DNA of 64,000 bases from Nocardia huaxiensis (lineage in GTDB: Bacteria; Actinomycetota; Actinomycetes; Mycobacteriales; Mycobacteriaceae). Positions within the stretch are counted from its first letter, which is position 1; each line of letters opens with the position of its first letter. Of the stretch, positions 1 to 64,000 are shown piece by piece. Below the pieces are notes generated by a model. That model had not been told where the DNA came from, ran no database searches, and saw only the letters and a list, made by a program, of their open reading frames with translations. The stretch is taken from positions 1,550,001 through 1,614,000 of the forward strand of contig NZ_CP059399.1 in the NCBI RefSeq assembly GCF_013744875.1, given 5' to 3'. A program made the translations under genes and the position numbers.

Positions 1-263
1 CCGGCCGCCTCACCAATCAGGTGTGCGTGGAGGCCATGACCACCGGCCGTCGCTACGCCGCCGATGACGCCATCGCGGCCGGCATCGTGGACGGCAAAGC
101 GGATGCCGACCAGTTGCTCGCGACCGCTATCGCGCGCGCCGAGATGCTGAAGGGCAACCGCAAGCCGAACCTTCCGGTCATCAAGCGCGCCCTGCACAAG
201 GTCACCCTCGAGGGCCTCGCGGTGGAGACCACCCCCGAGAACCTGGCCTTCAGCCCGAGCTGA
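1..263 (+). CDS. Enoyl-CoA hydratase/isomerase family protein, C-terminal part (5' truncated by window edge)
   Basis: The frame is open from the window edge and ends at TGA 261-263. The visible 86 or so residues contain MTTGRRYAADDA followed by AAGIVDG, the usual 'tG..~.A.eA...GLVd' helix of the crotonase fold, then a helical tail rich in Lys and Leu. The active-site loops lie outside the window, so substrate cannot be judged. A perfect hairpin follows 27 nt after the stop. Family assignment is fairly secure; a specific role in fatty acid oxidation is inference. Confidence 0.7.
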   Translation, partial: GRLTNQVCVEAMTTGRRYAADDAIAAGIVDGKADADQLLATAIARAEMLKGNRKPNLPVIKRALHKVTLEGLAVETTPENLAFSPS

Positions 264-289
264 CACCCGCTGACGCAGCGCGAAACCCG

Positions 290-324
290 ATAGGGGCCCG
301 GCGGAATCCCGTCAGGGCCCCTAT
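290..324 (+). terminator. Intrinsic terminator-like hairpin after the hydratase gene
   Basis: ATAGGGGCCC (290-299) pairs perfectly with GGGCCCCTAT (315-324) across a 15-nt loop and is followed by a short pyrimidine-rich stretch. It lies 27 nt past the stop codon. Confidence 0.6.
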
Positions 325-408
325 TCCTGTCTCGACGATGCCGCCGCGCGCGAGATTTCCGGCTCACCTGGTGCGACACCGCGCGCCGGGAGTGCGAGAC
401 TGTGGGGC

Positions 409-1731
409 ATGCCACCATCGCGCAGCGGCGATGATCGGAGATCCTGCATACCGATCAGTCGGCACGAGACAGCCGTGCCGTCATCCGCCGCTGCCCGGAA
501 CAAGATCGAATCCCCGGCGTTCGCCGCCGCTGACCCCACCGTGCTCACCGCCGCCGATTCCGCCATCGCCGCCGGCCGCGATCAGCTCATCGCCCTCTCG
601 CACGCCATTCACGCCGAACCCGAACTCGCCTTCGAGGAGTTCCGCAGCGTCGAGAAAACCATCGAGCCCCTGCGGGAACACGGCTTCCGCATCGACAAGG
701 GCATCGCCGATCTGCCCACGGCTTTCTCCGCCGAATACGGCAGCGGAGACCTTGTGGTCGGTTTGTTCGCCGAGTACGACGCCCTCCCGGAAATCGGACA
801 TGCCTGCGGGCACAACATCATTGCCGCCGCCACGGTGGGTGCGGCGCTCGGTCTGGCCGCGGTGGCCGACGCGTGCGGCCTCACCGTGAAGGTCTTCGGC
901 ACCCCCGCCGAGGAGTCCGGCGGCGGCAAGGTCCTCATGCTCGACCGCGGCGTCTTCGACGATCTGGCCATGGCGCTCATGGTGCATCCCGGTCCCGAGG
1001 ACATCGCGGGCGCGCGTTCCCTGGCCCTCGCGGACCTGTCCGTGACCTTCCAGGGCCGTGAGTCGCATGCCAGCGCCGCGCCGGAGTACGGGCGCAATGC
1101 ACTCGATGCGGTCACGGTCGCGCAGGTTGCACTAGGTTTGCTACGCCAACATCTACTCCCCGGACAGCAACTGCACGGTATAGTCGGGTCGGGCGGCGTG
1201 GCCCCCAATATCGTGCCCGGACACGCGGAACTGCTGTATTACCTACGCGCAGGCGACTCCGCGACCCTCGACGATCTGATGCAACGAGCATCAGCCTGTT
1301 TCGAGGCTGGTGCCCTGGCGACCGGATGCACACATGACATCCGGAAGCTCGCGCCGACGTACACCGAGCTCACTCCCGACAGTGCGCTGCTGAGCGCCTA
1401 TCGCGAGCAGATCCTCGAACTCGGACGCGCGCCGATCGCTCCGGAACTGGAAGCCGCACGGCCGCTGGGCAGCACGGATATGGGCAATGTCACCAACGTC
1501 ATCGCCGGTATCCACCCGGTCATCGGCATCGATGCCGGGGGAGCGGTGACCCACCAGCCCGCGTTCGCGGCCGCGGCCGTGAACGCGTCGGCCGACCGCG
1601 CTGTCCTGGACGGGGCAACGGCATTGGCTCGCACCGCGATAACCATCGCAGGCGATCAATTTCATAGGGACAGGTTGTCGGAACGAGTTCTGCAACGGCA
1701 GTTTCAGCGACGACAGGAGGATATTCGGTGA
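409..1731 (+). CDS. amiB1: M20 family amidohydrolase, AmiB1-like
   Basis: Zinc-dependent hydrolase of the M20D group, related to aminobenzoyl-glutamate and N-acyl-amino-acid amidohydrolases. Visible family motifs are FAEYDALPEIGHACGHN (first metal ligands), PAEESGGGK (acidic pair of the second metal) and MVHPG, then a dimerisation lid domain with GRESHASAAPE, and near the C terminus GSTDMGNVT, the variant typical of AbgB-like enzymes. The stop codon overlaps the start of the next M20 gene by 4 nt, so the two are probably translationally coupled. The order amiB1-amiA1 next to lpdA matches mycobacteria. The first 50 residues are low-complexity and the true start may lie downstream, for example GTG 478. 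Confidence 0.8.
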   Translation: MPPSRSGDDRRSCIPISRHETAVPSSAAARNKIESPAFAAADPTVLTAADSAIAAGRDQLIALSHAIHAEPELAFEEFRSVEKTIEPLREHGFRIDKGIADLPTAFSAEYGSGDLVVGLFAEYDALPEIGHACGHNIIAAATVGAALGLAAVADACGLTVKVFGTPAEESGGGKVLMLDRGVFDDLAMALMVHPGPEDIAGARSLALADLSVTFQGRESHASAAPEYGRNALDAVTVAQVALGLLRQHLLPGQQLHGIVGSGGVAPNIVPGHAELLYYLRAGDSATLDDLMQRASACFEAGALATGCTHDIRKLAPTYTELTPDSALLSAYREQILELGRAPIAPELEAARPLGSTDMGNVTNVIAGIHPVIGIDAGGAVTHQPAFAAAAVNASADRAVLDGATALARTAITIAGDQFHRDRLSERVLQRQFQRRQEDIR

Positions 1732-2993
1732 GCACAACCGGCCGGTCCGCAGCTACCAGAGCGCTGGGGCACAAGGCGGGCACGTGTGTATCCATGCAGC
1801 CCGCCGGCGCGGCAATGGAGGCTATGGACATGGTTACCGGGCGTGACGCGGTCGAAGCGTGGCTTTCCGAGCACACGGACGATCTCATTTCGTGGCGCCG
1901 GCACATCCATGCGAATCCGGAGCTTTCCCGGACCGAATTCGGTACCACCGAGTTCATCGAATCCTGGCTCGTCAAGGCGGGATTGGAGCCGCGCAAACTA
2001 CCGAGCGGCACCGGCCTGATCGTCGACATCGGTCCCGACACTCCCCGTATCGGCCTGCGGGCGGATATGGACGCGCTTCCGCTGCAGGAGTACACCGGCC
2101 TGCCGTTCGCCTCGACCGTTCCCGGTGTGTCGCACGCCTGCGGGCATGATGCGCACACCACGATCCTGCTCGGCACCGCGCTGGCGCTGGCCGAGATCCC
2201 GAACCTTCCGGTCGGTGTGCGGCTGGTGTTCCAGCACGCCGAAGAGGTCATGCCCGGTGGGGCCATCGACATGGTCGCCGCGGGGGCCATGGAAGACGTG
2301 TCGCGCATGTTCGCGCTGCACTGCGATCCGCGGCTGGAGGTCGGACGGGTCGGTATTCGCGTGGGGGCCATCACTTCCGCCGCCGACACCGTCGAGCTCG
2401 TGCTGGATTCGCCGGGTGGGCACACCTCGCGGCCACACCTGACCAGCGACCTGGTCTACGCCATCGGCACCGTGATCACCGGACTCCCCGGTCTGCTGTC
2501 GCGGCGCATCGATCCGCGCACCAGCACCGTCATGGTGTGGGGTGCGGTGTCGGCGGGCAAGGCGCCCAACGCGATTCCGCAGACCGGCATGCTCACCGGC
2601 ACCGTCCGCACCGGCGATCACGCCACCTGGTCGCTGCTCGAGCCCATGGTGCGCGAGATCGTCGAGGGGCTGCTCGCACCGACCGGCGTGCGGTACCAGC
2701 TCAACTACAAGCGCGGCGTGCCGCCGGTGGTCAATGACGAACTGGCCGTGCGCATGTTCGAGGACGCCATCCGGCCGCTCGGACCCGACGCGCTCGCCGA
2801 CACCCTGCAATCCGGTGGCGGCGAGGACTTCTCGTGGTACCTGGAGGAGGTGCCGGGCGCGATGGCGCGGCTCGGCGTGTGGTCGGGTCAGGGCGAACAG
2901 CTCGACCTGCACCAGCCCACCTTCGACATCGACGAGCGGGCACTGGTGGCAGGCGTGCGCGTCATGACCAACCTGGTCCTGAACTCGCACTGA
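1728..2993 (+). CDS. amiA1: M20 family N-acyl-amino-acid amidohydrolase, AmiA1-like
   Basis: Second M20D amidohydrolase, 421 residues. The GTG start has AGGAGG about 8 nt upstream and overlaps the preceding stop. Motifs: LRADMDALPLQE, HACGHDAHT (metal ligands), QHAEEVMPGGA, HCDP, the lid-domain GGHTSRP (where HAS is usual in the family) and a C-terminal GGGEDFSWYL. These are the classical positions of the hippurate hydrolase/IAA-amino-acid hydrolase family. Substrate is unknown; the pair may act as two subunits or two specificities. The gene ends 126 nt before a convergent gene, with GC-rich repeat DNA between. Confidence 0.85.
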   Translation: MSTTGRSAATRALGHKAGTCVSMQPAGAAMEAMDMVTGRDAVEAWLSEHTDDLISWRRHIHANPELSRTEFGTTEFIESWLVKAGLEPRKLPSGTGLIVDIGPDTPRIGLRADMDALPLQEYTGLPFASTVPGVSHACGHDAHTTILLGTALALAEIPNLPVGVRLVFQHAEEVMPGGAIDMVAAGAMEDVSRMFALHCDPRLEVGRVGIRVGAITSAADTVELVLDSPGGHTSRPHLTSDLVYAIGTVITGLPGLLSRRIDPRTSTVMVWGAVSAGKAPNAIPQTGMLTGTVRTGDHATWSLLEPMVREIVEGLLAPTGVRYQLNYKRGVPPVVNDELAVRMFEDAIRPLGPDALADTLQSGGGEDFSWYLEEVPGAMARLGVWSGQGEQLDLHQPTFDIDERALVAGVRVMTNLVLNSH

Positions 2994-3057
2994 GGAATTC
3001 ACGAACCAACCGGAATCGGGGGCAGCGCCCCCGATTCCGGGCATCCGGGTACACCTC

Positions 3058-3116
3058 GTAACGGGGGCCGGGGGCAGCGCCCCCGATTCCGGGGGTCCGG
3101 GGGCGGAGCCCCTGGG
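3058..3116. repeat. 59-bp GC-rich dispersed repeat, copy 1
   Basis: This 59-bp stretch recurs without mismatch, in reverse orientation, at 24251-24309. It contains nested inverted repeats such as GGGGGCAGCGCCCCC. A related partial unit lies immediately upstream (3010-3040) and a degenerate one at about 37258-37300. Both full copies lie at 3' ends of genes, so they may act as bidirectional terminators. Confidence 0.8.
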
Positions 3117-3119
3117 AGA

Positions 3120-3599
3120 TTACAGCCCGAAGGTGCCCGGTCCCACGTTCTTGGAGTTGCGGGTGCGCAGGGCGAGCACGTAATCCGCTGGTGCGCCCGC
3201 CTTTTCGGCGGCGTCGGCGATGACGCCCAGGTAGCGGGCCGACGGTAGGCCGCCCTCGTAGGCGTCGAGCACGTACAGCCAGGCGAGGACCGGGTCGGTG
3301 CCGGTGCTCTGGTTGGGGGTGACGCGCAGCCGGATCTTCTTGTGGATGCCGAAGTCCGAGCCCTCCCAGCGGTCCAGGCTGATCTCGTCGTCGTCCGGGA
3401 CGTCGTAGAGGACGACGAAGACGCGTTCGGCGGGGTCCTCGACCACGGTGGCCAGCGGGCCCTCCCAGCCGATGTCGTCGCCCGCGAAGGTCAGCCGCCA
3501 ACCCTCCAGCCAGCCGGTTCCGTACACGGGGGAGTGCGGGCAGCGCTTCAGCATCTGCTCGGGATCCATGTTGGATCCATAGGCGGCGTAAATCGGCAC
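3120..3599 (-). CDS. Gamma-glutamylcyclotransferase-like (AIG2/GGCT fold) protein
   Basis: 159 residues beginning VPIYAAYGSNM; the YGSN motif near the N terminus is the substrate-binding signature of the GGCT/AIG2 fold. Downstream are GWRLTFAG, a Glu-rich strand (ERVFVVLYDV) and YLGVIADAAEKAG, as in the M. tuberculosis Rv3304-type proteins that sit beside lpdA. An upstream GTG at 3602 is possible, but a TAGGCT box exactly 6 nt before GTG 3599 favours 3599 and a leaderless mRNA. Enzymatic activity on gamma-glutamyl peptides is plausible but not shown. Confidence 0.8.
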   Translation of the reverse strand: MPIYAAYGSNMDPEQMLKRCPHSPVYGTGWLEGWRLTFAGDDIGWEGPLATVVEDPAERVFVVLYDVPDDDEISLDRWEGSDFGIHKKIRLRVTPNQSTGTDPVLAWLYVLDAYEGGLPSARYLGVIADAAEKAGAPADYVLALRTRNSKNVGPGTFGL

Positions 3600-3605
3600 C
3601 ACAAA

Positions 3606-3611
3606 AGCCTA
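3606..3611 (-). promoter_or_regulatory. -10 box of the cyclotransferase gene (leaderless)
   Basis: TAGGCT on the minus strand, 6 nt before GTG 3599. A second GTG 3 nt earlier would leave only 3 nt, which is why 3599 is preferred. Confidence 0.55.
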
Positions 3612-3802
3612 TCGAACAAAATCCGCAACCGTCCCCGATCCCCGTCACCGGGCGGTTCGCGCACGGGCGCGGCGTGGTAGCTAAACGCACAAAACGCCCG
3701 TAAAGATCACACCCGACGTGCTCGCAGCCGTGAGGACCTGGCCCGATAACGTTGTAGGGCGGCGGCCGGAGATCCCGAGCGCCGAGGCAGAAGCGAGGGA
3801 CA

Positions 3803-5203
3803 ATGACCCGCATTGCGATCATCGGTGGCGGTCCGGCCGGTTACGAGGCGGCGCTGGTCGCGGCACAGCACGGCGCGCCGGTCACGCTGATCGACAGTGA
3901 CGGCATCGGCGGCGCATGCGTGCTGTGGGATTGCGTGCCGTCCAAGACCTTCATCGCGTCCACCGGCGTGCGCACCGACCTGCGCCGCGCCCGCGACCTG
4001 GGCATCACCGTGCACCCCTCGCAGGCGCAGGTGCGCCTGGCCGAGGTGAACTCGCGCGTGAAGGCGCTCGCGCAGGCGCAGTCCTCCGACATCAAGGCCA
4101 AGTTGCAGACGGCCGGCGTGACCGTGCTGTCCGGCTTCGGCGAGATCATCGACCAGGCGCCCGGCCTGGCCACCCACCTGGTGAAGGCCACCTGCCCGGA
4201 CGGCCAGCAGATTCTCGAGGCCGAGGTGGTGCTCATCGCCACCGGCGCCAGCCCCCGGGTGCTGCCCGGCGCCGAACCCGACGGTGACCGCATCCTGAAC
4301 TGGCGTCAGCTCTACGACCTCAAGGAACTGCCCGAGACACTGGTCGTGGTCGGCTCCGGTGTGACCGGCGCCGAATTCGTGTCCGCCTATACCGAGATGG
4401 GCGTGAAGGTGAAACTCGTCTCCAGCCGCGACCGCGTGCTGCCCGGCGAGGACGCCGACGCCGCGCTGGTGCTGGAGGAGGCGCTCGCCGAGCGCGGTGT
4501 GGAACTGGTCAAGCACGCGCGCGCGGACGCGGTGGAGCGCACCGCCGACGGCATCGCGGTGAAGCTGTCCGACGGCCGCGTCGTGACCGGCTCCCACGCG
4601 CTCATGACCGTCGGCTCCGTGCCCAACACCGAGAACCTGGGCCTGCAGCGCGTCGGCATCGAACTCGACAAGGGCGGATACCTGCGCGTGGACCGGGTTT
4701 CCCGCACCACCGCGCCCGGCGTGTACGCGGCCGGCGACTGCACCGGCCTGCTGCCGCTCGCGTCCGTGGCCGCCATGCAGGGCCGCATCGCCATGTACCA
4801 CGCGCTCGGTGAGGGCGTGCAGCCGATCCGCCTGAAAACCGTTGCGTCCGCGGTGTTCACGCGCCCGGAGATCGCCACCGTCGGCGTCTCGCAGACGGCG
4901 ATCGACAATGGTGAGGTGCCCGCGCGCACGGTCATGCTGCCGCTCAACACCAATCCGCGGGCCAAGATGTCGGGCCTGCGACGGGGTTTCGTGAAGATCT
5001 TCTGCCGTCCCGCCACCGGCGTGGTCATCGGCGGAGTTGTGGTGGCGCCCATCGCTTCCGAGCTCATTCTGCCGATCGCCCTCGCGGTGCAGAACAATCT
5101 GACCGTCAACGATCTCGCGCAGACCTTCTCGGTGTACCCGTCGCTGACCGGTTCGGTGACCGAGGCCGCACGCCAGCTCATGCGCCACGACGACCTCGAT
5201 TGA
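3803..5203 (+). CDS. lpdA: NAD(P)H quinone reductase of the flavoprotein disulfide reductase family, LpdA-like
   Basis: 466 residues with an N-terminal FAD-binding IIGGGPAGYEA, a second dinucleotide-binding VVGSGVTGAEF, the FAD-contacting YAAGDCTG and the dimerisation domain. The position beside the cyclotransferase gene matches M. tuberculosis lpdA. Cys39 and Cys44 form a CX4C pair (GGACVLWDC), the spacing of a redox-active disulfide; the mycobacterial LpdA, as I recall it, keeps only one of these cysteines. At the C terminus the usual His-Pro-x4-Glu catalytic dyad region reads SVYPSLTGS, so the His-Glu pair is absent. A classical lipoamide or mercuric reductase is therefore unlikely. GAGGGA precedes the ATG. 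Confidence 0.88.
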   Translation: MTRIAIIGGGPAGYEAALVAAQHGAPVTLIDSDGIGGACVLWDCVPSKTFIASTGVRTDLRRARDLGITVHPSQAQVRLAEVNSRVKALAQAQSSDIKAKLQTAGVTVLSGFGEIIDQAPGLATHLVKATCPDGQQILEAEVVLIATGASPRVLPGAEPDGDRILNWRQLYDLKELPETLVVVGSGVTGAEFVSAYTEMGVKVKLVSSRDRVLPGEDADAALVLEEALAERGVELVKHARADAVERTADGIAVKLSDGRVVTGSHALMTVGSVPNTENLGLQRVGIELDKGGYLRVDRVSRTTAPGVYAAGDCTGLLPLASVAAMQGRIAMYHALGEGVQPIRLKTVASAVFTRPEIATVGVSQTAIDNGEVPARTVMLPLNTNPRAKMSGLRRGFVKIFCRPATGVVIGGVVVAPIASELILPIALAVQNNLTVNDLAQTFSVYPSLTGSVTEAARQLMRHDDLD

Positions 5204-5357
5204 TAGCGAACACAACTCGTCGGCCGGGGCGGCCGGCAGATGAACAGCGAAAGTTGTGACATCTGCCGCTTGCCGCCTTGCACCACGTGTGATTCACTTC
5301 GCCACGGGATGCGATCGGGCAGGGTGATCGCGAGATTGTCGGGGGGTCAACCCTTCC

Positions 5358-5400
5358 GGCGGAGCCGGTGCTCAAATGACCGTCGGCGGAGCCGGTGCTC
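5358..5400. repeat. Two direct copies of a 16-bp unit, 27-bp period
   Basis: GGCGGAGCCGGTGCTC occurs at 5358-5373 and 5385-5400, each followed a few bases later by TGACC. It lies 59 bp upstream of a secreted-protein gene, in a 255-bp intergenic region that otherwise holds only short inverted repeats (CAGATG at 5240-5245 with CATCTG nearby). Confidence 0.6.
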
Positions 5401-5458
5401 GACCTGACCGGCACTCGCGTACCGATCGCGCGCGAGGGACGAAGGAATCGAGCGAAAA

Positions 5459-6565
5459 GTGAAGCACCGCAAGCCGAACCGGATCAAGGCGAGCACCTCC
5501 CTGTCGTTGGCCGTCGCGGCCACGGCGGTGACGCTGTTCAGCACACCCGCCAATGCGGCACCCGCCGATCCGGGCGCGGTGCCGGCCGCCCCCGGGCAGA
5601 ACGGCGGCACCGACGAGAGCACCGTCGAGCCCGGCGGGCGCAACAACACCGCGCCGAATGACAACGGGCAGAACAACAATGGCGGCCAGAACAACGGCGC
5701 GCAGAACAACAACGGCCAGCCGGGTGTGACCACGCCGGGCTCGCCCAAACCGAACGACGAGACGCCGAAGTCGAACGACGCTGCGCCCAAGCCGGACTCG
5801 GAGAGCCCGAAGGCCAACGAGAATCAGCCCGCCGGCACCGATCCCAAGAAGGTGCAGCCGGGTGTGACCGTGCCGCGGGTCGCCCCGCTGCCGGTGCCGG
5901 GCCAGAACGTGCAGACCGGCGAGCAGAATCAGCAAGCGGGACAGCAGAATCCGGCCGGCCAGCAGAATCAGCAGGCGGGCGTGCAGAATCCGCAGACGGG
6001 CACCGGTCAGCCCGGCGCCGGCAACGGCGCCCCGGCCGATCCGTCCGTGAACACCCTGACCGACGAGGTCGTGGTCGAGCAGCAGCCGCGCTGGCAGGCG
6101 CCGGTCCTGGACTCCGCCCCCACCGCGCCGGTGGTCGAGATGACCGGCCCGCACAGTGAGCTCGGTGTCAGCATCGACGGCGGCACCCTGCTGGGCGGCT
6201 GGGCCGCCAACACCCACCATTTCAGCAACCTGGACGGCTACGTCGGCACCATCGGCTACACCACGCCGGGCGGCGTCGGCGCGGCCGGCATGTCGCTGGA
6301 CTACACGATCGCCAACCAGATCAAGGTGACGGCGTTCGCCACCGCCGGCACCGACGAGGACCGCAAGCTCGAGTTCATCCTCGACACCACGCTCGCCAAC
6401 GCCCTCAAGGCCGACGCCGAGAACTGGATCCGTCTGCTCCCCGGTGGCGAGACCATCCTGGAGGCCGCCGGCCAGATTGGTAAGCTCCCGGCAGGTGAAC
6501 TTCCTGCCCAGACGTCGGACTTCGGTGGTCTGACCGCACAGGTGGGCGGTTCGGTACAGAACTGA
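5459..6565 (+). CDS. Secreted protein with Asn/Gln-rich linker and unknown C-terminal domain
   Basis: GTG start, then a signal peptide: basic KHRKPNRIK, hydrophobic segment and a cleavage site at PANA-APA (about residue 34). Residues 35-200 are low complexity, with NNGQNNNGGQNN-type and QNQQAGQQN-type repeats and many prolines. The C-terminal 170 or so residues are ordered: GVSIDGGTLLGGW, a Gly/Thr-rich beta-like stretch, then a helical end. No catalytic motif was recognised. A role in the envelope or mycomembrane, with the linker crossing the cell-wall polymer, is inference. Two strong hairpins follow the stop. Confidence 0.75.
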   Translation: MKHRKPNRIKASTSLSLAVAATAVTLFSTPANAAPADPGAVPAAPGQNGGTDESTVEPGGRNNTAPNDNGQNNNGGQNNGAQNNNGQPGVTTPGSPKPNDETPKSNDAAPKPDSESPKANENQPAGTDPKKVQPGVTVPRVAPLPVPGQNVQTGEQNQQAGQQNPAGQQNQQAGVQNPQTGTGQPGAGNGAPADPSVNTLTDEVVVEQQPRWQAPVLDSAPTAPVVEMTGPHSELGVSIDGGTLLGGWAANTHHFSNLDGYVGTIGYTTPGGVGAAGMSLDYTIANQIKVTAFATAGTDEDRKLEFILDTTLANALKADAENWIRLLPGGETILEAAGQIGKLPAGELPAQTSDFGGLTAQVGGSVQN

Positions 6566-6566
6566 G

Positions 6567-6588
6567 GCGGTGCCGCGCCAGCGGCACC
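6567..6588 (+). terminator. Terminator-like hairpin 1 after the secreted-protein gene
   Basis: CGGTGCCGC pairs with GCGGCACCG around a 4-nt loop, immediately after the TGA at 6563-6565. Confidence 0.6.
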
Positions 6589-6609
6589 GGTTGACAGGTG
6601 AGTCTGTCG

Positions 6610-6639
6610 CGTGGGGCGGTCAGGGGTGACCGCCCCACG
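6610..6639 (+). terminator. Terminator-like hairpin 2, perfect 13-bp stem
   Basis: The arm 6610-6622 is perfectly complementary to 6627-6639 with a GGGG loop. It separates the secreted-protein gene from the next gene, whose Shine-Dalgarno begins only 13 nt later. Confidence 0.65.
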
Positions 6640-6662
6640 TGTGTGTGGCGAAAGGACGGGTG

Positions 6663-8009
6663 ATGGTTTCCGGCAAGGACGAGACGGCGGATCGCCCTGA
6701 CCGCGAGTCCGAGTCCCAGCCGGGGCCAGGCGCGGCCCAGCCGGAACCCGGCTTCGGTCCGGCCCTGAATGATTTCGGCCCGCCGGTGCGTGACTCCGGC
6801 GCTGCGCCCGGTGGTTTCGGGCCGCCCGTGGATGATTCCGAGTCCGATCCTGCCGGATTCGGGCCTGCCCTCAATGATTTCGGCCCCTCGCTGAACGACT
6901 TCGGTCCGGCTGTGGAGCCGGGTGCGGCCGGATGGGCACCCGCGGGCGAGCCCGCCAGCCCGGATCTGGCGTGGCGTCCCGCCGATGCGCCGCCGTCGGT
7001 GCCGGCGCCGCCGCCGCAGTATCGTGCGCCGGATTCGTGGACGCCGCCGGCCACCGGGCAGTACCCGCCGGTGGGTGGGGAATCGCCTGCCACCGGGCAG
7101 TATTCGCCGGTCGCGCCGCAACAGCCGTCGACCGGTCAGTATCCCCCCGTGGGCGGACAGTATCCGTCGGGTGCGGGTGCCGATCCCACCGTCGTGGCCA
7201 ACCCGGTCGCGGGGAGCGCGCAACAGTCGGCTGCGGCCGCGTCGAATTCCGGTGCGGCGGTGCAGTCTTCGGGGGCCGGTAGCGCCGGTTCGTGGTGGCG
7301 GGATTCGGGGTCGGATGGGTTCCCGCCCACGCCGCCGCCGGAACGGGCCGAGTCGCAGGCGGATTCGCTGTCGTGGGCCGATGACCCGATCGGACGCGCG
7401 CTGGCGCCGAAAAATGTTGCGCCGCAGGGGAAGAGCCCGGAGGAAGAGAAGCCCGCGCCGCCGTGGGGGAAGATCGCGGCGGGTGTGGGTGCGGTGGTCG
7501 CGCTCGTGGTCGCGGCGGGCGTCGTGGTCGCGGTGACGTCCCGGGACGGCGGGTCGGACGACCAGGCGGCGACCTCTGTCGTGCCCGCCACGTCCACGGC
7601 CAAGCAGTCGGTCACCACCTCGTCCGCACCGGCCGAATTGAGCTGCCCCACCAAGCGGGAGGGCAATCTCACCATCGGGAACGGGCCGGGCAGTACGGCC
7701 AGTGGCGCGGACGCCATTCTCGGCTTCCAGCACGCCTACTATTCCGAGCGCAGCGGCGTCAAGGCGCTGTCGTTCGTGGCTCCGGGGTCGAATGTGCTGC
7801 CGGCCGATGTCATGCAGGGCGCGATCGACCAGCAGATTCCGCCGGGGACCACATACTGCGTGCGGATCCTGCAGGTGCAGCCGGAGCAGTTCGATGTGGA
7901 TGTGACCGAGCATCGCCCGGACGGGACGACCACGGTGTACCGGCCGCACATCACCACGGTGAACCTGGAGGGCCGGAACCTCATCCAGGCCATTCAGTAC
8001 CCGGAGTAG
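6663..8009 (+). CDS. Pro/Ala-rich membrane-anchored protein of unknown function
   Basis: Start chosen at ATG 6663 because GAAAGGA lies 5-11 nt upstream; in-frame GTGs at 6639 and 6660 are less likely. The first 260 residues are disordered and proline-rich, with several copies of an FGPALNDFGP-like unit and repeats around TGQYPPVGG. One membrane segment (GVGAVVALVVAAGVVVAV) follows, then an exported C-terminal domain of about 150 residues with two cysteines (ELSCPTK and TTYCVRI) that could form a disulfide, and FQHAYYSERSG. This layout is common among actinobacterial envelope proteins; no function is recognised. Confidence 0.75.
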   Translation: MVSGKDETADRPDRESESQPGPGAAQPEPGFGPALNDFGPPVRDSGAAPGGFGPPVDDSESDPAGFGPALNDFGPSLNDFGPAVEPGAAGWAPAGEPASPDLAWRPADAPPSVPAPPPQYRAPDSWTPPATGQYPPVGGESPATGQYSPVAPQQPSTGQYPPVGGQYPSGAGADPTVVANPVAGSAQQSAAAASNSGAAVQSSGAGSAGSWWRDSGSDGFPPTPPPERAESQADSLSWADDPIGRALAPKNVAPQGKSPEEEKPAPPWGKIAAGVGAVVALVVAAGVVVAVTSRDGGSDDQAATSVVPATSTAKQSVTTSSAPAELSCPTKREGNLTIGNGPGSTASGADAILGFQHAYYSERSGVKALSFVAPGSNVLPADVMQGAIDQQIPPGTTYCVRILQVQPEQFDVDVTEHRPDGTTTVYRPHITTVNLEGRNLIQAIQYPE

Positions 8010-8013
8010 CCCT

Positions 8014-8107
8014 CCCGTCATCCCGGCATGCTTTTGGCCGGGATCCACCGCAATCGGCTGTGCCGTCGACTGTGGATCCCCGCCAAAAGCACGCGGGGAT
8101 GACGGGG
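8014..8107. repeat. Long palindromic dispersed repeat, copy A
   Basis: A 94-bp element whose roughly 35-bp ends are almost exactly complementary (CCCGTCATCCCGGC... with ...GCGGGGATGACGGG), enclosing a variable centre of about 25 bp. Related copies lie at 13869-13963 and 33434-33520. It directly follows a stop codon. Confidence 0.85.
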
Positions 8108-8225
8108 TGAACACCGCAGCTGCGGGTTGGTTCATCTCAGAGTATGGGAATGTCATTTCATATTCTGGTAGCCGTGTGACATGGTGGAATTTCGCATACC
8201 CCGGCGTTCCCTCGGAGGTGTTCCC

Positions 8226-9407
8226 ATGTCGGCGCAAGTCCCCCCGCTGTCGCGGCGTCTCGACGGCCTGCGGAGTTCGGCCATTCGCGACCTGCTCAAG
8301 CTCACCGCGCGCGCCGACATCATCAGCCTGGCCGGAGGGCTGCCGGATGCCGAACTCATGCCGCGCGATCGCATCGCGGTAGCGGCCGAGGCGGCGCTGT
8401 CGGATCGGTCGCGGTTGCAGTACACCGAGTCGCCGGGGTGGGGTCCGCTCCGCGAGGTGCTCGCCGCGCGGGAGTCGGCGCGACTGGGCCGGACCGTGCC
8501 GGTCGACGAGGTCTTCGTGACACACGGCTCGCAGCAGGCGCTTTCGCTGCTGGCCGAGGTGCTGCTCGATCCCGGCGCACTGGTGATCGTCGAGGATCCC
8601 GCGTATGTCGGTGCGCTACAGGTGTTCCGGTCCGCGGGCGCGCGAATCCTGGCCGTGCCCTTGGATTCCGAGGGTATGCGCATCGATGTTCTGCGCGAGT
8701 TGCTGGCGAGCGGGGAACGTCCGGCCTTCGTGCACACGGTGAGCAACTTCCACAATCCCGGCGGCGTCACCATGAGCCCGCAGCGCCGTCGCGAACTGGC
8801 GGAACTCGCTGACTCGCACGGGTTCTGGGTGATCGAGGACGACCCGTACGGCGAACTCTGGTTCGACCGGCCGTCCCCGGATCCTGTGGCCGCCCACTCG
8901 CCCAATGTGATCCGGCTCTCCAGCGCCTCCAAGATCCTGGCCCCCACCCTGCGGGCCGGGTGGATGACCGCGCCCGTGCGCGTGTGCCGCGCGGTCGAGC
9001 TGCTCAAGCAGGGCGCGGATCTGTGTGGTTCGGCGCTCACCCAGCAGATCACCGCCGACCTGCTCGCCGACACCGCCTGGCTCGGCACGCACATCGACAC
9101 CGTCCGCACCGCCTACGGCGAACGTGCGCACGCGCTCGTGGACGCCGTGCGCACCCGCTTCGGCGACCGCGTCACCGCCACCGACGCGGCGGGCGGCATG
9201 TTCGTGTGGGTCGACTTCACCGACGGCACCGACACCCAGGCCCTGCTGCCGCAGGCGCTGGACGCGGGCGTGGCCTACGTGCCCGGTTCCGCGTTCGCCG
9301 TCTCCACCGACTACTCGCATTCCATGCGACTGTGCTTCACCACCTCCGACGCGGGCACTCTGAGGGAAGCCGTCGACCGGCTGGCCAAGGCCCACGGGCA
9401 GGTGTAA
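8226..9407 (+). CDS. PLP-dependent class I/II aminotransferase, 2-aminoadipate aminotransferase-like
   Basis: 393 residues from ATG 8226, which has GGAGG 7 nt upstream. Fold-type I signatures: ISLAGGLPDAELMP near the N terminus, the SQQALSLLAEVLLDPG cofactor loop, SNFHNPGG (Asn binding PLP), EDDPYGELWF and the Schiff-base lysine in SSASKILAP. This group includes LysN-like 2-aminoadipate and aromatic transaminases and the enzyme domain of MocR regulators, but no DNA-binding domain is attached here. A link with the lysine genes at 30-33 kb is speculative. Confidence 0.85.
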   Translation: MSAQVPPLSRRLDGLRSSAIRDLLKLTARADIISLAGGLPDAELMPRDRIAVAAEAALSDRSRLQYTESPGWGPLREVLAARESARLGRTVPVDEVFVTHGSQQALSLLAEVLLDPGALVIVEDPAYVGALQVFRSAGARILAVPLDSEGMRIDVLRELLASGERPAFVHTVSNFHNPGGVTMSPQRRRELAELADSHGFWVIEDDPYGELWFDRPSPDPVAAHSPNVIRLSSASKILAPTLRAGWMTAPVRVCRAVELLKQGADLCGSALTQQITADLLADTAWLGTHIDTVRTAYGERAHALVDAVRTRFGDRVTATDAAGGMFVWVDFTDGTDTQALLPQALDAGVAYVPGSAFAVSTDYSHSMRLCFTTSDAGTLREAVDRLAKAHGQV

Positions 9408-9556
9408 CCCCCGTTGGCAAGCCACCGGTGGGCAATGTCACGATTCGGTTTCGATTTGACGTGACCGGGTAGTCCTTGTTGCTGTGACTGTGCGGGCGGG
9501 TTGCTGTGCGCTTTCCGAGCGCACGCGGCCCGATCTGGCTGACAGTGAGGACTGAT

Positions 9557-10285
9557 ATGAGTGCGAACCTGATGATCGTGGAGGATGACGACCGCGTCCG
9601 CGCCGCCCTGCGGCTGGCGATGGAGGACGAGGGTTACGACGTCTCCGAGGCGGAGGAGGCGGAGGTCGCGCTCAGGCTGCTGCGGGACCACGGCGCGCCC
9701 GACGTCGTCATCGTCGACCTCATGCTCGGCGGCATGGACGGCTTCACCTGTATCCGGGAGATCCGCCGCGACCACGATGTGCCCATCATCGTGGTGAGCG
9801 CCCGCGACGACACCCATGATGTGGTGGCGGCGCTGGAAGCGGGTGCCGATGACTTCGTCACCAAGCCGTTCGAGGTCAAGGAGATCACCGCCCGCATGCG
9901 GGCGGTCCGCCGCCGCATGCAATTCGCCGTCGAGGCCGCCGCCGGTGAGGACGAACCCGAGCTCGCCACCACCGTGCTGGATGAGCATCCGGACGCACCC
10001 CTGGTGCTCGCGCCCGAAAGCGGCACCGTGCGCCGCGGCGACGAGCAGATCCATCTGACCATCACCGAATATCGCCTGCTGTGCGAGCTGGCCGGTTCGG
10101 CGGGACGTGTCTTCAGCCGCGCCACTCTGCTCGAAAGAGTCTGGGACCAAGGATTTTTCGGTGACGAGCGGATCGTGGACGTACATATCCGCCGCCTGCG
10201 CACGAAGATCGAACGGGATCCCTCGGATCCACGAGTGGTCGTGACGGTACGGGGCCTCGGGTACCGGCTCGACGTGCAGCGGTGA
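9557..10285 (+). CDS. OmpR-family response regulator
   Basis: 242 residues. Receiver domain with the acidic pair EDDD near residue 9, phospho-acceptor Asp in VIVDLMLGG, conserved Thr/Ser and the Lys in VTKPF; a linker of about 40 residues; then a C-terminal winged helix (EYRLLCELAGSAGRVFSR, VDVHIRRLRTKI, TVRGLGYRL). ATG 9557 is preceded by GTGAGGA. The gene overlaps the kinase gene by 4 nt, forming a two-gene operon. Similar to Streptomyces CseB-type regulators, but I cannot assign the stimulus. Confidence 0.9.
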   Translation: MSANLMIVEDDDRVRAALRLAMEDEGYDVSEAEEAEVALRLLRDHGAPDVVIVDLMLGGMDGFTCIREIRRDHDVPIIVVSARDDTHDVVAALEAGADDFVTKPFEVKEITARMRAVRRRMQFAVEAAAGEDEPELATTVLDEHPDAPLVLAPESGTVRRGDEQIHLTITEYRLLCELAGSAGRVFSRATLLERVWDQGFFGDERIVDVHIRRLRTKIERDPSDPRVVVTVRGLGYRLDVQR

Positions 10286-11346
10286 CCGGCGAACGCCCGC
10301 GCCGACGCTTGCGGGTACCGCAAAGTCTGCGCGGCCGTGTGGTTTTCGCCTTCGCGGTGAGCGCCAGCCTGGTGTCCTTCCTGCTGGCGGTGATCATGTA
10401 CACGGTCGGAACCGACTATGTGCGAAGTCATCCCGGCGAATCCGCCGCCCGGCTGGGGCATGTGCTGATCGCCAGCGTGCTTGCCGCCACCCTGATCGGT
10501 GCGGCCGTCGGCGTGTGGGTGAGCCGCCGCGTGCTCGAACCCCTCGGCCGGATCTCGGGCACCGCCTCGCGAATCGCCGCGGGCGAGTTGAACACTCGGC
10601 TGCCGCGCTCGGAGGACCACGATCTCTCGCCGACGGTGGATGCCTTCAACAGCATGGTCGATTCGCTGCAACGCCGGATCGAACGGGAACGCCGCCTGGT
10701 CGGCGATGTGAGCCACGAACTGCGCACACCGCTCACGACGCTCGTCACCAGTGTCGGTGTGCTGCAACGGTATGCGGACGATATGCCGGAGCGTTCCCGG
10801 CGTGCGCTGGCGCTGGTCGACGACGAGCTGGAGCATCTGGTCGGCACGCTCGACGACATGCTGGCCTTGGCGCGCGTCGAGGCGGGCGTCCATGCGGGTG
10901 ATACCGAACCCCTTTCGGTAGCGGATCTGCTCAGGCATACCCTCTCCGGCCGGAAGCACGCGTCCGAACTGCTGACCGTGGTCGAGGATGTGACGATCAG
11001 CGGCCGCAAGCTGGAACTCGAACGCGCACTGGCGAATCTGCTCGACAATGCCGTCCGCCACGGCGGTGGCATCACCGGCGTCAGCGTCCGGCGCGCGGGC
11101 GATGCGGCGGTGATCGCGGTCGACGACCGCGGCCCGGGAGTCCCTGTGGCAGAACGAGAACGCATCTTCGAACGCTTCGCCACCGTGCGCGCCGGCCGTC
11201 GCACCGCGACCGGCACCGGCATCGGTCTGGCGCTGGTCGCGGAGACGGTGGCCGCACACGGCGGGCGCGTCGACTGCGCGGACCGCCCGGGCGGTGGCGC
11301 GCGCTTCGTGGTCCGCCTGCCCATCTGCCCCGACCTGGCCGAGTAA
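10282..11346 (+). CDS. Sensor histidine kinase, partner of the preceding regulator
   Basis: 354 residues. Two membrane segments (about residues 20-40 and 55-75) enclose only about 15-20 external residues, so the sensor has almost no extracellular domain and probably senses within the membrane. HAMP-like linker, then H-box [13 protein letters not shown]-box LANLLDNAVRHGG, G1 box VDDRGPGVP and G2 box GTGIGLALV. Translation starts at GTG within the stop of the regulator gene. The short loop resembles intramembrane-sensing envelope-stress kinases; that is inference. Confidence 0.9.
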   Translation: MTGERPRRRLRVPQSLRGRVVFAFAVSASLVSFLLAVIMYTVGTDYVRSHPGESAARLGHVLIASVLAATLIGAAVGVWVSRRVLEPLGRISGTASRIAAGELNTRLPRSEDHDLSPTVDAFNSMVDSLQRRIERERRLVGDVSHELRTPLTTLVTSVGVLQRYADDMPERSRRALALVDDELEHLVGTLDDMLALARVEAGVHAGDTEPLSVADLLRHTLSGRKHASELLTVVEDVTISGRKLELERALANLLDNAVRHGGGITGVSVRRAGDAAVIAVDDRGPGVPVAERERIFERFATVRAGRRTATGTGIGLALVAETVAAHGGRVDCADRPGGGARFVVRLPICPDLAE

Positions 11347-11381
11347 TCGTCCGGAAGTAATCCGCGGCAATTCGAAACAAT

Positions 11382-11413
11382 CCGCGCCACCGGCGTACCC
11401 GCAGGTGGCGCGG
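11382..11413 (+). terminator. Hairpin after the kinase gene
   Basis: CCGCGCCACC pairs perfectly with GGTGGCGCGG across a 12-nt loop; it lies 36 nt after the kinase stop codon and separates it from the ectoine operon. Confidence 0.6.
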
Positions 11414-11432
11414 CTTTCGCGCGCGCGAAAAG

Positions 11433-11476
11433 TACGCTTTCATGACGATCGCCGGCATAGCCGTCATGAAACGGTA
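11433..11476 (+). promoter_or_regulatory. Dyad operator upstream of ectABC
   Basis: Two 15-bp arms (11433-11447 and 11462-11476) with a 14-bp spacer; 13 of 15 positions are complementary and the inner 10 bp (TTTCATGACG/CGTCATGAAA) are perfect. It ends 52 bp before the ectA start. It could be a repressor or activator site for osmotic control, or an RNA hairpin if transcribed. Confidence 0.6.
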
Positions 11477-11527
11477 ATGATCTCGACCGGGTGACCTCAA
11501 GATCGCTCGGTAAGGCTGAGATTCGTC

Positions 11528-12100
11528 ATGAAGACGCAATTCAGCCAATTTCCCGTTTCCGAAGATGTACTCCCGGGCCCCGCACAGGTGTGGGCCACCA
11601 CGACCATCGATTCGCACACCGTGCTGCGCAGCCCCCGTGTCGCCGACGGCGCCGACATCTGGCATATCGCGGCCGATTCCGGTGTGCTGGACACCAATTC
11701 GAGTTACGCGTACCTGATGTGGTGCCGTGACTTCGCTGCCACCTCGATGGTGGCCGAAATCGGGCGTACGGTAGCCGGATTCGTCATCGGCTACCGGCGG
11801 CAGGAGGCGCCCGGCACCCTGTTCGTCTGGCAGGTGGCCGTCGACCATCCCTACCGCGGGCTCGGATTGGGCGTCTCCATGCTCGACCGCCTGCTGGACG
11901 ACCTGTCCCTGCAAGGTGTCTCGACCCTCGAGACCACCATCTCGCCCGACAACAAGGCGTCCATCGCCATGTTCGCCGCCCTGGCCCGCCGCCGCGGCGC
12001 GGCCCTGACCTCGCGACCCCTCTTCGAACGCCCGGACTTCCCGGATCCGCACGAGCCGGAACTTCTCTACCGCATCACCCCGACCCACCCGGAGGAATGA
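11528..12100 (+). CDS. ectA: L-2,4-diaminobutyrate N-gamma-acetyltransferase
   Basis: 190-residue GNAT enzyme; transfers acetyl from acetyl-CoA to diaminobutyrate, the second of the three ectoine steps. Family features: WHIAADSGVLDTNSSYAY near residue 40-57, FVWQVAVDHPYRGLGLG (acetyl-CoA P-loop) and TISPDNKAS followed by MFAALARRRG, all typical of EctA. First gene of ectABC; its stop overlaps the ectB start. The long dyad upstream is the likely control region. Confidence 0.93.
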   Translation: MKTQFSQFPVSEDVLPGPAQVWATTTIDSHTVLRSPRVADGADIWHIAADSGVLDTNSSYAYLMWCRDFAATSMVAEIGRTVAGFVIGYRRQEAPGTLFVWQVAVDHPYRGLGLGVSMLDRLLDDLSLQGVSTLETTISPDNKASIAMFAALARRRGAALTSRPLFERPDFPDPHEPELLYRITPTHPEE

Positions 12101-13368
12101 TGACCAGCACCGATATGACGATCTTCGAGCACGTCGAGTCGAATGTGCGCGGCTACTGCCGTTCCTGGCCGACGGTGTTCGATACCGCCAGCGGCGCCTG
12201 GCTGCACGACGAGAGCGGCCGCGACTACCTCGACTTCTTCGCCGGCGCGGGCGCGCTCAACTACGGGCACAACAATCCCGTGCTCAAGCAGGCGCTCGTG
12301 GATTACATTGCGGGCGACGGGATCACGCACGGCCTGGACATGTCCACGGTCGCCAAGCGCAATCTGCTCGAGACCCTGCAGCGCACGGTTCTGCTGCCGC
12401 GCGGGCTCGACTACAAGGTGCAGTTCCCCGGACCCACCGGCGCGAACGCCGTCGAAGCCGCGCTCAAGCTGGCGCGCAAGGTGACCGGGCGCACCGCCGT
12501 GCTGAACTTCACCAATGCCTTCCACGGCATGACCCTGGGCGCGCTCGCCGTCACCGGCAATGCCGGTAAGCGTGCGGGAGCCGGTGTGCCGCTGAACCAT
12601 TCGACCTCGATGCCCTACGACGGCTACCTGGGCGACACCGACGGCCTGGAGTGGATGGAGCGCGCGCTCGACGACACCTCGTCGGGTCTGGACGTCCCCG
12701 CCGCGGTCATCGTGGAAACCGTGCAGGGTGAGGGCGGGGTGAACGTGGCGCGGCCGGAATGGTTGCGGCGCTTGGCCGAACTGTGCGCCGCACGCGGCAT
12801 CCTGCTCATCGTCGACGATGTGCAGATGGGCTGCGGGCGCACCGGGCCGTTCTTCTCCTTCGAGGCGGCGGGCATCACCCCCGATATCGTGACGCTGTCC
12901 AAATCCATTGGCGGCTACGGGCTTCCGATGGCGCTGGTGCTCATGAAACCCGAGCTCGACCAGTGGGCGCCCGGCGAGCACAATGGCACCTTCCGCGGCA
13001 ACAATCCCGCCTTCGTCACGGCTCAGGCCGCGCTGCAGCACTATTGGTCCGACGGCGGCCTGCAGACCGCGACCTTCGTGAAGGGCGAACGCATTCAGCG
13101 CGCGCTCGGCGGCATGGCCGCCGCGCACGAGGGGCTCAGCAGCCGTGGCCGCGGGCTGGTGCACGGTCTCGCCTTCGCCGACGCCTCCCTCGCCGGCAAG
13201 GTGTGCAGTGTCGCCTTCGACCACGGCCTGCTGGTGGAGACCTCCGGCCCCGAGGACGAAGTCGTGAAACTGCTTCCCCCGCTGACCATTACCGCCGACG
13301 AACTCGACCACGGCCTCGAAATCCTGGCCACCTCCGTCGATGTCGTCTGCGCCGGAAAGGGCAACTGA
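12097..13368 (+). CDS. ectB: Diaminobutyrate--2-oxoglutarate aminotransferase
   Basis: 423 residues, class III PLP aminotransferase making L-2,4-diaminobutyrate from aspartate semialdehyde and glutamate. Motifs: DFFAGAGALNYGHNNP, FPGPTGANAVEAALKLARK, NAFHGMTLGAL, EGGVNVA, IVDDVQMGCGRTG (PLP-binding Asp) and TLSKSIGGYG (Schiff-base Lys). GGAGG lies just before tandem ATGs at 12097 and 12100; either may be used. ectC follows 2 nt after the stop. Confidence 0.94.
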   Translation: MMTSTDMTIFEHVESNVRGYCRSWPTVFDTASGAWLHDESGRDYLDFFAGAGALNYGHNNPVLKQALVDYIAGDGITHGLDMSTVAKRNLLETLQRTVLLPRGLDYKVQFPGPTGANAVEAALKLARKVTGRTAVLNFTNAFHGMTLGALAVTGNAGKRAGAGVPLNHSTSMPYDGYLGDTDGLEWMERALDDTSSGLDVPAAVIVETVQGEGGVNVARPEWLRRLAELCAARGILLIVDDVQMGCGRTGPFFSFEAAGITPDIVTLSKSIGGYGLPMALVLMKPELDQWAPGEHNGTFRGNNPAFVTAQAALQHYWSDGGLQTATFVKGERIQRALGGMAAAHEGLSSRGRGLVHGLAFADASLAGKVCSVAFDHGLLVETSGPEDEVVKLLPPLTITADELDHGLEILATSVDVVCAGKGN

Positions 13369-13370
13369 CC

Positions 13371-13769
13371 ATGATCGTGCGCACCACCGCCGAAATCACC
13401 GGCACCGACCGCGATGTCGCGGGACCGGGCTGGCGCAGCAAGCGCATCGTATTGGGCGGCGACGGAGTCGGATTCTCCTTCCACGAGACCACAATCGAGG
13501 CGGGCACCACCCACGAATTCCACTACCGGAACCACATCGAAGCGGTCTGGCTGGTGGAGGGCGAGGGCACTCTCATCGACCTCGACAACCAGACCGCCTA
13601 CCAGCTGGCCCCCGGCTCGATGTACCTGCTGAACGGCCACGAACGGCACCGCCTCGACGCCCGCACCCGCATGCGCATGATGTGCGTGTTCAACCCGCCC
13701 GTCACCGGCCGCGAGGTCCACGACGAGAACGGCGTCTACCCGCTGGTCGCCGTCGCCGAGCCGGTCTAG
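13371..13769 (+). CDS. ectC: L-ectoine synthase
   Basis: 132-residue cupin that cyclises N-gamma-acetyl-diaminobutyrate to ectoine. Visible: MIVRTTAEI N terminus, GFSFHETTI, the cupin His/Glu motif around NHIEAVWLVEGEG, and LNGHERHRL. Length and start fit EctC exactly. No ectD (hydroxylase) follows: the next feature is a palindromic repeat and then convergent glpK, so the product is probably ectoine rather than hydroxyectoine unless ectD lies elsewhere. Confidence 0.94.
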   Translation: MIVRTTAEITGTDRDVAGPGWRSKRIVLGGDGVGFSFHETTIEAGTTHEFHYRNHIEAVWLVEGEGTLIDLDNQTAYQLAPGSMYLLNGHERHRLDARTRMRMMCVFNPPVTGREVHDENGVYPLVAVAEPV

Positions 13770-13868
13770 GACGTACCCGCCCGCTGCGGTAGGTCGCTCC
13801 GGGCGGGTACCCCTGCGTCGCCGTGGGTCGAGCAGTCGCTCTACGGCATATCGTATTCCGATGACCCG

Positions 13869-13963
13869 CCCGTCATCCCGGCGCGCTTCTTGGCCGGGAT
13901 CCACACAGTAGGTACTGCACCTTCCCGTGTGGATCCCGGCCGAAAGCATGCCGGGATGACGGG
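13869..13963. repeat. Long palindromic dispersed repeat, copy B
   Basis: Second copy of the element at 8014-8107: ends CCCGTCATCCCGGC and GCCGGGATGACGGG, with complementary inner arms GGCCGGGATCCACA / TGTGGATCCCGGCC. It occupies the gap between convergent ectC and glpK, where it could end transcription from both sides. Confidence 0.85.
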
Positions 13964-13968
13964 GGTGG

Positions 13969-15465
13969 TCAAACCCAGTTGTAGGTGCGTTCGACCGCCT
14001 TGTTCCACTCGTGCATGAGGTAGTCGCGGTCGCCCTCGGACATGGTGGGATTCCAGCGCTTGTCCTCGGCCCAGTTGGCCCGGATGTCCTCCGGGCTCGC
14101 CCAGTAGCCGACCGCCAGCCCGGCCGCGTAGGCGGCGCCCAGGGCGGTGGTCTCGGTGACGACCGGGCGCACCACGGGCGCGTCCAGGATGTCGGACTGG
14201 AACTGCATGAGCAGTTCGTTCACCACCATGCCGCCGTCGACCTTGAGGGTCACCTTGGCGACATCCAGCTGCTGCGCCTCGGCATCCGCGCGCATGGCGT
14301 CGATGACCTCGCGGGTCTGGAATGCGGTGGCCTCCAGCACGGCTCGCGCGATGTGGCCCTTGTTGACGAACCGCGTCAGGCCCGCGAACACCCCGCGCGC
14401 GTCCGGCCGCCAGCGCGGGGCGAACAGGCCGGAGAAGGCGGGCACCACGTACGCGCCGCCATTGTCGGGCACGCTGCGGGCCAGCTCCTCGATGTCGTCG
14501 GCGGAATTGATGATGCCCAGATTGTCGCGCAGCCACTGCACCAGCGAGCCGGTGACGGCGATGGAACCCTCCAGCGCGTACACGGCGTCTTCCTCACCGA
14601 GCCGGTAACAGACGGTGGTCAGCAGTCCGTGCTCGCTGAAAACCGGTGTGGTGCCGGTGTTCATGAGCATGAAGTTGCCGGTGCCGTAGGTGTTCTTGGT
14701 GTCGCCCGGTGTCAGGCACGCTTGCCCGAAGGTTGCCGCCTGCTGGTCGCCGAGAATGCCCGCCACCGGTACGCCCGCCAGTGCGGTGCTGGTGATGTCC
14801 GCGTACACCTCCGAGGAACTGCGGATCGCGGGCAGCATGCCCATCGGCACCCCGAATTCCGCGCAGATCCGCGGATCCCATTGCAGCGTGCGCAGATCCA
14901 TGAGCATGGTGCGGGAGGCATTGGTGACGTCGGTGATGTGCTCGCCGGTCAGATTCCACAGAATCCAGCTGTCGATGGTGCCGAAACACAGTTCGCCGTC
15001 CTCGGCGCGCTGCCGGGCGCCCGGCACCTGGTCGAGAATCCAGCGCAGTTTCGGCCCGGCGAAGTAGGTGGACAGCGGCAGGCCGGTGCGGTCGGCGTAG
15101 CGGTTGGGGCCGTGGTCACCGGCGAGTTCCTCGGTGAGCGCGGCGGTCCGGGTGTCCTGCCAGACGATGGCATTGTGGATCGGCTTGCCGGTGGCGCGCT
15201 CCCACACCACGGTGGTCTCGCGCTGATTGGTGACGCCGGCCGCGGCGATGTCGGCGGCCCCGATCCCGAGCTTGTCCAGCACCTCGCCGATCACGGCTTC
15301 GGTGTTGCGCCAAATGGTTTCGGCATCGTGCTCGACCCAGCCGGGCTGCGGGAAGATCTGCTCGTGTTCGCGCTGGGCGACTCCGGCGATCCGGCCCTGG
15401 TGGTCGAAGACGATGCACCGGCTCGAGGTCGTACCTTGATCGATGGCGGCAACATAGCGACGCAT
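13969..15465 (-). CDS. glpK: Glycerol kinase
   Basis: 498 residues, FGGY family; ATP-dependent phosphorylation of glycerol to sn-glycerol-3-phosphate. N terminus [13 protein letters not shown] (phosphate 1 motif), then [12 protein letters not shown], the glycerol-binding [30 protein letters not shown] and KNTYGTGNF (ATPase-core loop), and KVDGGMVVN (adenosine motif). Full length for the family. It is divergent from glpD with a 186-bp shared promoter region, so glycerol uptake products are kinased and oxidised under common control. Confidence 0.96.
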
Positions 15466-15651
15466 TTCAGCAGGCTACTCGACGCGGGAGTGGGTGCGGC
15501 GCTGCGACACTGGAGCCTGGGGGTCACCGCTGCCGCGGGTGGTGCGCATTCGACACCGGGGGCGGGTGGTCGCACCGTGAGCCGGGCCCGTGGTCTACGG
15601 TTGCTATCGGGTAGCTGGAGCGCTGCATGAACCGACTTGAAGGAGTCGAGC

Positions 15652-17400
15652 ATGACCCCGAAACCGCAATCGCAGTTCCTCGGCCCCCAGCAGCGCGACG
15701 CTGCCTGGGAGCGGCTCGGAAGCGACCACTTCGACATGATCGTCATCGGCGGCGGCGTGGTCGGCGCGGGCATCGCGCTCGACGCGGCCACCCGGGGACT
15801 CGAGGTCGCCCTGGTGGAGGCGCGTGACCTGGCCGCCGGCACCTCCAGCCGTTCGTCCAAGATGTTCCACGGCGGTCTGCGCTACCTGGAGATGATGGAA
15901 TTCGGGCTGGTGCGGGAGGCGCTCAAGGAGCGCGAACTCGCGCTGTCCGGGCTCGCGCCGCACCTGGTGAAGCCGCTGCGCTTCCTCTACCCGCTCTCGC
16001 GCTACGGGTGGGAGCGGCCGTACGTGGCCGCCGGGCTGTTCCTCTACGACAATATGGGCGGCGCGAAATCCGTTCCGGGACAGCATCATCTGACGAAATC
16101 GGCGGCGCTGCGGCTGGCTCCCGGACTCAAGGGGAGCGCACTCACCGGCGGCCTCACCTACTACGACACCGTGGTCGACGACGCCCGGCACACCATGACC
16201 GTGGCGCGCACGGCCGCCCACTACGGCGCGGTCATCCGCACCTCCACCCAGGTGGTCGGCTTCCTGCGGGAGGCGGACCGGGTGGTCGGCGTGAAGGTGC
16301 GCGACAGCGAGGACGGCCGCACCACCGAGGTGCGCGGCAGTGTGGTGGTCAACTCCACCGGCGTCTGGACCGACGAACTCCAGGCTCTCGCGCATGTTCG
16401 CGGTCGATTCCATGTCCGAGCATCCAAGGGCATTCATATCGTCGTCCCGCGCGACCGCATCGCCAGCGACACCTCCATCATCCTGCGCACCGAGAAGAGC
16501 GTCCTGTTCGTCATCGCGTGGGGCACCGACCACTGGATCATCGGCACCACCGACACCGACTGGAACCTCGACCTCGCGCACCCGGCCGCCACCAAATCCG
16601 ATATCGACTACCTGCTCGAACACGTCAACAAAGTGCTGGTCACCCCGCTCACGCACGCCGACATCACCGGCGTCTACGCGGGCCTGCGACCCCTGCTGGC
16701 CGGTGAGAGCGATCAGACCTCCAAACTCTCCCGCGAGCACGCCGTCGCCCGCATCGCACCCGGCCTGGTCGGCATCGCCGGCGGCAAGTACACCACCTAC
16801 CGCGTCATGGCCTACGACGCGGTAGACGAAGCGGCACAAGACATTCCACGCAGCGTGCCCTCCACCATCACCGAACGCGTCCCCCTGCTCGGCGCCGACG
16901 GGTACTACGCCCTCATGAACCAGATCCCGCACCTCGCCGAGAAGTACGGCATCCACCCGTACCGAATCCAGCACCTGCTCAACCGCTACGGTTCCCTCAT
17001 CGACGAGGTGGTCGGCATGGCCGAAGGCAAAGCCGAACTCCTGGAACCGATTACGACCGCCCCCGGCTACCTCCAGGTCGAGGCCCTGTACGCGGCCGCC
17101 GCCGAAGGCGCGCTGCACCTCGACGACATCCTGGCCCGCCGCACCCGCATCTCCATCGAATACGCCCACCGCGGCGTCGACTGCGCCGACCAGGTGGCCC
17201 GCCTCGTAGCCCCCATCCTCGGCTGGTCCGACGCCGACATCGCCCGCGAAGTCGAAACCTACAGCGCCCGAGTAAAAGCCGAAATCGAATCCCAAACCCA
17301 ACCCGACGACGCCGCCGCCGACGCCCTCCGCCAGGAAGCCCCCGAAGCGCGCCGCGAAGTCCTCGACCCGGTCCCCATCGTCCCCACCATCCAGGACTGA
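15652..17400 (+). CDS. glpD: FAD-dependent glycerol-3-phosphate dehydrogenase
   Basis: 582 residues from ATG 15652 (AGGAG 7-11 nt upstream; a TTG at 15637 is less likely). Oxidises glycerol-3-phosphate to dihydroxyacetone phosphate at the membrane, passing electrons to quinone. N-terminal FAD-binding MIVIGGGVVGAGIALDA, SSRSSKMFHGGLRYLE, the central HVRASKGIHIVV and GTTDTDW, IAGGKYTTYR, then the C-terminal helical DAO_C domain. Orthologous in position to mycobacterial glpD2. It ends one base before the convergent nei stop. Confidence 0.95.
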   Translation: MTPKPQSQFLGPQQRDAAWERLGSDHFDMIVIGGGVVGAGIALDAATRGLEVALVEARDLAAGTSSRSSKMFHGGLRYLEMMEFGLVREALKERELALSGLAPHLVKPLRFLYPLSRYGWERPYVAAGLFLYDNMGGAKSVPGQHHLTKSAALRLAPGLKGSALTGGLTYYDTVVDDARHTMTVARTAAHYGAVIRTSTQVVGFLREADRVVGVKVRDSEDGRTTEVRGSVVVNSTGVWTDELQALAHVRGRFHVRASKGIHIVVPRDRIASDTSIILRTEKSVLFVIAWGTDHWIIGTTDTDWNLDLAHPAATKSDIDYLLEHVNKVLVTPLTHADITGVYAGLRPLLAGESDQTSKLSREHAVARIAPGLVGIAGGKYTTYRVMAYDAVDEAAQDIPRSVPSTITERVPLLGADGYYALMNQIPHLAEKYGIHPYRIQHLLNRYGSLIDEVVGMAEGKAELLEPITTAPGYLQVEALYAAAAEGALHLDDILARRTRISIEYAHRGVDCADQVARLVAPILGWSDADIAREVETYSARVKAEIESQTQPDDAAADALRQEAPEARREVLDPVPIVPTIQD

Positions 17401-17401
17401 A

Positions 17402-18163
17402 TCAGACGACCGGCGTCGGCTGGCAGCGCGGGCAGAAATAGATCCCGCGCTCCTCCTTCACGCCATCTCCCAGCATGCGCACCACAAGGTTGGTCCCGCA
17501 CCGCGGGCACGGCCGGTGCTGCTTGCCGTAAACCAGTGCCCGCCACGGTGGTTCGTGCGCCGCGCGAGTCAAAACACGCTGTGCCTCGTCCACCAGCCCC
17601 GGTAGATCCGCGATCCGGCCGACCGGTGTAGCAGGATGCACCCGCCGCAGAAAGCACACCTCGCTCCGGTAGATGTTCCCGATCCCCGCCAGCTTCGTCT
17701 GATCCAGCAACGCCACCCCGATGGGAATCGCCGGCTCCCGCTCCAGCCTGCGCACCGCCTCCTCGGCATCCCAGTCCGCCGCCAGCAGATCCGGGCCCAA
17801 CCGGTCGGTCACGGCGTGCTCGTCGCCCACGCGCAGCACCTCCACCGTTCCGAGCGAAAACCCCACGGCTTCAGCATCATCGGTCGCCAGGACGACCCGC
17901 GCCGTGAACCCCGGCTTGGTCCACCGTTGTCCGGGCGCATACACCCGCCACGACCCCTCCATCTTCAGATGCGTGTGGATGCTGACCTCGGCTGTCCGTA
18001 TGAACAGATGCTTTCCGTACGTCCCGACGCTCTCCACCCGCTGGCCCCGCAGATCGAGCGTGGCGTACCGGGGAACGCGGAAATCACTACGCGTCAGCGT
18101 CTTTCCCGCCAAGGCGGGACGCAGCCGCTTGGCAGTCAAGAAGACCGCGTCACCTTCGGGCAT
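17402..18163 (-). CDS. nei: Endonuclease VIII/Fpg-family DNA glycosylase
   Basis: 253 residues. Start set at ATG 18163 because the family requires Pro2-Glu3 (MPEGDAV), Pro2 being the Schiff-base nucleophile; the frame extends 20 codons further upstream but that part is not family-like. KHLFIRT carries the beta-loop lysine, LDQTKLAGIGNIY the helix-two-turn-helix, and CPRCG...CPRC the zinc finger. Removes oxidised pyrimidines and cleaves the abasic site. Adjacent to lhr on the same strand as in mycobacteria. Confidence 0.92.
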   Translation of the reverse strand: MPEGDAVFLTAKRLRPALAGKTLTRSDFRVPRYATLDLRGQRVESVGTYGKHLFIRTAEVSIHTHLKMEGSWRVYAPGQRWTKPGFTARVVLATDDAEAVGFSLGTVEVLRVGDEHAVTDRLGPDLLAADWDAEEAVRRLEREPAIPIGVALLDQTKLAGIGNIYRSEVCFLRRVHPATPVGRIADLPGLVDEAQRVLTRAAHEPPWRALVYGKQHRPCPRCGTNLVVRMLGDGVKEERGIYFCPRCQPTPVV

Positions 18164-18262
18164 GCCCGCCTCGCCCGCGACTCTGGTCCGGGGTCGGGCG
18201 CAGCGCCCTGTCGCCCGGGGCAATCGGCCGCAGCTCAGCGGGTGGCGGACCGGTTCGCCGCA

Positions 18263-21200
18263 TCACGGGCGGCTCCGTAGCCGGAAACCGCGCGGCGTGG
18301 GGGCGAAGCCTGCTTCGGTGAGGAATCCGGCGAAGGTGTTGCCGTGCACGGATTCTCCATTGACCCGGTCGATCACCAGGGAGTCGACTCGGCGGTCGTG
18401 CACCAGATCGGCCAGGGCGGCGGCCGCGGCGGTGCGCACGGCCGGATCCTCGGTGAAGGTGAGCAGGGTTTTGCCGCCGCGTTCGAGGTAGAGCGCCAGC
18501 TCACCGGCGACCAGCACGACCAGCGCGCCCGCTTTGCGGCCCGGTCGATGTCCGGCCCCGTCGGCGGCGGCCTTCGGCCAAGATAGTGCCGCGCCATAGG
18601 GATTCGCGGGGTCGCAGGCCGCGAGGGCCAGGGCGGTGCCGGTCGATTCGGGCTGCCCGGTGCGATCGGTGTCGAACGAGCGCAGGCGATCCACCACATC
18701 GGTGGTGGAGAACTGCGCTCCGCCCAGGGAATCCACGAAGTAACCGCGGCGGCAGCGGCCACGATCCTCGAATTCGGTGAGCACCCGGTACATGAGCGCG
18801 AATCCGCCGGGGACGCCTTCGCTCTGCACCGAGCCTCGCGTCAGCACGCCGTAGCGTTCCAGCAGGATGTCCGCCGTGGCGTGGGCGCGCAGGGTGTTGT
18901 CCACCACCCGCTCCGGCAACAGCGACCAGCGTCCGGCCACTTGCGGCGAACTCGTGCGCACGGGCATCCCCGCGCCGGGCAGATACATCCGGCCACGCGG
19001 GGCCCGGCGCGGCGTGCGGTGCGCGGTCGTCGTCCGGGTGGTCCCGGCCAGCAGTGCGCGCACCGGCGCGAAGGTATCGCCCGCCACATGCCCGGCCCAC
19101 ACCAACTCCCAGAGCGCGGAAACGACAGCCGCCTCGTCCTCGACCCCGGTCGATTCCGCGAGCTGCCGGAAGAAGTACGCCCCACCTGAACTCGGCACCA
19201 CCTGATACGCGGGAGCCGAGGCGGGCGGGCCGAGGCGGGAGCTGCCCGTGGCACCTATACCGGGAGCAGTCGTTCCGGACGGACCCGCGGTGCGAGATTT
19301 CGCCGCACGGGAATCGGTGGCCGGGGCGCCACTGTTCGCATCGCCGGATTCCAGGTCGGTGGGTCGCACGAGATCAGCCGGTGTGCCGGTGCGTGCGGAC
19401 CGCTGGTCACTCCCGGTCGGCCCCGTGCCGTTCGCACCCGAGTCGGCTGGATGCGGTTCTACCCCAGTGGTATTCGGACGGTGCGCGGGGCCGCCGATGA
19501 CGGTGGCCCCCATGGCCATGAGCAGGCTGATCTGGGTTTCGGTGAGGTCCAGGTCGGTTGGCGGCGGGAGGGTGAAGGGGGCTTGGTCGGTGGGGTGGAG
19601 GGCGATCCAGCCGTCCTTGGCGGTGATGGAGCCGTGGCCGGACCAGAGGACTTCGCCGGTGGCGAGGAGTTCGTCGAGCAGGGCGGGGGAGTAGTCGCGG
19701 ACCCGGGACGGGAGGATGAGGGATTCCCAGGCCGAAGCTGGGATGGGCACGCCCGCAAGCTGTTCCACCACCGCCGCCACGCCGTCGAGGCCGCGCAATT
19801 CGCGGGTGGCGACGTGCTGCCAGGCGGGCAGGAAGCGGCCGAGGGCGGCGGTGGAGACGGGCTCCACCTCCTTGCGGGCGGCGGCCAGGGAACGGCGGCG
19901 CAGGCGGCGCAGAACCTCGGTGTCGCACCATTCGGTGCCGGCTGAACCCGGCGTGAATTCGCCTTCCACCACCCGCTTTTCGAGGCTCAGACGGTGCAGG
20001 GCGGTGGCGGCCACCGCCGTGCCGAGGCCGAAGCGGTGCGCCACCTGGGTGAGGGTGAAAGGGCCGTGCGTGCGGGCGAAGCGGGCGACGAGATCGCCGA
20101 GGGGGTCGGCGACCGGTTCGATGAAGGCGGCGGGGACGCCGATGGGGAGGGGTACGCCCAGCGCGTCGCGCAGGCGGGCGGCATCCTCGATCGCCACCCA
20201 CCACTGCGAGCCCGCGAAGGAAACCTCCAGGGCGCGACGGGCTTTCACCAGCTCCTGGAACCAGGGACGCGGATCGTCGGTGCAGCGTTCGCGCGCTTCC
20301 TCGGCGGTGATCGGGCCGAGCAGGCGCAGCAGGTCGGCCAGCCCCTCCAGATCGCGGGCGTGCCGTTCCGGGGTGAGTCGCTGCAGTTCCCGCTCGGTCT
20401 GCTCGAGCACCTCCGCGTCCAGCAGCTCGCGCAGTTCCACCCGGCCGAGCAGTTCGGCCAGCAGGCTGGAATCCAACGACAGTGCGGCAGCACGACGTTC
20501 GGCGAGCGGACTGTCGCCCTCGTACATGAACGTGCCGATGTAGTCGAACAGCAGCGAATTCGCGAACGGCGACGGCGCGGGCGTCTCCACCTCCACCAGT
20601 CGCAGCTGCCGCCGCGCCACCCGGCCCAGCAGATCCCGCAGCGACGGCAGGTCGTACACGTCCTGCAGGCATTCCCGCACGGTCTCCAGCAGGATCGGAA
20701 AATCCGGGAACTTCCGTGCCACATCCAGCAATTGGGCCGCCCGCTGCCGCTGCTGCCACAGTGGCGCGCGTTTCCCCGGATCGCGCCGGGGCAGCAGCAG
20801 CGCCCGCGCCGCGCACTCCCGGAACCGCGACGCGAACAGCGCCGACCCGCCCACCTGCTCGGTCACCAGATCATCGATCTCGTCCGGCTCGAACACGAAC
20901 AACTCCGCCCCCGGCGGATCGTCCGTCGTATCCGGCAGCCGCACCACGATTCCGTCATCCGAAGGCGTAGGAGCCGCATCCACCCCGAACTGCTCCCGCA
21001 GCCGCGCCCCCACCGCCAGCGCCCACGGCGCATGCACCGGCATCCCGTACGGCGAATGCAACACCACCCGCCAGTCCCCGAGCTCATCCCGGAACCGCTC
21101 CACCAGCAGTGTCCGATCCGTCGGCAACTGCCCGGTCGCCTCCCGCTGCTCCTCCAGCAGCGCAACCAGATTCGCCGTCGCATTGGCATCCAGCCCGGCC

Positions 21201-23524
21201 GCATGTGCCACCCGATCCAAGTCGGAAACGGCCTGGCCGCTGTGCACAGAGCGACGTGCGCCGGCCTTGCCGAGTTTCGCGGTCTTGCCGCCCGCAGGTA
21301 CGTCGTTGTTCGTGGGAGGCTCCCCACCCTGGGCTCGGCCGCGCGTTGCCGCGTCGTCCTGCGATGTCGCCGCGCGGTCCGTCTCGCCGGAGTGGGCGGA
21401 GGGCAGTGCGCCGCGCTCGAGGGTCTGTTCCGCATCGCGGACGAATTCGTCCAGGGCAGCGCCCAAGTGGATGGGATCGAGTCGGTCCGAGCCTTTCGCG
21501 CCTGCCCGTGGGCGGGCACTGCTGTCCGAGGTCGCACGTGCGCCGCGCGGGAGCTGCTCCACGGCCTGACCCGCCACGCGGACGAATTCGCCCAGGGCAG
21601 CGCCCAATTCGGCGGGGCGGCCGAGGGAGTCGCCGTGCCAGAAGGGGAGGCGGCCGGGGAGGCCGAAGGCGGGGGTGACCAGGACTCGGTCGAAGGTGAT
21701 CTCTTCGATACGCCAGCTCGTCGCGCCGAGGGCGAAGACGTCGCCCACACGGGATTCGTAGACCATCTCCTCGTCGAGTTCGCCTACGCGGGAGGCTTTC
21801 TCGCCGACCATGAAGACCGGGAAGAGGCCGCGGTCGGGGATTGCGCCACCGGAGGTCACCGCCAGACGCTGGGCGCCGGGGCGGCCGGTGAGGGTGCCCG
21901 CGTCGCGATCCCAGACGATGCGGGGGCGCAGTTCGGCGAACTCGTCGGAGGGGTAGCGGCCGGACAGCAGGTCCAGCACCGACTCGTAGGCCGAACGGGG
22001 CAGGGCCGCATAGCTTCCCGTGCCGCGCACCGTCTCGAACCAGGCGTCGGCGTCGAGTGGTTCCAGCGCACAGGCGGCCACCGTCTGCTGGGCGAGAATA
22101 TCGAGGGGATGGGCGGGGACGGCGAGCTTCTCGATCTGCCCGGCCGTCATGCGGATGGACGAGACCGCGCAGTGGATGACGTCGGTGCGATGCTTGGGGA
22201 AGATGACGCCGCGCGAGATCTCACCGACCTGATGCCCGGCGCGCCCCACCCGCTGCAGACCGCTCGCCACCGAGGGCGGCGCCTCCACCTGCACCACCAA
22301 TTCGACTGCACCCATGTCGATCCCGAGCTCCAGGCTGCTGGTGGCCACCACACAGCGCAACCGCCCGCTCTTGAGATCGTCCTCGATGATCGCGCGCTGC
22401 TCCTTGCTCACCGACCCGTGGTGAGCGCGCGCCAAAAGCGTTGTCGCCCCGTGGATCACCTCGGTGGACGCGCCCAGTTGCGCGGGCGGCTTGTGCTCGG
22501 TCGCCACCGCCTCGCCGATGCGTGCCGCGTACGCCTCGTTCAACCGCGCCGTGAGCCGCTCCGACAGCCGCCGCGAATTCGCGAACACGATCGAGGACCG
22601 ATGCTCCAGCACCAGATCCACGATCGCCTCGTCCACATGCGGCCAGATCGAGCCGGGCTGATCCGAATCCTCGCCGCCCGCATCGGGTTCGGTCATATCC
22701 GCGACCGGCACCCGCACCGACAGATCGAACGTCTTGGGGGCGGGCGGCGCGACGATCGTGATGGGCGCGCTACCCACCAGGAACCGCCCGACCTCCTCCG
22801 GCGGCCGCACCGTCGCCGACAAACCGATCCGCTGAACGGGCCGCTCCGTCAACGTATCCAGACGCGCCAGCGAAAGTGCCAGGTGTGCCCCCCGTTTCGA
22901 CCCGGCGATAGCGTGCACCTCGTCCACGATCACCGTGTGCACACCGCTGAGCGTCTCCCGCGCCGCCGAGGTGAGCATGAGGAACAGCGATTCCGGCGTG
23001 GTGATCAGAATGTCCGGCGGCGTGCGCTGCATACTCCGCCGATCCGCCGCACTGGTATCGCCCGAACGCACGCCCACCCGGATTTCCGGCGCGTCCAGCC
23101 CCAGCCGCTTGGCCGTCTGCGTCACCCCCACCAGCGGTGCTCGCAGATTCCGCTCCACATCCACCGCCAGCGCCTTCAGCGGCGAGATATACAGCACCGA
23201 GGTCTTACGTGCCGTGCCACCGGCTCCCCGGCGGCTCTCGGCTGCCTCGCCCCCGAGCTCCGGGGCACGCTGTGCGGCATCCCCGCTGGAAGGCCGGGTG
23301 GCTCGGCCCCTGGAACTCGGCGCGGCCACCGCCTCCGGTTCGCGCGTGGCCAATTGATCGATCGCCCACAGGAAGGCCGACAGCGTCTTGCCCGACCCGG
23401 TCGGCGCGATGACCAGCGTGTGCTCACCCGCCGCAATGGCATTCCACGCCCCGAGCTGGGCGGCCGTGGGCGCGGGGAACGCGCCTTCGAACCACTGCCG
23501 AGTCGCGGGGGAGAACCGATCCAT
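18263..23524 (-). CDS. lhr: Large helicase-related protein Lhr, with extra insertions
   Basis: 1753 residues from ATG 23524. SF2 DNA helicase: Walker A APTGSGKT (about residue 40), Walker B DEVH, SATV motif, VATSSLELGID and QRVGRAG, followed by the winged-helix and C-terminal domains specific to Lhr. Acts as an ATP-dependent 3'-5' DNA translocase and RNA:DNA unwinder in repair. Mycobacterial Lhr is about 1510 residues as I recall; here extra low-complexity segments sit between Walker A and motif Ia (about 40 residues), around 23000-21000 codon positions 650-790 (about 130 residues, with an internal duplication) and around residue 1320-1410 (Pro/Thr/Gly-rich). The core motifs are intact. Confidence 0.93.
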   Translation of the reverse strand: MDRFSPATRQWFEGAFPAPTAAQLGAWNAIAAGEHTLVIAPTGSGKTLSAFLWAIDQLATREPEAVAAPSSRGRATRPSSGDAAQRAPELGGEAAESRRGAGGTARKTSVLYISPLKALAVDVERNLRAPLVGVTQTAKRLGLDAPEIRVGVRSGDTSAADRRSMQRTPPDILITTPESLFLMLTSAARETLSGVHTVIVDEVHAIAGSKRGAHLALSLARLDTLTERPVQRIGLSATVRPPEEVGRFLVGSAPITIVAPPAPKTFDLSVRVPVADMTEPDAGGEDSDQPGSIWPHVDEAIVDLVLEHRSSIVFANSRRLSERLTARLNEAYAARIGEAVATEHKPPAQLGASTEVIHGATTLLARAHHGSVSKEQRAIIEDDLKSGRLRCVVATSSLELGIDMGAVELVVQVEAPPSVASGLQRVGRAGHQVGEISRGVIFPKHRTDVIHCAVSSIRMTAGQIEKLAVPAHPLDILAQQTVAACALEPLDADAWFETVRGTGSYAALPRSAYESVLDLLSGRYPSDEFAELRPRIVWDRDAGTLTGRPGAQRLAVTSGGAIPDRGLFPVFMVGEKASRVGELDEEMVYESRVGDVFALGATSWRIEEITFDRVLVTPAFGLPGRLPFWHGDSLGRPAELGAALGEFVRVAGQAVEQLPRGARATSDSSARPRAGAKGSDRLDPIHLGAALDEFVRDAEQTLERGALPSAHSGETDRAATSQDDAATRGRAQGGEPPTNNDVPAGGKTAKLGKAGARRSVHSGQAVSDLDRVAHAAGLDANATANLVALLEEQREATGQLPTDRTLLVERFRDELGDWRVVLHSPYGMPVHAPWALAVGARLREQFGVDAAPTPSDDGIVVRLPDTTDDPPGAELFVFEPDEIDDLVTEQVGGSALFASRFRECAARALLLPRRDPGKRAPLWQQRQRAAQLLDVARKFPDFPILLETVRECLQDVYDLPSLRDLLGRVARRQLRLVEVETPAPSPFANSLLFDYIGTFMYEGDSPLAERRAAALSLDSSLLAELLGRVELRELLDAEVLEQTERELQRLTPERHARDLEGLADLLRLLGPITAEEARERCTDDPRPWFQELVKARRALEVSFAGSQWWVAIEDAARLRDALGVPLPIGVPAAFIEPVADPLGDLVARFARTHGPFTLTQVAHRFGLGTAVAATALHRLSLEKRVVEGEFTPGSAGTEWCDTEVLRRLRRRSLAAARKEVEPVSTAALGRFLPAWQHVATRELRGLDGVAAVVEQLAGVPIPASAWESLILPSRVRDYSPALLDELLATGEVLWSGHGSITAKDGWIALHPTDQAPFTLPPPTDLDLTETQISLLMAMGATVIGGPAHRPNTTGVEPHPADSGANGTGPTGSDQRSARTGTPADLVRPTDLESGDANSGAPATDSRAAKSRTAGPSGTTAPGIGATGSSRLGPPASAPAYQVVPSSGGAYFFRQLAESTGVEDEAAVVSALWELVWAGHVAGDTFAPVRALLAGTTRTTTAHRTPRRAPRGRMYLPGAGMPVRTSSPQVAGRWSLLPERVVDNTLRAHATADILLERYGVLTRGSVQSEGVPGGFALMYRVLTEFEDRGRCRRGYFVDSLGGAQFSTTDVVDRLRSFDTDRTGQPESTGTALALAACDPANPYGAALSWPKAAADGAGHRPGRKAGALVVLVAGELALYLERGGKTLLTFTEDPAVRTAAAAALADLVHDRRVDSLVIDRVNGESVHGNTFAGFLTEAGFAPTPRGFRLRSRP
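21436..21607. repeat. 141-bp in-frame direct duplication inside lhr
   Basis: CGCGGACGAATTCG plus about 18 following bases occurs at 21436-21467 and again at 21577-21608, almost identical, with further similarity upstream of each copy. The 141-bp period is 47 codons, so the protein carries LGAALGEFVR and LGAALDEFVR repeats. Confidence 0.75.
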
Positions 23525-23686
23525 GGCCCCAGTGTGCACCGCGGCACCGACACGTCAGGGCCGCACCGCGCTGGTCCGCCGGTCGGCGCGCGGTCGCAGG
23601 CCACGGCCGCTGCGCCGGCCTGCCGGTGTCCGATTCCACCCTGAGCGAAGCACGGGCAATCGAAGTACGGCCTTGGCGGCCACGCG

Positions 23687-23692
23687 TACGCT
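23687..23692 (+). promoter_or_regulatory. -10 box of the histidine phosphatase gene (leaderless)
   Basis: TACGCT, 7 nt before GTG 23700; no Shine-Dalgarno is visible. Confidence 0.5.
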
Positions 23693-23699
23693 TCGAACC

Positions 23700-24245
23700 G
23701 TGCAGAAGGTGCTCCGACTCGACTTGGTCAGTCACGGTATGACCGAGGCGATGCGCAAAGCACGATTCCCGGTGGACGAGCCGCTGACCGAGGCGGGCCG
23801 CCGCGCCGTCTCCGCATGCGGCCGGTTGCAGGCCGCCCGCGTGCTCACCGCCCCCGAACGCCGCACCGTCGAAACCGCCGCGCTCATGGGTCTGATGGGC
23901 GACGAGGACGACCGACTACGCGATCTCGACGCCGGCGCCTGGCGCGGCGGCGAGCTCATGTCGGTGCCGAAGGAGGACCTGTACCAGTGGCTCACCGACC
24001 CGTCCTATCGCGGCCACGGCGGTGAATCGGTGACGGATGTGCTCGAGCGCACCGGCGAATGGCTGGCCGATATCGCGGTGGAGGGTGAGCCGACGATCGC
24101 CATCACCCACCCGGCGGTGATCCGTGCCGCGCTGCTGGTCACCCTGGACGCACCCGCGAAGTCGTTCTGGCGCATCGACGTTCCACCGGTGAGCGTCACC
24201 CGCCTGCACTATCGCGGCGAATGGACCCTCCACTTCCGGGCTTGA
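23700..24245 (+). CDS. Histidine phosphatase (phosphoglycerate mutase-like) family protein
   Basis: 181 residues. The active-site region reads LDLVSHGMTEAMR: the catalytic His12 is present but the preceding Arg of the usual RHG signature is Ser11. Other family features remain: LTEAGRRAV, the ERRTVETAALM segment, a Glu/Asp-rich LRDLDAGAW, and the second His in AITHPAVIRAALL. Divergent from lhr, 175 nt away. Function unknown; loss of the Arg may alter phosphate binding or mark a distinct subfamily. Confidence 0.8.
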   Translation: MQKVLRLDLVSHGMTEAMRKARFPVDEPLTEAGRRAVSACGRLQAARVLTAPERRTVETAALMGLMGDEDDRLRDLDAGAWRGGELMSVPKEDLYQWLTDPSYRGHGGESVTDVLERTGEWLADIAVEGEPTIAITHPAVIRAALLVTLDAPAKSFWRIDVPPVSVTRLHYRGEWTLHFRA

Positions 24246-24250
24246 TATTC

Positions 24251-24309
24251 CCCAGGGGCTCCGCCCCCGGACCCCCGGAATCGGGGGCGCTGCCCCCGGC
24301 CCCCGTTAC
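24251..24309. repeat. 59-bp GC-rich dispersed repeat, copy 2
   Basis: Exact reverse complement of 3058-3116. Its edge provides the TAA stop (24306-24308, minus strand) of the TetR gene, so it lies at the convergent 3' ends of two genes. Confidence 0.8.
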
Positions 24310-24908
24310 TGGGTGGGGTGCTGTGCGGGCGTGATCAACACTCGCACGGCATCGGTGATGAGGCGGGCCGGCAGGCTCGGATCGAGGGCACGCTGTATGC
24401 CCAGTCCCAGTCCGAGGCTCAGCACCGAGGTGGCGGCGTCCTCAGTCGACATGGGCAGTTCGATGCCGAGTGAGTCAGCCAGCGATTGCAGTTGCGCGGC
24501 GACCGTGCCGCGCATCAGCGACAGGTTCGATACCAGGGCCGCCTCCAGGATCGGATCGTCGCGGGCTACAGTCGCGAATTCGAGTTCGAGCCTGGTCCAT
24601 CCGACATCGCCGAGGGTGCGTTCGGCCCAGCCCTGGAATCGTTCCAGGCGTTGCTCGAGGCTGCCCTCCTCGATCAGCTCGCTGACCTCACCGAACTTTG
24701 TTTCGTGGATGAGCCCCAGCACCTCCAGGCACAGCTCGGATTTGGTCTTGAAGTTGGAGTAGACCGCGCCCTTGGAGTACCCCGCCTCTTCGGCGACGCG
24801 TTCCAGGCTGGTCTTGGCGTAGCCGTCGGTCAGGAACAGATCGCGCGCCGTGGCGAGCAGATCCGCGCGCGTGCGGGCCTGGCTTTCGGACCGGGTGAGT
24901 CGTGCCAT
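24306..24908 (-). CDS. TetR-family transcriptional regulator
   Basis: 200 residues, start ATG 24908. N-terminal helix-turn-helix: RTRADLLATARDLFLTDGYAKTS, VAEEAGYSKGAVYSNFKTKSEL. The remaining 140 residues are a helical ligand-binding domain. Divergent from the patatin/SDR pair with a 70-bp gap that contains one clear dyad lying between the two -10 boxes, so it very likely represses itself and the pair. Position corresponds to the TetR gene near lhr in mycobacteria. Confidence 0.9.
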   Translation of the reverse strand: MARLTRSESQARTRADLLATARDLFLTDGYAKTSLERVAEEAGYSKGAVYSNFKTKSELCLEVLGLIHETKFGEVSELIEEGSLEQRLERFQGWAERTLGDVGWTRLELEFATVARDDPILEAALVSNLSLMRGTVAAQLQSLADSLGIELPMSTEDAATSVLSLGLGLGIQRALDPSLPARLITDAVRVLITPAQHPTQ

Positions 24909-24915
24909 GCGCCGA

Positions 24916-24921
24916 ATTCTA
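24916..24921 (-). promoter_or_regulatory. -10 box of the TetR gene (leaderless)
   Basis: TAGAAT on the minus strand, 7 nt before ATG 24908. Confidence 0.5.
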
Positions 24922-24930
24922 TGCGAAAAC

Positions 24931-24963
24931 CGGTTTCGGGATACCGCCAGTATCCGAAAACTG
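24931..24963 (+). promoter_or_regulatory. Probable TetR operator
   Basis: Arms CGGTTTCGGGATAC (24931-24944) and GTATCCGAAAACTG (24950-24963), 5-bp spacer, 11 of 14 positions complementary. It covers the -35 regions of both divergent genes. Confidence 0.65.
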
Positions 24964-24964
24964 T

Positions 24965-24970
24965 TAGTGT
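24965..24970 (+). promoter_or_regulatory. -10 box of the patatin gene
   Basis: TAGTGT, 8 nt before ATG 24979, directly next to the dyad operator. Confidence 0.45.
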
Positions 24971-24978
24971 TCGAGACT

Positions 24979-25944
24979 ATGAGTAACAGGAACGGGTCAC
25001 AGCGACGTGGCCTGGCCATCGGATGCGGCGGCACGGTCGGCATGGCGTGGATCGTCGCGGCGCTGGCCTCGGTGCGCGACGTATTGGACTGGGATCCCCG
25101 CGAAGCCGACGTCATGATCGGCACCTCCGCCGGCGCCGAGGCGCTCACCATGCTCGGCAGCGGCATCGGCGTGGACGAGCTGGTCGCCATGCAGAACGGG
25201 ACCTCCACCAACCCGATCCTCACCGCCCACATGCGCAGCGAACCCGGGCGCATCCCGCCGCTGCCCAAGCCGCGCCTGCGGTCCGGCGCGCTGGGCCGCT
25301 CCGCACGGGAACTACTTGCCCGGCCCGGCAACGGCCACGCCCTGCTCACCGCGGGCAGCGGCCTGCTGCCGCAGGGCGGCGGCGACCCGGCCTGGTTGCA
25401 GCGCCTGGCCGACCGGCTGAATCCGGGCCGCAGCTGGGTCGAGCATCCGGCCACCTGGCTGGTGGCCATGGACGACGCCACCGGCGAACGCGTCGCCTTC
25501 GGTTCGCCGTCCGCGCCGGACGCGAGTCTCGGTGCGGCACTGCGGGCTTCGTGGGCCGTCCCCGGCTGGCTCCCGGCCGTGCCGATCGCGGGCCGCACCT
25601 TCATCGACGGCGGCGCGGCCTCCACCGCGTCGGTCGACCTGCTCATCCCGGCCGATCTCGACGAGGTCGTGGTGATCGCCCCGATGGCCTCCACCGGCCG
25701 CATCCCCGCCGCCAGTGCGGGCCACTTCCTGGAACGTCAGCTGCGCAATCGCATGAGCGAGAAGCTGGACGCCGAGATCGCGCTGATCCGCGCGGCGGGC
25801 ACCAAGGTGCTCCGAATCGACGCCACCGCAGCGGATCTCGCGGTCATGGGCCCCAATTTCATGGACGGCCGCCGCCGTCTCGCCACCTTCGAGCACAGCC
25901 TGAAGAGCACCCGCCGGGCGCTGGAACAAGGGAGTTTCGCATGA
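24979..25944 (+). CDS. Patatin-like phospholipase/acyl hydrolase
   Basis: 321 residues. Oxyanion-type glycine loop GLAIGCGGTVGMAW, nucleophile elbow GTSAG (Ser50) and the catalytic aspartate in DGGAAS (Asp210): the complete Ser-Asp dyad of bacterial patatins. No signal peptide, so probably cytosolic or peripheral. The stop overlaps the start of the SDR gene (ATGA), indicating one operon under the divergent TetR regulator. The likely role is release of fatty acids from membrane or storage lipids. Confidence 0.88.
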   Translation: MSNRNGSQRRGLAIGCGGTVGMAWIVAALASVRDVLDWDPREADVMIGTSAGAEALTMLGSGIGVDELVAMQNGTSTNPILTAHMRSEPGRIPPLPKPRLRSGALGRSARELLARPGNGHALLTAGSGLLPQGGGDPAWLQRLADRLNPGRSWVEHPATWLVAMDDATGERVAFGSPSAPDASLGAALRASWAVPGWLPAVPIAGRTFIDGGAASTASVDLLIPADLDEVVVIAPMASTGRIPAASAGHFLERQLRNRMSEKLDAEIALIRAAGTKVLRIDATAADLAVMGPNFMDGRRRLATFEHSLKSTRRALEQGSFA

Positions 25945-26795
25945 GTGTCTTCGGAAGCGGTTATCCCGCAATCGAATTGAAGGGCGCGCGGGTGCTGATC
26001 ACCGGTGCGGGCCGCGGCATCGGCGAGCAGACGGCCGTCCTGTTCGCGAGCAGGGGCGCCGAGGTCGGCATTGCCGACGTGGACACCGCCGCCGCACAGA
26101 GCGTCGCGGCGTCGCTGGGCGGCAAGGCTTTCGACCTCGACGTGCGCCATCGTGAGCAGTGGGATCGGGTGGTGGCCGAGTTCGGCCGCGTCGACATCCT
26201 GGTCAACAATGCCGGCGTCATGCCCGCGGGAGCCTTTCTGGACGAACCGGATTCGGTCGGCCGCGCCGCCATGGACATCAATGTGTGGGGCCTGATCCAC
26301 GGCATGCGCGCCGTCGCGCCCGGCATGATCGACCGCGGGCACGGGCACATCGTGAACGTGGCCTCCCTGGCCGGCAAGATCCCGATCGCGGGCCTGGCCG
26401 TCTACAACGCGAGCAAGTTCGCGGCCGTGGGACTCTCCGCCGCAACACGTTTGGAGTTCGCCCCGGCGGGCGTCAGCGTCAGCTGCGTCATGCCCTCGGC
26501 CGTGCGCACCCGCCTGTCGTCGGGCCTGGCCCTCGGCAACGGCATGCCCACCGTGGACCCGGAGGATGTGGCCGCCGCCATCGTCAACACCGTGCGCACC
26601 CGCCGCGCCGAAGTGGCCGTGCCGAACTACCTGGGCCCCATCGACGTCGCCCTGGCCGCCGCCCCGGAGCCCGCGGTGCGCCTGGTGCGCAGGCTCTTCA
26701 ACGGCGACCGCGCCCTGCACCCGGCCGACACCGTCACCCGCGCGGCCTACGAAAACCAGATCCGCTCCATCGCCGACGACAACACGCCGGACTGA
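25941..26795 (+). CDS. Short-chain dehydrogenase/reductase
   Basis: 284 residues, classical SDR: cofactor loop TGAGRGIGEQ, ADVDT after beta-2 (suggesting NAD preference), NNAGVMPAG, catalytic Ser in VASLAGK and YNASK (Tyr-x3-Lys). Translationally coupled to the patatin gene. Substrate unknown; partnership with a lipase suggests an alcohol or aldehyde derived from lipid. Followed 35 nt later by an 11-bp perfect terminator hairpin. Confidence 0.9.
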   Translation: MSVFGSGYPAIELKGARVLITGAGRGIGEQTAVLFASRGAEVGIADVDTAAAQSVAASLGGKAFDLDVRHREQWDRVVAEFGRVDILVNNAGVMPAGAFLDEPDSVGRAAMDINVWGLIHGMRAVAPGMIDRGHGHIVNVASLAGKIPIAGLAVYNASKFAAVGLSAATRLEFAPAGVSVSCVMPSAVRTRLSSGLALGNGMPTVDPEDVAAAIVNTVRTRRAEVAVPNYLGPIDVALAAAPEPAVRLVRRLFNGDRALHPADTVTRAAYENQIRSIADDNTPD

Positions 26796-26830
26796 CCCCC
26801 GCGTCGAGCAGGGGCGAGCCGCGGTACCCC

Positions 26831-26862
26831 GACGGCCCCGGACCGGAAGGCCCGGGGCCGTC
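26831..26862 (+). terminator. Terminator hairpin after the SDR gene
   Basis: GACGGCCCCGG (26831-26841) is perfectly complementary to CCGGGGCCGTC (26852-26862), 10-nt loop. It insulates the following RNA locus from the SDR operon. Confidence 0.7.
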
Positions 26863-26885
26863 CGGTGTCCCACACCGATATCGCC

Positions 26886-26915
26886 TTGGCCCCTGCTGTG
26901 CGGCGCTGGTAGCGT
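26886..26915 (+). promoter_or_regulatory. Promoter of the tRNA-like RNA
   Basis: TTGGCC (26886-26891) and TAGCGT (26910-26915) are separated by 18 bp. The predicted start, 6-7 nt downstream, is about 26921-26922, exactly where the first helix of the RNA begins. This coincidence is the main support. Confidence 0.55.
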
Positions 26916-26920
26916 GCGGG

Positions 26921-27074
26921 CTGCGATACCCGGTGCGCAGGCGGCGGATACTTCGAAATTTTGGGACGGCGTCCCTCGCGGGTTCGAATCCCGTCGTTCG
27001 CCTCGGCGAACGTGGCTGAGCGGCCGAAAGCGGAATTCCAACGGCCGCTGCCGAACTCGATCTCGGGTAACGCA
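26921..27074 (+). ncRNA. Structured RNA with a circularly permuted tRNA-Ser-like core
   Basis: The 3' half of a class II tRNA precedes the 5' half. Outer helix: 26922-26932 with 27064-27074, 10 of 11 pairs. Inner helix: GGCGGCGG (26940-26947) with CCGCTGCC (27045-27052). Within it: anticodon-stem-like AATTT (26957-26961) with GAATT (27033-27037); variable arm GGGAC-GGC-GTCCC (26963-26975); T arm GCGGG-TTCGAAT-CCCGT (26978-26994); acceptor CGTTCGC (26995-27001), a 4-nt linker, acceptor GCGAACG (27006-27012); U8-like T; D arm GCT-GAGCGGCCGAA-AGC (27015-27031), whose loop differs from E. coli tRNA-Ser by one base as I recall that sequence. TTCGAAA at 26952-26958 resembles a Ser CGA anticodon loop. 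The order is inverted relative to a normal tRNA and no normal-order partner halves exist nearby. Function unknown. Confidence 0.72.
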
Positions 27075-27100
27075 TCGGCCGGGCCGTGCGCCCGGCATGC
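27072..27100 (+). terminator. Hairpin directly after the tRNA-like RNA
   Basis: GCCGGGC (27078-27084) and GCCCGGC (27090-27096) pair perfectly around CGTGC; the stem can extend with GCAT/ATGC across a 2-nt bulge, which would compete with the last pairs of the RNA's outer helix. No U-tract, as is common in actinobacteria. It could be terminator or part of a switch for the gene at 27130. Confidence 0.5.
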
Positions 27101-27129
27101 GACAACGCTGTTCTGGAGGTCCGGGGGAA

Positions 27130-27729
27130 ATGGCAGTTCGCACTGGGGCACTCGTCGCCGCGGCGGCAGTGCTGCTGGGGGAAGCGCTGTGGGTGCTGCT
27201 CGCGCACGGAGAACTCGGCTGGCCGACGGCGACCGCGGTCGTGATCATCGGCATCGCGGTCATGACGCGAAATCGCTGGAGTCCGGCCACCATCGGCGTC
27301 CGGGTGGTGATCGCCCTGCTGTTCCTCGGTTCGGTCGCCGACCGATTCGGCCTGCTCGGTGAGCCCGGCGCACCCGGCGTCTCCTGGGGCGAGTACGACG
27401 CATTCGTGGACTACACGCGAAAGTTGTTGCCCGGCTTCCTGGATTGGTCCGCGCCGACCGCCGCCCTCACGGCGACGGTGCTGGAAACCGTCCTGGGATT
27501 CGGGCTGCTCGTCAGCATCAAGATCCGCTATGTCGCCGCCGCCTCCGGCGCGCTGCTGACGGGATTCCTGATCGCCATGTGGACCTCGGTCGGCTTCGGC
27601 GACATGATGTCCTACGCCGTGCCCGTACTGGTCGCCGGTGCGGCACTGGTCGCCACAGCGCCGCGGCATGACGACGCCGTTCGGGCGGACGGCGCGGCCG
27701 AGAGCCTCCCCACCGCCCTGACCTCTTAG
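27130..27729 (+). CDS. Small polytopic membrane protein, DoxX-like layout
   Basis: 199 residues; ATG 27130 has GGAGG and GGGGGA upstream. About five hydrophobic segments: residues 5-22, 28-45, 56-70, a stretch near 105-130 and 140-170, with a polar C-terminal tail. A loop with GVSWGEYDAFVDYTRKLLP and TVLETVLGFGLL resembles DoxX/DoxD-type proteins, but I would not name it. It lies 56 nt downstream of the tRNA-like RNA, so the RNA might be its leader. Confidence 0.7.
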   Translation: MAVRTGALVAAAAVLLGEALWVLLAHGELGWPTATAVVIIGIAVMTRNRWSPATIGVRVVIALLFLGSVADRFGLLGEPGAPGVSWGEYDAFVDYTRKLLPGFLDWSAPTAALTATVLETVLGFGLLVSIKIRYVAAASGALLTGFLIAMWTSVGFGDMMSYAVPVLVAGAALVATAPRHDDAVRADGAAESLPTALTS

Positions 27730-27800
27730 CCACCCGGCCCTCTAGCCGTGCGGGCCGTCGGTGTCGTACTGTCCCAGCCAGTAAGGTTGGGAGGTGGCCG

Positions 27801-28472
27801 ATGGGACGGCGTATCAGCCGGATTCGGCACACTCTGCTGGTGGTGGCGCTGACCGGGGTGCTGGCGGCCTGCGGTGACGGCTCCGGGGGACTGCCCGATG
27901 CCGGATTGATCATGCGGGATGCGGCTATCGCCAGCCGGCATATGAAATCGGCGCACATCGTGCTGACCGCCACCGGATCCGTGCCGGGCTTTCCCTTCCA
28001 GCGCTTGGAAGCCGATGTGACGACGGGTGGCAGCGAGGTGAGCGGCGCGGCGACAACCATGCTCGGGCAGGTGATTTCGTTCGTGCAGCGGGACGGCGCG
28101 CTGTACGGCCGCGAACCCGACGGCACCCTGCGCCCCCTGCCCGCCGGGACCGCGCGCCCGCCGGGCATGCTCGGCCCCGGTGGATTCGCCCGGTTGCTCG
28201 ACGATCTGCGCGACCCCCGGACCACCGAACGCGGCGAGTTCGAGGGGACCGACGCCTTCCGCATCCAGGCCGAGGTACCCGCCGAAACCATTGCGGCCCT
28301 GCTCCCGACGGCGAATACCGCGGCCACCCTGTCGACCTGGATCCGGGTGCGCGGCGTGCGCGTACCCCTGCGCACCGTCCTGGAATTCCCGGGCGGCGGC
28401 ACCCTCGGCATTCAGGTCGCACGCTCCACCACACCGGCGAATACCACTACCGGACAGGCGAATCCGAAATGA
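27801..28472 (+). CDS. LprG/LppX-family lipoprotein
   Basis: 223 residues with a lipoprotein signal peptide ending at lipobox VLAAC (Cys24 lipidated). Body has the LppX/LprAFG pattern: MRDAAIASRHMKSAHIVLTA, FPFQRLEADVTTGG, a VQRDGALYGR strand and LARLLDDLRDP-type helix, which form a half-barrel with a cavity for acylated glycolipids. Overlaps the ABC ATPase gene by 4 nt. By analogy with mycobacterial LprG next to an exporter, it may carry lipids from the inner membrane; here the partner is an ABC-2 system. Confidence 0.85.
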   Translation: MGRRISRIRHTLLVVALTGVLAACGDGSGGLPDAGLIMRDAAIASRHMKSAHIVLTATGSVPGFPFQRLEADVTTGGSEVSGAATTMLGQVISFVQRDGALYGREPDGTLRPLPAGTARPPGMLGPGGFARLLDDLRDPRTTERGEFEGTDAFRIQAEVPAETIAALLPTANTAATLSTWIRVRGVRVPLRTVLEFPGGGTLGIQVARSTTPANTTTGQANPK

Positions 28473-29242
28473 CGACAGCGATCCGGGTGACCGATCTGGT
28501 GGTGGAACGCGCCCGGCAGCGCGTCATCGACCAGGTGAGCTTCGAGATTCCGGCGGGCAGCGTCACCGGACTGCTCGGCCCCAGCGGCTCCGGCAAGACC
28601 ACGCTGTTGCGCGCCATCGTCGGTGTGCAGCGTATTCGTTCCGGAACCATCCAGGTGCTCGGAATGCCAGCGGGCACAGCCGAATTGCGCCGTCGCGTCG
28701 GATACGTGACGCAGCAGCCATCCGTCTACGGCGACCTCACCGTGCGCCAGAACGCCCGCTACTTCGCGCTCATCCAGGGCGCGGGCGCGACCGCCGCCGA
28801 CACCGCCATCCGTGACGTCGGACTCGCGGATTTCGCCAGCCGCCGGGTGGATTCGCTCTCCGGCGGGCAACGCGCCCGGGTGTCCCTGGCCTGCGCGATG
28901 CTGGCGAATCCCGATGTGCTGATCCTCGACGAACCGACCGTCGGCCTGGATCCCGTGCTGCGCCGCGATATCTGGCAGCAGTTCCACGCCCTCGCCGACT
29001 CCGGCACCACGCTACTGGTGTCCAGCCACGTCATGGACGAGGCCGACCGCTGCGAGCGGCTCCTGCTGCTGCGCGAGGGCCGCCTGCTCGCCTACGAGAC
29101 GCCCGACGAACTCCGGGCCACCACCGCCGCCCCCGACCTGGAAGAGGCGTTCCTGCGGCTCATCCTGCGCCAGGCAGACCCCTCGGGCCAGAAACCGGTC
29201 CCGCCCCCGGAACCGTCGCCGAACCGAAAGAGCCTGGCCTGA
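28469..29242 (+). CDS. ABC transporter ATP-binding protein
   Basis: 257 residues: Walker A GPSGSGKTT, Q-loop TQQPSVYG, signature LSGGQRARV, Walker B VLILDEPTVGLDP and switch His in SSHVMDEAD. This combination (ABCA/DrrA-like, 'DEPTVGLDP') is typical of ABC-2 export systems. It lies in an overlapping operon between the lipoprotein and the permease, consistent with one export machine. Confidence 0.92.
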   Translation: MTTAIRVTDLVVERARQRVIDQVSFEIPAGSVTGLLGPSGSGKTTLLRAIVGVQRIRSGTIQVLGMPAGTAELRRRVGYVTQQPSVYGDLTVRQNARYFALIQGAGATAADTAIRDVGLADFASRRVDSLSGGQRARVSLACAMLANPDVLILDEPTVGLDPVLRRDIWQQFHALADSGTTLLVSSHVMDEADRCERLLLLREGRLLAYETPDELRATTAAPDLEEAFLRLILRQADPSGQKPVPPPEPSPNRKSLA

Positions 29243-29979
29243 TGTCGATCTCACTGCTTCTCGGCACCGCGCTGCGCGTGCTCACCCAGATCCGCAACGA
29301 TCGCCGCACCATCGTCATCGTGCTGGCCATCCCGTCGGCCCTGCTCACCCTGCTGCGCTTCGTCTTCGACGACCGCCTCGACATCTTCGATCAGGTGGGC
29401 CTGATGCTGCTCGGCGTCTTCCCCTTCACCTCCATGTTCCTCATCACCAGCGTCGCCATGCTGCGCGAACGCATCGGCGGCACCCTCGAGCGCCTGCTCA
29501 GCACGCCGCTGCACAAACTCGACCTGCTCTTCGGTTACGCGGTCGCCTTCGCCCTGCTGGCCACCGTGCAGGCGGCCATCGCGGTCGCCATCGCCTACGG
29601 GCTGCTGGGGTTGCGCAGTCAAGGCGGTATTCCCACGGTGCTGCTCATCGCGGTCTGCACGGCCATCCTCGGCTCCTGCACCGGTCTGTTCACCAGTGCC
29701 TTCGCGCGGACCGAATTCCAGGCCCTGCAGTTCGCCCCGCTCGTGGTGTTCCCGCAGGCCCTGCTGTGCGGCTTGATCTGGCCACGCGAGGAGATGGCCC
29801 CGGTCCTGCAATGGGTCAGCAACGCACTGCCTTTGCGTTACGCGGTGTCCGCGCTCAACGAGGTCAGCATTTTCCCCGAACCCACCACTCTGCTGTGGCG
29901 CGATCTGCTCGTGGTTCTGGTCTTCGGCGTGGTCACCCTGGTCGGTGGTGCGGCGACCCTGCGCCGCCGCACCAGCTGA
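29242..29979 (+). CDS. ABC-2 type transporter permease
   Basis: 245 residues with six hydrophobic segments. Features of the ABC-2 family: RTIVIVLAIPSALLTLLRF near the N terminus, MLRERIGGTLERLLSTPL after the second segment (coupling helix), and FPQALLCGLIWPREEMAP with LPLRYAVSAL near the C terminus. Start ATG shares a base with the ATPase stop. Only 4 nt separate its stop from the convergent aldehyde dehydrogenase gene. Confidence 0.9.
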   Translation: MSISLLLGTALRVLTQIRNDRRTIVIVLAIPSALLTLLRFVFDDRLDIFDQVGLMLLGVFPFTSMFLITSVAMLRERIGGTLERLLSTPLHKLDLLFGYAVAFALLATVQAAIAVAIAYGLLGLRSQGGIPTVLLIAVCTAILGSCTGLFTSAFARTEFQALQFAPLVVFPQALLCGLIWPREEMAPVLQWVSNALPLRYAVSALNEVSIFPEPTTLLWRDLLVVLVFGVVTLVGGAATLRRRTS

Positions 29980-29983
29980 GCCG

Positions 29984-31513
29984 CTATTCGAACTTGATCC
30001 CTTGGGCCAGTGGGAGTTCCGACGAGTAGTTGACCGTGTTGGTGGCCCGCCGCATGTACGACTTCCACGAGTCGGATCCGGATTCGCGTCCGCCGCCGGT
30101 CTGCTTCTCGCCGCCGAAGGCGCCGCCGATCTCCGCGCCGGAGGTGCCGATATTGACATTGGCTATGCCGCAATCGGATCCGTTGGCCGCCAGGAAACGT
30201 TCGGCCTCCCGCTGGTGCTGCGTGAAGATCGAGGACGAAAGGCCCTGCGGGACACCGTTGTGCAGCTCGATGGCGGCGTCCAGATCGTGGTAGGTGAGCA
30301 CGTAGAGGATGGGTGCGAAGGTCTCCTCGCGGACCACGGCCGTCTGCGCCGGCATGCGCACCACGGCCGGTCGCACGTAGTAGGCGTCGTCGCCGAAACC
30401 TTCGACTCGCTCACCGCCGCAGATCAATTCGCCGCCATCGGCCAGGGCGCGCCGGATGGCGTCCTGCATGGCGCGGTAGGAGCGGCCGTTGATCAGCGGA
30501 CCGACGAGAACCCCGTCGTCGAGCGGATTGCCCACGCGCAGTTGGCGATACGCGGCCGCGATGCGATCCACCAGTGGGCCGACCACGTCGACGTGCGTGA
30601 TCAGCCTGCGCAGCGTGGTGCACCGCTGCCCGGCCGTGCCTGCCGCAGCGAAAACAATTGCGCGCGAAGCCAGATCGAGATCCGCCGAGGGCGTCACCAC
30701 CGCGGCGTTGTTGCCGCCGAGCTCCAGCAGGCACCGGCCGAAGCGGGCGGCCACGCGCGGTGCGACGATGCCGCCCATGCGCACCGACCCGGTGGCGCTG
30801 ACCAGGGCCACGCGCGGATCGTCCACCAGCTGTGCGCCGACCTCGGATCCGCCCTGAATCAGTTGGTGCACTTCGGGATCCAGTCCTACCTCGACGGCAG
30901 CGCGCCGCAGCAGGCTGTGACAGGCGTGCGCGGTCAACGGCGTCGCCTCCGACGGTTTCCACACCACCGTGTCCCCGCACACCAGCGCCAGCGCGGTATT
31001 CCACGCCCACACCGCGACCGGGAAGTTGAAGGCGGAGATCACCCCCACCACGCCGAGCGGATGCCAGGTCTCCATGAGCCGGTGCCCGGGGCGTTCCGAC
31101 GGCATGGTCCTGCCGTACAGCTGCCGCGAAAGACCCACGGCGAATTCGCAGATGTCGATCATCTCCTGGACTTCGCCGCGCGCCTCCGCGCCGATCTTGC
31201 CCGCCTCCAGCGTGACCAGTTCGCCCAGTTCATCGAGGTGCAGGGCCAGGAGTTCGGCGAGTCGGCGCACCACCGCGGCCCGGCGTGGCGCGGGCACGAC
31301 ACGCCAGTCGCGAAAGGCGGTGGCGGCCCGCTCGATTGCGCTGTCCACGTCGCCCGCCGTGCTCGGCCGCAGTGTGCCCAGTTCCTCGCCGGTGATCGGC
31401 GTCCGCACCGACAGTTCGCCCGGTTCGGGTGATTCCGCCCCGAGGTTGCGCAGCAACTCCCCGGCGCGGGCTCGTAGTTCACGCGTGTTGCGTTCGGTCG
31501 GTGCGGAAGTCAT
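29984..31513 (-). CDS. pcd: L-piperidine-6-carboxylate dehydrogenase (aldehyde dehydrogenase family)
   Basis: 509 residues. Oxidises the cyclic semialdehyde made by Lat to L-alpha-aminoadipate with NAD(P). ALDH features: VISAFNFPVAVWAWN, KPSEATPLTA, the catalytic Glu in LLELGGNNAAVV, the catalytic Cys in GTAGQRCTTLRR and EETFAPILYVL. The GQRCTT form and length fit the AmaB/Pcd branch. Divergent from lrpA with 58 bp between, and next to lat, as in mycobacteria and beta-lactam-producing actinomycetes. Confidence 0.92.
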   Translation of the reverse strand: MTSAPTERNTRELRARAGELLRNLGAESPEPGELSVRTPITGEELGTLRPSTAGDVDSAIERAATAFRDWRVVPAPRRAAVVRRLAELLALHLDELGELVTLEAGKIGAEARGEVQEMIDICEFAVGLSRQLYGRTMPSERPGHRLMETWHPLGVVGVISAFNFPVAVWAWNTALALVCGDTVVWKPSEATPLTAHACHSLLRRAAVEVGLDPEVHQLIQGGSEVGAQLVDDPRVALVSATGSVRMGGIVAPRVAARFGRCLLELGGNNAAVVTPSADLDLASRAIVFAAAGTAGQRCTTLRRLITHVDVVGPLVDRIAAAYRQLRVGNPLDDGVLVGPLINGRSYRAMQDAIRRALADGGELICGGERVEGFGDDAYYVRPAVVRMPAQTAVVREETFAPILYVLTYHDLDAAIELHNGVPQGLSSSIFTQHQREAERFLAANGSDCGIANVNIGTSGAEIGGAFGGEKQTGGGRESGSDSWKSYMRRATNTVNYSSELPLAQGIKFE

Positions 31514-31559
31514 AACAGCTCCAGGGGTAGGTTCCGAGGACGAGTTCGTTTCCCTGAGT

Positions 31560-31565
31560 TAGCCT
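31560..31565 (+). promoter_or_regulatory. -10 box of lrpA (leaderless)
   Basis: TAGCCT, 6 nt before ATG 31572. Confidence 0.5.
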
Positions 31566-31571
31566 TCGCTG

Positions 31572-32024
31572 ATGGCGGATACACCGGCGAAACCTGTACT
31601 CGACGACATCGATCGACTGCTGATCCGTGAGCTGATTGCCGATGGTCGCGCCACCCTCTCGAATCTGGCCGAGAAGGCCAACCTATCGGTGTCCGCGGTG
31701 CAATCACGGGTGCGGCGACTCGAGGCGCGTGGCGTGATTCGCGGCTACACGGCGAATGTCGATCCGGAAGCCCTGGGACAGATGCTGTCGGCATTCGTCG
31801 CCATCACTCCTCTCGACCCGTCGCAGCCGGACGACGCGCCCGCACTGCTGCAGCACATTCCGGGCATCGAGGCCTGCCACTCGGTGGCGGGGGACGAGAG
31901 CTACATGCTGCTGGTGCGCGTGGCGTCCCCCCGGCATCTGGAGCAGCTCCTGCAGGAGATCCGTGCGACCGCGAACGTCAGGACTCGAAGCACCATCATT
32001 CTGCAGACATTCTATGACAAATAG
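31572..32024 (+). CDS. lrpA: Lrp/AsnC-family regulator
   Basis: 150 residues. N-terminal winged helix (LDDIDRLLIRELIADGRATLSN, VSAVQSRVRRLEARGVI) and C-terminal RAM amino-acid-binding domain with IEACHSVAGDESYMLLVRV. Encoded between divergent pcd and downstream lat. The mycobacterial orthologue controls lat and responds to lysine among other effectors. A likely target dyad lies immediately before lat. Confidence 0.92.
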   Translation: MADTPAKPVLDDIDRLLIRELIADGRATLSNLAEKANLSVSAVQSRVRRLEARGVIRGYTANVDPEALGQMLSAFVAITPLDPSQPDDAPALLQHIPGIEACHSVAGDESYMLLVRVASPRHLEQLLQEIRATANVRTRSTIILQTFYDK

Positions 32025-32062
32025 GTTTGTTTCGTAATTCTTTCGATACTCACGCGCAGAAC

Positions 32063-32080
32063 CGTAAAAATTCATTTACG
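32063..32080 (+). promoter_or_regulatory. Inverted repeat at the lat promoter, probable LrpA site
   Basis: CGTAAA (32063-32068) and TTTACG (32075-32080) flank AATTCA, a perfect 6-bp dyad with A/T-rich centre as seen at Lrp sites. It overlaps the proposed lat -10 box (32077-32082). Confidence 0.55.
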
Positions 32081-32082
32081 CT
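32077..32082 (+). promoter_or_regulatory. -10 box of lat (leaderless)
   Basis: TACGCT, 6 nt before GTG 32089, which is therefore preferred over GTG 32086. Confidence 0.5.
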
Positions 32083-32088
32083 GGGGTG

Positions 32089-33426
32089 GTGACCCTCGAA
32101 ACCGATCGGCTCAGGGCGGTTGCCGAAACGCAGCTGGTCACCCCCGCCCGGGTGCACGAAATCCTTGCCGCGAGCATTCTTGCCGACGGCTTCGATCTTG
32201 TTCTGGACCTGCGCAAATCGCGCGGACGCCGCCTGGTGGACGCGCGCGACGGCACGGCGTACCTGGACATGTTCGGCTTCTTCGCCTCCTCGGCGCTGGG
32301 CATGAACCATCCGGCGCTGCTCGGCGACAAGCGCTTCCTCACCCACCTCACCGAGGCGGCGCTCAACAAGCCCAGCAACTCCGACGTCTACACCGTCGAA
32401 ATGGCAAGGTTCGTAGACACTTTCGTGCGCGTGCTCGGCGATCCGCGACTGCCGCACCTGTTCTTCATCGACGGCGGCGGGCTCGCGGTCGAGAACGCCC
32501 TCAAGGCCGCCTTCGACTGGAAGTCCCGGCACAATGAAATGCACGGGCGCGCACCGGAACTCGGCACCAAGGTGCTGCACCTCACCGGCGCGTTCCACGG
32601 CCGCACCGGGTACACCCTCTCGCTCACCAACACCGATCCGGTGAAGACCGCGCGCTTCCCGAAATTCGACTGGCCGCGCATCGACACCCCGTTCCTCGAG
32701 CCGGGCCGCGACATCGAGGCCGCCGAACGGCACGCCCTCGACCAGGCCGCCCGCGCCTTCGCCGAAAACCCTGACGACATAGCGTGTTTCATTGCCGAAC
32801 CCATTCAGGGCGAGGGCGGCGACCGGCACATGCGCCCGCAGTTCCTGCAGGCCGTGCAGCGCCTCTGTCATCAGCACGACGCCCTGTTCATCCTCGACGA
32901 GGTGCAGACCGGCGTCGGCATGACCGGAACCCTCTGGGCCTACCGGCAACTCGGCCTCGAACCCGACATCGTCGCCTTCGGCAAGAAGACCCAGGTGTGC
33001 GGCATCATGGCCGGCGGCCGCATCGACGAGGTGCCCGACAACGTCTTCCACGTCAGCTCCCGCCTCAACTCCACCTGGGGCGGCAACCTCGCCGACATGG
33101 TCCGCTCTCGCCGCATCCTCGAGGTCATCGAGCACGAGGACCTCGCGGCCCGCGCCGCCCGCCTCGGCCCCCACCTCCTGCAACGCCTCATCGAAGTGGC
33201 CGAACAGGATTCCCGCGTCACCAACCCCCGCGGCCGCGGACTCATGTGCGCCATCACCCTCGAAACCCCGCAGCTGCGCGACGAAGTCGTGACACGTCTC
33301 CGCGAGGAAGAGCAAGTCCTGCTGCTCGGCACCGGCGAGCGCGGCATCCGTTTCCGCCCCCCGCTCACCGTGACGATGGACGAACTGGACGAGGCGGTCG
33401 ACGCCCTGGCTCGCGTGCTGAGCTGA
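32089..33426 (+). CDS. lat: L-lysine 6-aminotransferase
   Basis: 445 residues, class III PLP aminotransferase moving the epsilon-amino group of lysine to 2-oxoglutarate and yielding piperideine-6-carboxylate. Motifs: DMFGFFASSALGMNHP, FFIDGGGLAVENALKAAFD, LTGAFHGRTGYT, EPIQGEGGDRHM, ILDEVQTGVGMTG (PLP Asp) and FGKKTQVCG (Schiff-base Lys), all as in lysine aminotransferases. With pcd it makes alpha-aminoadipate; no beta-lactam genes are present here, so catabolism or starvation physiology is the likely role. Confidence 0.94.
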   Translation: MTLETDRLRAVAETQLVTPARVHEILAASILADGFDLVLDLRKSRGRRLVDARDGTAYLDMFGFFASSALGMNHPALLGDKRFLTHLTEAALNKPSNSDVYTVEMARFVDTFVRVLGDPRLPHLFFIDGGGLAVENALKAAFDWKSRHNEMHGRAPELGTKVLHLTGAFHGRTGYTLSLTNTDPVKTARFPKFDWPRIDTPFLEPGRDIEAAERHALDQAARAFAENPDDIACFIAEPIQGEGGDRHMRPQFLQAVQRLCHQHDALFILDEVQTGVGMTGTLWAYRQLGLEPDIVAFGKKTQVCGIMAGGRIDEVPDNVFHVSSRLNSTWGGNLADMVRSRRILEVIEHEDLAARAARLGPHLLQRLIEVAEQDSRVTNPRGRGLMCAITLETPQLRDEVVTRLREEEQVLLLGTGERGIRFRPPLTVTMDELDEAVDALARVLS

Positions 33427-33433
33427 TCGCTCT

Positions 33434-33520
33434 CGTCATCCCGGCGCGCTTTTGGCCGGGATCGACACGGATAGCGGGCGTTGCTCTGTGGATCCCGGCT
33501 AAAAGCATGCCGGGATGACG
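33434..33520. repeat. Long palindromic dispersed repeat, copy C
   Basis: Third copy of the 8014/13869 element; ends CGTCATCCCGG and CCGGGATGACG, begins 8 nt after the lat stop. Confidence 0.85.
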
Positions 33521-33691
33521 GGGTGTGGTGTCGCTTGTATTGCGTTGTGCCGCAACCTGTCCGGAATGCGAGGGTTGCAGCGTCAAGCGCGGGTGCGTGT
33601 CTGCGCCACACGCGGGGAAGGGGCGGCGCGGGCACCCGTCACCGCCTAGGCTTCGTGCCATGTCAGGTCGCCGCAATGCCGGTGTGACACG

Positions 33692-34888
33692 GTGCTCCGC
33701 GTGACAGCGCGCCGTGCTCGCCTGGGTGTCATCGCTTGCTTCCTCGTCCTCGCCGGCTGCTCGGGCAGTAAGGCCGGAACCGTGGACTCGACGGCCGCCG
33801 CGCCGTCAACCACCGTCGCTCCCACCACCGCCGAGGCGGCGGCGAACCTGCTGCCCGGTATGCCGCCGCCGCTCTCGCCGACGGACGTGTATGCCGCGAC
33901 CCGCGAGCTGAGCCCGGCTGTCGCCGGTCACCTCACGCGCGTGTACGTGCCCAACAGCGAATCGAATTCGGTCACGGTGATCGATCCGGCGACCTTCCAG
34001 GTGATCGACACCTACCCGTCGGGCGGCAAGGAGCCGCAGCATGTGGTGCCGTCCTACGACCTGCAGACGCTGTACGTGAACAACGACCTGCCCATCGGCG
34101 GCGGCAGCCTGCTGCCCATCGATCCGCGCACCGGTGCGGCGGGGCAACCGATTCCGGTGCGCGACCCGTACAACCTGTACTTCACCCCGGACGGCAGGTA
34201 CGCCCTCGTCATCGCCGAGGCCGACAAGTCGATCGACATCTACGACCCGCACAGCTGGCAGAAGATCGACGCCATCGCCGTGCCGGACTGCCCCGGCGTC
34301 AACCACATGGACTTCACCGCCGACGGCCGCTTCGCGCTCACCAGTTGTGAATTCAGCGGTCGCATGGCGGTGGTCGACATCGCGGCGCTGAGCCTGGTGA
34401 AGATGATCGACCTGCCGCAGGGCCGCGGCGGCAAACCGCAGGACGTGAAGCTGTCACCCGACGGCCGCACCTTCTACGTCGCCGACATGGTCGCCGACGG
34501 CATCTATGTCTTCGACGCCAAGACCTTCGACAACACCGGCTTCCTGCCCACCGGTCACGGCGCGCACGGCCTCTACGTCACCCGCGACTCCAGGCAGATG
34601 CTCATCACCAACCGCCACGAGGGCAGCCTCTCGGTGTGGGACTTCGCCGCCAATGCGCTCGTGCACAAGTGGTTCATCCCCGGCGGCGGCTCCCCGGATA
34701 TGGGCAATCTGTCCGTGGACGGCCGCGTCTTCTGGGTGGCGGGCCGCTATCACGGCGAGGTCTACGCCATCGACATCGCCGAGTGGAAGCTGCTGGCGCG
34801 CATCAAGGTCGGCAACGGCGCGCACGGCCTGACCATCTGGCCGCAGCCCGGCCGCTACTCCACCGGGCACACCGGCGTCATGCGCTGA
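33692..34888 (+). CDS. Beta-propeller (YVTN/cytochrome D1-like) lipoprotein
   Basis: 398 residues. Signal peptide with lipobox VLAGC, then a Ser/Thr/Ala-rich linker of about 40 residues, then repeated blades recognisable as LTRVYVPNSESNSVTVIDP, LQTLYVNNDLP, GRYALVIAEADKSIDIYDP, GRTFYVADMVADGIYVFD and SRQMLITNRHEGSLSVWD. These are the YncE/YVTN seven-bladed repeats. No heme motif (CxxCH) and no catalytic residues were seen, so it is probably a binding or scaffold protein on the outer face of the membrane. GTG at 33701 is an alternative start. Confidence 0.85.
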   Translation: MLRVTARRARLGVIACFLVLAGCSGSKAGTVDSTAAAPSTTVAPTTAEAAANLLPGMPPPLSPTDVYAATRELSPAVAGHLTRVYVPNSESNSVTVIDPATFQVIDTYPSGGKEPQHVVPSYDLQTLYVNNDLPIGGGSLLPIDPRTGAAGQPIPVRDPYNLYFTPDGRYALVIAEADKSIDIYDPHSWQKIDAIAVPDCPGVNHMDFTADGRFALTSCEFSGRMAVVDIAALSLVKMIDLPQGRGGKPQDVKLSPDGRTFYVADMVADGIYVFDAKTFDNTGFLPTGHGAHGLYVTRDSRQMLITNRHEGSLSVWDFAANALVHKWFIPGGGSPDMGNLSVDGRVFWVAGRYHGEVYAIDIAEWKLLARIKVGNGAHGLTIWPQPGRYSTGHTGVMR

Positions 34889-35009
34889 CCCGTTCGAGCC
34901 GCCTGGGGAGAGTGAGAAATCTGCCCCTATTTTCTGTAGGGGTTCACAGCAACAATGTCGGAATCGCGCGTCTACCAGGGTGTTTTTGCTGGCGTGTCGT
35001 CAATAACAG

Positions 35010-35021
35010 TACTCGCGAGTA
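35010..35021 (+). promoter_or_regulatory. 12-bp perfect palindrome in the accD5 promoter
   Basis: TACTCGCGAGTA, centred about 42 bp upstream of the -10 box of accD5. Its position near -50 suggests a regulator site. Confidence 0.5.
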
Positions 35022-35057
35022 GCCCAGACACGATTACAAATGACCACTGGTACTGGT

Positions 35058-35063
35058 TACACT
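35058..35063 (+). promoter_or_regulatory. -10 box of accD5 (leaderless)
   Basis: TACACT, 7 nt before ATG 35071. Confidence 0.5.
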
Positions 35064-35070
35064 CCCCGTC

Positions 35071-36708
35071 ATGACGAGTGTCCAGCAGCAGCCTTCGCCG
35101 GGGTCGGCGGGCGCCCCAGATATCCACACCACCGCCGGCAAGCTGGCTGACCTGCGCAATCGGCTGGAAGAGGCCAAGCACCCCATGGGTGAGGCCGCCG
35201 TCGACAAGGTGCACGCCAAGGGCAAGATGACCGCGCGCGAGCGCATCCTCGCCCTGCTGGACGAGGGCTCGTTCGTCGAACTCGACGCCCTGGCCCGCCA
35301 CCGCAGCGTGAACTTCGGTCTCGCCGACCAGCGTCCGCTGGGTGACGGCGTGGTGACCGGCTACGGCACCATCGACGGCCGCGACGTCTGCATCTTCTCC
35401 CAGGACGTCACCGTTTTCGGTGGCTCCCTCGGCGAGGTGTACGGCGAGAAGATCGTCAAGGTCATGGACCTGGCACTCAAGACCGGCCGCCCACTGATCG
35501 GCATCAACGAGGGCGCGGGCGCGCGCATCCAGGAGGGCGTCGTCTCCCTGGGCCTCTACGGCGAGATCTTCCACCGCAATATCCAGGCCTCCGGCGTGAT
35601 CCCGCAGATCTCGCTCATCATGGGCCCGGCCGCCGGCGGCCACGTGTACTCGCCGGCGCTGACCGACTTCGTCGTCATGGTCGACCAGACCTCGCAGATG
35701 TTCGTCACCGGCCCGGACGTGATCAAGACCGTCACCGGTGAAGAGGTCACCATGGAGGAGCTGGGCGGCGCCCAGACCCACATGGTGAAGTCCGGTGTCG
35801 CCCACTACGTCGCCTCCGGCGAGCAGGACGCCCTCGACTACGTGCGCGATCTGCTGAGCTACCTGCCCAGCAACAACCGCGCCGAGGCCCCGCGCTTCCC
35901 GTCCTCGAATCCCGTTGCGGGCATCGAGGATTCGCTCACCGAGGCCGATCTGGAACTGGACACCATCGTCCCGGATTCGCCGAACCAGCCGTACGACATG
36001 CACGAGGTCATCAAGCGCCTGGTGGACGACGAGGAGTTCCTCGAGGTCCAGGCCGAGCGCGCCATGAACATCATCGTCGGCTTCGCCCGCGTGGACGGCC
36101 GCAGCGTCGGCATCGTGGCCAACCAGCCCACCCAGTTCGCGGGCTGCCTGGACATCGACGCCTCGGAGAAGGCCGCGCGCTTCGTGCGCACCTGCGACGC
36201 CTTCAATGTCCCGATCATCACCCTGGTGGACGTGCCGGGCTTCCTGCCGGGCACCGGCCAGGAATACAACGGCATCATCCGCCGCGGCGCGAAGCTGCTG
36301 TATGCCTACGGTGAGGCCACTGTGGGCAAAATCACCATCATCACCCGCAAGGCCTACGGCGGCGCCTACGACGTCATGGGTTCCAAGCACATGGGCGCCG
36401 ATGTGAACCTGGCGTGGCCGACGGCGCAGATCGCCGTCATGGGCGCGTCCGGCGCGGTCGGTTTCGTGTACCGCAAGCAGCTGCAGCAGGCGGCCGCCGA
36501 GGGCAACGATGTCGACGCGCTGCGCCTCGAGCTGCAGAACGAGTACGAGGACACCCTGGTGAACCCGTACGTGGCGGCTGAGCGCGGTTATGTCGACGCG
36601 GTCATCCCGCCGTCGCACACGCGCGGTCAGATCGTCTCGGCGCTGCGGCTGCTCGAGCGCAAGATGGTGTCGCTGCCTCCGAAGAAGCACGGCAACATTC
36701 CGCTCTGA
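35071..36708 (+). CDS. accD5: Acyl-CoA carboxylase beta subunit (propionyl-CoA carboxylase type), AccD5
   Basis: 545 residues, carboxyltransferase. Transfers CO2 from biotin on AccA3 to propionyl- or acetyl-CoA. N half: [18 protein letters not shown] and [16 protein letters not shown] (oxyanion Gly-Ala); C half: [27 protein letters not shown] and [18 protein letters not shown], the acyl-CoA and biotin binding loops. The [11 protein letters not shown] segment contains the acyl-chain specificity position of PCC enzymes. First gene before accE5 and maf, as in mycobacteria. Confidence 0.95.
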
Positions 36709-36804
36709 ATCGACGATATGCGCGGTGTGGGGCGCACACTGACATGTGAGTCAGGTGACTCGTACCGCGCACGATCGCCCTATCCGAGCAAAGATGGTAA
36801 GAAC

Positions 36805-36828
36805 GCGGCCCTCGCACTCAGGGGCCGC
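36805..36828 (+). terminator. Hairpin between accD5 and accE5
   Basis: GCGGCCC and GGGCCGC separated by 10 nt. If it ends some transcripts, accE5 would be made in smaller amount or from a promoter in the 209-bp gap. Confidence 0.4.
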
Positions 36829-36917
36829 AACGAATACCGTTTGCGGATTCGGAATGCTTTTCCGGACCGCGGACCGAGCCGCGTGACCCGCGGCGAGTGG
36901 ACAGGAGGACTGGCGCT

Positions 36918-37244
36918 GTGACGACCATGGCTGATGAAGAGGTATTGCGCGCCGCCGAACTGGATCTAGCCGTCGATGACGAACTGGCGGACGCAGTCGA
37001 TACCGCCGTCGCCGCGGCCGAGACGCCCAGCGCTGGGCCGGCCATCCAGATCCTGAAGGGCAATCCGACCGACGTGGAGCTCGCCGCTCTGGTGGCGGTC
37101 TTCGCCGCCGCGTCGGCCTCGGCCTCCGCCGCACCGGCCGACAACGGCCCGGCCGACATGTGGGGCCGCCCCACCCTGTCGCACCGCGGCACCGCCCCGT
37201 TCTCGCCGTACGCCTTCCCGGCGCTCTCGCACCTGCGGGATTGA
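36918..37244 (+). CDS. accE5: Acyl-CoA carboxylase epsilon subunit
   Basis: 108 residues from GTG 36918 (AGGAGG 10-15 nt upstream). Acidic N-terminal half, then IQILKGNPTDVELAALVAVF, the hallmark 'G.pt.eElAAL.avl' helix that binds the beta subunit, an Ala/Ser linker, and the C-terminal tail FSPYAFPALSHL, close to 'P...W..S.r' ends of AccE proteins. Stabilises the AccA3-AccD5 complex. Position directly after accD5 supports the call. Confidence 0.88.
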   Translation: MTTMADEEVLRAAELDLAVDDELADAVDTAVAAAETPSAGPAIQILKGNPTDVELAALVAVFAAASASASAAPADNGPADMWGRPTLSHRGTAPFSPYAFPALSHLRD

Positions 37245-37388
37245 TCAACTCTCGAAACTCTCAGGGGCTTCGCCCCCCGAACCCCCAGAGGCGGGGAGAG
37301 TTTCGAGCCGCTGGCCTCCCCGCCCGCAGCGGCGGGGGAGAGCTTGTGCGGCGGCGCTGGGCCATCCGGTCCGGCGAGAATCCCAACG

Positions 37389-37394
37389 TAGACT
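37389..37394 (+). promoter_or_regulatory. -10 box of maf (leaderless)
   Basis: TAGACT, 8 nt before GTG 37403. Confidence 0.45.
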
Positions 37395-37402
37395 GACGGC
37401 TC

Positions 37403-38053
37403 GTGACGATCTTCGTACTCGGCTCCCAGTCCCCGGCCCGGCTCGGCGTCCTGCGTAATGCGGGGGTCGAGCCGGTTGTCGTCGTGTCGCATGTGGATGA
37501 GGACGCGGTGGCGGCGGCGCTACCCGCGGGCACCACGCCGGATCGGGTGGTGGTGGAGCTGGCGCGGGCCAAGGCGCTGGAGGTGGCCGAACAGCTGGCC
37601 GCTGATTCCGGCGCTGCCGCGTACGCGGATTCCGTTGTGGTGGGCTGTGATTCGATGCTGCTCGTGGACGGGGTGTTGCAGGGCAAGCCGCAGACCGCGG
37701 AGGTGGCGCGGGCGCGCTGGGGGCAGATGGCCGGGCGCAGTGCGGATCTGCTCACCGGGCACTGCGTGCTGCGGGTGCGCGACGGCGCGGTGGTCGCGGA
37801 ATCCTCCGATTGCAGTTCCACCACAGTGCATTTCGCCAAGCCGGAGCCGGACGAGCTGGACGCCTACATCGCCACGGCCGAGCCGCTGCAGGTGGCCGGT
37901 GCGTTCACCCTGGACGGCCGCGGCGGCTGGTTCGTGGACCGCATCGACGGAGATCCGTCCAGCGTCATCGGGATCGGGCTACCGCTGGTTCGTCGCCTGC
38001 TTGCCGACGTGGGGGTCGGCATTGCGCAGCTGTGGGGCGATACGTCCCGTTGA
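37403..38053 (+). CDS. maf: Maf-family nucleoside triphosphate pyrophosphatase
   Basis: 216 residues. Begins FVLGSQSPARLGVLRNAG (the S-x-S-PRR-like N-terminal motif), with the catalytic Asp in VVVGCDSMLLVDG, the Lys of GKPQTAEVARA and the C-terminal SSVIGIGLPLVRRLL. Hydrolyses non-canonical or modified nucleoside triphosphates to monophosphates. Its last 75 bp overlap the 3' end of the convergent regulator gene. Confidence 0.92.
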   Translation: MTIFVLGSQSPARLGVLRNAGVEPVVVVSHVDEDAVAAALPAGTTPDRVVVELARAKALEVAEQLAADSGAAAYADSVVVGCDSMLLVDGVLQGKPQTAEVARARWGQMAGRSADLLTGHCVLRVRDGAVVAESSDCSSTTVHFAKPEPDELDAYIATAEPLQVAGAFTLDGRGGWFVDRIDGDPSSVIGIGLPLVRRLLADVGVGIAQLWGDTSR

Positions 38054-38749
38054 GGGCGCCAGCCGGGGCGACACGGACTCCTCGGCCTCCACGCCGGGGA
38101 CCGCGGGCGCGTGCGTCTTGAGCAGTTCCAGGCGCGCCACGCACAGTTCCGGTTCCACGAACGGGTGCAGGCGGACGTTCACCTGATCGCGTCCGCCATT
38201 GCGGTCCAGCACTTCTCGCATGAGTCCGAGGTGCACCCCGCACACGACTTCCGAATGCGTGCGCGCGAGTTCGCGCAGCGGGCAGGCGGTCATGCGGATC
38301 ATGACCTGTTCGTCGGTTTCGCCATTGTGGTCGCGCTCGGGGGCGAAGCCGAGTTCCGACATCAGCGTGACCGTCAGATCTTTCGCGTCCTCGAGCGATT
38401 CGACCGGTTGGTCCACCGATTCCATTTTCGCGCCCCAGGCCCGTCCGGCCGCGATGGCGGCGTCGGAGCGACGGCGTGGATCGCTGCCCAGCTGGTCGGC
38501 GAGGACCTGTGCCAAATCCTGATAGCCGACCGATCGCTGCACGGCCGCATATCCAATGCGCGGGCGCCCTCGACCGCGCGGTGGCTGCTGGAATTGCCGC
38601 ACCAGTGATTCCCGGGTGAGGACATCCAAATGGAAACGAACCGTGGTCACATGCTGTCCGGTGACACGGGCGAGTTCCTGCGCGTCGAGAGGCTCACTGG
38701 CGCCGCGTAGGATCGCGAGCAGTCGCCGCCGCGGCCAAGAATCGGACAT
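37979..38749 (-). CDS. Winged-helix transcriptional regulator with C-terminal cysteines (SufR/ArsR-like)
   Basis: 256 residues. N terminus RRRLLAILRGASEPLDAQEL and GQHVTTVRFHLDVLTRESLV form a winged helix like ArsR/SufR regulators. The central domain contains MTACPLRELARTHSEVVCG followed by VHLGL; Cys and His at these positions resemble the iron-sulfur site of SufR-type repressors, though the exact ligand set is not clear. Divergent from sseA. The C-terminal 25 codons overlap maf on the other strand, an unusual tail-to-tail overlap. Redox or Fe-S sensing is inference. Confidence 0.8.
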   Translation of the reverse strand: MSDSWPRRRLLAILRGASEPLDAQELARVTGQHVTTVRFHLDVLTRESLVRQFQQPPRGRGRPRIGYAAVQRSVGYQDLAQVLADQLGSDPRRRSDAAIAAGRAWGAKMESVDQPVESLEDAKDLTVTLMSELGFAPERDHNGETDEQVMIRMTACPLRELARTHSEVVCGVHLGLMREVLDRNGGRDQVNVRLHPFVEPELCVARLELLKTHAPAVPGVEAEESVSPRLAPSTGRIAPQLRNADPHVGKQATNQR

Positions 38750-38914
38750 AGCTCACCCCTCCTCTCGGGAGACTTTATCGGATGAAGCTGCGCTTAATTC
38801 GCCCAATCACCCGATTCGTGATCTGAAACGAGTTTCGTAACCGCACCATGCCTACGATCGGTGTTGAGATTCTTACCGCCAATACCTAACCCACCACGCG
38901 TGAAGGACCACACC

Positions 38915-39814
38915 GTGCCCGTCGCCCCGGATCCGCATTCCACGTTCGGCTCCTATGCACATCCTGATCGACTAGTAACCACAGAGTGGCTGTCTGCAAA
39001 CATCGGCGCGCCGGGACTCAAGATCATCGAGTCCAACGAAGACATATTGCTATACGACATCGGCCATGTCCCGGGTGCGGTCAAGATCGATTGGCGTTCC
39101 GAGCTGATCGACCAGCGCACCCGCGATGTCATCGACGGTGAACGCTTCGCGGCCCTCATGCGCGCGAAGGGTGTCGAGCGTGACGACACCGTGGTCCTCT
39201 ACGGCGACAAGTACAACAGCACCGCAGCCGCCACCCTATGGGTCTTCACGCTCTTCGGCCACAAAGACGTCCGCCTGCTCGACGGCGGCCGCGACGCGTG
39301 GATCTCCGAGGGCCGCGACACCGCCTTCGAAGTGCCGTACCTGGCGGTGACGGACTACCCCGTGGTCGATCGCGACGACAAGGTCGCCCGCGCGTACCGC
39401 GAGGACGTGGTCGCCCAGCTCGGCAGCCCGCTGGTCGATGTGCGCGTCTTCGAGGAGTACACCGGCGAACTCGTGCAGCTGGAGCGCGCCGACGAACAGG
39501 CCCTGCGCTCGGGCCACATTCCCACCGCGGTGAACATCCCGTGGACCTCCGCGGTCGGCGCGGACTCGCGCTTCCGGCCGCGCGCCGAGCTGGATGTCAT
39601 CTACGGCGCGGTCGCCGACGGCAGCGCACCGATCGTCTACGCCCGCATCGGCGAGCGTTCGGCCCACACCTGGTTCGTGCTGACGCATCTGCTCGGCGTG
39701 GCCGGAGTGCGCAATTACGACGGCTCCTGGACCGAGTGGGCGAATCTGGTGGGCGCACCCATCGTCACCGGGGAAGACCCGGGCCCGGCGCCGGTGATAG
39801 CGTCGCGGTCGTAA
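38915..39814 (+). CDS. sseA: Rhodanese-domain protein SseA homologue lacking the catalytic cysteine
   Basis: 299 residues from GTG 38915 (AAGGA upstream). Two rhodanese domains: inactive N-terminal ([27 protein letters not shown]) and C-terminal ([40 protein letters not shown]). In active SseA the active-site loop reads YCRIGERS; here codon GCC at 39641-39643 gives YARIGERS, Ala243. The protein contains no cysteine anywhere, so thiosulfate sulfurtransferase activity is not possible by the known mechanism. The frame is intact and otherwise well conserved, implying a retained non-catalytic role. Confidence 0.88.
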
Positions 39815-39952
39815 CGGGGACGCCGATTTCCGGCGATCCACGAGGGAACCGGGCTCCAGGATGTAGCCTCCTGGGGTCGCTTCCGGCGAGTCGGCTTGCC
39901 CCTACTGCCGGGTAGCCCTAGCCCGGTTCGGCGCTTGTTGGCAGACTGCCTA

Positions 39953-39958
39953 CACTCG
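39953..39958 (+). promoter_or_regulatory. -10 box of accA3
   Basis: TACACT, giving a leader of about 28 nt before GTG 39994, with AGGAGG 7-12 nt upstream of the start. Unlike accD5, this gene is leadered. Confidence 0.45.
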
Positions 39959-39993
39959 CCCAAGACGAAAGTTTTCAGAGCACAGGAGGCTCA

Positions 39994-41787
39994 GTGCCCA
40001 ACCATGCCAACGCGCAGATCACGAAAGTCCTCGTAGCCAACCGAGGCGAGATCGCCGTGCGCGTGATCCGGGCCGCCAAGGACGCCGGCATCGCGAGTGT
40101 CGCCGTCTACGCCGAGCCGGACGCCGACGCGCCGTTCGTGAAGCTCGCCGACGAGGCCTTCGCGCTGGGCGGCCAGACCTCGGCCGAGTCGTACCTCGTG
40201 TTCGACAAGATCCTCGACGCCGCCGCCAAGGCCGGCGCGGACGCGATCCACCCGGGCTACGGCTTCCTTTCCGAGAACGCCGACTTCGCGCAGGCCGTGA
40301 TCGACGCCGGTCTCATCTGGATCGGCCCCTCGCCGCAGTCCATCCGCGATCTGGGCGACAAGGTCACCGCCCGCCACATCGCCGAGCGCGCCCAGGCCCC
40401 GATGGCCGCGGGCACCAAGGACCCGGTCAAGAACGCCGACGAGGTCGTCGCGTTCGCCAAGGAGTACGGCGTCCCGGTGGCCATCAAGGCCGCCTTCGGT
40501 GGTGGCGGCCGCGGCATGAAGGTCGCGCACACCATCGAGGAGATCCCGGAGCTGTTCGAGTCCGCCACCCGTGAGGCCATCGCCGCCTTCGGTCGCGGTG
40601 AGTGCTTCGTGGAGCAGTACCTGGACAAGGCCCGCCACGTCGAGGCGCAGGTCATCGCCGACAAGCACGGCAATGTGGTCGTCGCGGGCACTCGCGACTG
40701 CTCGCTGCAGCGCCGCTTCCAGAAGCTCGTCGAGGAGGCGCCCGCGCCGTTCCTGTCCGACGAGGTGCGCTCCAAGATCCACGAGTCCGCCAAGCGCATC
40801 TGCAAGGAAGCCGGCTACTACGGCGCCGGCACCGTGGAGTACCTGGTGCAGGGCGAGACGGTGTCCTTCCTCGAGGTGAACACCCGCCTGCAGGTCGAGC
40901 ACCCGGTCACCGAGGAGACCGCCGGAATCGACCTGGTGCGCCAGCAGTTCCGCATCGCCGAGGGCCACGAGCTGTCCATCAAGGAGGACCCCACCCCGCG
41001 TGGCCACTCCTTCGAGTTCCGCATCAACGGTGAGGACGCCGGCCGCGGCTTCCTGCCCGCCCCCGGCCCGGTCGTCGTCTACAAGGAGCCCGCGGGCCCC
41101 GGCGTGCGCGTCGACTCCGGTGTGGTCGAGGGCTCGGTCATCGGCGGCCAGTTCGACTCCATGCTGTCCAAGCTGATCGTCACCGGCGAGACCCGCGAGC
41201 AGGCGCTGCAGCGCGCCGCCCGCGCCCTGGCCGAGTACCAGATCGAGGGCCTGGCCACGGTCATCCCGTTCCACCGCCACATTGTCGAGAACCCCGCGTT
41301 CGTCGGCGACGGCACCAAGTTCGACGTCTACACCAAGTGGATCGAGAACGAGTGGGAGAACCCCATCGAGCCCTACACCGGTGGCGTCGCCATCGAGGAG
41401 GACGACGAGGCTCCCCGCCAGAAGGTGGTCGTCGAGGTCGGCGGCCGTCGCCTGGAAGTGTCTCTACCGGGCCAGTTCTCGGTCGGCGCCGCCGGTAACG
41501 GCGCCGCCGCCGGTGTGGTCCGCAAGAAGCCGAAGCCGCGCAAGCGCGGCGGCGGCGCGGGCGGCGCGGCCTCCGGTGACGCCGTGACCGCGCCCATGCA
41601 GGGCACCGTCGTCAAGGTCGCCGTCGAAGAGGGCCAGACCGTCGAGGCCGGTGACCTGGTCGTGGTGCTCGAGGCCATGAAGATGGAGAACCCGGTCACC
41701 GCGCACAAGGCCGGTGTCATCACGGGTCTGTCGGTGGAGGCCGGTGCGGCCATCACCCAGGGCACCGTGCTCGCCGAGATCAAGTAG
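39994..41787 (+). CDS. accA3: Acyl-CoA carboxylase alpha subunit: biotin carboxylase plus biotin carrier
   Basis: 597 residues. Biotin carboxylase: [35 protein letters not shown], the glycine-rich ATP loop [10 protein letters not shown], and [16 protein letters not shown] basic linker ([15 protein letters not shown]) leads to the C-terminal biotin carrier domain with EAMKMENPV, the lysine being biotinylated by BirA. Shared alpha subunit for several acyl-CoA carboxylases in this lineage. The mycobacterial sufE-like gene normally between sseA and accA3 is absent; the gap is 179 bp without a gene. Confidence 0.96.
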
Positions 41788-41800
41788 CACCAGCTTCCGG

Positions 41801-41832
41801 AGCAGGCCGTCCCCCACGGGTGACGGCCTGCT
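41801..41832 (+). terminator. Terminator hairpin after accA3
   Basis: AGCAGGCCGTC (41801-41811) pairs perfectly with GACGGCCTGCT (41822-41832) across a 10-nt loop. Confidence 0.7.
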
Positions 41833-41890
41833 CTGCTGTGTCGGTACAGTCTTCGGCGAACTGTACGGAACCACCTCGGGGGATAGGCAA

Positions 41891-42826
41891 TTGGAGATCG
41901 GACGCGGCGGCAATACGGTGCTCACGAATGGGAGCGTCGCGATTCAGTTCCTCGGAACCCAGTACCGGCCAGAGCTTTTCGCACTGAGCCTGGGTGCGTC
42001 CGGCCGGGTGTGCGGCGCGGCGGACGTCGTGGCAGGCAAAGATTTCGCGAGTGCGACGCCGAATCGGTCGGTGGCCCTGCGCGGCTCGGCGATCGAAATC
42101 GACCTCGCCGGAATCGATCCCGCGATCGACCGCATCGTCATCGCGGCCGTACTGCCGCAGGGCAACTTCGCTGGGGCCCGGTTGACCACCGCGGTGCACG
42201 ATGGGCCCGGCCGGACCTATTCGCTGGTCGTCGACGACCTGCGGACCGAGAACGCCATGCTGCTCGCCGAGGTGTACCGGCACAACGGCGGCTGGAAGGT
42301 GCGCAACCCCGGCCAGGGATACAACTCCGGAACCCACGGTCTGACAGCCGATTTCGGATTACCGCAGATCATTCCTGCTGCCGCGCATCAGTTTCCGGTT
42401 CCACAGCCGGCACCGGCTCCGAACCCACTGCCCGGTCCGGGAACCCCGCCCGGGACCCCACGCCAATCCCACGGCCAGAGCGTCCCCCGCTACCTCCTCA
42501 GCCTCACGATCTGGACGGCGTTGCTGCTGCTGGTTGGTTGGGGTGCGGTGAGCTGCCAGGGCGAGATCTATGGTGACGGCCCGATCAAATGCGGCACCGA
42601 GGTCATGCAGGCCGGTGACGAATGCCGCACCACCAGCGGCGGCGGCAGCACCACGAAGTCGATGGATGAGCAACGCTCGGTCAACAATCGCCTGTCCTGG
42701 GTCGGGCTGATCTTCTTCGGTGCTCTGGCCGTGCTGTTCGCGTGGGTGGTACTCCGGACGCTGTTCGCATTCCTCAGCGGCAAGCGGTGGGACGAGTTCT
42801 CGCCCGAGACGGAGCAGAACGGCTAG
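41891..42826 (+). CDS. TerD-domain protein with C-terminal membrane segments
   Basis: 311 residues if TTG 41891 is used (GGGGGA 8 nt upstream); GTG 41921 is an alternative. The N-terminal 170 residues resemble TerD: strands around ALRGSAIEIDLAGIDPAIDRIVIAAVL, VDDLRTENAMLLAEVYRHNGGWKVRNPGQGY and GLTADFG. The usual TerD calcium motif (GWD...FDLDAS) is not preserved. A Pro-rich linker follows, then two transmembrane helices flanking a polar loop with two Cys pairs. This suggests a membrane-anchored stress protein; function unknown. Confidence 0.75.
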   Translation: MEIGRGGNTVLTNGSVAIQFLGTQYRPELFALSLGASGRVCGAADVVAGKDFASATPNRSVALRGSAIEIDLAGIDPAIDRIVIAAVLPQGNFAGARLTTAVHDGPGRTYSLVVDDLRTENAMLLAEVYRHNGGWKVRNPGQGYNSGTHGLTADFGLPQIIPAAAHQFPVPQPAPAPNPLPGPGTPPGTPRQSHGQSVPRYLLSLTIWTALLLLVGWGAVSCQGEIYGDGPIKCGTEVMQAGDECRTTSGGGSTTKSMDEQRSVNNRLSWVGLIFFGALAVLFAWVVLRTLFAFLSGKRWDEFSPETEQNG

Positions 42827-42930
42827 CGCAGTGTGCCGCGCGACAGCGGTGTCGGCATCGGCCGGCGTACGCGTTCGGGCGGGGTCCGGGCCTACGTCTG
42901 CGGGCGGACGTGCGGTGTGGGTGGGGGCGC

Positions 42931-42936
42931 TATGGT
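42931..42936 (+). promoter_or_regulatory. -10 box of the DUF1707 gene (leaderless)
   Basis: TATGGT, 6 nt before ATG 42943. Confidence 0.5.
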
Positions 42937-42942
42937 CGTGTT

Positions 42943-43362
42943 ATGGCTGAACTACCGGACATTCGCATCGGTACCGCGGAGCGTGAGGACGCGATGAAGC
43001 GGCTGTCCGACCATTTCGCGGCGGGGCGGTTGAGTGTCGCGGAGTTCGATGAGCGCAGTGGGGTGGTCGCGGCGGCGGTGACGCGAGGCGATCTGGCCGA
43101 GGTGTTCACGGATCTGCCGGAACCGGTGGTGGAGAAGCCGGTTTCGCTGGTGAAGGAGCGGCGGCCGTTCCGGGTGCCGCAGCGGTTCGCGCCGCTGGTG
43201 CCGATCATTGCGGTGCTGCTGTTCTTCGTGACCCATCAGTGGCTGGTGTTCCTGCTGATTCCGGTGGCGTTCATTCTGTTGTTCGGTGGTGGCCCGGGTG
43301 GTCCGGGCGATCGTAGGCGGTCGCGGCGGGAGCGGCGGCGTGGTGAAGGTGATGAGGGCTGA
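42943..43362 (+). CDS. DUF1707-domain membrane protein
   Basis: 139 residues. N-terminal DUF1707 signature: IRIGTAEREDAMKRLSDHFAAGRLSVAEFDERS followed by AVTRGDLAEVFTDLP, a short amphipathic module common in actinobacterial membrane proteins. Two adjacent hydrophobic segments (about 85-120) and a basic Arg-rich tail follow. It overlaps the next gene at ATGG, so they are cotranscribed. Function unknown. Confidence 0.82.
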   Translation: MAELPDIRIGTAEREDAMKRLSDHFAAGRLSVAEFDERSGVVAAAVTRGDLAEVFTDLPEPVVEKPVSLVKERRPFRVPQRFAPLVPIIAVLLFFVTHQWLVFLLIPVAFILLFGGGPGGPGDRRRSRRERRRGEGDEG

Positions 43363-43709
43363 TGGAACCGATCGAGATCAATGCGGGCAGTTGGTATTTG
43401 CGAGCCTTGCGCGCGGACGAGCGGATCGACGACCGGCCCGCACTGGCGGACGGCGGCATCACCGATCCGGAGTATGTGACGCGGCGGAATTCGGAATGGG
43501 CCGCGGAGACGCACTTCTCGTGGGCGGTGTGCGTGCCGACGACGGCGGAGATGGTGGCCGAGATCGGCGTGACGCCCGAACCGGAGGGCACCGCACTGGT
43601 GACCGGGTGGGCGCGCGCGGGCTATGCCGAGGCCCTCGAGGACGGCTTGGTGACGGTGCGCCGGTTCACCGCCGGAGCCCTCGGATTGCAGCCGCGCGAC
43701 GCACTCTGA
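43362..43709 (+). CDS. Small hypothetical protein
   Basis: 115 residues, start ATG sharing a base with the preceding stop. N terminus IEINAGSWYLRALRADERIDDRPAL resembles the first strand of some GNAT acetyltransferases, but the acetyl-CoA loop is missing, so I do not assign one. Acidic, soluble, single Trp-rich segment HFSWAVCVP. Coding-like composition and tight coupling to the DUF1707 gene support it. Confidence 0.65.
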   Translation: MEPIEINAGSWYLRALRADERIDDRPALADGGITDPEYVTRRNSEWAAETHFSWAVCVPTTAEMVAEIGVTPEPEGTALVTGWARAGYAEALEDGLVTVRRFTAGALGLQPRDAL

Positions 43710-43889
43710 GCCTCGCTCCACGACCGTCCGGACCGTTCGATCTGTCCGCTCCGGATAATTCATCCCACCGCTGAAACCGCCTGTCACCTGCGCATATAGC
43801 GTATCCCCGCTCGAAAATGGTTCGCTTCCGCGCCCATCCCCGGGGACCCTGGAGTCGCATCCGAAAACCGGTAGCAGGGGAGACGGTTA

Positions 43890-44518
43890 TGTGGGGCTGG
43901 AGTAAACACAACGCAGATCGGGCGACCGCGGCATCGTTCACCGCATGGCGGTTCACCGAGCCGCAGCCGAAGTACACCGATCCCGATTTCCGCGCCGAGC
44001 ACGCCGGCAGCGAGAACGGCTCGGCCGCCGACACCGGCGATCGCACCGCGGAATATGTCGCGACCGAGGGTGACCTCGTCTCGGCCGATGAGGCGTCCAT
44101 GGGTTCGTCCATGGGCGCCGTCGTCGGCTCTACCCCCATCACGGCCGACGGTTCTCCGCGGGGCGCTGAAGGTCCGGGGAGGCGGCACAGCGTAGCCTGC
44201 GGGCATGGACGACAGGCCAGCCTTGGCGGCCGAGCGACTGCGCAGCAGCCTCGCCGGGACGCGATTCTTCAACGGGATCGACGTGGTGGAGTCGACGGGG
44301 TCGACGAATGCGGATCTGGTTGCGCGTGCGGCGGATCCGGACACGGATCGGTTGGTGCTGATCGCGGAGGCGCAGGAGCGCGGTCGCGGCCGCCACGACC
44401 GCAACTGGGTGAGCCCGCCCCGTGCCCAGCTCGCCATGTCCCTCCTGGTGCGCTTGCGCGGCATCGACCCCGAGGTACTGGGCTGGCTGCCGCTGCTGAC
44501 CGGTATCGCGGTCGTTGA
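43890..44518 (+). CDS. Doubtful ORF overlapping birA
   Basis: ATG 43890 has GGGGAG 7 nt upstream, and the first 90 codons (WSKHNADRATAASFTAWRF, then an acidic Ser/Gly/Thr-rich stretch) look like coding sequence. However the frame has no stop until 44518, running 314 nt into birA, where it becomes an Arg-rich shadow. Either the real gene ends near 44150 after a frameshift or error, or it is spurious. The 495-bp interval between 43709 and birA holds no other recognisable gene. Confidence 0.3.
44193..44198 (+). promoter_or_regulatory. -10 box of birA (leaderless)
   Basis: TAGCCT, 6 nt before ATG 44205. Confidence 0.5.
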
Positions 44519-44996
44519 CGCCGTCCGCGCCACCACCGGCGTGAAGGCAGTTCTCAAGTGGCCCAACGATGTTCTGGTCGACGGCCGGAAGCTGTCCGGC
44601 ATCCTGGCCGAGCTCGCGGCGCCCGGCCCGGACCCGGCCGTCGTCATCGGCATCGGCCTGAACGTCAGCCTCACCGAGGCCGAACTCCCCGTCGCCCACG
44701 GCACCTCGCTCACTCTGGAGGGCGCCGAGGTCGATCGCACCGCCCTGGCCGCGGCCATCCTCACCGAGTTCGCCCGCCGCTTCACCGCCTGGGAAGCCTC
44801 CGGTTGGGATATCACCGACGTGACCGCGGCCTACCGCGAGCGCTGCTCCACCCTCGGTGCCCAGGTGCGTGCCGAACTCCCAGGCGGTGACGTGCTCACC
44901 GGTATCGCGACCGGAATCGATGTCAACGGCAGGCTCCTCATCGGTGATCACGCCGTCTCCGCCGGAGATGTCACGCACTTGCGCGCGGAGTACTGA
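44205..44996 (+). CDS. birA: Biotin--[acetyl-CoA-carboxylase] ligase
   Basis: 263 residues. Catalytic domain of BirA: STGSTNADLVARA, the adenylate-binding GRGRHDRNWVSPP, LLTGIAVVDAVR, LKWPNDVLVDGRKLSGILAE and VIGIGLNVSL, with a small C-terminal beta domain. No N-terminal DNA-binding domain (class I ligase), so it does not act as a repressor. Substrate in this region is the AccA3 carrier lysine. Orthologous in place to mycobacterial birA. Confidence 0.95.
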   Translation: MDDRPALAAERLRSSLAGTRFFNGIDVVESTGSTNADLVARAADPDTDRLVLIAEAQERGRGRHDRNWVSPPRAQLAMSLLVRLRGIDPEVLGWLPLLTGIAVVDAVRATTGVKAVLKWPNDVLVDGRKLSGILAELAAPGPDPAVVIGIGLNVSLTEAELPVAHGTSLTLEGAEVDRTALAAAILTEFARRFTAWEASGWDITDVTAAYRERCSTLGAQVRAELPGGDVLTGIATGIDVNGRLLIGDHAVSAGDVTHLRAEY

Positions 44997-45213
44997 TCCG
45001 CCGCACGCCGGACGACCCGAGAGATCCGGTGGCGCAGTGATGCGCGGCCGGAGCGGGCCGGGCGCACAACGGAACCGGTGACCACGGGCTGAGCTGATGC
45101 GAGTGGTCGGCGCAGCGGCCAGGTCAGCGGGGGGCTTGCCGTTCCCGTTCCGCCGTCATCCCGGAGCCGGTAGGCCGTTCACCGGGGTGGAGCGACGGTG
45201 ATTCGCACCGGTG

Positions 45214-46614
45214 TCAGGGCCTGCCGTGATTGCCATCGCGGCCTGTGCCTCCCGCGCCGCCATCGGTATCTCCGCCTCGCCCTCCCTCGGTGTTTCCGCT
45301 CGAGCCCTTCTCGGTGCCTCCGTTCGGGCCCTCACCGGCGCCGCCGCGACTCCCGCCATTGTGGTTGCCGTCGCCGCGCCCGGCCTGGTCGTCGCCCGGT
45401 TCTCGGCCGGACGGCTCGCGCGTCGGAGCCGTGATTACCTGCGGTGCAGTGGTTTCCGGCATAGAGATCACCGGCAGCGGAGGTGTCTCGGCGGGCGTGC
45501 TGGGCTCGGCGGTGGGGTCGGCGCGACGATCCTCGGCGTCGGATGCGTGCTGCGGTTGTCGATAGTCGGCCGGCTGATTCGGTTGCGGCGCACCGTGTTC
45601 GCCGCCGCCCTTGATGATCCAGGCAATGCCGTGCAGCAGCACTATGGCGGCGATGGCCAGCGTCCACCGGAGCCCTTTGTGCCGCAGGAGAGCTGACGGC
45701 AGTGGCCGTGTGGCGGTCGCCGGTGCCCGCGTCACCACGGTGGTGGCTTCGGTGTGGGCCAGGGGAGCGGCTTCGGCGCGCATCGGGGCGGCGGTGGATT
45801 CGGTGCTGCTCAGGGCGGTTCGGGCGGCGGCTGCGAATTCGCCTGCGCTGAAATATCTTTCAGCTGGGTCCTTCGACATGGCGCGGGTGATGATCGCGTC
45901 GAGTGCGGTCGGTGCTGTGTCCACGACGGTGGAGGCGGCGGGCGGCATCCTGTCCAGGTGGGCGCGCATGAGCTGGGCTGGGTTGCCGGTGCGGAACGGT
46001 CGCTGGCCCGTAAGGCATTCGTAGAGCACGCAACCGAGTGAGTAGATGTCCGAGCTTGCCGTTGCCTGGCCGTGGTATCGCTCCGGAGCCATGTAGGCGG
46101 GTGTGCCGACGAGCATGCCGGTTTGGGTGATGGTGGTCTGCCCGTCGTGCAGGGCGGTGCCGAAATCGATGAGGTAGGCGGTGTTGTCGGGTGCGACGAC
46201 AATGTTCTGTGGTTTCACGTCGCGATGCACCAGACCGGCGGCGTGCGCCTCGTCGAGGGCGGTGGCGATCTGCTCGATGAGCGTGACGGCGGCGTCGGGG
46301 GACAGCGGCCCCTCCCATTCGAGCAGCGCCTCGATGTCGAGGCCGTCGACGAATTCCGACTCGATGAACAATCGCCCCTCGAGTTCACCGAAGGCGCGCA
46401 CGGCCACCACGTGCGGCCCGTGCAGCAGTGCGGCGGCGTGGGCTTCGCGTTCGAAGCGCCTGCGGTATTGGGGATCGGCGGTCAGGACCGGCGCGAGGAC
46501 CTTCAGCGTGACGGTGCGATCGGTGTCGGTGTCCTGGGCGCGCCACACCTGAGCCGAACCGCCACTGCCGAGTAGCTCGTCGAGGCGATACCGGCCCAGA
46601 TAGCCATCTGCCAC
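45214..46614 (-). CDS. Ser/Thr protein kinase, membrane-anchored, Gly/Asn-rich tail
   Basis: 466 residues. Complete Hanks-type kinase: Gly loop GSGGSAQV (16-23), Lys38, HRDVKPQN (130-137), DFG (150-152), activation loop and GTPAYMAPE (170-178). A juxtamembrane linker, one transmembrane helix (about 322-340), then an external Pro/Thr tail ending in Gly/Asn-rich sequence (GGNTEGGRGGDTDGGAGG-like). No PASTA repeats. Tandem with the kinase gene upstream, from which it differs mainly outside the catalytic core. Confidence 0.92.
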   Translation of the reverse strand: MADGYLGRYRLDELLGSGGSAQVWRAQDTDTDRTVTLKVLAPVLTADPQYRRRFEREAHAAALLHGPHVVAVRAFGELEGRLFIESEFVDGLDIEALLEWEGPLSPDAAVTLIEQIATALDEAHAAGLVHRDVKPQNIVVAPDNTAYLIDFGTALHDGQTTITQTGMLVGTPAYMAPERYHGQATASSDIYSLGCVLYECLTGQRPFRTGNPAQLMRAHLDRMPPAASTVVDTAPTALDAIITRAMSKDPAERYFSAGEFAAAARTALSSTESTAAPMRAEAAPLAHTEATTVVTRAPATATRPLPSALLRHKGLRWTLAIAAIVLLHGIAWIIKGGGEHGAPQPNQPADYRQPQHASDAEDRRADPTAEPSTPAETPPLPVISMPETTAPQVITAPTREPSGREPGDDQAGRGDGNHNGGSRGGAGEGPNGGTEKGSSGNTEGGRGGDTDGGAGGTGRDGNHGRP

Positions 46615-46682
46615 CAGATTTCCTCTCGTCTTTGCGAGGAATCACCATAACGCTCAGAGGTTGCCGGCGGCTTGGACCGGGC

Positions 46683-48215
46683 TCACCGTGGCGGTCTGAA
46701 CGTGGGCGGCCCATTGCCATTGCCACGACCTTCGCCGCCGTTGCCGTTGGCATTCCCGTTCCCATTTCCGTTGTTCCCGTTCCCGTTTCCGGAGGGGCGT
46801 CCGGCGGGCGGCGCGCCGGGGAAGGTGGGGATGGTGAACTGGCCTGGGGTCGTGGGAGGAATCGTCGCCTCGGGCTGCGTCGTGGCCTCCGGCTGGGTGG
46901 TCGCGTTCGACGGAGCGGTGGTCGCCGGGGGAACGGATGTCTCGGGTGGCGACTCCTGCCGCGAATCGGCCGGCGGTGGTTGTGGATTCGATTCGGCGGT
47001 CGTTTCGGACCGAACGGGTTGTGTGGTCTGAATGGTGGTGGACTCCCCGCCTCCCGGTCCCACCGCCGGCGCCTGCTGGCTGGGCTGTGGCTGCGAGGGC
47101 GACTCCTGTGCGACCAATCCGGTCAGCCAGGCGGTCCCACCGGCGGCGGCCAGCAGCGCGAAGATGATCAACGCGATCGCTATCCGCCTGGGAATGACCG
47201 GCGCGATCCGGTCGCGCCCCGGCCCGCTCGAATCGGCGGGAACGAGGCCGCCCGCACCGGGTTTCGACCCATTGGCAGGCCGTTCGTCCGGCGGGATGAC
47301 CGCTGTCCGCTCGGTGTCGAGCCGCGTCTGCGCCACTTCGGGCAGCGGCTCGGTCGATGCTGCTCCGGCCGCTGCTGCCGCCCCCGGTTCGACCACGACC
47401 GCACCGTGGAACAGCGCTCCCCGTGCGGCGGCGGCGAATTCGCCCGCGGTGCCCGGCCGCTGGTCCGGATCCTTGGCCATGGCCCGGCAGATGACCTCGT
47501 CGAGCGCTTCGGGCACAGCGGGATTCGCCGCGCTCGCCCGGGGCGGGTCCTTGGTCAGGTGTGCGTGCATCTGCTGCGCCGGATCGAGTGCGGTGAAAGG
47601 TCTTCGCCCGGTGAGGCATTCGTAGAGCACGCAGGCCAGCGAGTACACGTCGGAGCGCCCGTCGACCTGCCCGGTGAACCGTTCCGGCGCCATGTAGGCG
47701 GGCGTGCCGATCACCATGCCGGACAAGGTGATCGCCGATTGCCCGCTGCGGTGCGCGGTGCCGAAGTCGATGAGGTACGCGAACCTGTTGCGGGTCAGCA
47801 GAATATTGGAGGGCTTGACGTCGCGGTGGATGAGCCCGTTGCGATGCGCCTCGTCCAGCGCCGTGGCGGCCTGGGAGATGATGTCGACGGCCAGGGGCGG
47901 CGGCATGGGCCCGTTGCGTTTGAGTATCAGCCCGAGATCTGTCCCGTCGACGAATTGCATGTCGATGAACAGCCGGCCGTCTTCTTCGCCGAAGTTGTGG
48001 ATGGACACCACATGTCGCCCGCGCAGCCGGGCCGCGGCGCGGGCTTCGCGCTGGAATCGTTCCCGATAGGTCGGTTCGGCCGCGAGGTCCGGTGCGAGCA
48101 CCTTCAATGCGACCGTCCGGTCTGTCGTGCTGTCGTGCGCGCGCCACACCTGCCCGGTACCGCCACTACCGATGGGCGATTCCAGGCGGTATCGGCCGAA
48201 CCACCTGTCCCCCAT
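46683..48215 (-). CDS. Ser/Thr protein kinase, membrane-anchored, NGN-repeat tail
   Basis: 510 residues. Kinase motifs fall at the same residue numbers as in the neighbouring kinase: GSGGTGQV (16-23), Lys38, HRDVKPSN (130-137), DFG (150-152), GTPAYMAPE (170-178), so the two align over 180 residues without a gap and arose by tandem duplication. One transmembrane helix (about 345-365), then an exported Pro/Thr/Gln-rich tail ending in short Asn-Gly repeats. The tail has no recognised ligand-binding fold. 68 nt separates it from the second kinase gene, probably an operon. Confidence 0.92.
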   Translation of the reverse strand: MGDRWFGRYRLESPIGSGGTGQVWRAHDSTTDRTVALKVLAPDLAAEPTYRERFQREARAAARLRGRHVVSIHNFGEEDGRLFIDMQFVDGTDLGLILKRNGPMPPPLAVDIISQAATALDEAHRNGLIHRDVKPSNILLTRNRFAYLIDFGTAHRSGQSAITLSGMVIGTPAYMAPERFTGQVDGRSDVYSLACVLYECLTGRRPFTALDPAQQMHAHLTKDPPRASAANPAVPEALDEVICRAMAKDPDQRPGTAGEFAAAARGALFHGAVVVEPGAAAAAGAASTEPLPEVAQTRLDTERTAVIPPDERPANGSKPGAGGLVPADSSGPGRDRIAPVIPRRIAIALIIFALLAAAGGTAWLTGLVAQESPSQPQPSQQAPAVGPGGGESTTIQTTQPVRSETTAESNPQPPPADSRQESPPETSVPPATTAPSNATTQPEATTQPEATIPPTTPGQFTIPTFPGAPPAGRPSGNGNGNNGNGNGNANGNGGEGRGNGNGPPTFRPPR

Positions 48216-48270
48216 GAGAAGCCTTTCGTCGCTCTTCTCATGGGGAACTACCCGTTATGAGGGAAAGTGT

Positions 48271-49224
48271 TCAGGCCGGCTGGAGTTGACCCCGGGCGGC
48301 CTCGCGGGCGAGCAGCTTGTCGCGCTGCTCCTCGAACTTGAGCACATCGCCTTCGAGCTTCTCGACATAGGCGGCGAGCTGTTCCCGCGCGATCTCCCCG
48401 CGGGCTCCGAAGTCGTTGCGTTCGAAGATGTTCCAATTCTTGAGCACCGGCTGCACCACCTCTTCGAGGTGCTGGCGCAGGTCGTAGATGCCGTGCTTGG
48501 CCATCATGACGCCATTGCGCCGGAAGTTCGGCATGCCGTGCCCCGGCATGACGAAGTGCGTGAGCACCTTGGTGATGGCCTCCAGCGCCTGATCCGGCAC
48601 CAGATCCAGCCCCGCCGCGCACATGGTCCGGTAGAAGATCATGTGCAGGTTCTCGTCGGCGGAGATGCGCTGCAGCATGCGGTCGGCGATGGGGTCGTTG
48701 CACACCCGCCCGGTATTGCGGTGCGAGATGCGGGTCGCCAGCTCCTGGAATGTCACATAGGCGACGTTCTCCAAGAACCCGCCCCAGTCGTCGGGGGAGG
48801 CGACGCCATTGGTCATGTGGATCATGCGCGCCTCTTCGAGGGCCACCGGGTCGACACCCCGGGTCACGACCAGGTAGTCGCGCATGACGATGCCGTGCCG
48901 GTTCTCCTCGGCGGTCCAGCGGCCGACCCAGGTGCCCCACGCGCCGTCCTGCGAGAAGTTCTCGGCGATCTCGCGGTGGTAGGAGGGCAGATTGTCCTCG
49001 GTCAGCAGATTGGTGATCATCGCGATCTTGGCGATCTCGCTCAGATTGGACTGCGAGGGGTCCCAGTCCTCCCCGCCCATGGCGGCGAAGTTACGTCCCT
49101 GATCCCATGGCACGTAATCGTGCGGGTGCCATTCCTTGGCCATCGACAGGTGGCGGTTGAGGTTCTGCTCCGCCACGGGTTCGAGTTCTCGGAGAATCTG
49201 GAGCTGGGTCAACTCTCGGGTCAC
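48271..49224 (-). CDS. Acyl-[ACP] desaturase, DesA family
   Basis: 317 residues from GTG 49224, chosen because AGGAGG lies 5 nt upstream; the frame reaches 6 codons further. Soluble ferritin-like di-iron desaturase: two E-x2-H motifs, EENRHG and DENLHM, the extra ligand Glu in TEDNLPSYHRE and TFQELATRISHRNTG. Introduces a double bond into long acyl chains on ACP, as in mycobacterial DesA1/A2 of mycolate synthesis. Which of these paralogues it matches cannot be told from sequence reading alone. Confidence 0.9.
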   Translation of the reverse strand: MTRELTQLQILRELEPVAEQNLNRHLSMAKEWHPHDYVPWDQGRNFAAMGGEDWDPSQSNLSEIAKIAMITNLLTEDNLPSYHREIAENFSQDGAWGTWVGRWTAEENRHGIVMRDYLVVTRGVDPVALEEARMIHMTNGVASPDDWGGFLENVAYVTFQELATRISHRNTGRVCNDPIADRMLQRISADENLHMIFYRTMCAAGLDLVPDQALEAITKVLTHFVMPGHGMPNFRRNGVMMAKHGIYDLRQHLEEVVQPVLKNWNIFERNDFGARGEIAREQLAAYVEKLEGDVLKFEEQRDKLLAREAARGQLQPA

Positions 49225-49372
49225 ACACGCCTCCTGTGTCATGCACGGGCTCTAGGGTGTTGCGCGGGACAGCTCGACGAAAGGCAATCGTGGTCGCCGA
49301 TGCTACGCGGGTGCTGCACGATTGTGCTCCAGACCGCGTTTCGGCGTGAGGCATTCTGTCATCTCCGCGCGA

Positions 49373-49378
49373 TAGGGT
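49373..49378 (+). promoter_or_regulatory. -10 box of the PH-domain gene (leaderless)
   Basis: TAGGGT, 6 nt before ATG 49385. Confidence 0.5.
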
Positions 49379-49384
49379 TTGCGC

Positions 49385-49930
49385 ATGGGTTATCCCGAGG
49401 AGGCACTGGCGCCCGAGGAACAGTTGCTGCTGCACCGGCATCCGCATTGGAAGATGTTGTTCTGGCCCGCCGTGACTTTCATCCTGATCACCGCTTTGGC
49501 CGGATTCGGTCTCGGCGTGGCGTCGCGAAATACCGAGGGCGGCTTACGGTCCGGATTGCTCCTCGCGATTCTCGTGATCTGGCTGGTGATCGTGCTGTGG
49601 CGCAGCATCGCACCGCTGATCCGTTGGAAGTCGACGCATTTCATCATCACCGATCGCCGCGTCCTGATCCGGCACGGTGTGCTCACCCATACCGGAATCG
49701 ACATTCCGATGAACCGCATCTCGAATGTGCAGTTCCGCCATGGCCTGTTCGATCGCATGCTGGGCACGGGCACCCTCATCATCGGCTCGGCGTCGGAGGA
49801 CGATCTCGAATACGACGACATTCCGCATGTGCAGCAGGTGCATGCCATGCTCTATCACCAGGTCTTCGACGTGGTGCAAAACGATCGGGCCGGTGGTGGC
49901 TACTACGGAACCGAGGGTGGTTACCCGTAG
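49385..49930 (+). CDS. PH-domain-containing membrane protein (bPH2/YdbS-like)
   Basis: 181 residues. Two transmembrane helices (about 27-47 and 60-78), then a bacterial PH-like beta domain: THFIITDRRVLIRHGVLTHTGIDIPMNRISNVQFRHGLFDRMLGTGTLI is split over the standard strands, with an acidic C-terminal helix. Equivalent to the conserved membrane protein beside birA in mycobacteria (Rv3278c position). Role unknown. Its TAG stop provides the first bases of the -10 box of the next gene. Confidence 0.85.
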   Translation: MGYPEEALAPEEQLLLHRHPHWKMLFWPAVTFILITALAGFGLGVASRNTEGGLRSGLLLAILVIWLVIVLWRSIAPLIRWKSTHFIITDRRVLIRHGVLTHTGIDIPMNRISNVQFRHGLFDRMLGTGTLIIGSASEDDLEYDDIPHVQQVHAMLYHQVFDVVQNDRAGGGYYGTEGGYP

Positions 49931-49933
49931 GCT
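49928..49933 (+). promoter_or_regulatory. -10 box of the response regulator gene (leaderless)
   Basis: TAGGCT, 6 nt before GTG 49940; it overlaps the preceding stop codon. Confidence 0.5.
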
Positions 49934-49939
49934 TGTCGC

Positions 49940-50617
49940 GTGACCGCCGTACTGCTGGCCGAAGACGACGAGGCCATCGCCGCGCCGCTGTCGCGAGCGC
50001 TGGGGCGTGAGGGCTATTCGGTGACCGTGGAGAGTTATGGTCCCGCCGTGCTCGAACGGGCCCTGGAGGGCGGCCACGACCTGCTGATCCTCGATCTCGG
50101 ACTGCCCGGCATGGACGGTCTGGAGGTGTGCCGTCAGGTGCGGGCGCGCGGAGCCGATCTGGCGGTGCTCATGCTCACCGCACGCACCGACGAGGTGGAT
50201 TTCGTGGTCGGCCTGGACGCCGGCGCGGACGACTACGTGGGCAAACCCTTCCGGCTCGCCGAACTGCTGGCCCGGGTGCGAGCCCTGTTGCGGCGCAGCG
50301 GAATCGGCGACGACGTGGTGGAGGTCGGCGGCATCCGGCTGGAACCGCAGGCGCGGCGGGTGCTGGTGAACGGCGTCGAGGTGAACCTCGCCAACAAGGA
50401 GTACGAGCTGCTCAAGGTGCTCATCGACCGCGCCGGGCAGGTGGTCTCGCGTGAGACCATCCTGCGCGAGGTGTGGGGTGACGCCGATCTGCGCGGCTCC
50501 AAGACCCTCGACATGCACATGTCCTGGTTGCGTCGCAAGATCGGCGACGAGGGCCCGGTGGCCGAGCGCCGGATCGTGACGGTGCGCGGCGTAGGCTTCC
50601 GCTTCAATACCGACTAG
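49940..50617 (+). CDS. OmpR-family response regulator
   Basis: 225 residues. Receiver with EDDEA (acidic pair), phospho-acceptor Asp in LILDLGLPGMDG, Thr in MLTARTD and Lys in VGKPF; winged helix with NKEYELLKVLIDRAGQVVSR, LDMHMSWLRRKI and TVRGVGFRF. Followed 48 nt later by its kinase. Family of the signal is not evident. Confidence 0.9.
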   Translation: MTAVLLAEDDEAIAAPLSRALGREGYSVTVESYGPAVLERALEGGHDLLILDLGLPGMDGLEVCRQVRARGADLAVLMLTARTDEVDFVVGLDAGADDYVGKPFRLAELLARVRALLRRSGIGDDVVEVGGIRLEPQARRVLVNGVEVNLANKEYELLKVLIDRAGQVVSRETILREVWGDADLRGSKTLDMHMSWLRRKIGDEGPVAERRIVTVRGVGFRFNTD

Positions 50618-50665
50618 CGTTTCGGCACCGATCAGCGTCCCCTAGCGAAGCGAGGCCCCTCGACG

Positions 50666-51979
50666 ATGAGACGCAGAATTCTGCTGTCCATGGTTGCCGC
50701 GCTGACGCTCACCACCCTGGTTCTCGGTGTGCCGCTGGCCTTCACGGCCTGGCAGTGGGTGGAGGACATCTCCCGCAACGAACTGCGCAACCGGCTGGAC
50801 CGCATCGCGGTGGAGGTGGTGGCGCAGGAGCGCGGCGACGGGCTGGTGCACGGGGATCTGGATCTGCGGTCGGTGCGGCCGCTGGTGCCGTCCGGCGGAC
50901 GGCTGACCATCGTGTATCCGACACCGCAGGACAATGCCTCGCGCATCGACGTGGGGGCGGAGGCGGTGACGGACCCGCTGGTGGAATCCCTGGCCATGGG
51001 AACCTCCGGCTCGCTGCGCCTGGAAACCCCTGCCGCGCCGATGCATTCGATGCAGCGACAGGCCCTGGGCGCGGTGGTCGGCCTGGTGCTGATCTCGCTG
51101 GGCGCGGGCATCGCGGTCGCGGTGGTCACCGCCCGCCGTGTGGCCGACCCGCTCCGTGATGTGGCCGCGCGCGCCGCCCGGCTGGCCATGGGCGACTTCC
51201 GCGCGGACCCGCGCCGCCACGGCATCACCGAGTTGGACCGCGTCTCCGACGTATTGGATTCCGCGACAGTCGAAATCGCGGGCCGTCTGCAACGCGAGCA
51301 CGCCCTCGTCGCCGACGTCTCCCACCAGCTCCGCAGCCGCCTGACCGCCGTCCGCCTGCGCCTGGACGAATTGTCCACGCACACCGACCCGGAGGTCGTG
51401 CACGAGGCGGAAGAGGCCATGGCACAGGTGGATCGGCTCACCGGCGCCATCGACGAACTGGTCCGCGCCTCCCGCGACGAAGGCGCCGACGACCGCGACC
51501 CGGTCCCCGTCGTAGCCGAACTCCGCGGCGTGGTCGCCGAATGGCGTCACCCCTTCGCCGAAGCGGGCCGCAAACTCGTTCTCCTCGGCGACCCGACCCT
51601 GAAGGCCCCCGTCACGGGTTCCCGCCTCCGCGAAGCCGTTGCGGTGCTGGTCGACAACGCCCTCATGCACGGCGGCGGCACCTGCACGGTCTCCGTCCGC
51701 ACCGTCACCGGCGGCCGCGACATCCGCGAACCCCTCGTCTGCGTCGAGGTGGCAGACGAGGGCGACGGCGTCCGAGACGAACTGGCCCCGCACATCTTCG
51801 ACCGCGGCTTCTCCGCCGCGGGTTCCACCGGCGTCGGCCTGGCCCTGGCCCGCGCCCTCATCGAAGCCGACGGCGGCCGCCTCGAACTGCAACGCCGCCG
51901 CCCAGCGCTTTTCTCGGTCTTCCTGGGCGCACCGGGTTCAGCCCGCATCCAGAACGACATCGCCGCCGAACCTCGCTGA
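50666..51979 (+). CDS. Sensor histidine kinase
   Basis: 437 residues. Signal-anchor helix (7-28), a periplasmic-side domain of about 115 residues, second helix (about 135-155), HAMP, H-box DVSHQLRSRLTAVR (a variant in which the usual Glu is Gln and the Pro is Arg), N-box VLVDNALMHGG, then DEGDGV and a short STGVGLALARALIEADGG G2 box. Variant H-boxes like this occur in actinobacterial HisKA kinases and still contain the His. Partner of the upstream regulator. Confidence 0.88.
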   Translation: MRRRILLSMVAALTLTTLVLGVPLAFTAWQWVEDISRNELRNRLDRIAVEVVAQERGDGLVHGDLDLRSVRPLVPSGGRLTIVYPTPQDNASRIDVGAEAVTDPLVESLAMGTSGSLRLETPAAPMHSMQRQALGAVVGLVLISLGAGIAVAVVTARRVADPLRDVAARAARLAMGDFRADPRRHGITELDRVSDVLDSATVEIAGRLQREHALVADVSHQLRSRLTAVRLRLDELSTHTDPEVVHEAEEAMAQVDRLTGAIDELVRASRDEGADDRDPVPVVAELRGVVAEWRHPFAEAGRKLVLLGDPTLKAPVTGSRLREAVAVLVDNALMHGGGTCTVSVRTVTGGRDIREPLVCVEVADEGDGVRDELAPHIFDRGFSAAGSTGVGLALARALIEADGGRLELQRRRPALFSVFLGAPGSARIQNDIAAEPR

Positions 51980-52101
51980 CGGTTCTATCCATTCCCTAAC
52001 CATTCGTTAGCGGCTGCTGAGAACTGGCTTCCTACCTTCGGATTCGTCAGCGAGATCGGCGAGTGATCGCCGTCCGAGAAGGACGAAACGAAGGAGAACG
52101 T

Positions 52102-52515
52102 ATGCGCAAGTTCACGATTCGTGGTGCCAAGCGGGCTGCGCTCGCGGGCGGCCTGGTGGGTGCCGCGGGGCTGACGCTGCTGGTCGTGCCCGCCGTGGCC
52201 AATGCCGCGCCGGGTGAGGCACCGGTGGCGGAGGCCCCGGCCGTGGCCGGTGCCACGCTCGATGATGTCGCCGCGCCGCGGGAGGAGGTCATCGTCACCA
52301 AGGATCGGGACGGCAATGTGACCGTGCAGCGGCGCAATCCGGGCGACACCATCGTGGTCGGCCCCGGCGCGCCCGGTGTGCCCGCGCTGCCCGGGAACGC
52401 CGTTCCCGCCCAGCCCCTCGGCCCGGGCGCAGTCCTGCACCACGACGGCGGCCCGGACGTCGTGCCCGCGCTGCCGACGTTGCCGGCGCGCCCGTCCACC
52501 GGTAGCGCGGGCTGA
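52102..52515 (+). CDS. Small secreted protein of unknown function
   Basis: 137 residues; ATG 52102 follows AAGGAG with 6-nt spacing. Signal peptide with basic [12 protein letters not shown], hydrophobic core and cleavage site VANA-APG. Mature region about 100 residues, Pro/Ala/Gly-rich, with one charged segment [24 protein letters not shown] cut in two by turns. Sits between the kinase and prrA genes of two different two-component systems, so it may be an output of either. No family recognised. Confidence 0.7.
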
Positions 52516-52599
52516 TCGGTCTCGCGGACGAGTCCGGCAACGCGGTAGATCGCTCGCCACTGCCCGGCGGCCCTCGCCCCCCGCGTTGATCGGGCATGA

Positions 52600-52636
52600 G
52601 ACCCGGCTGTTCCTCCCCTCGCGGAGCAGCCGGGTC
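52600..52636 (+). terminator. Hairpin between the secreted-protein gene and prrA
   Basis: GACCCGGCTG (52600-52609) pairs perfectly with CAGCCGGGTC (52627-52636); the loop holds a further CTCC/GGAG pairing. Confidence 0.6.
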
Positions 52637-52722
52637 GTCGCGGATCTTGCGGTACCGCCGGGAGCAGCCGGTTCCTTGGCCGATGATGTGCGGACGCACC
52701 GCGAATTCTCAGGAGGTTCCCT

Positions 52723-52728
52723 TAGCCT
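52723..52728 (+). promoter_or_regulatory. -10 box of prrA (leaderless)
   Basis: TAGCCT, 7 nt before GTG 52736. An AGGAGG at 52711-52716 is too far from the start to act as a Shine-Dalgarno. Confidence 0.5.
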
Positions 52729-52735
52729 CGACGCC

Positions 52736-53431
52736 GTGACGAGCCCCCGGATTTTGATTGTGGACGATGACGCCCGGGTGCTGGCGTCAGTGGCTCGGGG
52801 GCTGCGGCTGTCCGGGTTCGCGGTGGAGTCCGCGGCGGACGGGGCATCGGCATTGCAGCGCATTGCCGCCGCAGCACCGCAGGCGATGGTGCTCGACCTG
52901 AACATGCCCACCCTCGACGGAGTGCAGGTGGTCACCGCCTTGCGCGCACTGGGCAATGACATCCCCATCTGTGTGCTGTCGGCGCGTTCCGAGGTGACCG
53001 ACCGCATCGAGGTGCTCGAGGCGGGTGCCGACGACTACCTCACCAAACCGTTCGACCTCGGGGAACTGGTGGCCCGCCTGCGCGCCATGCTGCGCCGCGC
53101 CCCCGCCGCCCCCTCGGCGCAGGGTTCGGACCTGATCGCGGTCGGCCCGCTGACCGTGCACCCGGCCGCCCGCCGCGCCTACGCCAACGACACCCTGCTC
53201 GACCTGACCAAGCGCGAATTCGACCTGCTCGCAGCGCTTTCCGGCGCTCCCGGTCAGGTCTTCACCCGCACCCAGCTGCTCGACCGCGTCTGGGGCTACG
53301 ACTTCGAAACCCAAACCAAGGTGGTCGACGTGTTCGTGTCCTACCTGCGCCGCAAGATCGAATCCACCGGCTGCCCGCGCCTGATCCACACCGTCCGCGG
53401 CGTCGGCTTCGTCCTCCGGGAGGACGCATGA
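52736..53431 (+). CDS. prrA: PrrA-type response regulator
   Basis: 231 residues. Begins [27 protein letters not shown], very close to mycobacterial PrrA as I recall it; phospho-acceptor Asp in [38 protein letters not shown] split by the usual loop, then a winged helix with [25 protein letters not shown] and [11 protein letters not shown]. Overlaps prrB by 4 nt. In mycobacteria PrrAB is essential or conditionally essential and controls respiration; that role is assumed here. Confidence 0.9.
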
Positions 53432-54837
53432 CCCCGCCCACCGGCAGCTCCGCGTCCGGTGGGGCAACCCCGTCATTCTGGCGCCGGCTGCGGCGTCCGG
53501 TGTCACTGCGCACCCGTGTCGCGCTCGCCAGCGCGCTGACCGCGGCGATCGTGGTGACCGCGATGGGCGCGGTGCTCTTCGCCGTCGCCAAGCCGGATGC
53601 CGAGAAGCAGGCGGGAACGGTGGTGAGCGCGCTGGCCATCAGGCACCCCGACGGGTCGGTGGAGAACGGAACGCCCGCTGTCCCCGCGCTGCCCGGCGAT
53701 CCCACCGGCCCGATCACCATCCATCGCTCACCCGACCGCTCCTCGACCACCACCGAGCAGGGCTCGCCCGGAGGCGCCACGCCCGCACCGGACTCGCACT
53801 GGCCGCCGGAAGCGGCAATGCCCGCACTGGAATTGGGCCCGGCGGACTTCGCGCGCACCCTGCCGGTGGACGCCGGGAAGACGGTGGTCGTGGCGGTGCC
53901 GCGCAGTGTGGTGGCGGAGTCGACGACGCAGCAGCGCACCCGCATCGTGGCCATCGGTGTCGCGGCGGTGGCGCTGGCCGCCGTGCTGGGCTGGTGTTTC
54001 GCGAATCGCGCGGTGGCGCCGCTGCGCCGGCTCACGGCGGCCACGGCCGGACTGGGTGATGGGCTGGTGCTGGAGAGCCGCAGCGGCCCGGGTGCGAGCG
54101 AGACGGCGGAACTCGGCGCCGCCATGAACACCATGCTGGGCCGGATCGCCGACGAGCGCCGCCACACCGGCGAAGCCTTGGTCACCGCAAGGGATTTCGC
54201 AGCGACGGCCGCGCACGAGTTGCGGACCCCGCTCACCTCTATGCGCACCGATCTACAAGTGCTGCGCAGCATGCCGCTGTCCGAGTCCGAGCGCGCGGGG
54301 ATCATCGACGAGATCCTGGTCACCCAGGGCACGGTCGAAACCACCTTGGCCGCATTGGAACGCCTCGCGGTCGGCGATCTCACCACCGAATCCGATTGGG
54401 AGGACGTCGATCTGGGTGAACTCGTGGACCAGGTCGTCGACGATGCCCGGCGCGCGCACCCGCAGGTCACCATCACCGACACTGCCGTGGACCCGATTCG
54501 CTTGCGCGGCTTGACCGCCGGGCTCCGCTCGGTGATCGACAATGCGCTGACGAACGCGGTCCGCCACGGCGCGGCCACCCGCATCGACCTCGCCGCGCAT
54601 CGGGACGGCGACACCGTCACCCTCACCGTCGACGACAATGGCACCGGCATCCCGGAATCCGAGCGTGCCCGGGTGTTCGACCGTTTCCACCGCGCCAGCG
54701 CCGCCCCCGGCAGTGGTCTGGGCCTGGCGCTGGTGGCGCAGCAGGCGCGACTGCACGGTGGGTTTGCCCGCATCGACGAGAGCCCGCTCGGCGGCGCTCG
54801 CCTCACGTTCACGCTGTCCGTGACCCCGGTGCGGTAG
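53428..54837 (+). CDS. prrB: PrrB-type sensor histidine kinase
   Basis: 469 residues. Two transmembrane helices (about 30-55 and 175-195) around an exported Pro/Ser/Thr-rich domain of about 115 residues, HAMP-like linker with [16 protein letters not shown]-box [15 protein letters not shown]-box [22 protein letters not shown] and [13 protein letters not shown] overlap with prrA. The exported domain is longer and more Pro-rich than I recall for mycobacterial PrrB. Confidence 0.9.
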
Positions 54838-54887
54838 CCCAAGTTTTTGGGGGCATTCGATATGCGAGTTTCGTCCCGAAAATGACT

Positions 54888-54919
54888 GCGGCCCGGAACC
54901 TTCGGGGGTTCCGGGCCGC
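54888..54919. terminator. Bidirectional terminator between prrB and gtrA gene
   Basis: A perfect 13-bp stem (54888-54900 with 54907-54919) with loop TTCGGG, in the 94-bp gap between convergent genes. Confidence 0.8.
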
Positions 54920-54931
54920 GAATTCCGTTGG

Positions 54932-55474
54932 CTACGAGTGGCCGAGCTGCTCCTCGTTGATGAGATCCTCGAACTCCTCCTGGAGTTCGGCCATTTCGTC
55001 GGGGAACACCCACTTGCGCAGCGCCCAGAATCGGAAGGCCATCTGCAGCAGATTGCCGATGATGAACCCGCTGATGAAGTCGGCGATGTTCTCGACGGTG
55101 AAACTCACGTCGGGCTGGCGCAGATCCAGCCAGTAGCTCGACACCCACAGCGGCAGCGCGGCCAGCCCGACGCCGATGCCGCTGATGAGGAAGAACAGCA
55201 GCGCCTCGTGGTGCTTCTCGCGTCCGCCGCGCTTGTCGAAGGTCCATTCCCGGTTGAGGATGTAGGACGCGATGACCGCGATCACACCGGACAGGATGCG
55301 CGCGACAGTCGGCTTCGGCTCCAGAATTGTCAATTTCAGGAGATAGAAAATACCGGTGTCGATCACGAATGTGGTCGCACCGACAATGGCGAACTTCAAG
55401 AGTTCGTAATGCCGGTCTGCGAGGGCCCGCAACGGCGCGGGGAGACCGTTTACCACTTTGTCGACAAATGACAC
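54932..55474 (-). CDS. GtrA-like membrane protein
   Basis: 180 residues with four transmembrane helices. GtrA signature: ELLKFAIVGATTFVIDTGIFYLLK at the first helix (split by a short polar turn), ASYILNREWTFD after the second, and MAFRFWALRKWVF after the fourth. GtrA proteins act in translocating polyprenyl-linked sugars for cell-wall glycan decoration. Acidic C-terminal tail. Located before divergent purK, as in mycobacteria (Rv3277 position). Confidence 0.9.
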   Translation of the reverse strand: MSFVDKVVNGLPAPLRALADRHYELLKFAIVGATTFVIDTGIFYLLKLTILEPKPTVARILSGVIAVIASYILNREWTFDKRGGREKHHEALLFFLISGIGVGLAALPLWVSSYWLDLRQPDVSFTVENIADFISGFIIGNLLQMAFRFWALRKWVFPDEMAELQEEFEDLINEEQLGHS

Positions 55475-55593
55475 GGGTCGAGTCTACGTCTCTCGATCCG
55501 GGCTCGAGCAACTCGGAGCCGGGATGAGCTCGAGCCGACGCGAGGGCGCGACTGTGCTCGAGCCAACCCGCTGGACAGTAGCCAGTCGATGCC

Positions 55594-56817
55594 ATGACAA
55601 CATTGACCAACGTGAGCGCCCGTTCCTTCGATTCTTCCGCGATGCCCACCGTCACCATGATCGGTGGCGGCCAGCTGGCGCGCATGACCCACCAGGCGGC
55701 CATTGCGCTGGGGCAGCGGCTGCGCGTGCTCGCCGAGCGCGCCGACGACCCGGCCGCCCAGGTCACGCCCGATGTGGTCTTCGGCAGCCACGACGATCTG
55801 ACGGCGCTGCGCAAGGCGGCAGTCGGCTCGCACGCGGTGACCTTCGATCACGAGGGTGTGCCGACCGACCTGCTCGAGGCGCTCATCGCCGAGGGCGTGA
55901 ACGTGCAGCCGCCGCCGCACGCGCTCATCTTCGCGCAGGACAAGCTCGCCATGCGTAAGAAGCTGGCCGAGCTGGGTGTCCCGATTCCGGCGTTCGTCCC
56001 GGTCGAGAGCGCCGCCGATGCCATCGCCTTCGGCGCCGAGCACGGTTTCCCCTTCGTGCTCAAGGCCGTGCGCGGCGGTTACGACGGCCGTGGCGTGTGG
56101 ATGCCCGCCGATGCCGACGAGACCACCCGCATTGTGGAAGACCAACTGGCGCACGGCGTTTCTCTACTCGCCGAGGCCAAGGTGGATTTGAAGCGCGAGC
56201 TCTCCGCCATGGTGGCCCGCTCGCCGTTCGGTCAGGCCGCGACCTGGCCGGTGGTGGAGACCATCCAGCGCAACGGCCAGTGCGCGGTGGTCATCGCCCC
56301 CGCCCCCGAGCTGTCCGACGATCGGGCCAACGAGGCCGAGACCCTGGCCCTGCGCCTGGCGTCGGAACTCGGTGTCACCGGCGCGATGGCGGTGGAGCTC
56401 TTCGAAACCCGTTCCGGTGAGCTGCTGGTGAACGAGCTGGCCATGCGCCCGCACAACTCCGGCCACTGGGGCATGGACGGCGCCTGCACCGGCCAGTTCG
56501 AACAGCACCTGCGCGCGGTCCTGGACTACCCGCTCGGCAGCACCCGCCCGCTGGCTCCGGTCACCGTGATGGCGAATATTCTCGGTGCTCCCGAGGCCCC
56601 GCAGATGTCGATGGACGAGCGCCTGCACCACCTGGCCGCCCGCATCCCCGACGCCAAGGTGCACCTCTACGGCAAGGGCGAGCGCCCCGACCGCAAGATC
56701 GGCCACATCAATATCCTCGGCGACGACGTGGCCGAGACCCGCGAGAAAGCAGAGCGTGCGGCCCACTGGATGTCGCACGCGATTTGGACCGACGGATGGG
56801 ATCCGCACCATGGGTGA
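55594..56817 (+). CDS. purK: 5-(carboxyamino)imidazole ribonucleotide synthase
   Basis: 407 residues, ATP-grasp enzyme: ATP, AIR and bicarbonate to N5-CAIR in purine synthesis. Motifs: [24 protein letters not shown], the ATP-grasp [32 protein letters not shown] and [13 protein letters not shown] (metal-binding). ATG 55594 and an in-frame ATG 55642 nearer the fold are both possible. Overlaps purE by 8 bp. Confidence 0.95.
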
Positions 56818-57313
56818 CACTGCACAGGTTGGCCTGATCATGGGCTCCGACTCGGACTGGCCCACCATGGAGGCCGCCGCGGAAGCCCTGGGCGAGTTCG
56901 GCATTCGCTTCGAGGTCGGCGTGGTCTCCGCGCACCGCACCCCGCAGCGCATGCTCGACTACGCCAAGAACGCCGCCGGTCGCGGCATCAAGGTCATCAT
57001 CGCGGGTGCGGGCGGGGCGGCTCACCTGCCCGGCATGGTCGCCTCCGCCACCCCGCTGCCGGTGATCGGCGTCCCGGTCCCGCTCAAGTACCTCGACGGC
57101 ATGGACTCGCTGCTCTCGATCGTGCAGATGCCCGCCGGCGTCCCGGTCGCCACCGTCTCCATCGGCGGCGCTCGCAATGCCGGTCTGCTGGCCGTCCGCA
57201 TCCTGGCCGCGTCCGACCCCGAATTGCGTTCCCGCATGGAGCGTTTCCAGGCCGACCTGGAGAAACTGGTCCTCGAGAAGGACGACGCCCTCCGCAGCAA
57301 ACTGCTCGGATAA
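56810..57313 (+). CDS. purE: N5-carboxyaminoimidazole ribonucleotide mutase
   Basis: 167 residues. Converts N5-CAIR to CAIR. Class I PurE motifs: [21 protein letters not shown] (catalytic His), [13 protein letters not shown] and [22 protein letters not shown] divided over the usual loop. Start ATG 56810 is 8 bp inside purK. Confidence 0.96.
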
Positions 57314-57321
57314 CGACCACC

Positions 57322-58026
57322 GTGAGCACGCCCGGCTACGGTGGGCGTGTGGCCCCCGAGGACTCCGCGACCGCGCGACGGCTGACCGTCGTCGACCAGG
57401 CGCTGCGGTTGTTCGCTGAAAAGGGTTACGAGGCAACGACGGTCGATGAGATCGCGGAGGCGGCGGGGATCTCCCGCCGCACCTTCTTCCGGCAGTTCCG
57501 CTCGAAGGAGGATGTGGTCTTCGCCGATCACGAATCCCAGCTGGCCCAGGCGCGCGAGTTTCTCGATGCCGCGCAGGGCGATCCGTGGGTGGCGGTGGTC
57601 GAGGCCGTCGTCGCCATCTTCGAACGGTTCACGCAGTGGCGTGAGCTGGCGGCCCGCCGCTACGGCGTGGTGCGCAAGGTGCCGACGCTGCGCGAGCGCG
57701 AGATTGTGACGGTTTTCCGGTACGAGCGGCTGTTCACCGATTTTCTGCGCGCGAGACTGCGCGGTGAAGCAGATCTTGCGCTCGTGCAGTTCACCGCGGC
57801 GGTCACCGCGACACACAACTACCTCCTGCGCCGCATGGTGCGCGGCGAGTCGGACGCGAGTCCCGCCGATCTGCGCGCGGCCCTGAGTGCCATCCCGCGT
57901 GGCACCGCGCCGAGTGCTGAAGATTCGCCCGGAAGCTCCGACGACATGGTGGTGGCGGTGTTCCCGCGGGACATGCCCGCTCGGCAGGTCGCGGATCTGC
58001 TGGCCCGCCGCCTCGATACGCTGTGA
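57322..58026 (+). CDS. TetR-family transcriptional regulator next to fadE25
   Basis: 234 residues; GTG 57322, with GTG 57346 as alternative. Helix-turn-helix: TVVDQALRLFAEKGYEATTVD, IAEAAGISRRTFFRQFRSKEDVV. Long helical ligand domain. 8 nt after purE and 170 nt before fadE25. Two matching dyads in the fadE25 upstream region (58044 and 58120) are likely its operators, so it probably senses an acyl-CoA. Confidence 0.88.
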   Translation: MSTPGYGGRVAPEDSATARRLTVVDQALRLFAEKGYEATTVDEIAEAAGISRRTFFRQFRSKEDVVFADHESQLAQAREFLDAAQGDPWVAVVEAVVAIFERFTQWRELAARRYGVVRKVPTLREREIVTVFRYERLFTDFLRARLRGEADLALVQFTAAVTATHNYLLRRMVRGESDASPADLRAALSAIPRGTAPSAEDSPGSSDDMVVAVFPRDMPARQVADLLARRLDTL

Positions 58027-58043
58027 GAGCGCACGTCCGGTGA

Positions 58044-58058
58044 TGACACTGCGTGCCA
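58044..58058 (+). promoter_or_regulatory. Operator-like site 1 upstream of fadE25
   Basis: TGACACTGCGTGCCA: arms TGACAC/GTGCCA, 3-bp spacer. Matches site 2 at 12 of 15 positions. Confidence 0.5.
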
Positions 58059-58103
58059 CTCGGTTGTGAGGTATTACGCGCACGTGGCCGCGATATTGCG
58101 GCG

Positions 58104-58134
58104 TATACTCGGCTCTGAATGGCACTGAGTGCCG
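58104..58134 (+). promoter_or_regulatory. fadE25 promoter with operator-like site 2
   Basis: -10 TATACT (58104-58109) predicts a start near 58116; TGGCACTGAGTGCCG (58120-58134) follows immediately, so a bound protein would block initiation or early elongation. Confidence 0.55.
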
Positions 58135-58196
58135 CATAGTTGGCGAAGCTGGGCAACCAGCGGCGATCCCCACCGACGACCCAGGAGAGACACCCC

Positions 58197-59354
58197 ATGG
58201 CGGGCAACCCCGACTTCAATCTGTTCCAGCTCGAGGACTTCCACCACGAGCTGCGCGAGGCCATCCGTGGCCTGTCCGAGAAGGAGATCGCCCCCTACGC
58301 GAAGGACGTCGACGGCAACTCCCGTTTCCCGGAGGAGGCGCTGACCGCCCTCAACGCCGCCGGCTTCAACGCCGTGCACGTGCCCGAAGCCTACGGCGGC
58401 CAGGGCGCGGACTCGGTCGCCACCTGCATCGTCATCGAAGAGGTCGCCCGCGTCTGCGGTTCCTCCTCGCTGATCCCCGCCGTCAACAAGCTCGGCACCA
58501 TGGGCCTGATCCTGCAGGGCTCCGAGGAGCTCAAGCAGAAGGTGCTGCCGGACATCGTCAACGGCCGCATGGCCTCCTACGCGCTGTCCGAGCGTGAGGC
58601 CGGCTCCGACGCCGCCTCCATGCGCACCCGCGCCAAGGCCGACGGCGACGACTGGATCATCAACGGCTCCAAGTGCTGGATCACCAACGGCGGCAAGTCC
58701 GACTGGTACACCGTCATGGCCGTCACCGACGCCGAGAAGGGCGCCAACGGCATCTCCGCGTTCATGGTGCACAAGGACGACGAGGGCTTCGTGGTCGGCC
58801 CGCTGGAGCACAAGCTGGGCATCAAGGGTTCCCCGACCGCCGAGCTGTACTTCGAGAACTGCCGCGTCTCCGGCGACCGCATGATCGGCGCGCCCGGCAC
58901 CGGTTTCAAGACCGCGCTGCAGACCCTGGACCACACCCGCCCGACCATCGGCGCGCAGGCCGTCGGCCTGGCCCAGGGCGCCCTGGACGCCGCGATCGCG
59001 TACACCAAGGACCGCAAGCAGTTCGGCAAGACCATCGCGTCCTTCCAGAACACCGAGTTCATGCTGGCCGACATGGCCATGAAGATCGAGGCCGCCCGCC
59101 TCATGGTCTACACCTCGGCCGCCCGCGCCGAGCGTGGCGAGAAGAACCTGGGCTTCATCTCCGCCGCCGCCAAGTGCTTCGCCTCGGATGTGGCCATGGA
59201 GGTCACCACCAACGCGGTGCAGCTGTTCGGTGGCGCCGGCTACACCACCGACTTCCCGGTGGAGCGAATGATGCGCGACGCCAAGATCACTCAGATCTAC
59301 GAGGGCACCAACCAGATCCAGCGCGTCGTCATGTCGCGTCAGATCCTGCGCTGA
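58197..59354 (+). CDS. fadE25: Acyl-CoA dehydrogenase, FadE25-like
   Basis: 385 residues from ATG 58197 (AGGAGAG 9-15 nt upstream). Flavoenzyme catalysing alpha,beta-dehydrogenation of acyl-CoA. Family motifs: YALSEREAGSDAASMRTRA and KCWITNGGKSDWYTVMAVT (FAD loops), FVEN-like LYFENCRVSGDRMIG, and ITQIYEGTNQIQR containing the catalytic Glu. Short-chain/branched-chain type. In mycobacteria the orthologue follows purE, as here. Confidence 0.94.
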   Translation: MAGNPDFNLFQLEDFHHELREAIRGLSEKEIAPYAKDVDGNSRFPEEALTALNAAGFNAVHVPEAYGGQGADSVATCIVIEEVARVCGSSSLIPAVNKLGTMGLILQGSEELKQKVLPDIVNGRMASYALSEREAGSDAASMRTRAKADGDDWIINGSKCWITNGGKSDWYTVMAVTDAEKGANGISAFMVHKDDEGFVVGPLEHKLGIKGSPTAELYFENCRVSGDRMIGAPGTGFKTALQTLDHTRPTIGAQAVGLAQGALDAAIAYTKDRKQFGKTIASFQNTEFMLADMAMKIEAARLMVYTSAARAERGEKNLGFISAAAKCFASDVAMEVTTNAVQLFGGAGYTTDFPVERMMRDAKITQIYEGTNQIQRVVMSRQILR

Positions 59355-59507
59355 AACAGCTTCAGTAGCTAGCTGATTGCTCCGGTGGCTGGGGCGCCGC
59401 GGTTGGGGCGGCGTCACGGACCGCCGGAGTTTTTCTTTGTGTGTTTCCCAGGGCGAGGCCGGATTTCAGGGCTGTTCGGCCGGGCATGGTAGGGGCACCA
59501 TGTATCC

Positions 59508-59837
59508 ATGGCCGGAGTCGAAATCAACGACACGTTCGTCCGACGGACGCTGGCCGACGGACGGGTGGAAGAGGTCGCCTGGAACGAACTGGCGGAGGTT
59601 CGGATCATCACGATGGCGGACGGTTCGTTCTCGGACGAACTGTTCTTCGTGCTGATCGGGGCGACCGGTAAGGGTTGCGTCGTGCCGTATTCGGCGGCCG
59701 ACCGGGCGTTCCTGACCAGGCTGCAGGCGCTACCCGGGTTCGACCGCGACAAGGTGGTCGAAGCCCGGTTGAGCATGGCCGATCGGCAGCTGCTGGTGTG
59801 GCGGCGAGCCGGAAACCGCCGCCCGCGCGCGAATTAA
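59508..59837 (+). CDS. Small cytosolic protein of unknown function
   Basis: 109 residues, ATG 59508. Beta-rich: VEINDTFVRRTLADGRVEEVAW, VRIITMADGSFSDELFFVLIG, then VVPYSAADRAFLTRLQALPGFD. The pattern resembles small single-domain proteins in actinobacteria of unknown role. Its stop overlaps the convergent acetyltransferase stop by 4 bp. Confidence 0.7.
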   Translation: MAGVEINDTFVRRTLADGRVEEVAWNELAEVRIITMADGSFSDELFFVLIGATGKGCVVPYSAADRAFLTRLQALPGFDRDKVVEARLSMADRQLLVWRRAGNRRPRAN

Positions 59838-60124
59838 CCGACCAGGTCGGCGTATTCGGGGTGCTGCCCGATGTACTTCTCGACGTACCAGCAGGTGGGA
59901 ATGATCGAGAAGCCCTGTGCGCGTGCGTCGTTCAAGGCGAATTCGACGACCTGTGCTGCGACGCCGCGGCCCCGGAACTCGGGGAAGGTCAGCGTGTGCT
60001 GGATGTCGCGGATCTTCTTCTGCCCGTCGATCCGTTCGGCGTAGTCGGCGTAGCCCGCGAGCGTGTCGTCGAGGTAGATCTCGTAGCGGGTGGCGTCGGC
60101 ATTGTGTTCCAGCCTTGCAGTCAT
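59834..60124 (-). CDS. Small GNAT-family N-acetyltransferase (YidJ/Gcn5-like)
   Basis: 96 residues, start ATG 60124. The compact GNAT fold of the 'acetyltransf_CG' group: YEIYLDDTLAGYADY, IQHTLTFPEFRGRGVAAQVVEFAL (acetyl-CoA loop R-G-R-G-V-A), then IIPTCWYVEKYIGQHPEY with the Cys-x-Tyr segment typical of this group. The reading frame continues upstream to 60286 but that extension is Arg/Pro-rich and not family-like. Confidence 0.85.
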   Translation of the reverse strand: MTARLEHNADATRYEIYLDDTLAGYADYAERIDGQKKIRDIQHTLTFPEFRGRGVAAQVVEFALNDARAQGFSIIPTCWYVEKYIGQHPEYADLVG

Positions 60125-60183
60125 GATCTCTGTCAACTCCGTTGCGTGGGTGGTTTGTTCCGTACCCGCTGCGCACAGCCCTT

Positions 60184-61569
60184 TCAAAGCACGGCTCCGG
60201 GATTGAGAATGCCATGCGGATCCAGCGCATCCTTGATCCGGCGCGTGAGGGTCATCACGTCGGGTCCGAGCTGGTCGGGCAGCCACGCCTTCTTGAGCCG
60301 GCCGACGCCGTGCTCACCGGTGATGGTGCCGCCCAGGCTGATCGCGAGGTCCATGATTTCGCCGAAGGCGAGGTGGGCGCGCTCGGACTCGTCCGGGTTA
60401 TTCGGGTCGTGCACGATGAGCGGATGGGTGTTTCCGTCACCCGCGTGCGCGATGACCGAGATCAGCACGTCCCGGGTGCGGGCGATCTCGGCGATGCCGG
60501 TGACCAGATCGCCGAGCCGGGGGAGCGGGACGCCGACATCCTCGAGCAGCAGCGGCCCTTTGCGTTCCACGGCGGGGATGGCGAATCGGCGTGCGGCGCA
60601 GAAGGCTTCGCCCTCCTGTTCGTCGTCGGTGCGGAAAGCTTCGGTGGCCCCGGCCTTTTCGCAGGCGGCCAGCATGAGGTCGGCCTCGTGCCCGGCATGT
60701 TCGCCGGGAGCGTCGGAGCGGGCCACCAGCAGTCCGGCGGCCTCGCGGTCCAAGCCCATCCGCAGTTCGTCCTCGACCGCGTTGATGGCGACCGAGTCCA
60801 TGAACTCGAGCATGGACGGCCGCAGCGCCCCGGTGATCGCGAGGATCGCGTCGGTGGCGGCGGTCACCGTCGGGAAGGTCGCGACCACCGTCGACTGCGG
60901 CGGTTGCGCGGGCAGCAGCCGCAGCGTCAGCTCGGTGATGATCCCCAGCGTGCCCTCGCTGCCCACGAACAGTTTGGTCAGCGACAGCCCCGCCGAATCC
61001 TTGAGCCGCGGCCCGCCCAGCCGCACCGCCGTGCCGTCCGCCAGCACCACCTCCATGCCGAGTACGTAATCGGTGGTGACCCCGTACTTCACGCAGCACA
61101 GCCCGCCGGCATTGGTGGCGGCATTGCCTCCGATGGAACAGATTTCGAACGACGACGGGTCCGGCGGATACCACAGCCCGTGTGCCGCGACGGCCCGCTT
61201 GACCTCCGCGTTCAACAGTCCCGGCTGCACCACGGCGGTCCGTGTCACCGTGTCGACGCTGATCTCGCGCATCTTCTCGGTACTCAGTAGCAGGGCCCCG
61301 TGCTGTGCCGTGGCCCCGCCCGACAGCCCGGTCCCCGCCCCGCGCGGCACGATCGGCACTCGCCGCTCGTGTGCCCACCGCACCACGGCCGAAACCTGTT
61401 CGGTGGTATTCGGCCGGACCAGTGCGAGGGCGATTCCGGCATCCGGATCGAGGGCGCGGTCCTGCCGGTATGCGCCGAGAATGTCGGGATCGGTGACCAC
61501 CATGCCGTCCGGTAGCAACGCGCGCAGCGTGCCGAGATCGGGGGTGTCCGAGAGTTGGTGCGGGTCCAC
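60184..61569 (-). CDS. FAD-linked oxidase (GlcD/D-lactate dehydrogenase-like)
   Basis: 461 residues from GTG 61569. Vanillyl-alcohol-oxidase family: PRGAGTGLSGGA (FAD pyrophosphate loop), SIGGNAATNAGG, GLSLTKLFVGSEGTLGIITE, and C-terminal HAGDGNTHPLIV plus GEHGVGRLKKAWL, the metal and substrate motifs of GlcD and D-2-hydroxyacid dehydrogenases. Oxidises glycolate, D-lactate or D-2-hydroxyglutarate. The frame stays open another 139 codons upstream but overlaps the divergent GroES-like gene there, so the shorter start is preferred. Confidence 0.9.
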   Translation of the reverse strand: MDPHQLSDTPDLGTLRALLPDGMVVTDPDILGAYRQDRALDPDAGIALALVRPNTTEQVSAVVRWAHERRVPIVPRGAGTGLSGGATAQHGALLLSTEKMREISVDTVTRTAVVQPGLLNAEVKRAVAAHGLWYPPDPSSFEICSIGGNAATNAGGLCCVKYGVTTDYVLGMEVVLADGTAVRLGGPRLKDSAGLSLTKLFVGSEGTLGIITELTLRLLPAQPPQSTVVATFPTVTAATDAILAITGALRPSMLEFMDSVAINAVEDELRMGLDREAAGLLVARSDAPGEHAGHEADLMLAACEKAGATEAFRTDDEQEGEAFCAARRFAIPAVERKGPLLLEDVGVPLPRLGDLVTGIAEIARTRDVLISVIAHAGDGNTHPLIVHDPNNPDESERAHLAFGEIMDLAISLGGTITGEHGVGRLKKAWLPDQLGPDVMTLTRRIKDALDPHGILNPGAVL

Positions 61570-61638
61570 ACTCCAGAAACTACGTCGTCTCGCCCGGATT
61601 GTCCGCGACCGGTCCGGGGTGGGGTGGCTGCCGCGCAG

Positions 61639-61644
61639 TACACT
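61639..61644 (+). promoter_or_regulatory. -10 box of the GroES-like gene (leaderless)
   Basis: TACACT, 6 nt before GTG 61651. Confidence 0.55.
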
Positions 61645-61650
61645 GCCGCC

Positions 61651-61971
61651 GTGTCCGATCCCAAGCTTGAAATCCAGATGCTGCACGACCGAGTCATGGT
61701 CAAGATCAACCAGGAAGCGGGCGAACGGCGCAGCAGCGGGGGGATCCTGATTCCGGCGACCGCACAGGTCGCCAAGCGCCTGTCCTGGGGTGAGGTCTGC
61801 GGCGTCGGCTCGCATGTCCGCGCGGTGAGCGTCGGCGACCAGGTGCTGTTCAGCGCCGACGACCAGTACGAGGTCGAGATCCACGGCATGGCCTATTACG
61901 TGCTGCGCGAACGCGACCTGCACGCCGTCGCCAACGAGCGCGCCGAGCACGGCACCGGGCTGTACCTGTAG
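61651..61971 (+). CDS. GroES-like co-chaperonin (Cpn10) family protein
   Basis: 106 residues. Cpn10 pattern: IQMLHDRVMVKI, RSSGGILIPATAQVAKRLSWGEV (mobile loop GGIL-I binds GroEL in true GroES), SVGDQVLFSADDQYEV, then a C-terminal extension ending HGTGLYL. No groEL is adjacent, so it may be a divergent paralogue. Leaderless start. Confidence 0.85.
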   Translation: MSDPKLEIQMLHDRVMVKINQEAGERRSSGGILIPATAQVAKRLSWGEVCGVGSHVRAVSVGDQVLFSADDQYEVEIHGMAYYVLRERDLHAVANERAEHGTGLYL

Positions 61972-61979
61972 CCGCGATG

Positions 61980-62005
61980 CCCGCACCCCTTTCGAGGGGT
62001 ACGGG
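61980..62005. terminator. Hairpin between convergent GroES-like and MFS genes
   Basis: CCCGCACCCCT and AGGGGTACGGG pair at 10 of 11 positions around a TTCG tetraloop. Confidence 0.65.
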
Positions 62006-62020
62006 CCATTCCCGGGTTCG

Positions 62021-63466
62021 TCAGCGGGTGGTCTGCCGGGGCAGCATGCACGCCGCGGCCAGCACGGTCAGCGCGAAGACCAGCGCCGCGCCGGTGGCCA
62101 CCGCCATGGCCGAGGCGAAATCCCCTACGCCGCCGGGTGTTCCGAGCGCGGTGAAGTAGATCGTCCCCAGCACGGTGGCGCCCACCGCATTGCCGAACTG
62201 CTGCGCCGTGGTGAGCACGCCCGCCGCCATTCCGGCCTGGTGCGTCGGGATTCCGGAGGACAGCACCGCCCCGAGCGCCGAGGGGATCGACAGCCCGTTG
62301 CCCGCGCCGACGATGATCATCCCCGGAATCAGTGCCGCCGCAGTGATATCGGAGCCCAGCAGGAGAATCGCGGCGAGGGTGAGGAGCAGTCCGGTGATGC
62401 TGACGCTCGCGCCGAGCACCATGACCCGGTTCCCGATCCGCTCCGCCACCCGCCGCGACAGGATCGAGCTGGTCGCGAAAGCCAGTCCGAGCGGCGCGAA
62501 TACGAGCCCGGCGTGCAGCGGCGAGAGCCCGAGCCCGTTCTGTAGCAGCAGGGTCAGGCACAGCATGAACCCGGCGAAGAAGGCCAGGTATCCGCCCGAG
62601 ATCACCATCCCGGCCCCGAAAACCCTGGTGCGCACCAGATCCAGATCCAGCACCGGTTCGCCGCCGCGCCGGGCGAGCGCGCGCTCGTAGCGCAGGGTGA
62701 GCAGCAGCACCGGCGCGGCCGCGGCCATGGTGGCCCAGATCCACAGCGGCCAGCCCGCGGTGCGTCCGAGTGTCACCGGCACCAGGATCATGGCCAGGGC
62801 GAGGGAGATGCCCAGTGCGCCGATCGGATCGAACTTCGGCCGCCGCGCGATCTCGTGCCGTGGCAGCCAGGCCGCCGCCAGCAGTGCGGCCGCGAGGCCG
62901 ATGGGCAGGTTCACCAGGAAGATGGTGCGCCATCCCCATCCGAACAGATCGATGTGCAGCAGCACGCCGCCGAGCACCTGCCCGGATACCGCGCCGATGC
63001 CGACCGTCGCGCCGAAAGCGGCCATGGCGCGCGGTCTTTCGGCGGGCGGGAACATGGTGTTGATCAGCGCCAGCATCTGCGGGATGAGCATGGCGGCGGT
63101 GGCCCCCTGCAGTACCCGGAATCCGACGAGCGCCCAGGCGCTGGTGGCGAGTCCGCAGAGCAGGGAGGCGGCGGCGAAGGCGAGCATGCCGAGTACGAAC
63201 ATGCGGCGGTGCCCGTATTTGTCGCCGAGTCGTCCGCCGGTGATGAGCCCGCTGGCGTAGGCGAACCCGTACCCGCCGACGATGAGTTCGAGGGCGGCTT
63301 CCCCGGCGTGCAGGTCGTGTTGCAGGGAGGAGGCGGCGACATTGACCACGAAGTAGTCGAACATCGCCATGAACATGGCGGAGAGGATGACGGGCAGCGC
63401 GCGCCAGCGGTTGGGGTCGCCGGTGAGTGAGGGTGGGGTAGCGGGGCGTTCTTGCGTGATGGTCAC
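62021..63466 (-). CDS. MFS drug exporter, DHA2 family (14 TM)
   Basis: 481 residues from GTG 63466 (GGGAGAAG upstream); the frame runs 47 codons further but would cross the operator region. MFS features: FMAMFDYFVVNVAASSLQHDL in helix 1, GGRLGDKYGHRRMFV (motif A, loop 2-3), RVLQGATAAMLIP and the motif C-like GATVGIGAVSGQVLGG in helix 5, which marks drug/proton antiporters. About 14 hydrophobic segments. Divergent from a TetR gene, the usual arrangement for a repressed efflux pump. Confidence 0.9.
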   Translation of the reverse strand: MTITQERPATPPSLTGDPNRWRALPVILSAMFMAMFDYFVVNVAASSLQHDLHAGEAALELIVGGYGFAYASGLITGGRLGDKYGHRRMFVLGMLAFAAASLLCGLATSAWALVGFRVLQGATAAMLIPQMLALINTMFPPAERPRAMAAFGATVGIGAVSGQVLGGVLLHIDLFGWGWRTIFLVNLPIGLAAALLAAAWLPRHEIARRPKFDPIGALGISLALAMILVPVTLGRTAGWPLWIWATMAAAAPVLLLTLRYERALARRGGEPVLDLDLVRTRVFGAGMVISGGYLAFFAGFMLCLTLLLQNGLGLSPLHAGLVFAPLGLAFATSSILSRRVAERIGNRVMVLGASVSITGLLLTLAAILLLGSDITAAALIPGMIIVGAGNGLSIPSALGAVLSSGIPTHQAGMAAGVLTTAQQFGNAVGATVLGTIYFTALGTPGGVGDFASAMAVATGAALVFALTVLAAACMLPRQTTR

Positions 63467-63553
63467 GACTTCTCCCGGAATCGGCTGGGGGAGTGGGTGT
63501 TCGGCGGGTGCGCCATTGCGCCCGGGTGGAGTTCGCGAGACTCGATGATGTGT

Positions 63554-63569
63554 AACTAACCGGTTGGTT
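63554..63569 (+). promoter_or_regulatory. Operator-like site A between MFS and TetR genes
   Basis: AACTAACCGGTTGGTT, a near-perfect dyad around ACCGGT. It lies toward the exporter gene. Confidence 0.6.
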
Positions 63570-63600
63570 GAAAGTATTCCACCGGGTTCCCCCCTCTTGT

Positions 63601-63615
63601 CAACCAATTAGTTGG
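63601..63615 (+). promoter_or_regulatory. Operator-like site B at the TetR promoter
   Basis: CAACCAATTAGTTGG, dyad with the same AACTAA/TTGGTT half-sites as site A but 4 bp shorter at the centre. It directly precedes the tetR -10 box. Confidence 0.55.
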
Positions 63616-63616
63616 C

Positions 63617-63622
63617 TACCAT
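63617..63622 (+). promoter_or_regulatory. -10 box of the last TetR gene (leaderless)
   Basis: TACCAT, 6 nt before ATG 63629. Confidence 0.45.
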
Positions 63623-63628
63623 CGATCC

Positions 63629-64000
63629 ATGTCACCGAGGGATCCGGACGCCACGAAGGCGCGCATCTTCGAGGCCGCCACCGCCGAATTCGCCGCCTAC
63701 GGCATCGCCGGCGCCCGCGTGGACCGCATCGCCCGCAATGCGAAGGCCAACAAGCAGCTCATCTACGCCTACTTCGGCGACAAGGAAACCCTGTTCCATC
63801 AGGTCCTCGAGCACGCCATGATCGAACTGGCCAATGCCGTCACCGACAACATCGAAGACCTCGACACCTGGATCGACCAGCACATCGCCTACCACCACGC
63901 GCACCCGGAGATGCTGCGCCTGCTGCTCTGGGAGGCCCTCGAACTCGGCTCCGAGCGCGCCACCGCCGGTGAACTCCGCGCCAGCCGCTATGCCTCCAAA
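63629..64000 (+). CDS. TetR-family regulator, N-terminal part (3' cut by window edge)
   Basis: 124 codons visible. Helix-turn-helix: RIFEAATAEFAAYGIAGARVD, IARNAKANKQLIYAYFGDKETLF, then the start of the ligand-binding domain (HHAHPEMLRLLLWEALELG). Divergent from the MFS exporter gene, whose expression it probably represses through the two dyads between them. Confidence 0.9.
   Translation, partial: MSPRDPDATKARIFEAATAEFAAYGIAGARVDRIARNAKANKQLIYAYFGDKETLFHQVLEHAMIELANAVTDNIEDLDTWIDQHIAYHHAHPEMLRLLLWEALELGSERATAGELRASRYASK

Follow-up and report, generated by a model that had tools for sequence, protein, structure and literature searches.

The intergenic RNA described here lies within a window of 64,000 nucleotides from the Nocardia huaxiensis chromosome (positions 26922–27074 of the window, + strand; ~153 nt, with ends placed from the outermost helix); its stem is of Rsr type and bears a tRNA-like module of Ser type. 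Comparison with related sequences makes its identity as a YrlA-type bacterial Y RNA, and not a member of a new class, near certain. As a whole, it is very probably best explained as a Y RNA of this kind in which a permuted Ser-type module, set on the Rsr stem, serves as a handle for docking a partner.

A preliminary description had presented the RNA as tRNA-like, permuted and of class II and Ser type, with two outer helices that hold it together, and had named no described family like it. The structure is true, its pairs having been confirmed by script, and it is explained in kind already: the RNA is YrlA, and passages of PMC11472068 describe a bacterial Y RNA that superposes on tRNA as a circular permutation, so the permuted relation was already in print. 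What looks new is the variant, together with an unexpected pattern across the genus.

Architecture of the RNA and evidence for its fold

Reading of the sequence and a scripted pair check placed all the helices of the preliminary description at 26922–27074. All features given below are on the + strand. The outer stem P1 is formed by 26923–26933 and 27063–27073 (10 of 11 pairs, one G-U) and the inner stem P2 by 26940–26947 and 27045–27052 (eight pairs, one G-U), which agrees with the helices of 8 bp and 10 of 11 bp claimed before. P2 is adjoined by UACUUC (26949–26954), and CGAUCUCGG (27058–27066) lies on the 3' side of the stem. Both UACUUC and the AUCUCGG part of CGAUCUCGG are invariant in a 12-sequence alignment (A2), an invariance that is partly built in, as the members of A2 were chosen partly by these motifs.

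Inside the outer helices, a class II variable arm (26963–26975; 5/5 pairs, loop GGC) is followed by a T arm (26978–26994; five pairs, one G-U, loop UUCGAAU), an acceptor-like hairpin (26995–27012) in which 26995–27001 and 27006–27012 form 7/7 pairs joined by the 4-nt linker CUCG, and a D arm of Ser type (27015–27031, within GUGGCUGAGCGGCCGAAAGC) with three pairs (27015–27017 with 27029–27031) and the loop GAGCGGCCGAA. This is the order of a permuted class II tRNA-like core. The perfect 5-bp variable arm, the T loop and the seven acceptor pairs across 4 nt are as first described. The D loop had likewise been assigned to tRNA-Ser, and the best match of the module among 62 distinct tRNA sequences of another Nocardia genome (G123) is tRNA-Ser(UGA) (71.0), followed by a tRNA-Gly (63.6). 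The claim that every arm of a class II tRNA can be formed holds for the acceptor, T, D and variable arms and fails for the anticodon arm, which is absent from the window copy. The only hairpin with a 7-nt loop 5' of the T arm in this copy lies within the variable arm and lacks a U at loop position 2; its loop matches none of the tRNA anticodon loops of G123. ARAGORN reported no tRNA in the window, so no normal-order tRNA runs across the RNA, and no tmRNA.

The minimum free energy of 26921–27090 is no better than chance (z −0.25; 80/200 shuffles equally good). In an unconstrained fold of the window copy, a rival hairpin that uses 27019–27026 beats the D arm and P2 (−66.1 vs −55.3 kcal/mol), and this preference is a real weakness of the copy. 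The case for the structure comes from comparison, that is, from the model match, covariation in relatives and a syntenic relative, and not from folding energy.

In an 11-sequence alignment, 10 of 32 pairs changed on both sides, giving 22 such cells, a result reached by 0/500 shuffles. RNAalifold, applied to the same 11 sequences without a given structure, returned essentially identical consensus helices. Further pair types showed no excess in this alignment (18 vs 17.4 in shuffles), and the D arm is invariant across the 11 sequences and hence gains no covariation support there. One P2 pair is a non-standard A-C in 10 of 11 relatives and a G-U in the window. In a set of 95 sequences from 33 sources, 27 pairs and 450 cells showed two-sided changes (0/500 shuffles), figures that lean towards the model to which the sequences were aligned; three D-arm pairs, fitted to the model in the same way, are among those that change on both sides. 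These comparisons indicate that the Y RNA structure is under selection.

Kinship with YrlA and association with Rsr

Eleven Nocardia Y RNAs, the window RNA not among them, went into a covariance model (R1). Its members were picked with stem motifs, the first being an 18-base stretch of the window itself; the choice made no use of the T arm, the acceptor or the D arm. The preliminary description had proposed a covariance-model search of Nocardiaceae as a check, and R1 indeed finds the RNA at full length (26923–27073) with 71.0 bits (E 7.4e-16), a score whose stem share is not fully independent, the next best match in the window reaching 17.6 bits; compensatory changes in the relatives were found as well. 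RNAs near Rfam-YrlA matches in other Nocardia have an outer stem that is nearly base-for-base the same as that of the window RNA.

The Rfam model of YrlA (RF02553) gives a weak full-length match (26941–27057, 21.9 bits), below its gathering score of 69, and this cut-off was reached by 0/150 Nocardia genomes. It misses the Y RNAs of the whole genus Nocardia, rsr-adjacent copies included, and was not counted as defining biology. At E up to 10, the same model matches 150/150 Nocardia genomes and 12/14 controls; because they are so unspecific, these matches were used solely to find loci.

Membership in YrlA was judged by a permuted tRNA-like domain, by the terminal stem and by the presence of an Rsr gene. 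The RNA has the domain (T arm, closed acceptor and D arm), alignment A2 and model R1 show its terminal stem to be homologous with the one in Y RNAs linked to rsr, and the Rsr gene, encoding the TROVE protein P0027, is most likely located on the window's own chromosome. Inside the window, tblastn with two Nocardia TROVE proteins found no TROVE gene, which sets this copy apart from rsr. Alignment identified the outer helices and their flanking conserved bases as the stem common to rsr-adjacent Nocardia Y RNAs. With YrlA of Salmonella and Mycobacterium smegmatis the RNA thus shares an Rsr-binding-type terminal stem and the order of T arm, loop-closed acceptor and D arm, and its Nocardia relatives are associated with TROVE/Rsr genes. 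It differs from YrlA in its class II Ser-type module, in its position away from rsr and in scoring below the Rfam cut-off.

TROVE (PF05731) was found in 64/148 Nocardia genomes. When a strong R1 match was defined as a best E ≤ 1e-8, a threshold chosen after seeing the table and at which both stem types score, 59 genomes had both the RNA and TROVE, one had the RNA only, five had TROVE only and 83 had neither (Fisher p 4e-34, for related genomes and lists compared by hand). R1 matches of any strength occurred in 101/148 genomes, which is an upper figure; some of the weak ones cover the tRNA-like core only and may be ordinary tandem tRNAs. A best R1 match of at least 99 bits was accompanied by TROVE within ~2 kb on the same contig in 21/21 genomes (hand comparison), nine of which had supplied sequences to R1.

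Arrays of Y RNAs with one common stem and very different inserts were seen at several rsr loci (L165, L166, L168, L172, L217–L221). Among the inserts are class I tRNA-like and Gln-like modules, mini forms without a T arm and one form of 187 nt in which additional hairpins occur. A second stem type (GCGGGCCGGA...GGUCGGUUACC...CCACGACCGC), also with permuted tRNA modules, occurs at L162, L169, L170, L210 and other loci, and in genome G007 it adjoins a different TROVE protein than the first stem type does (L128 vs L129). At L206:3171–3325 a long GC-rich insert sits on this shared first-type stem in a Y RNA that has no T arm; it lies on contig C36 of genome G006, while the rsr array of this genome is on C12.

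An order-wide search with R1 matched 26/249 genomes at 1e-6, and Nocardia accounts for at least four of these. Plasmids and phages, searched with the RNA by BLAST, yielded short local matches only, none covering more than 80% of the query. A viral pattern scan for a T loop followed by a Ser/Leu D arm hit at least 120 loci, and the best 25 of at least 123 matches look, by eye, like tandem tRNA genes.

Module types and anticodon loops across Nocardia

Sorting of 95 matches by regular expressions for the D arm gave 42 class I, six Gln-like, four Leu-like and two GGUCGA types, besides 20 others with a T arm, 19 without a T arm and two labelled Ser. One of the latter, L215, had been mis-sorted and is a class I copy, which leaves the window RNA as the sole Ser-type among the 95. 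The Leu-type copies L203, L208:3678 and L214:3798 also carry a variable-arm hairpin (by eye). A Ser-type D arm is further present in L303 (genome G088), which adjoins a second TROVE gene and has no obvious variable arm. A pattern search of the genus matched 16/148 genomes, and L303 and L305 are the only matches with the look of a Y RNA, a verdict that draws on the matched letters for all 16 and on a fuller reading of two.

The window copy has a syntenic counterpart in G123 (locus L203). The short-chain dehydrogenase (SDR) gene upstream of the RNA (25947–26795, + strand; PF00106) marks the syntenic site: at L203 the same upstream genes are found (SDR 84%, patatin 87%), an aldehyde dehydrogenase (ALDH) gene follows directly downstream, and the Y RNA sits between SDR and ALDH. 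In P1, five pairs differ between the two loci yet still pair, and in four of these the change affects both strands. The acceptor and the D arm are kept in L203, with two-sided changes; one P2 pair is A-A there, and a different arm of four pairs takes the position of the variable arm. The L203 module is of Leu type, its seven best matches among the 62 distinct G123 tRNA sequences all being tRNA-Leu. The type of mimic at one locus thus differs, Ser in the window and Leu in G123; judged from the sequences, this would be a case of isotype switching and looks new.

Real anticodon loops were found in a part of the family. A hairpin of at least three pairs (G-U allowed) with a 7-nt loop identical to one of 52 G123 tRNA anticodon loops is present in 15/83 distinct Y RNAs with a T arm, compared with a mean of 0.29 and a maximum of 2 when the flanks were shuffled (500 single-base shuffles; the sequences are related). 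Six loops account for the matches: Arg-UCU, Arg-CCU, Arg-ACG, Lys-CUU, Glu-UUC and Asp-GUC. A 7-nt loop of any sequence with U at the second place occurs in 49/83 vs 26.3 in shuffles (maximum 40). Authentic anticodon-loop hairpins just 5' of the T arm were observed at L132, L149, L158, L161, L164, L166, L172, L213, L215 and L222. From their sequences, some class I Y RNAs resemble complete tRNAs that have been cut open at the junction of D arm and anticodon arm. The window copy does not belong to the Y RNAs with an anticodon arm.

Two features look new: class II mimics, which have a variable arm, and the anticodon arm that part of the Nocardia Y RNAs carry. No class II or anticodon-like Y RNA is described in the titles and abstract openings of the literature scanned, a set that does not extend to the founding YrlA papers. 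That copies differ in isotype and have either a real anticodon loop or a long variable arm suggests selection on features that only enzymes able to read the isotype would see.

Possible roles of the RNA

By analogy with known Y RNAs, the window RNA would be an Rsr-bound adaptor. Passages of PMC4726728 state that Rsr is bound by Yrl RNAs in M. smegmatis and Salmonella. In those of PMC8394870, the YrlA stem tethers Rsr, and the tRNA-like domain, which is similar to D, T and acceptor arms, receives modifications from DusA and TruB; Rsr and YrlA are said there to guide PNPase to structured RNA. In the window RNA, the P1/P2 stem would accordingly be bound by Rsr, as expected from the family, and the tRNA-like module would serve as an effector handle, by which a partner that recognises tRNA is docked to the Rsr ring. 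Closed at its acceptor end, the module would not be chargeable. The most likely partner would be the exonuclease PNPase, as in the Rsr-Y RNA-PNPase machine (RYPER) of Deinococcus radiodurans, or else another tRNA-binding enzyme; PNPase is a guess that we hold at somewhat below even chances. Our working model likens the RNA to the Deinococcus Y RNA, whose stem holds Rsr and whose effector part docks the partner, with the difference that PNPase binding by the window RNA is an analogy. The Ser-type set of arms would choose or tune the partner.

A minority view, to which we give perhaps one chance in several, is that the RNA is a decoy: the Ser-type module would titrate an enzyme that attacks or modifies tRNA, and Rsr would merely stabilise the RNA. 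An anticodon nuclease, a tRNA methylase or seryl-tRNA synthetase could be the target, each envisaged with the same reserve. The varied isotypes of the modules and the real anticodon loops in relatives fit this idea, and a passage of PMC7790460 raises the possibility that YrlA of Salmonella inhibits a tRNA anticodon nuclease by competition. The window copy, however, has no anticodon arm, and the co-occurrence with Rsr is explained without a decoy.

Improbable, though deserving more attention than the readings that follow it, is a decaying gene, with a site that once worked in several Nocardia and is being lost, and a window copy that is perhaps defunct. An SDR match was found in 76/148 genomes, and among the best 30 loci examined ALDH is next to SDR in 20 and an intact Y RNA (R1) was found at one, that of G123. 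Short motif relics at the same site were recognised by eye in G011, G071 and G150, where R1 was not convincing (at most 14.5 bits). The genome with the SDR closest to that of the window (G010) has no Y RNA match at the site and is not among the TROVE-bearing genomes; two weak R1 matches lie elsewhere in it. This scarcity of intact copies, which also weighs against the preferred reading, could mean that the window copy is dispensable. Decay would also suit the favoured rival fold and the region upstream of the RNA. There the promoter-like site of the preliminary description, TTGGCC-18-TAGCGT (26886–26915, + strand), is present and relatives have a similarly placed TANNNT; it is weak, and a consensus promoter scan reported none at this position. 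TANNNT stands 10 nt before the first model-match base in 28/60 best A4 matches and 11 nt before it in six; in the window, which is one of these 60, the distance is 13 nt. The element GAAAA...GATGCG seen in array copies is missing from the window copy, and orphan copies may, from these upstream sequences, be regulated differently from array copies. What speaks against decay is that the helices are all intact, with compensatory changes relative to G123, that the conserved single-stranded bases are intact as well, and that the copy still scores 71 bits with the model.

Some observations on these spacers are added here. By eye, the array copies among the 60 best upstream regions have a common upstream element, GAAAAtnnnGATGCG (GAAAA...GATGCG), and a TACAGT-like −10. 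Relic spacers after SDR are L330, L331 and L336, and in L331 the middle is gone, with the two outer-stem halves seemingly retained. A REP-like palindromic repeat (GGATCCCGGCnnAAAGCnnGCCGGGAT-like) is found at 33438–33516 of the window and in the Nocardia spacers L329, L336 and L338.

Circularly permuted tRNA genes exist in algae and archaea, and two-piece tmRNA has a permuted tRNA-like part. With the former the window RNA shares the encoding of the 3' half before the 5' half; it differs in having no anticodon arm and hence not a complete tRNA, in its unconserved linker and in its Rsr stem. The permuted tRNA-like part is common to two-piece tmRNA and the window RNA, which differs in its class II variable arm and Rsr stem; neither a tag reading frame with its core nor, by ARAGORN, any tmRNA was found in the window. 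Most likely, the RNA is not a tRNA precursor. The two-piece tRNA-Ser proposed before, in which RNase P and 3' processing would open the 4-nt linker and CCA would be added, is very improbable despite the perfect 7-pair acceptor and the T and D arms: besides the missing anticodon arm, neither the sequence nor the length of the linker is constant among 11 aligned relatives (by eye), an argument against conservation of a site for cleavage or CCA, and the acceptor of the Rfam YrlA consensus is closed by a loop too. The earlier suggestion that the RNA regulates the membrane gene at 27130, as its leader or otherwise in cis, has in its favour that the RNA lies 55 bases upstream on the same strand; it is just as hard to credit, as G123 keeps the RNA with no copy of the gene detected there, and as the seven loci with relatives of the gene (L121–L127) have no model match beside it, the only R1 matches being ~3.2 kb off at one locus and covering the tRNA-like core only.

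With copies of different isotype, what had been a vague "tRNA mimic" gains partners that can be tested, and a single locus that is Ser-type in one genome and Leu-type in another amounts to a natural experiment. More tentatively, and with the odds against it, Nocardia may possess a range of Rsr-bound RNAs, each presenting a tRNA of another type (Arg, Lys, Glu, Asp, Gln, Leu, Ser) opened between the D and anticodon arms, some of class I with a real anticodon loop, with an identity that switches at one locus, and these RNAs may be isotype-specific tRNA baits. If this is true, the baits would aim an RNA quality-control ring at enzymes that recognise tRNA isotypes, or would shield tRNAs from them.
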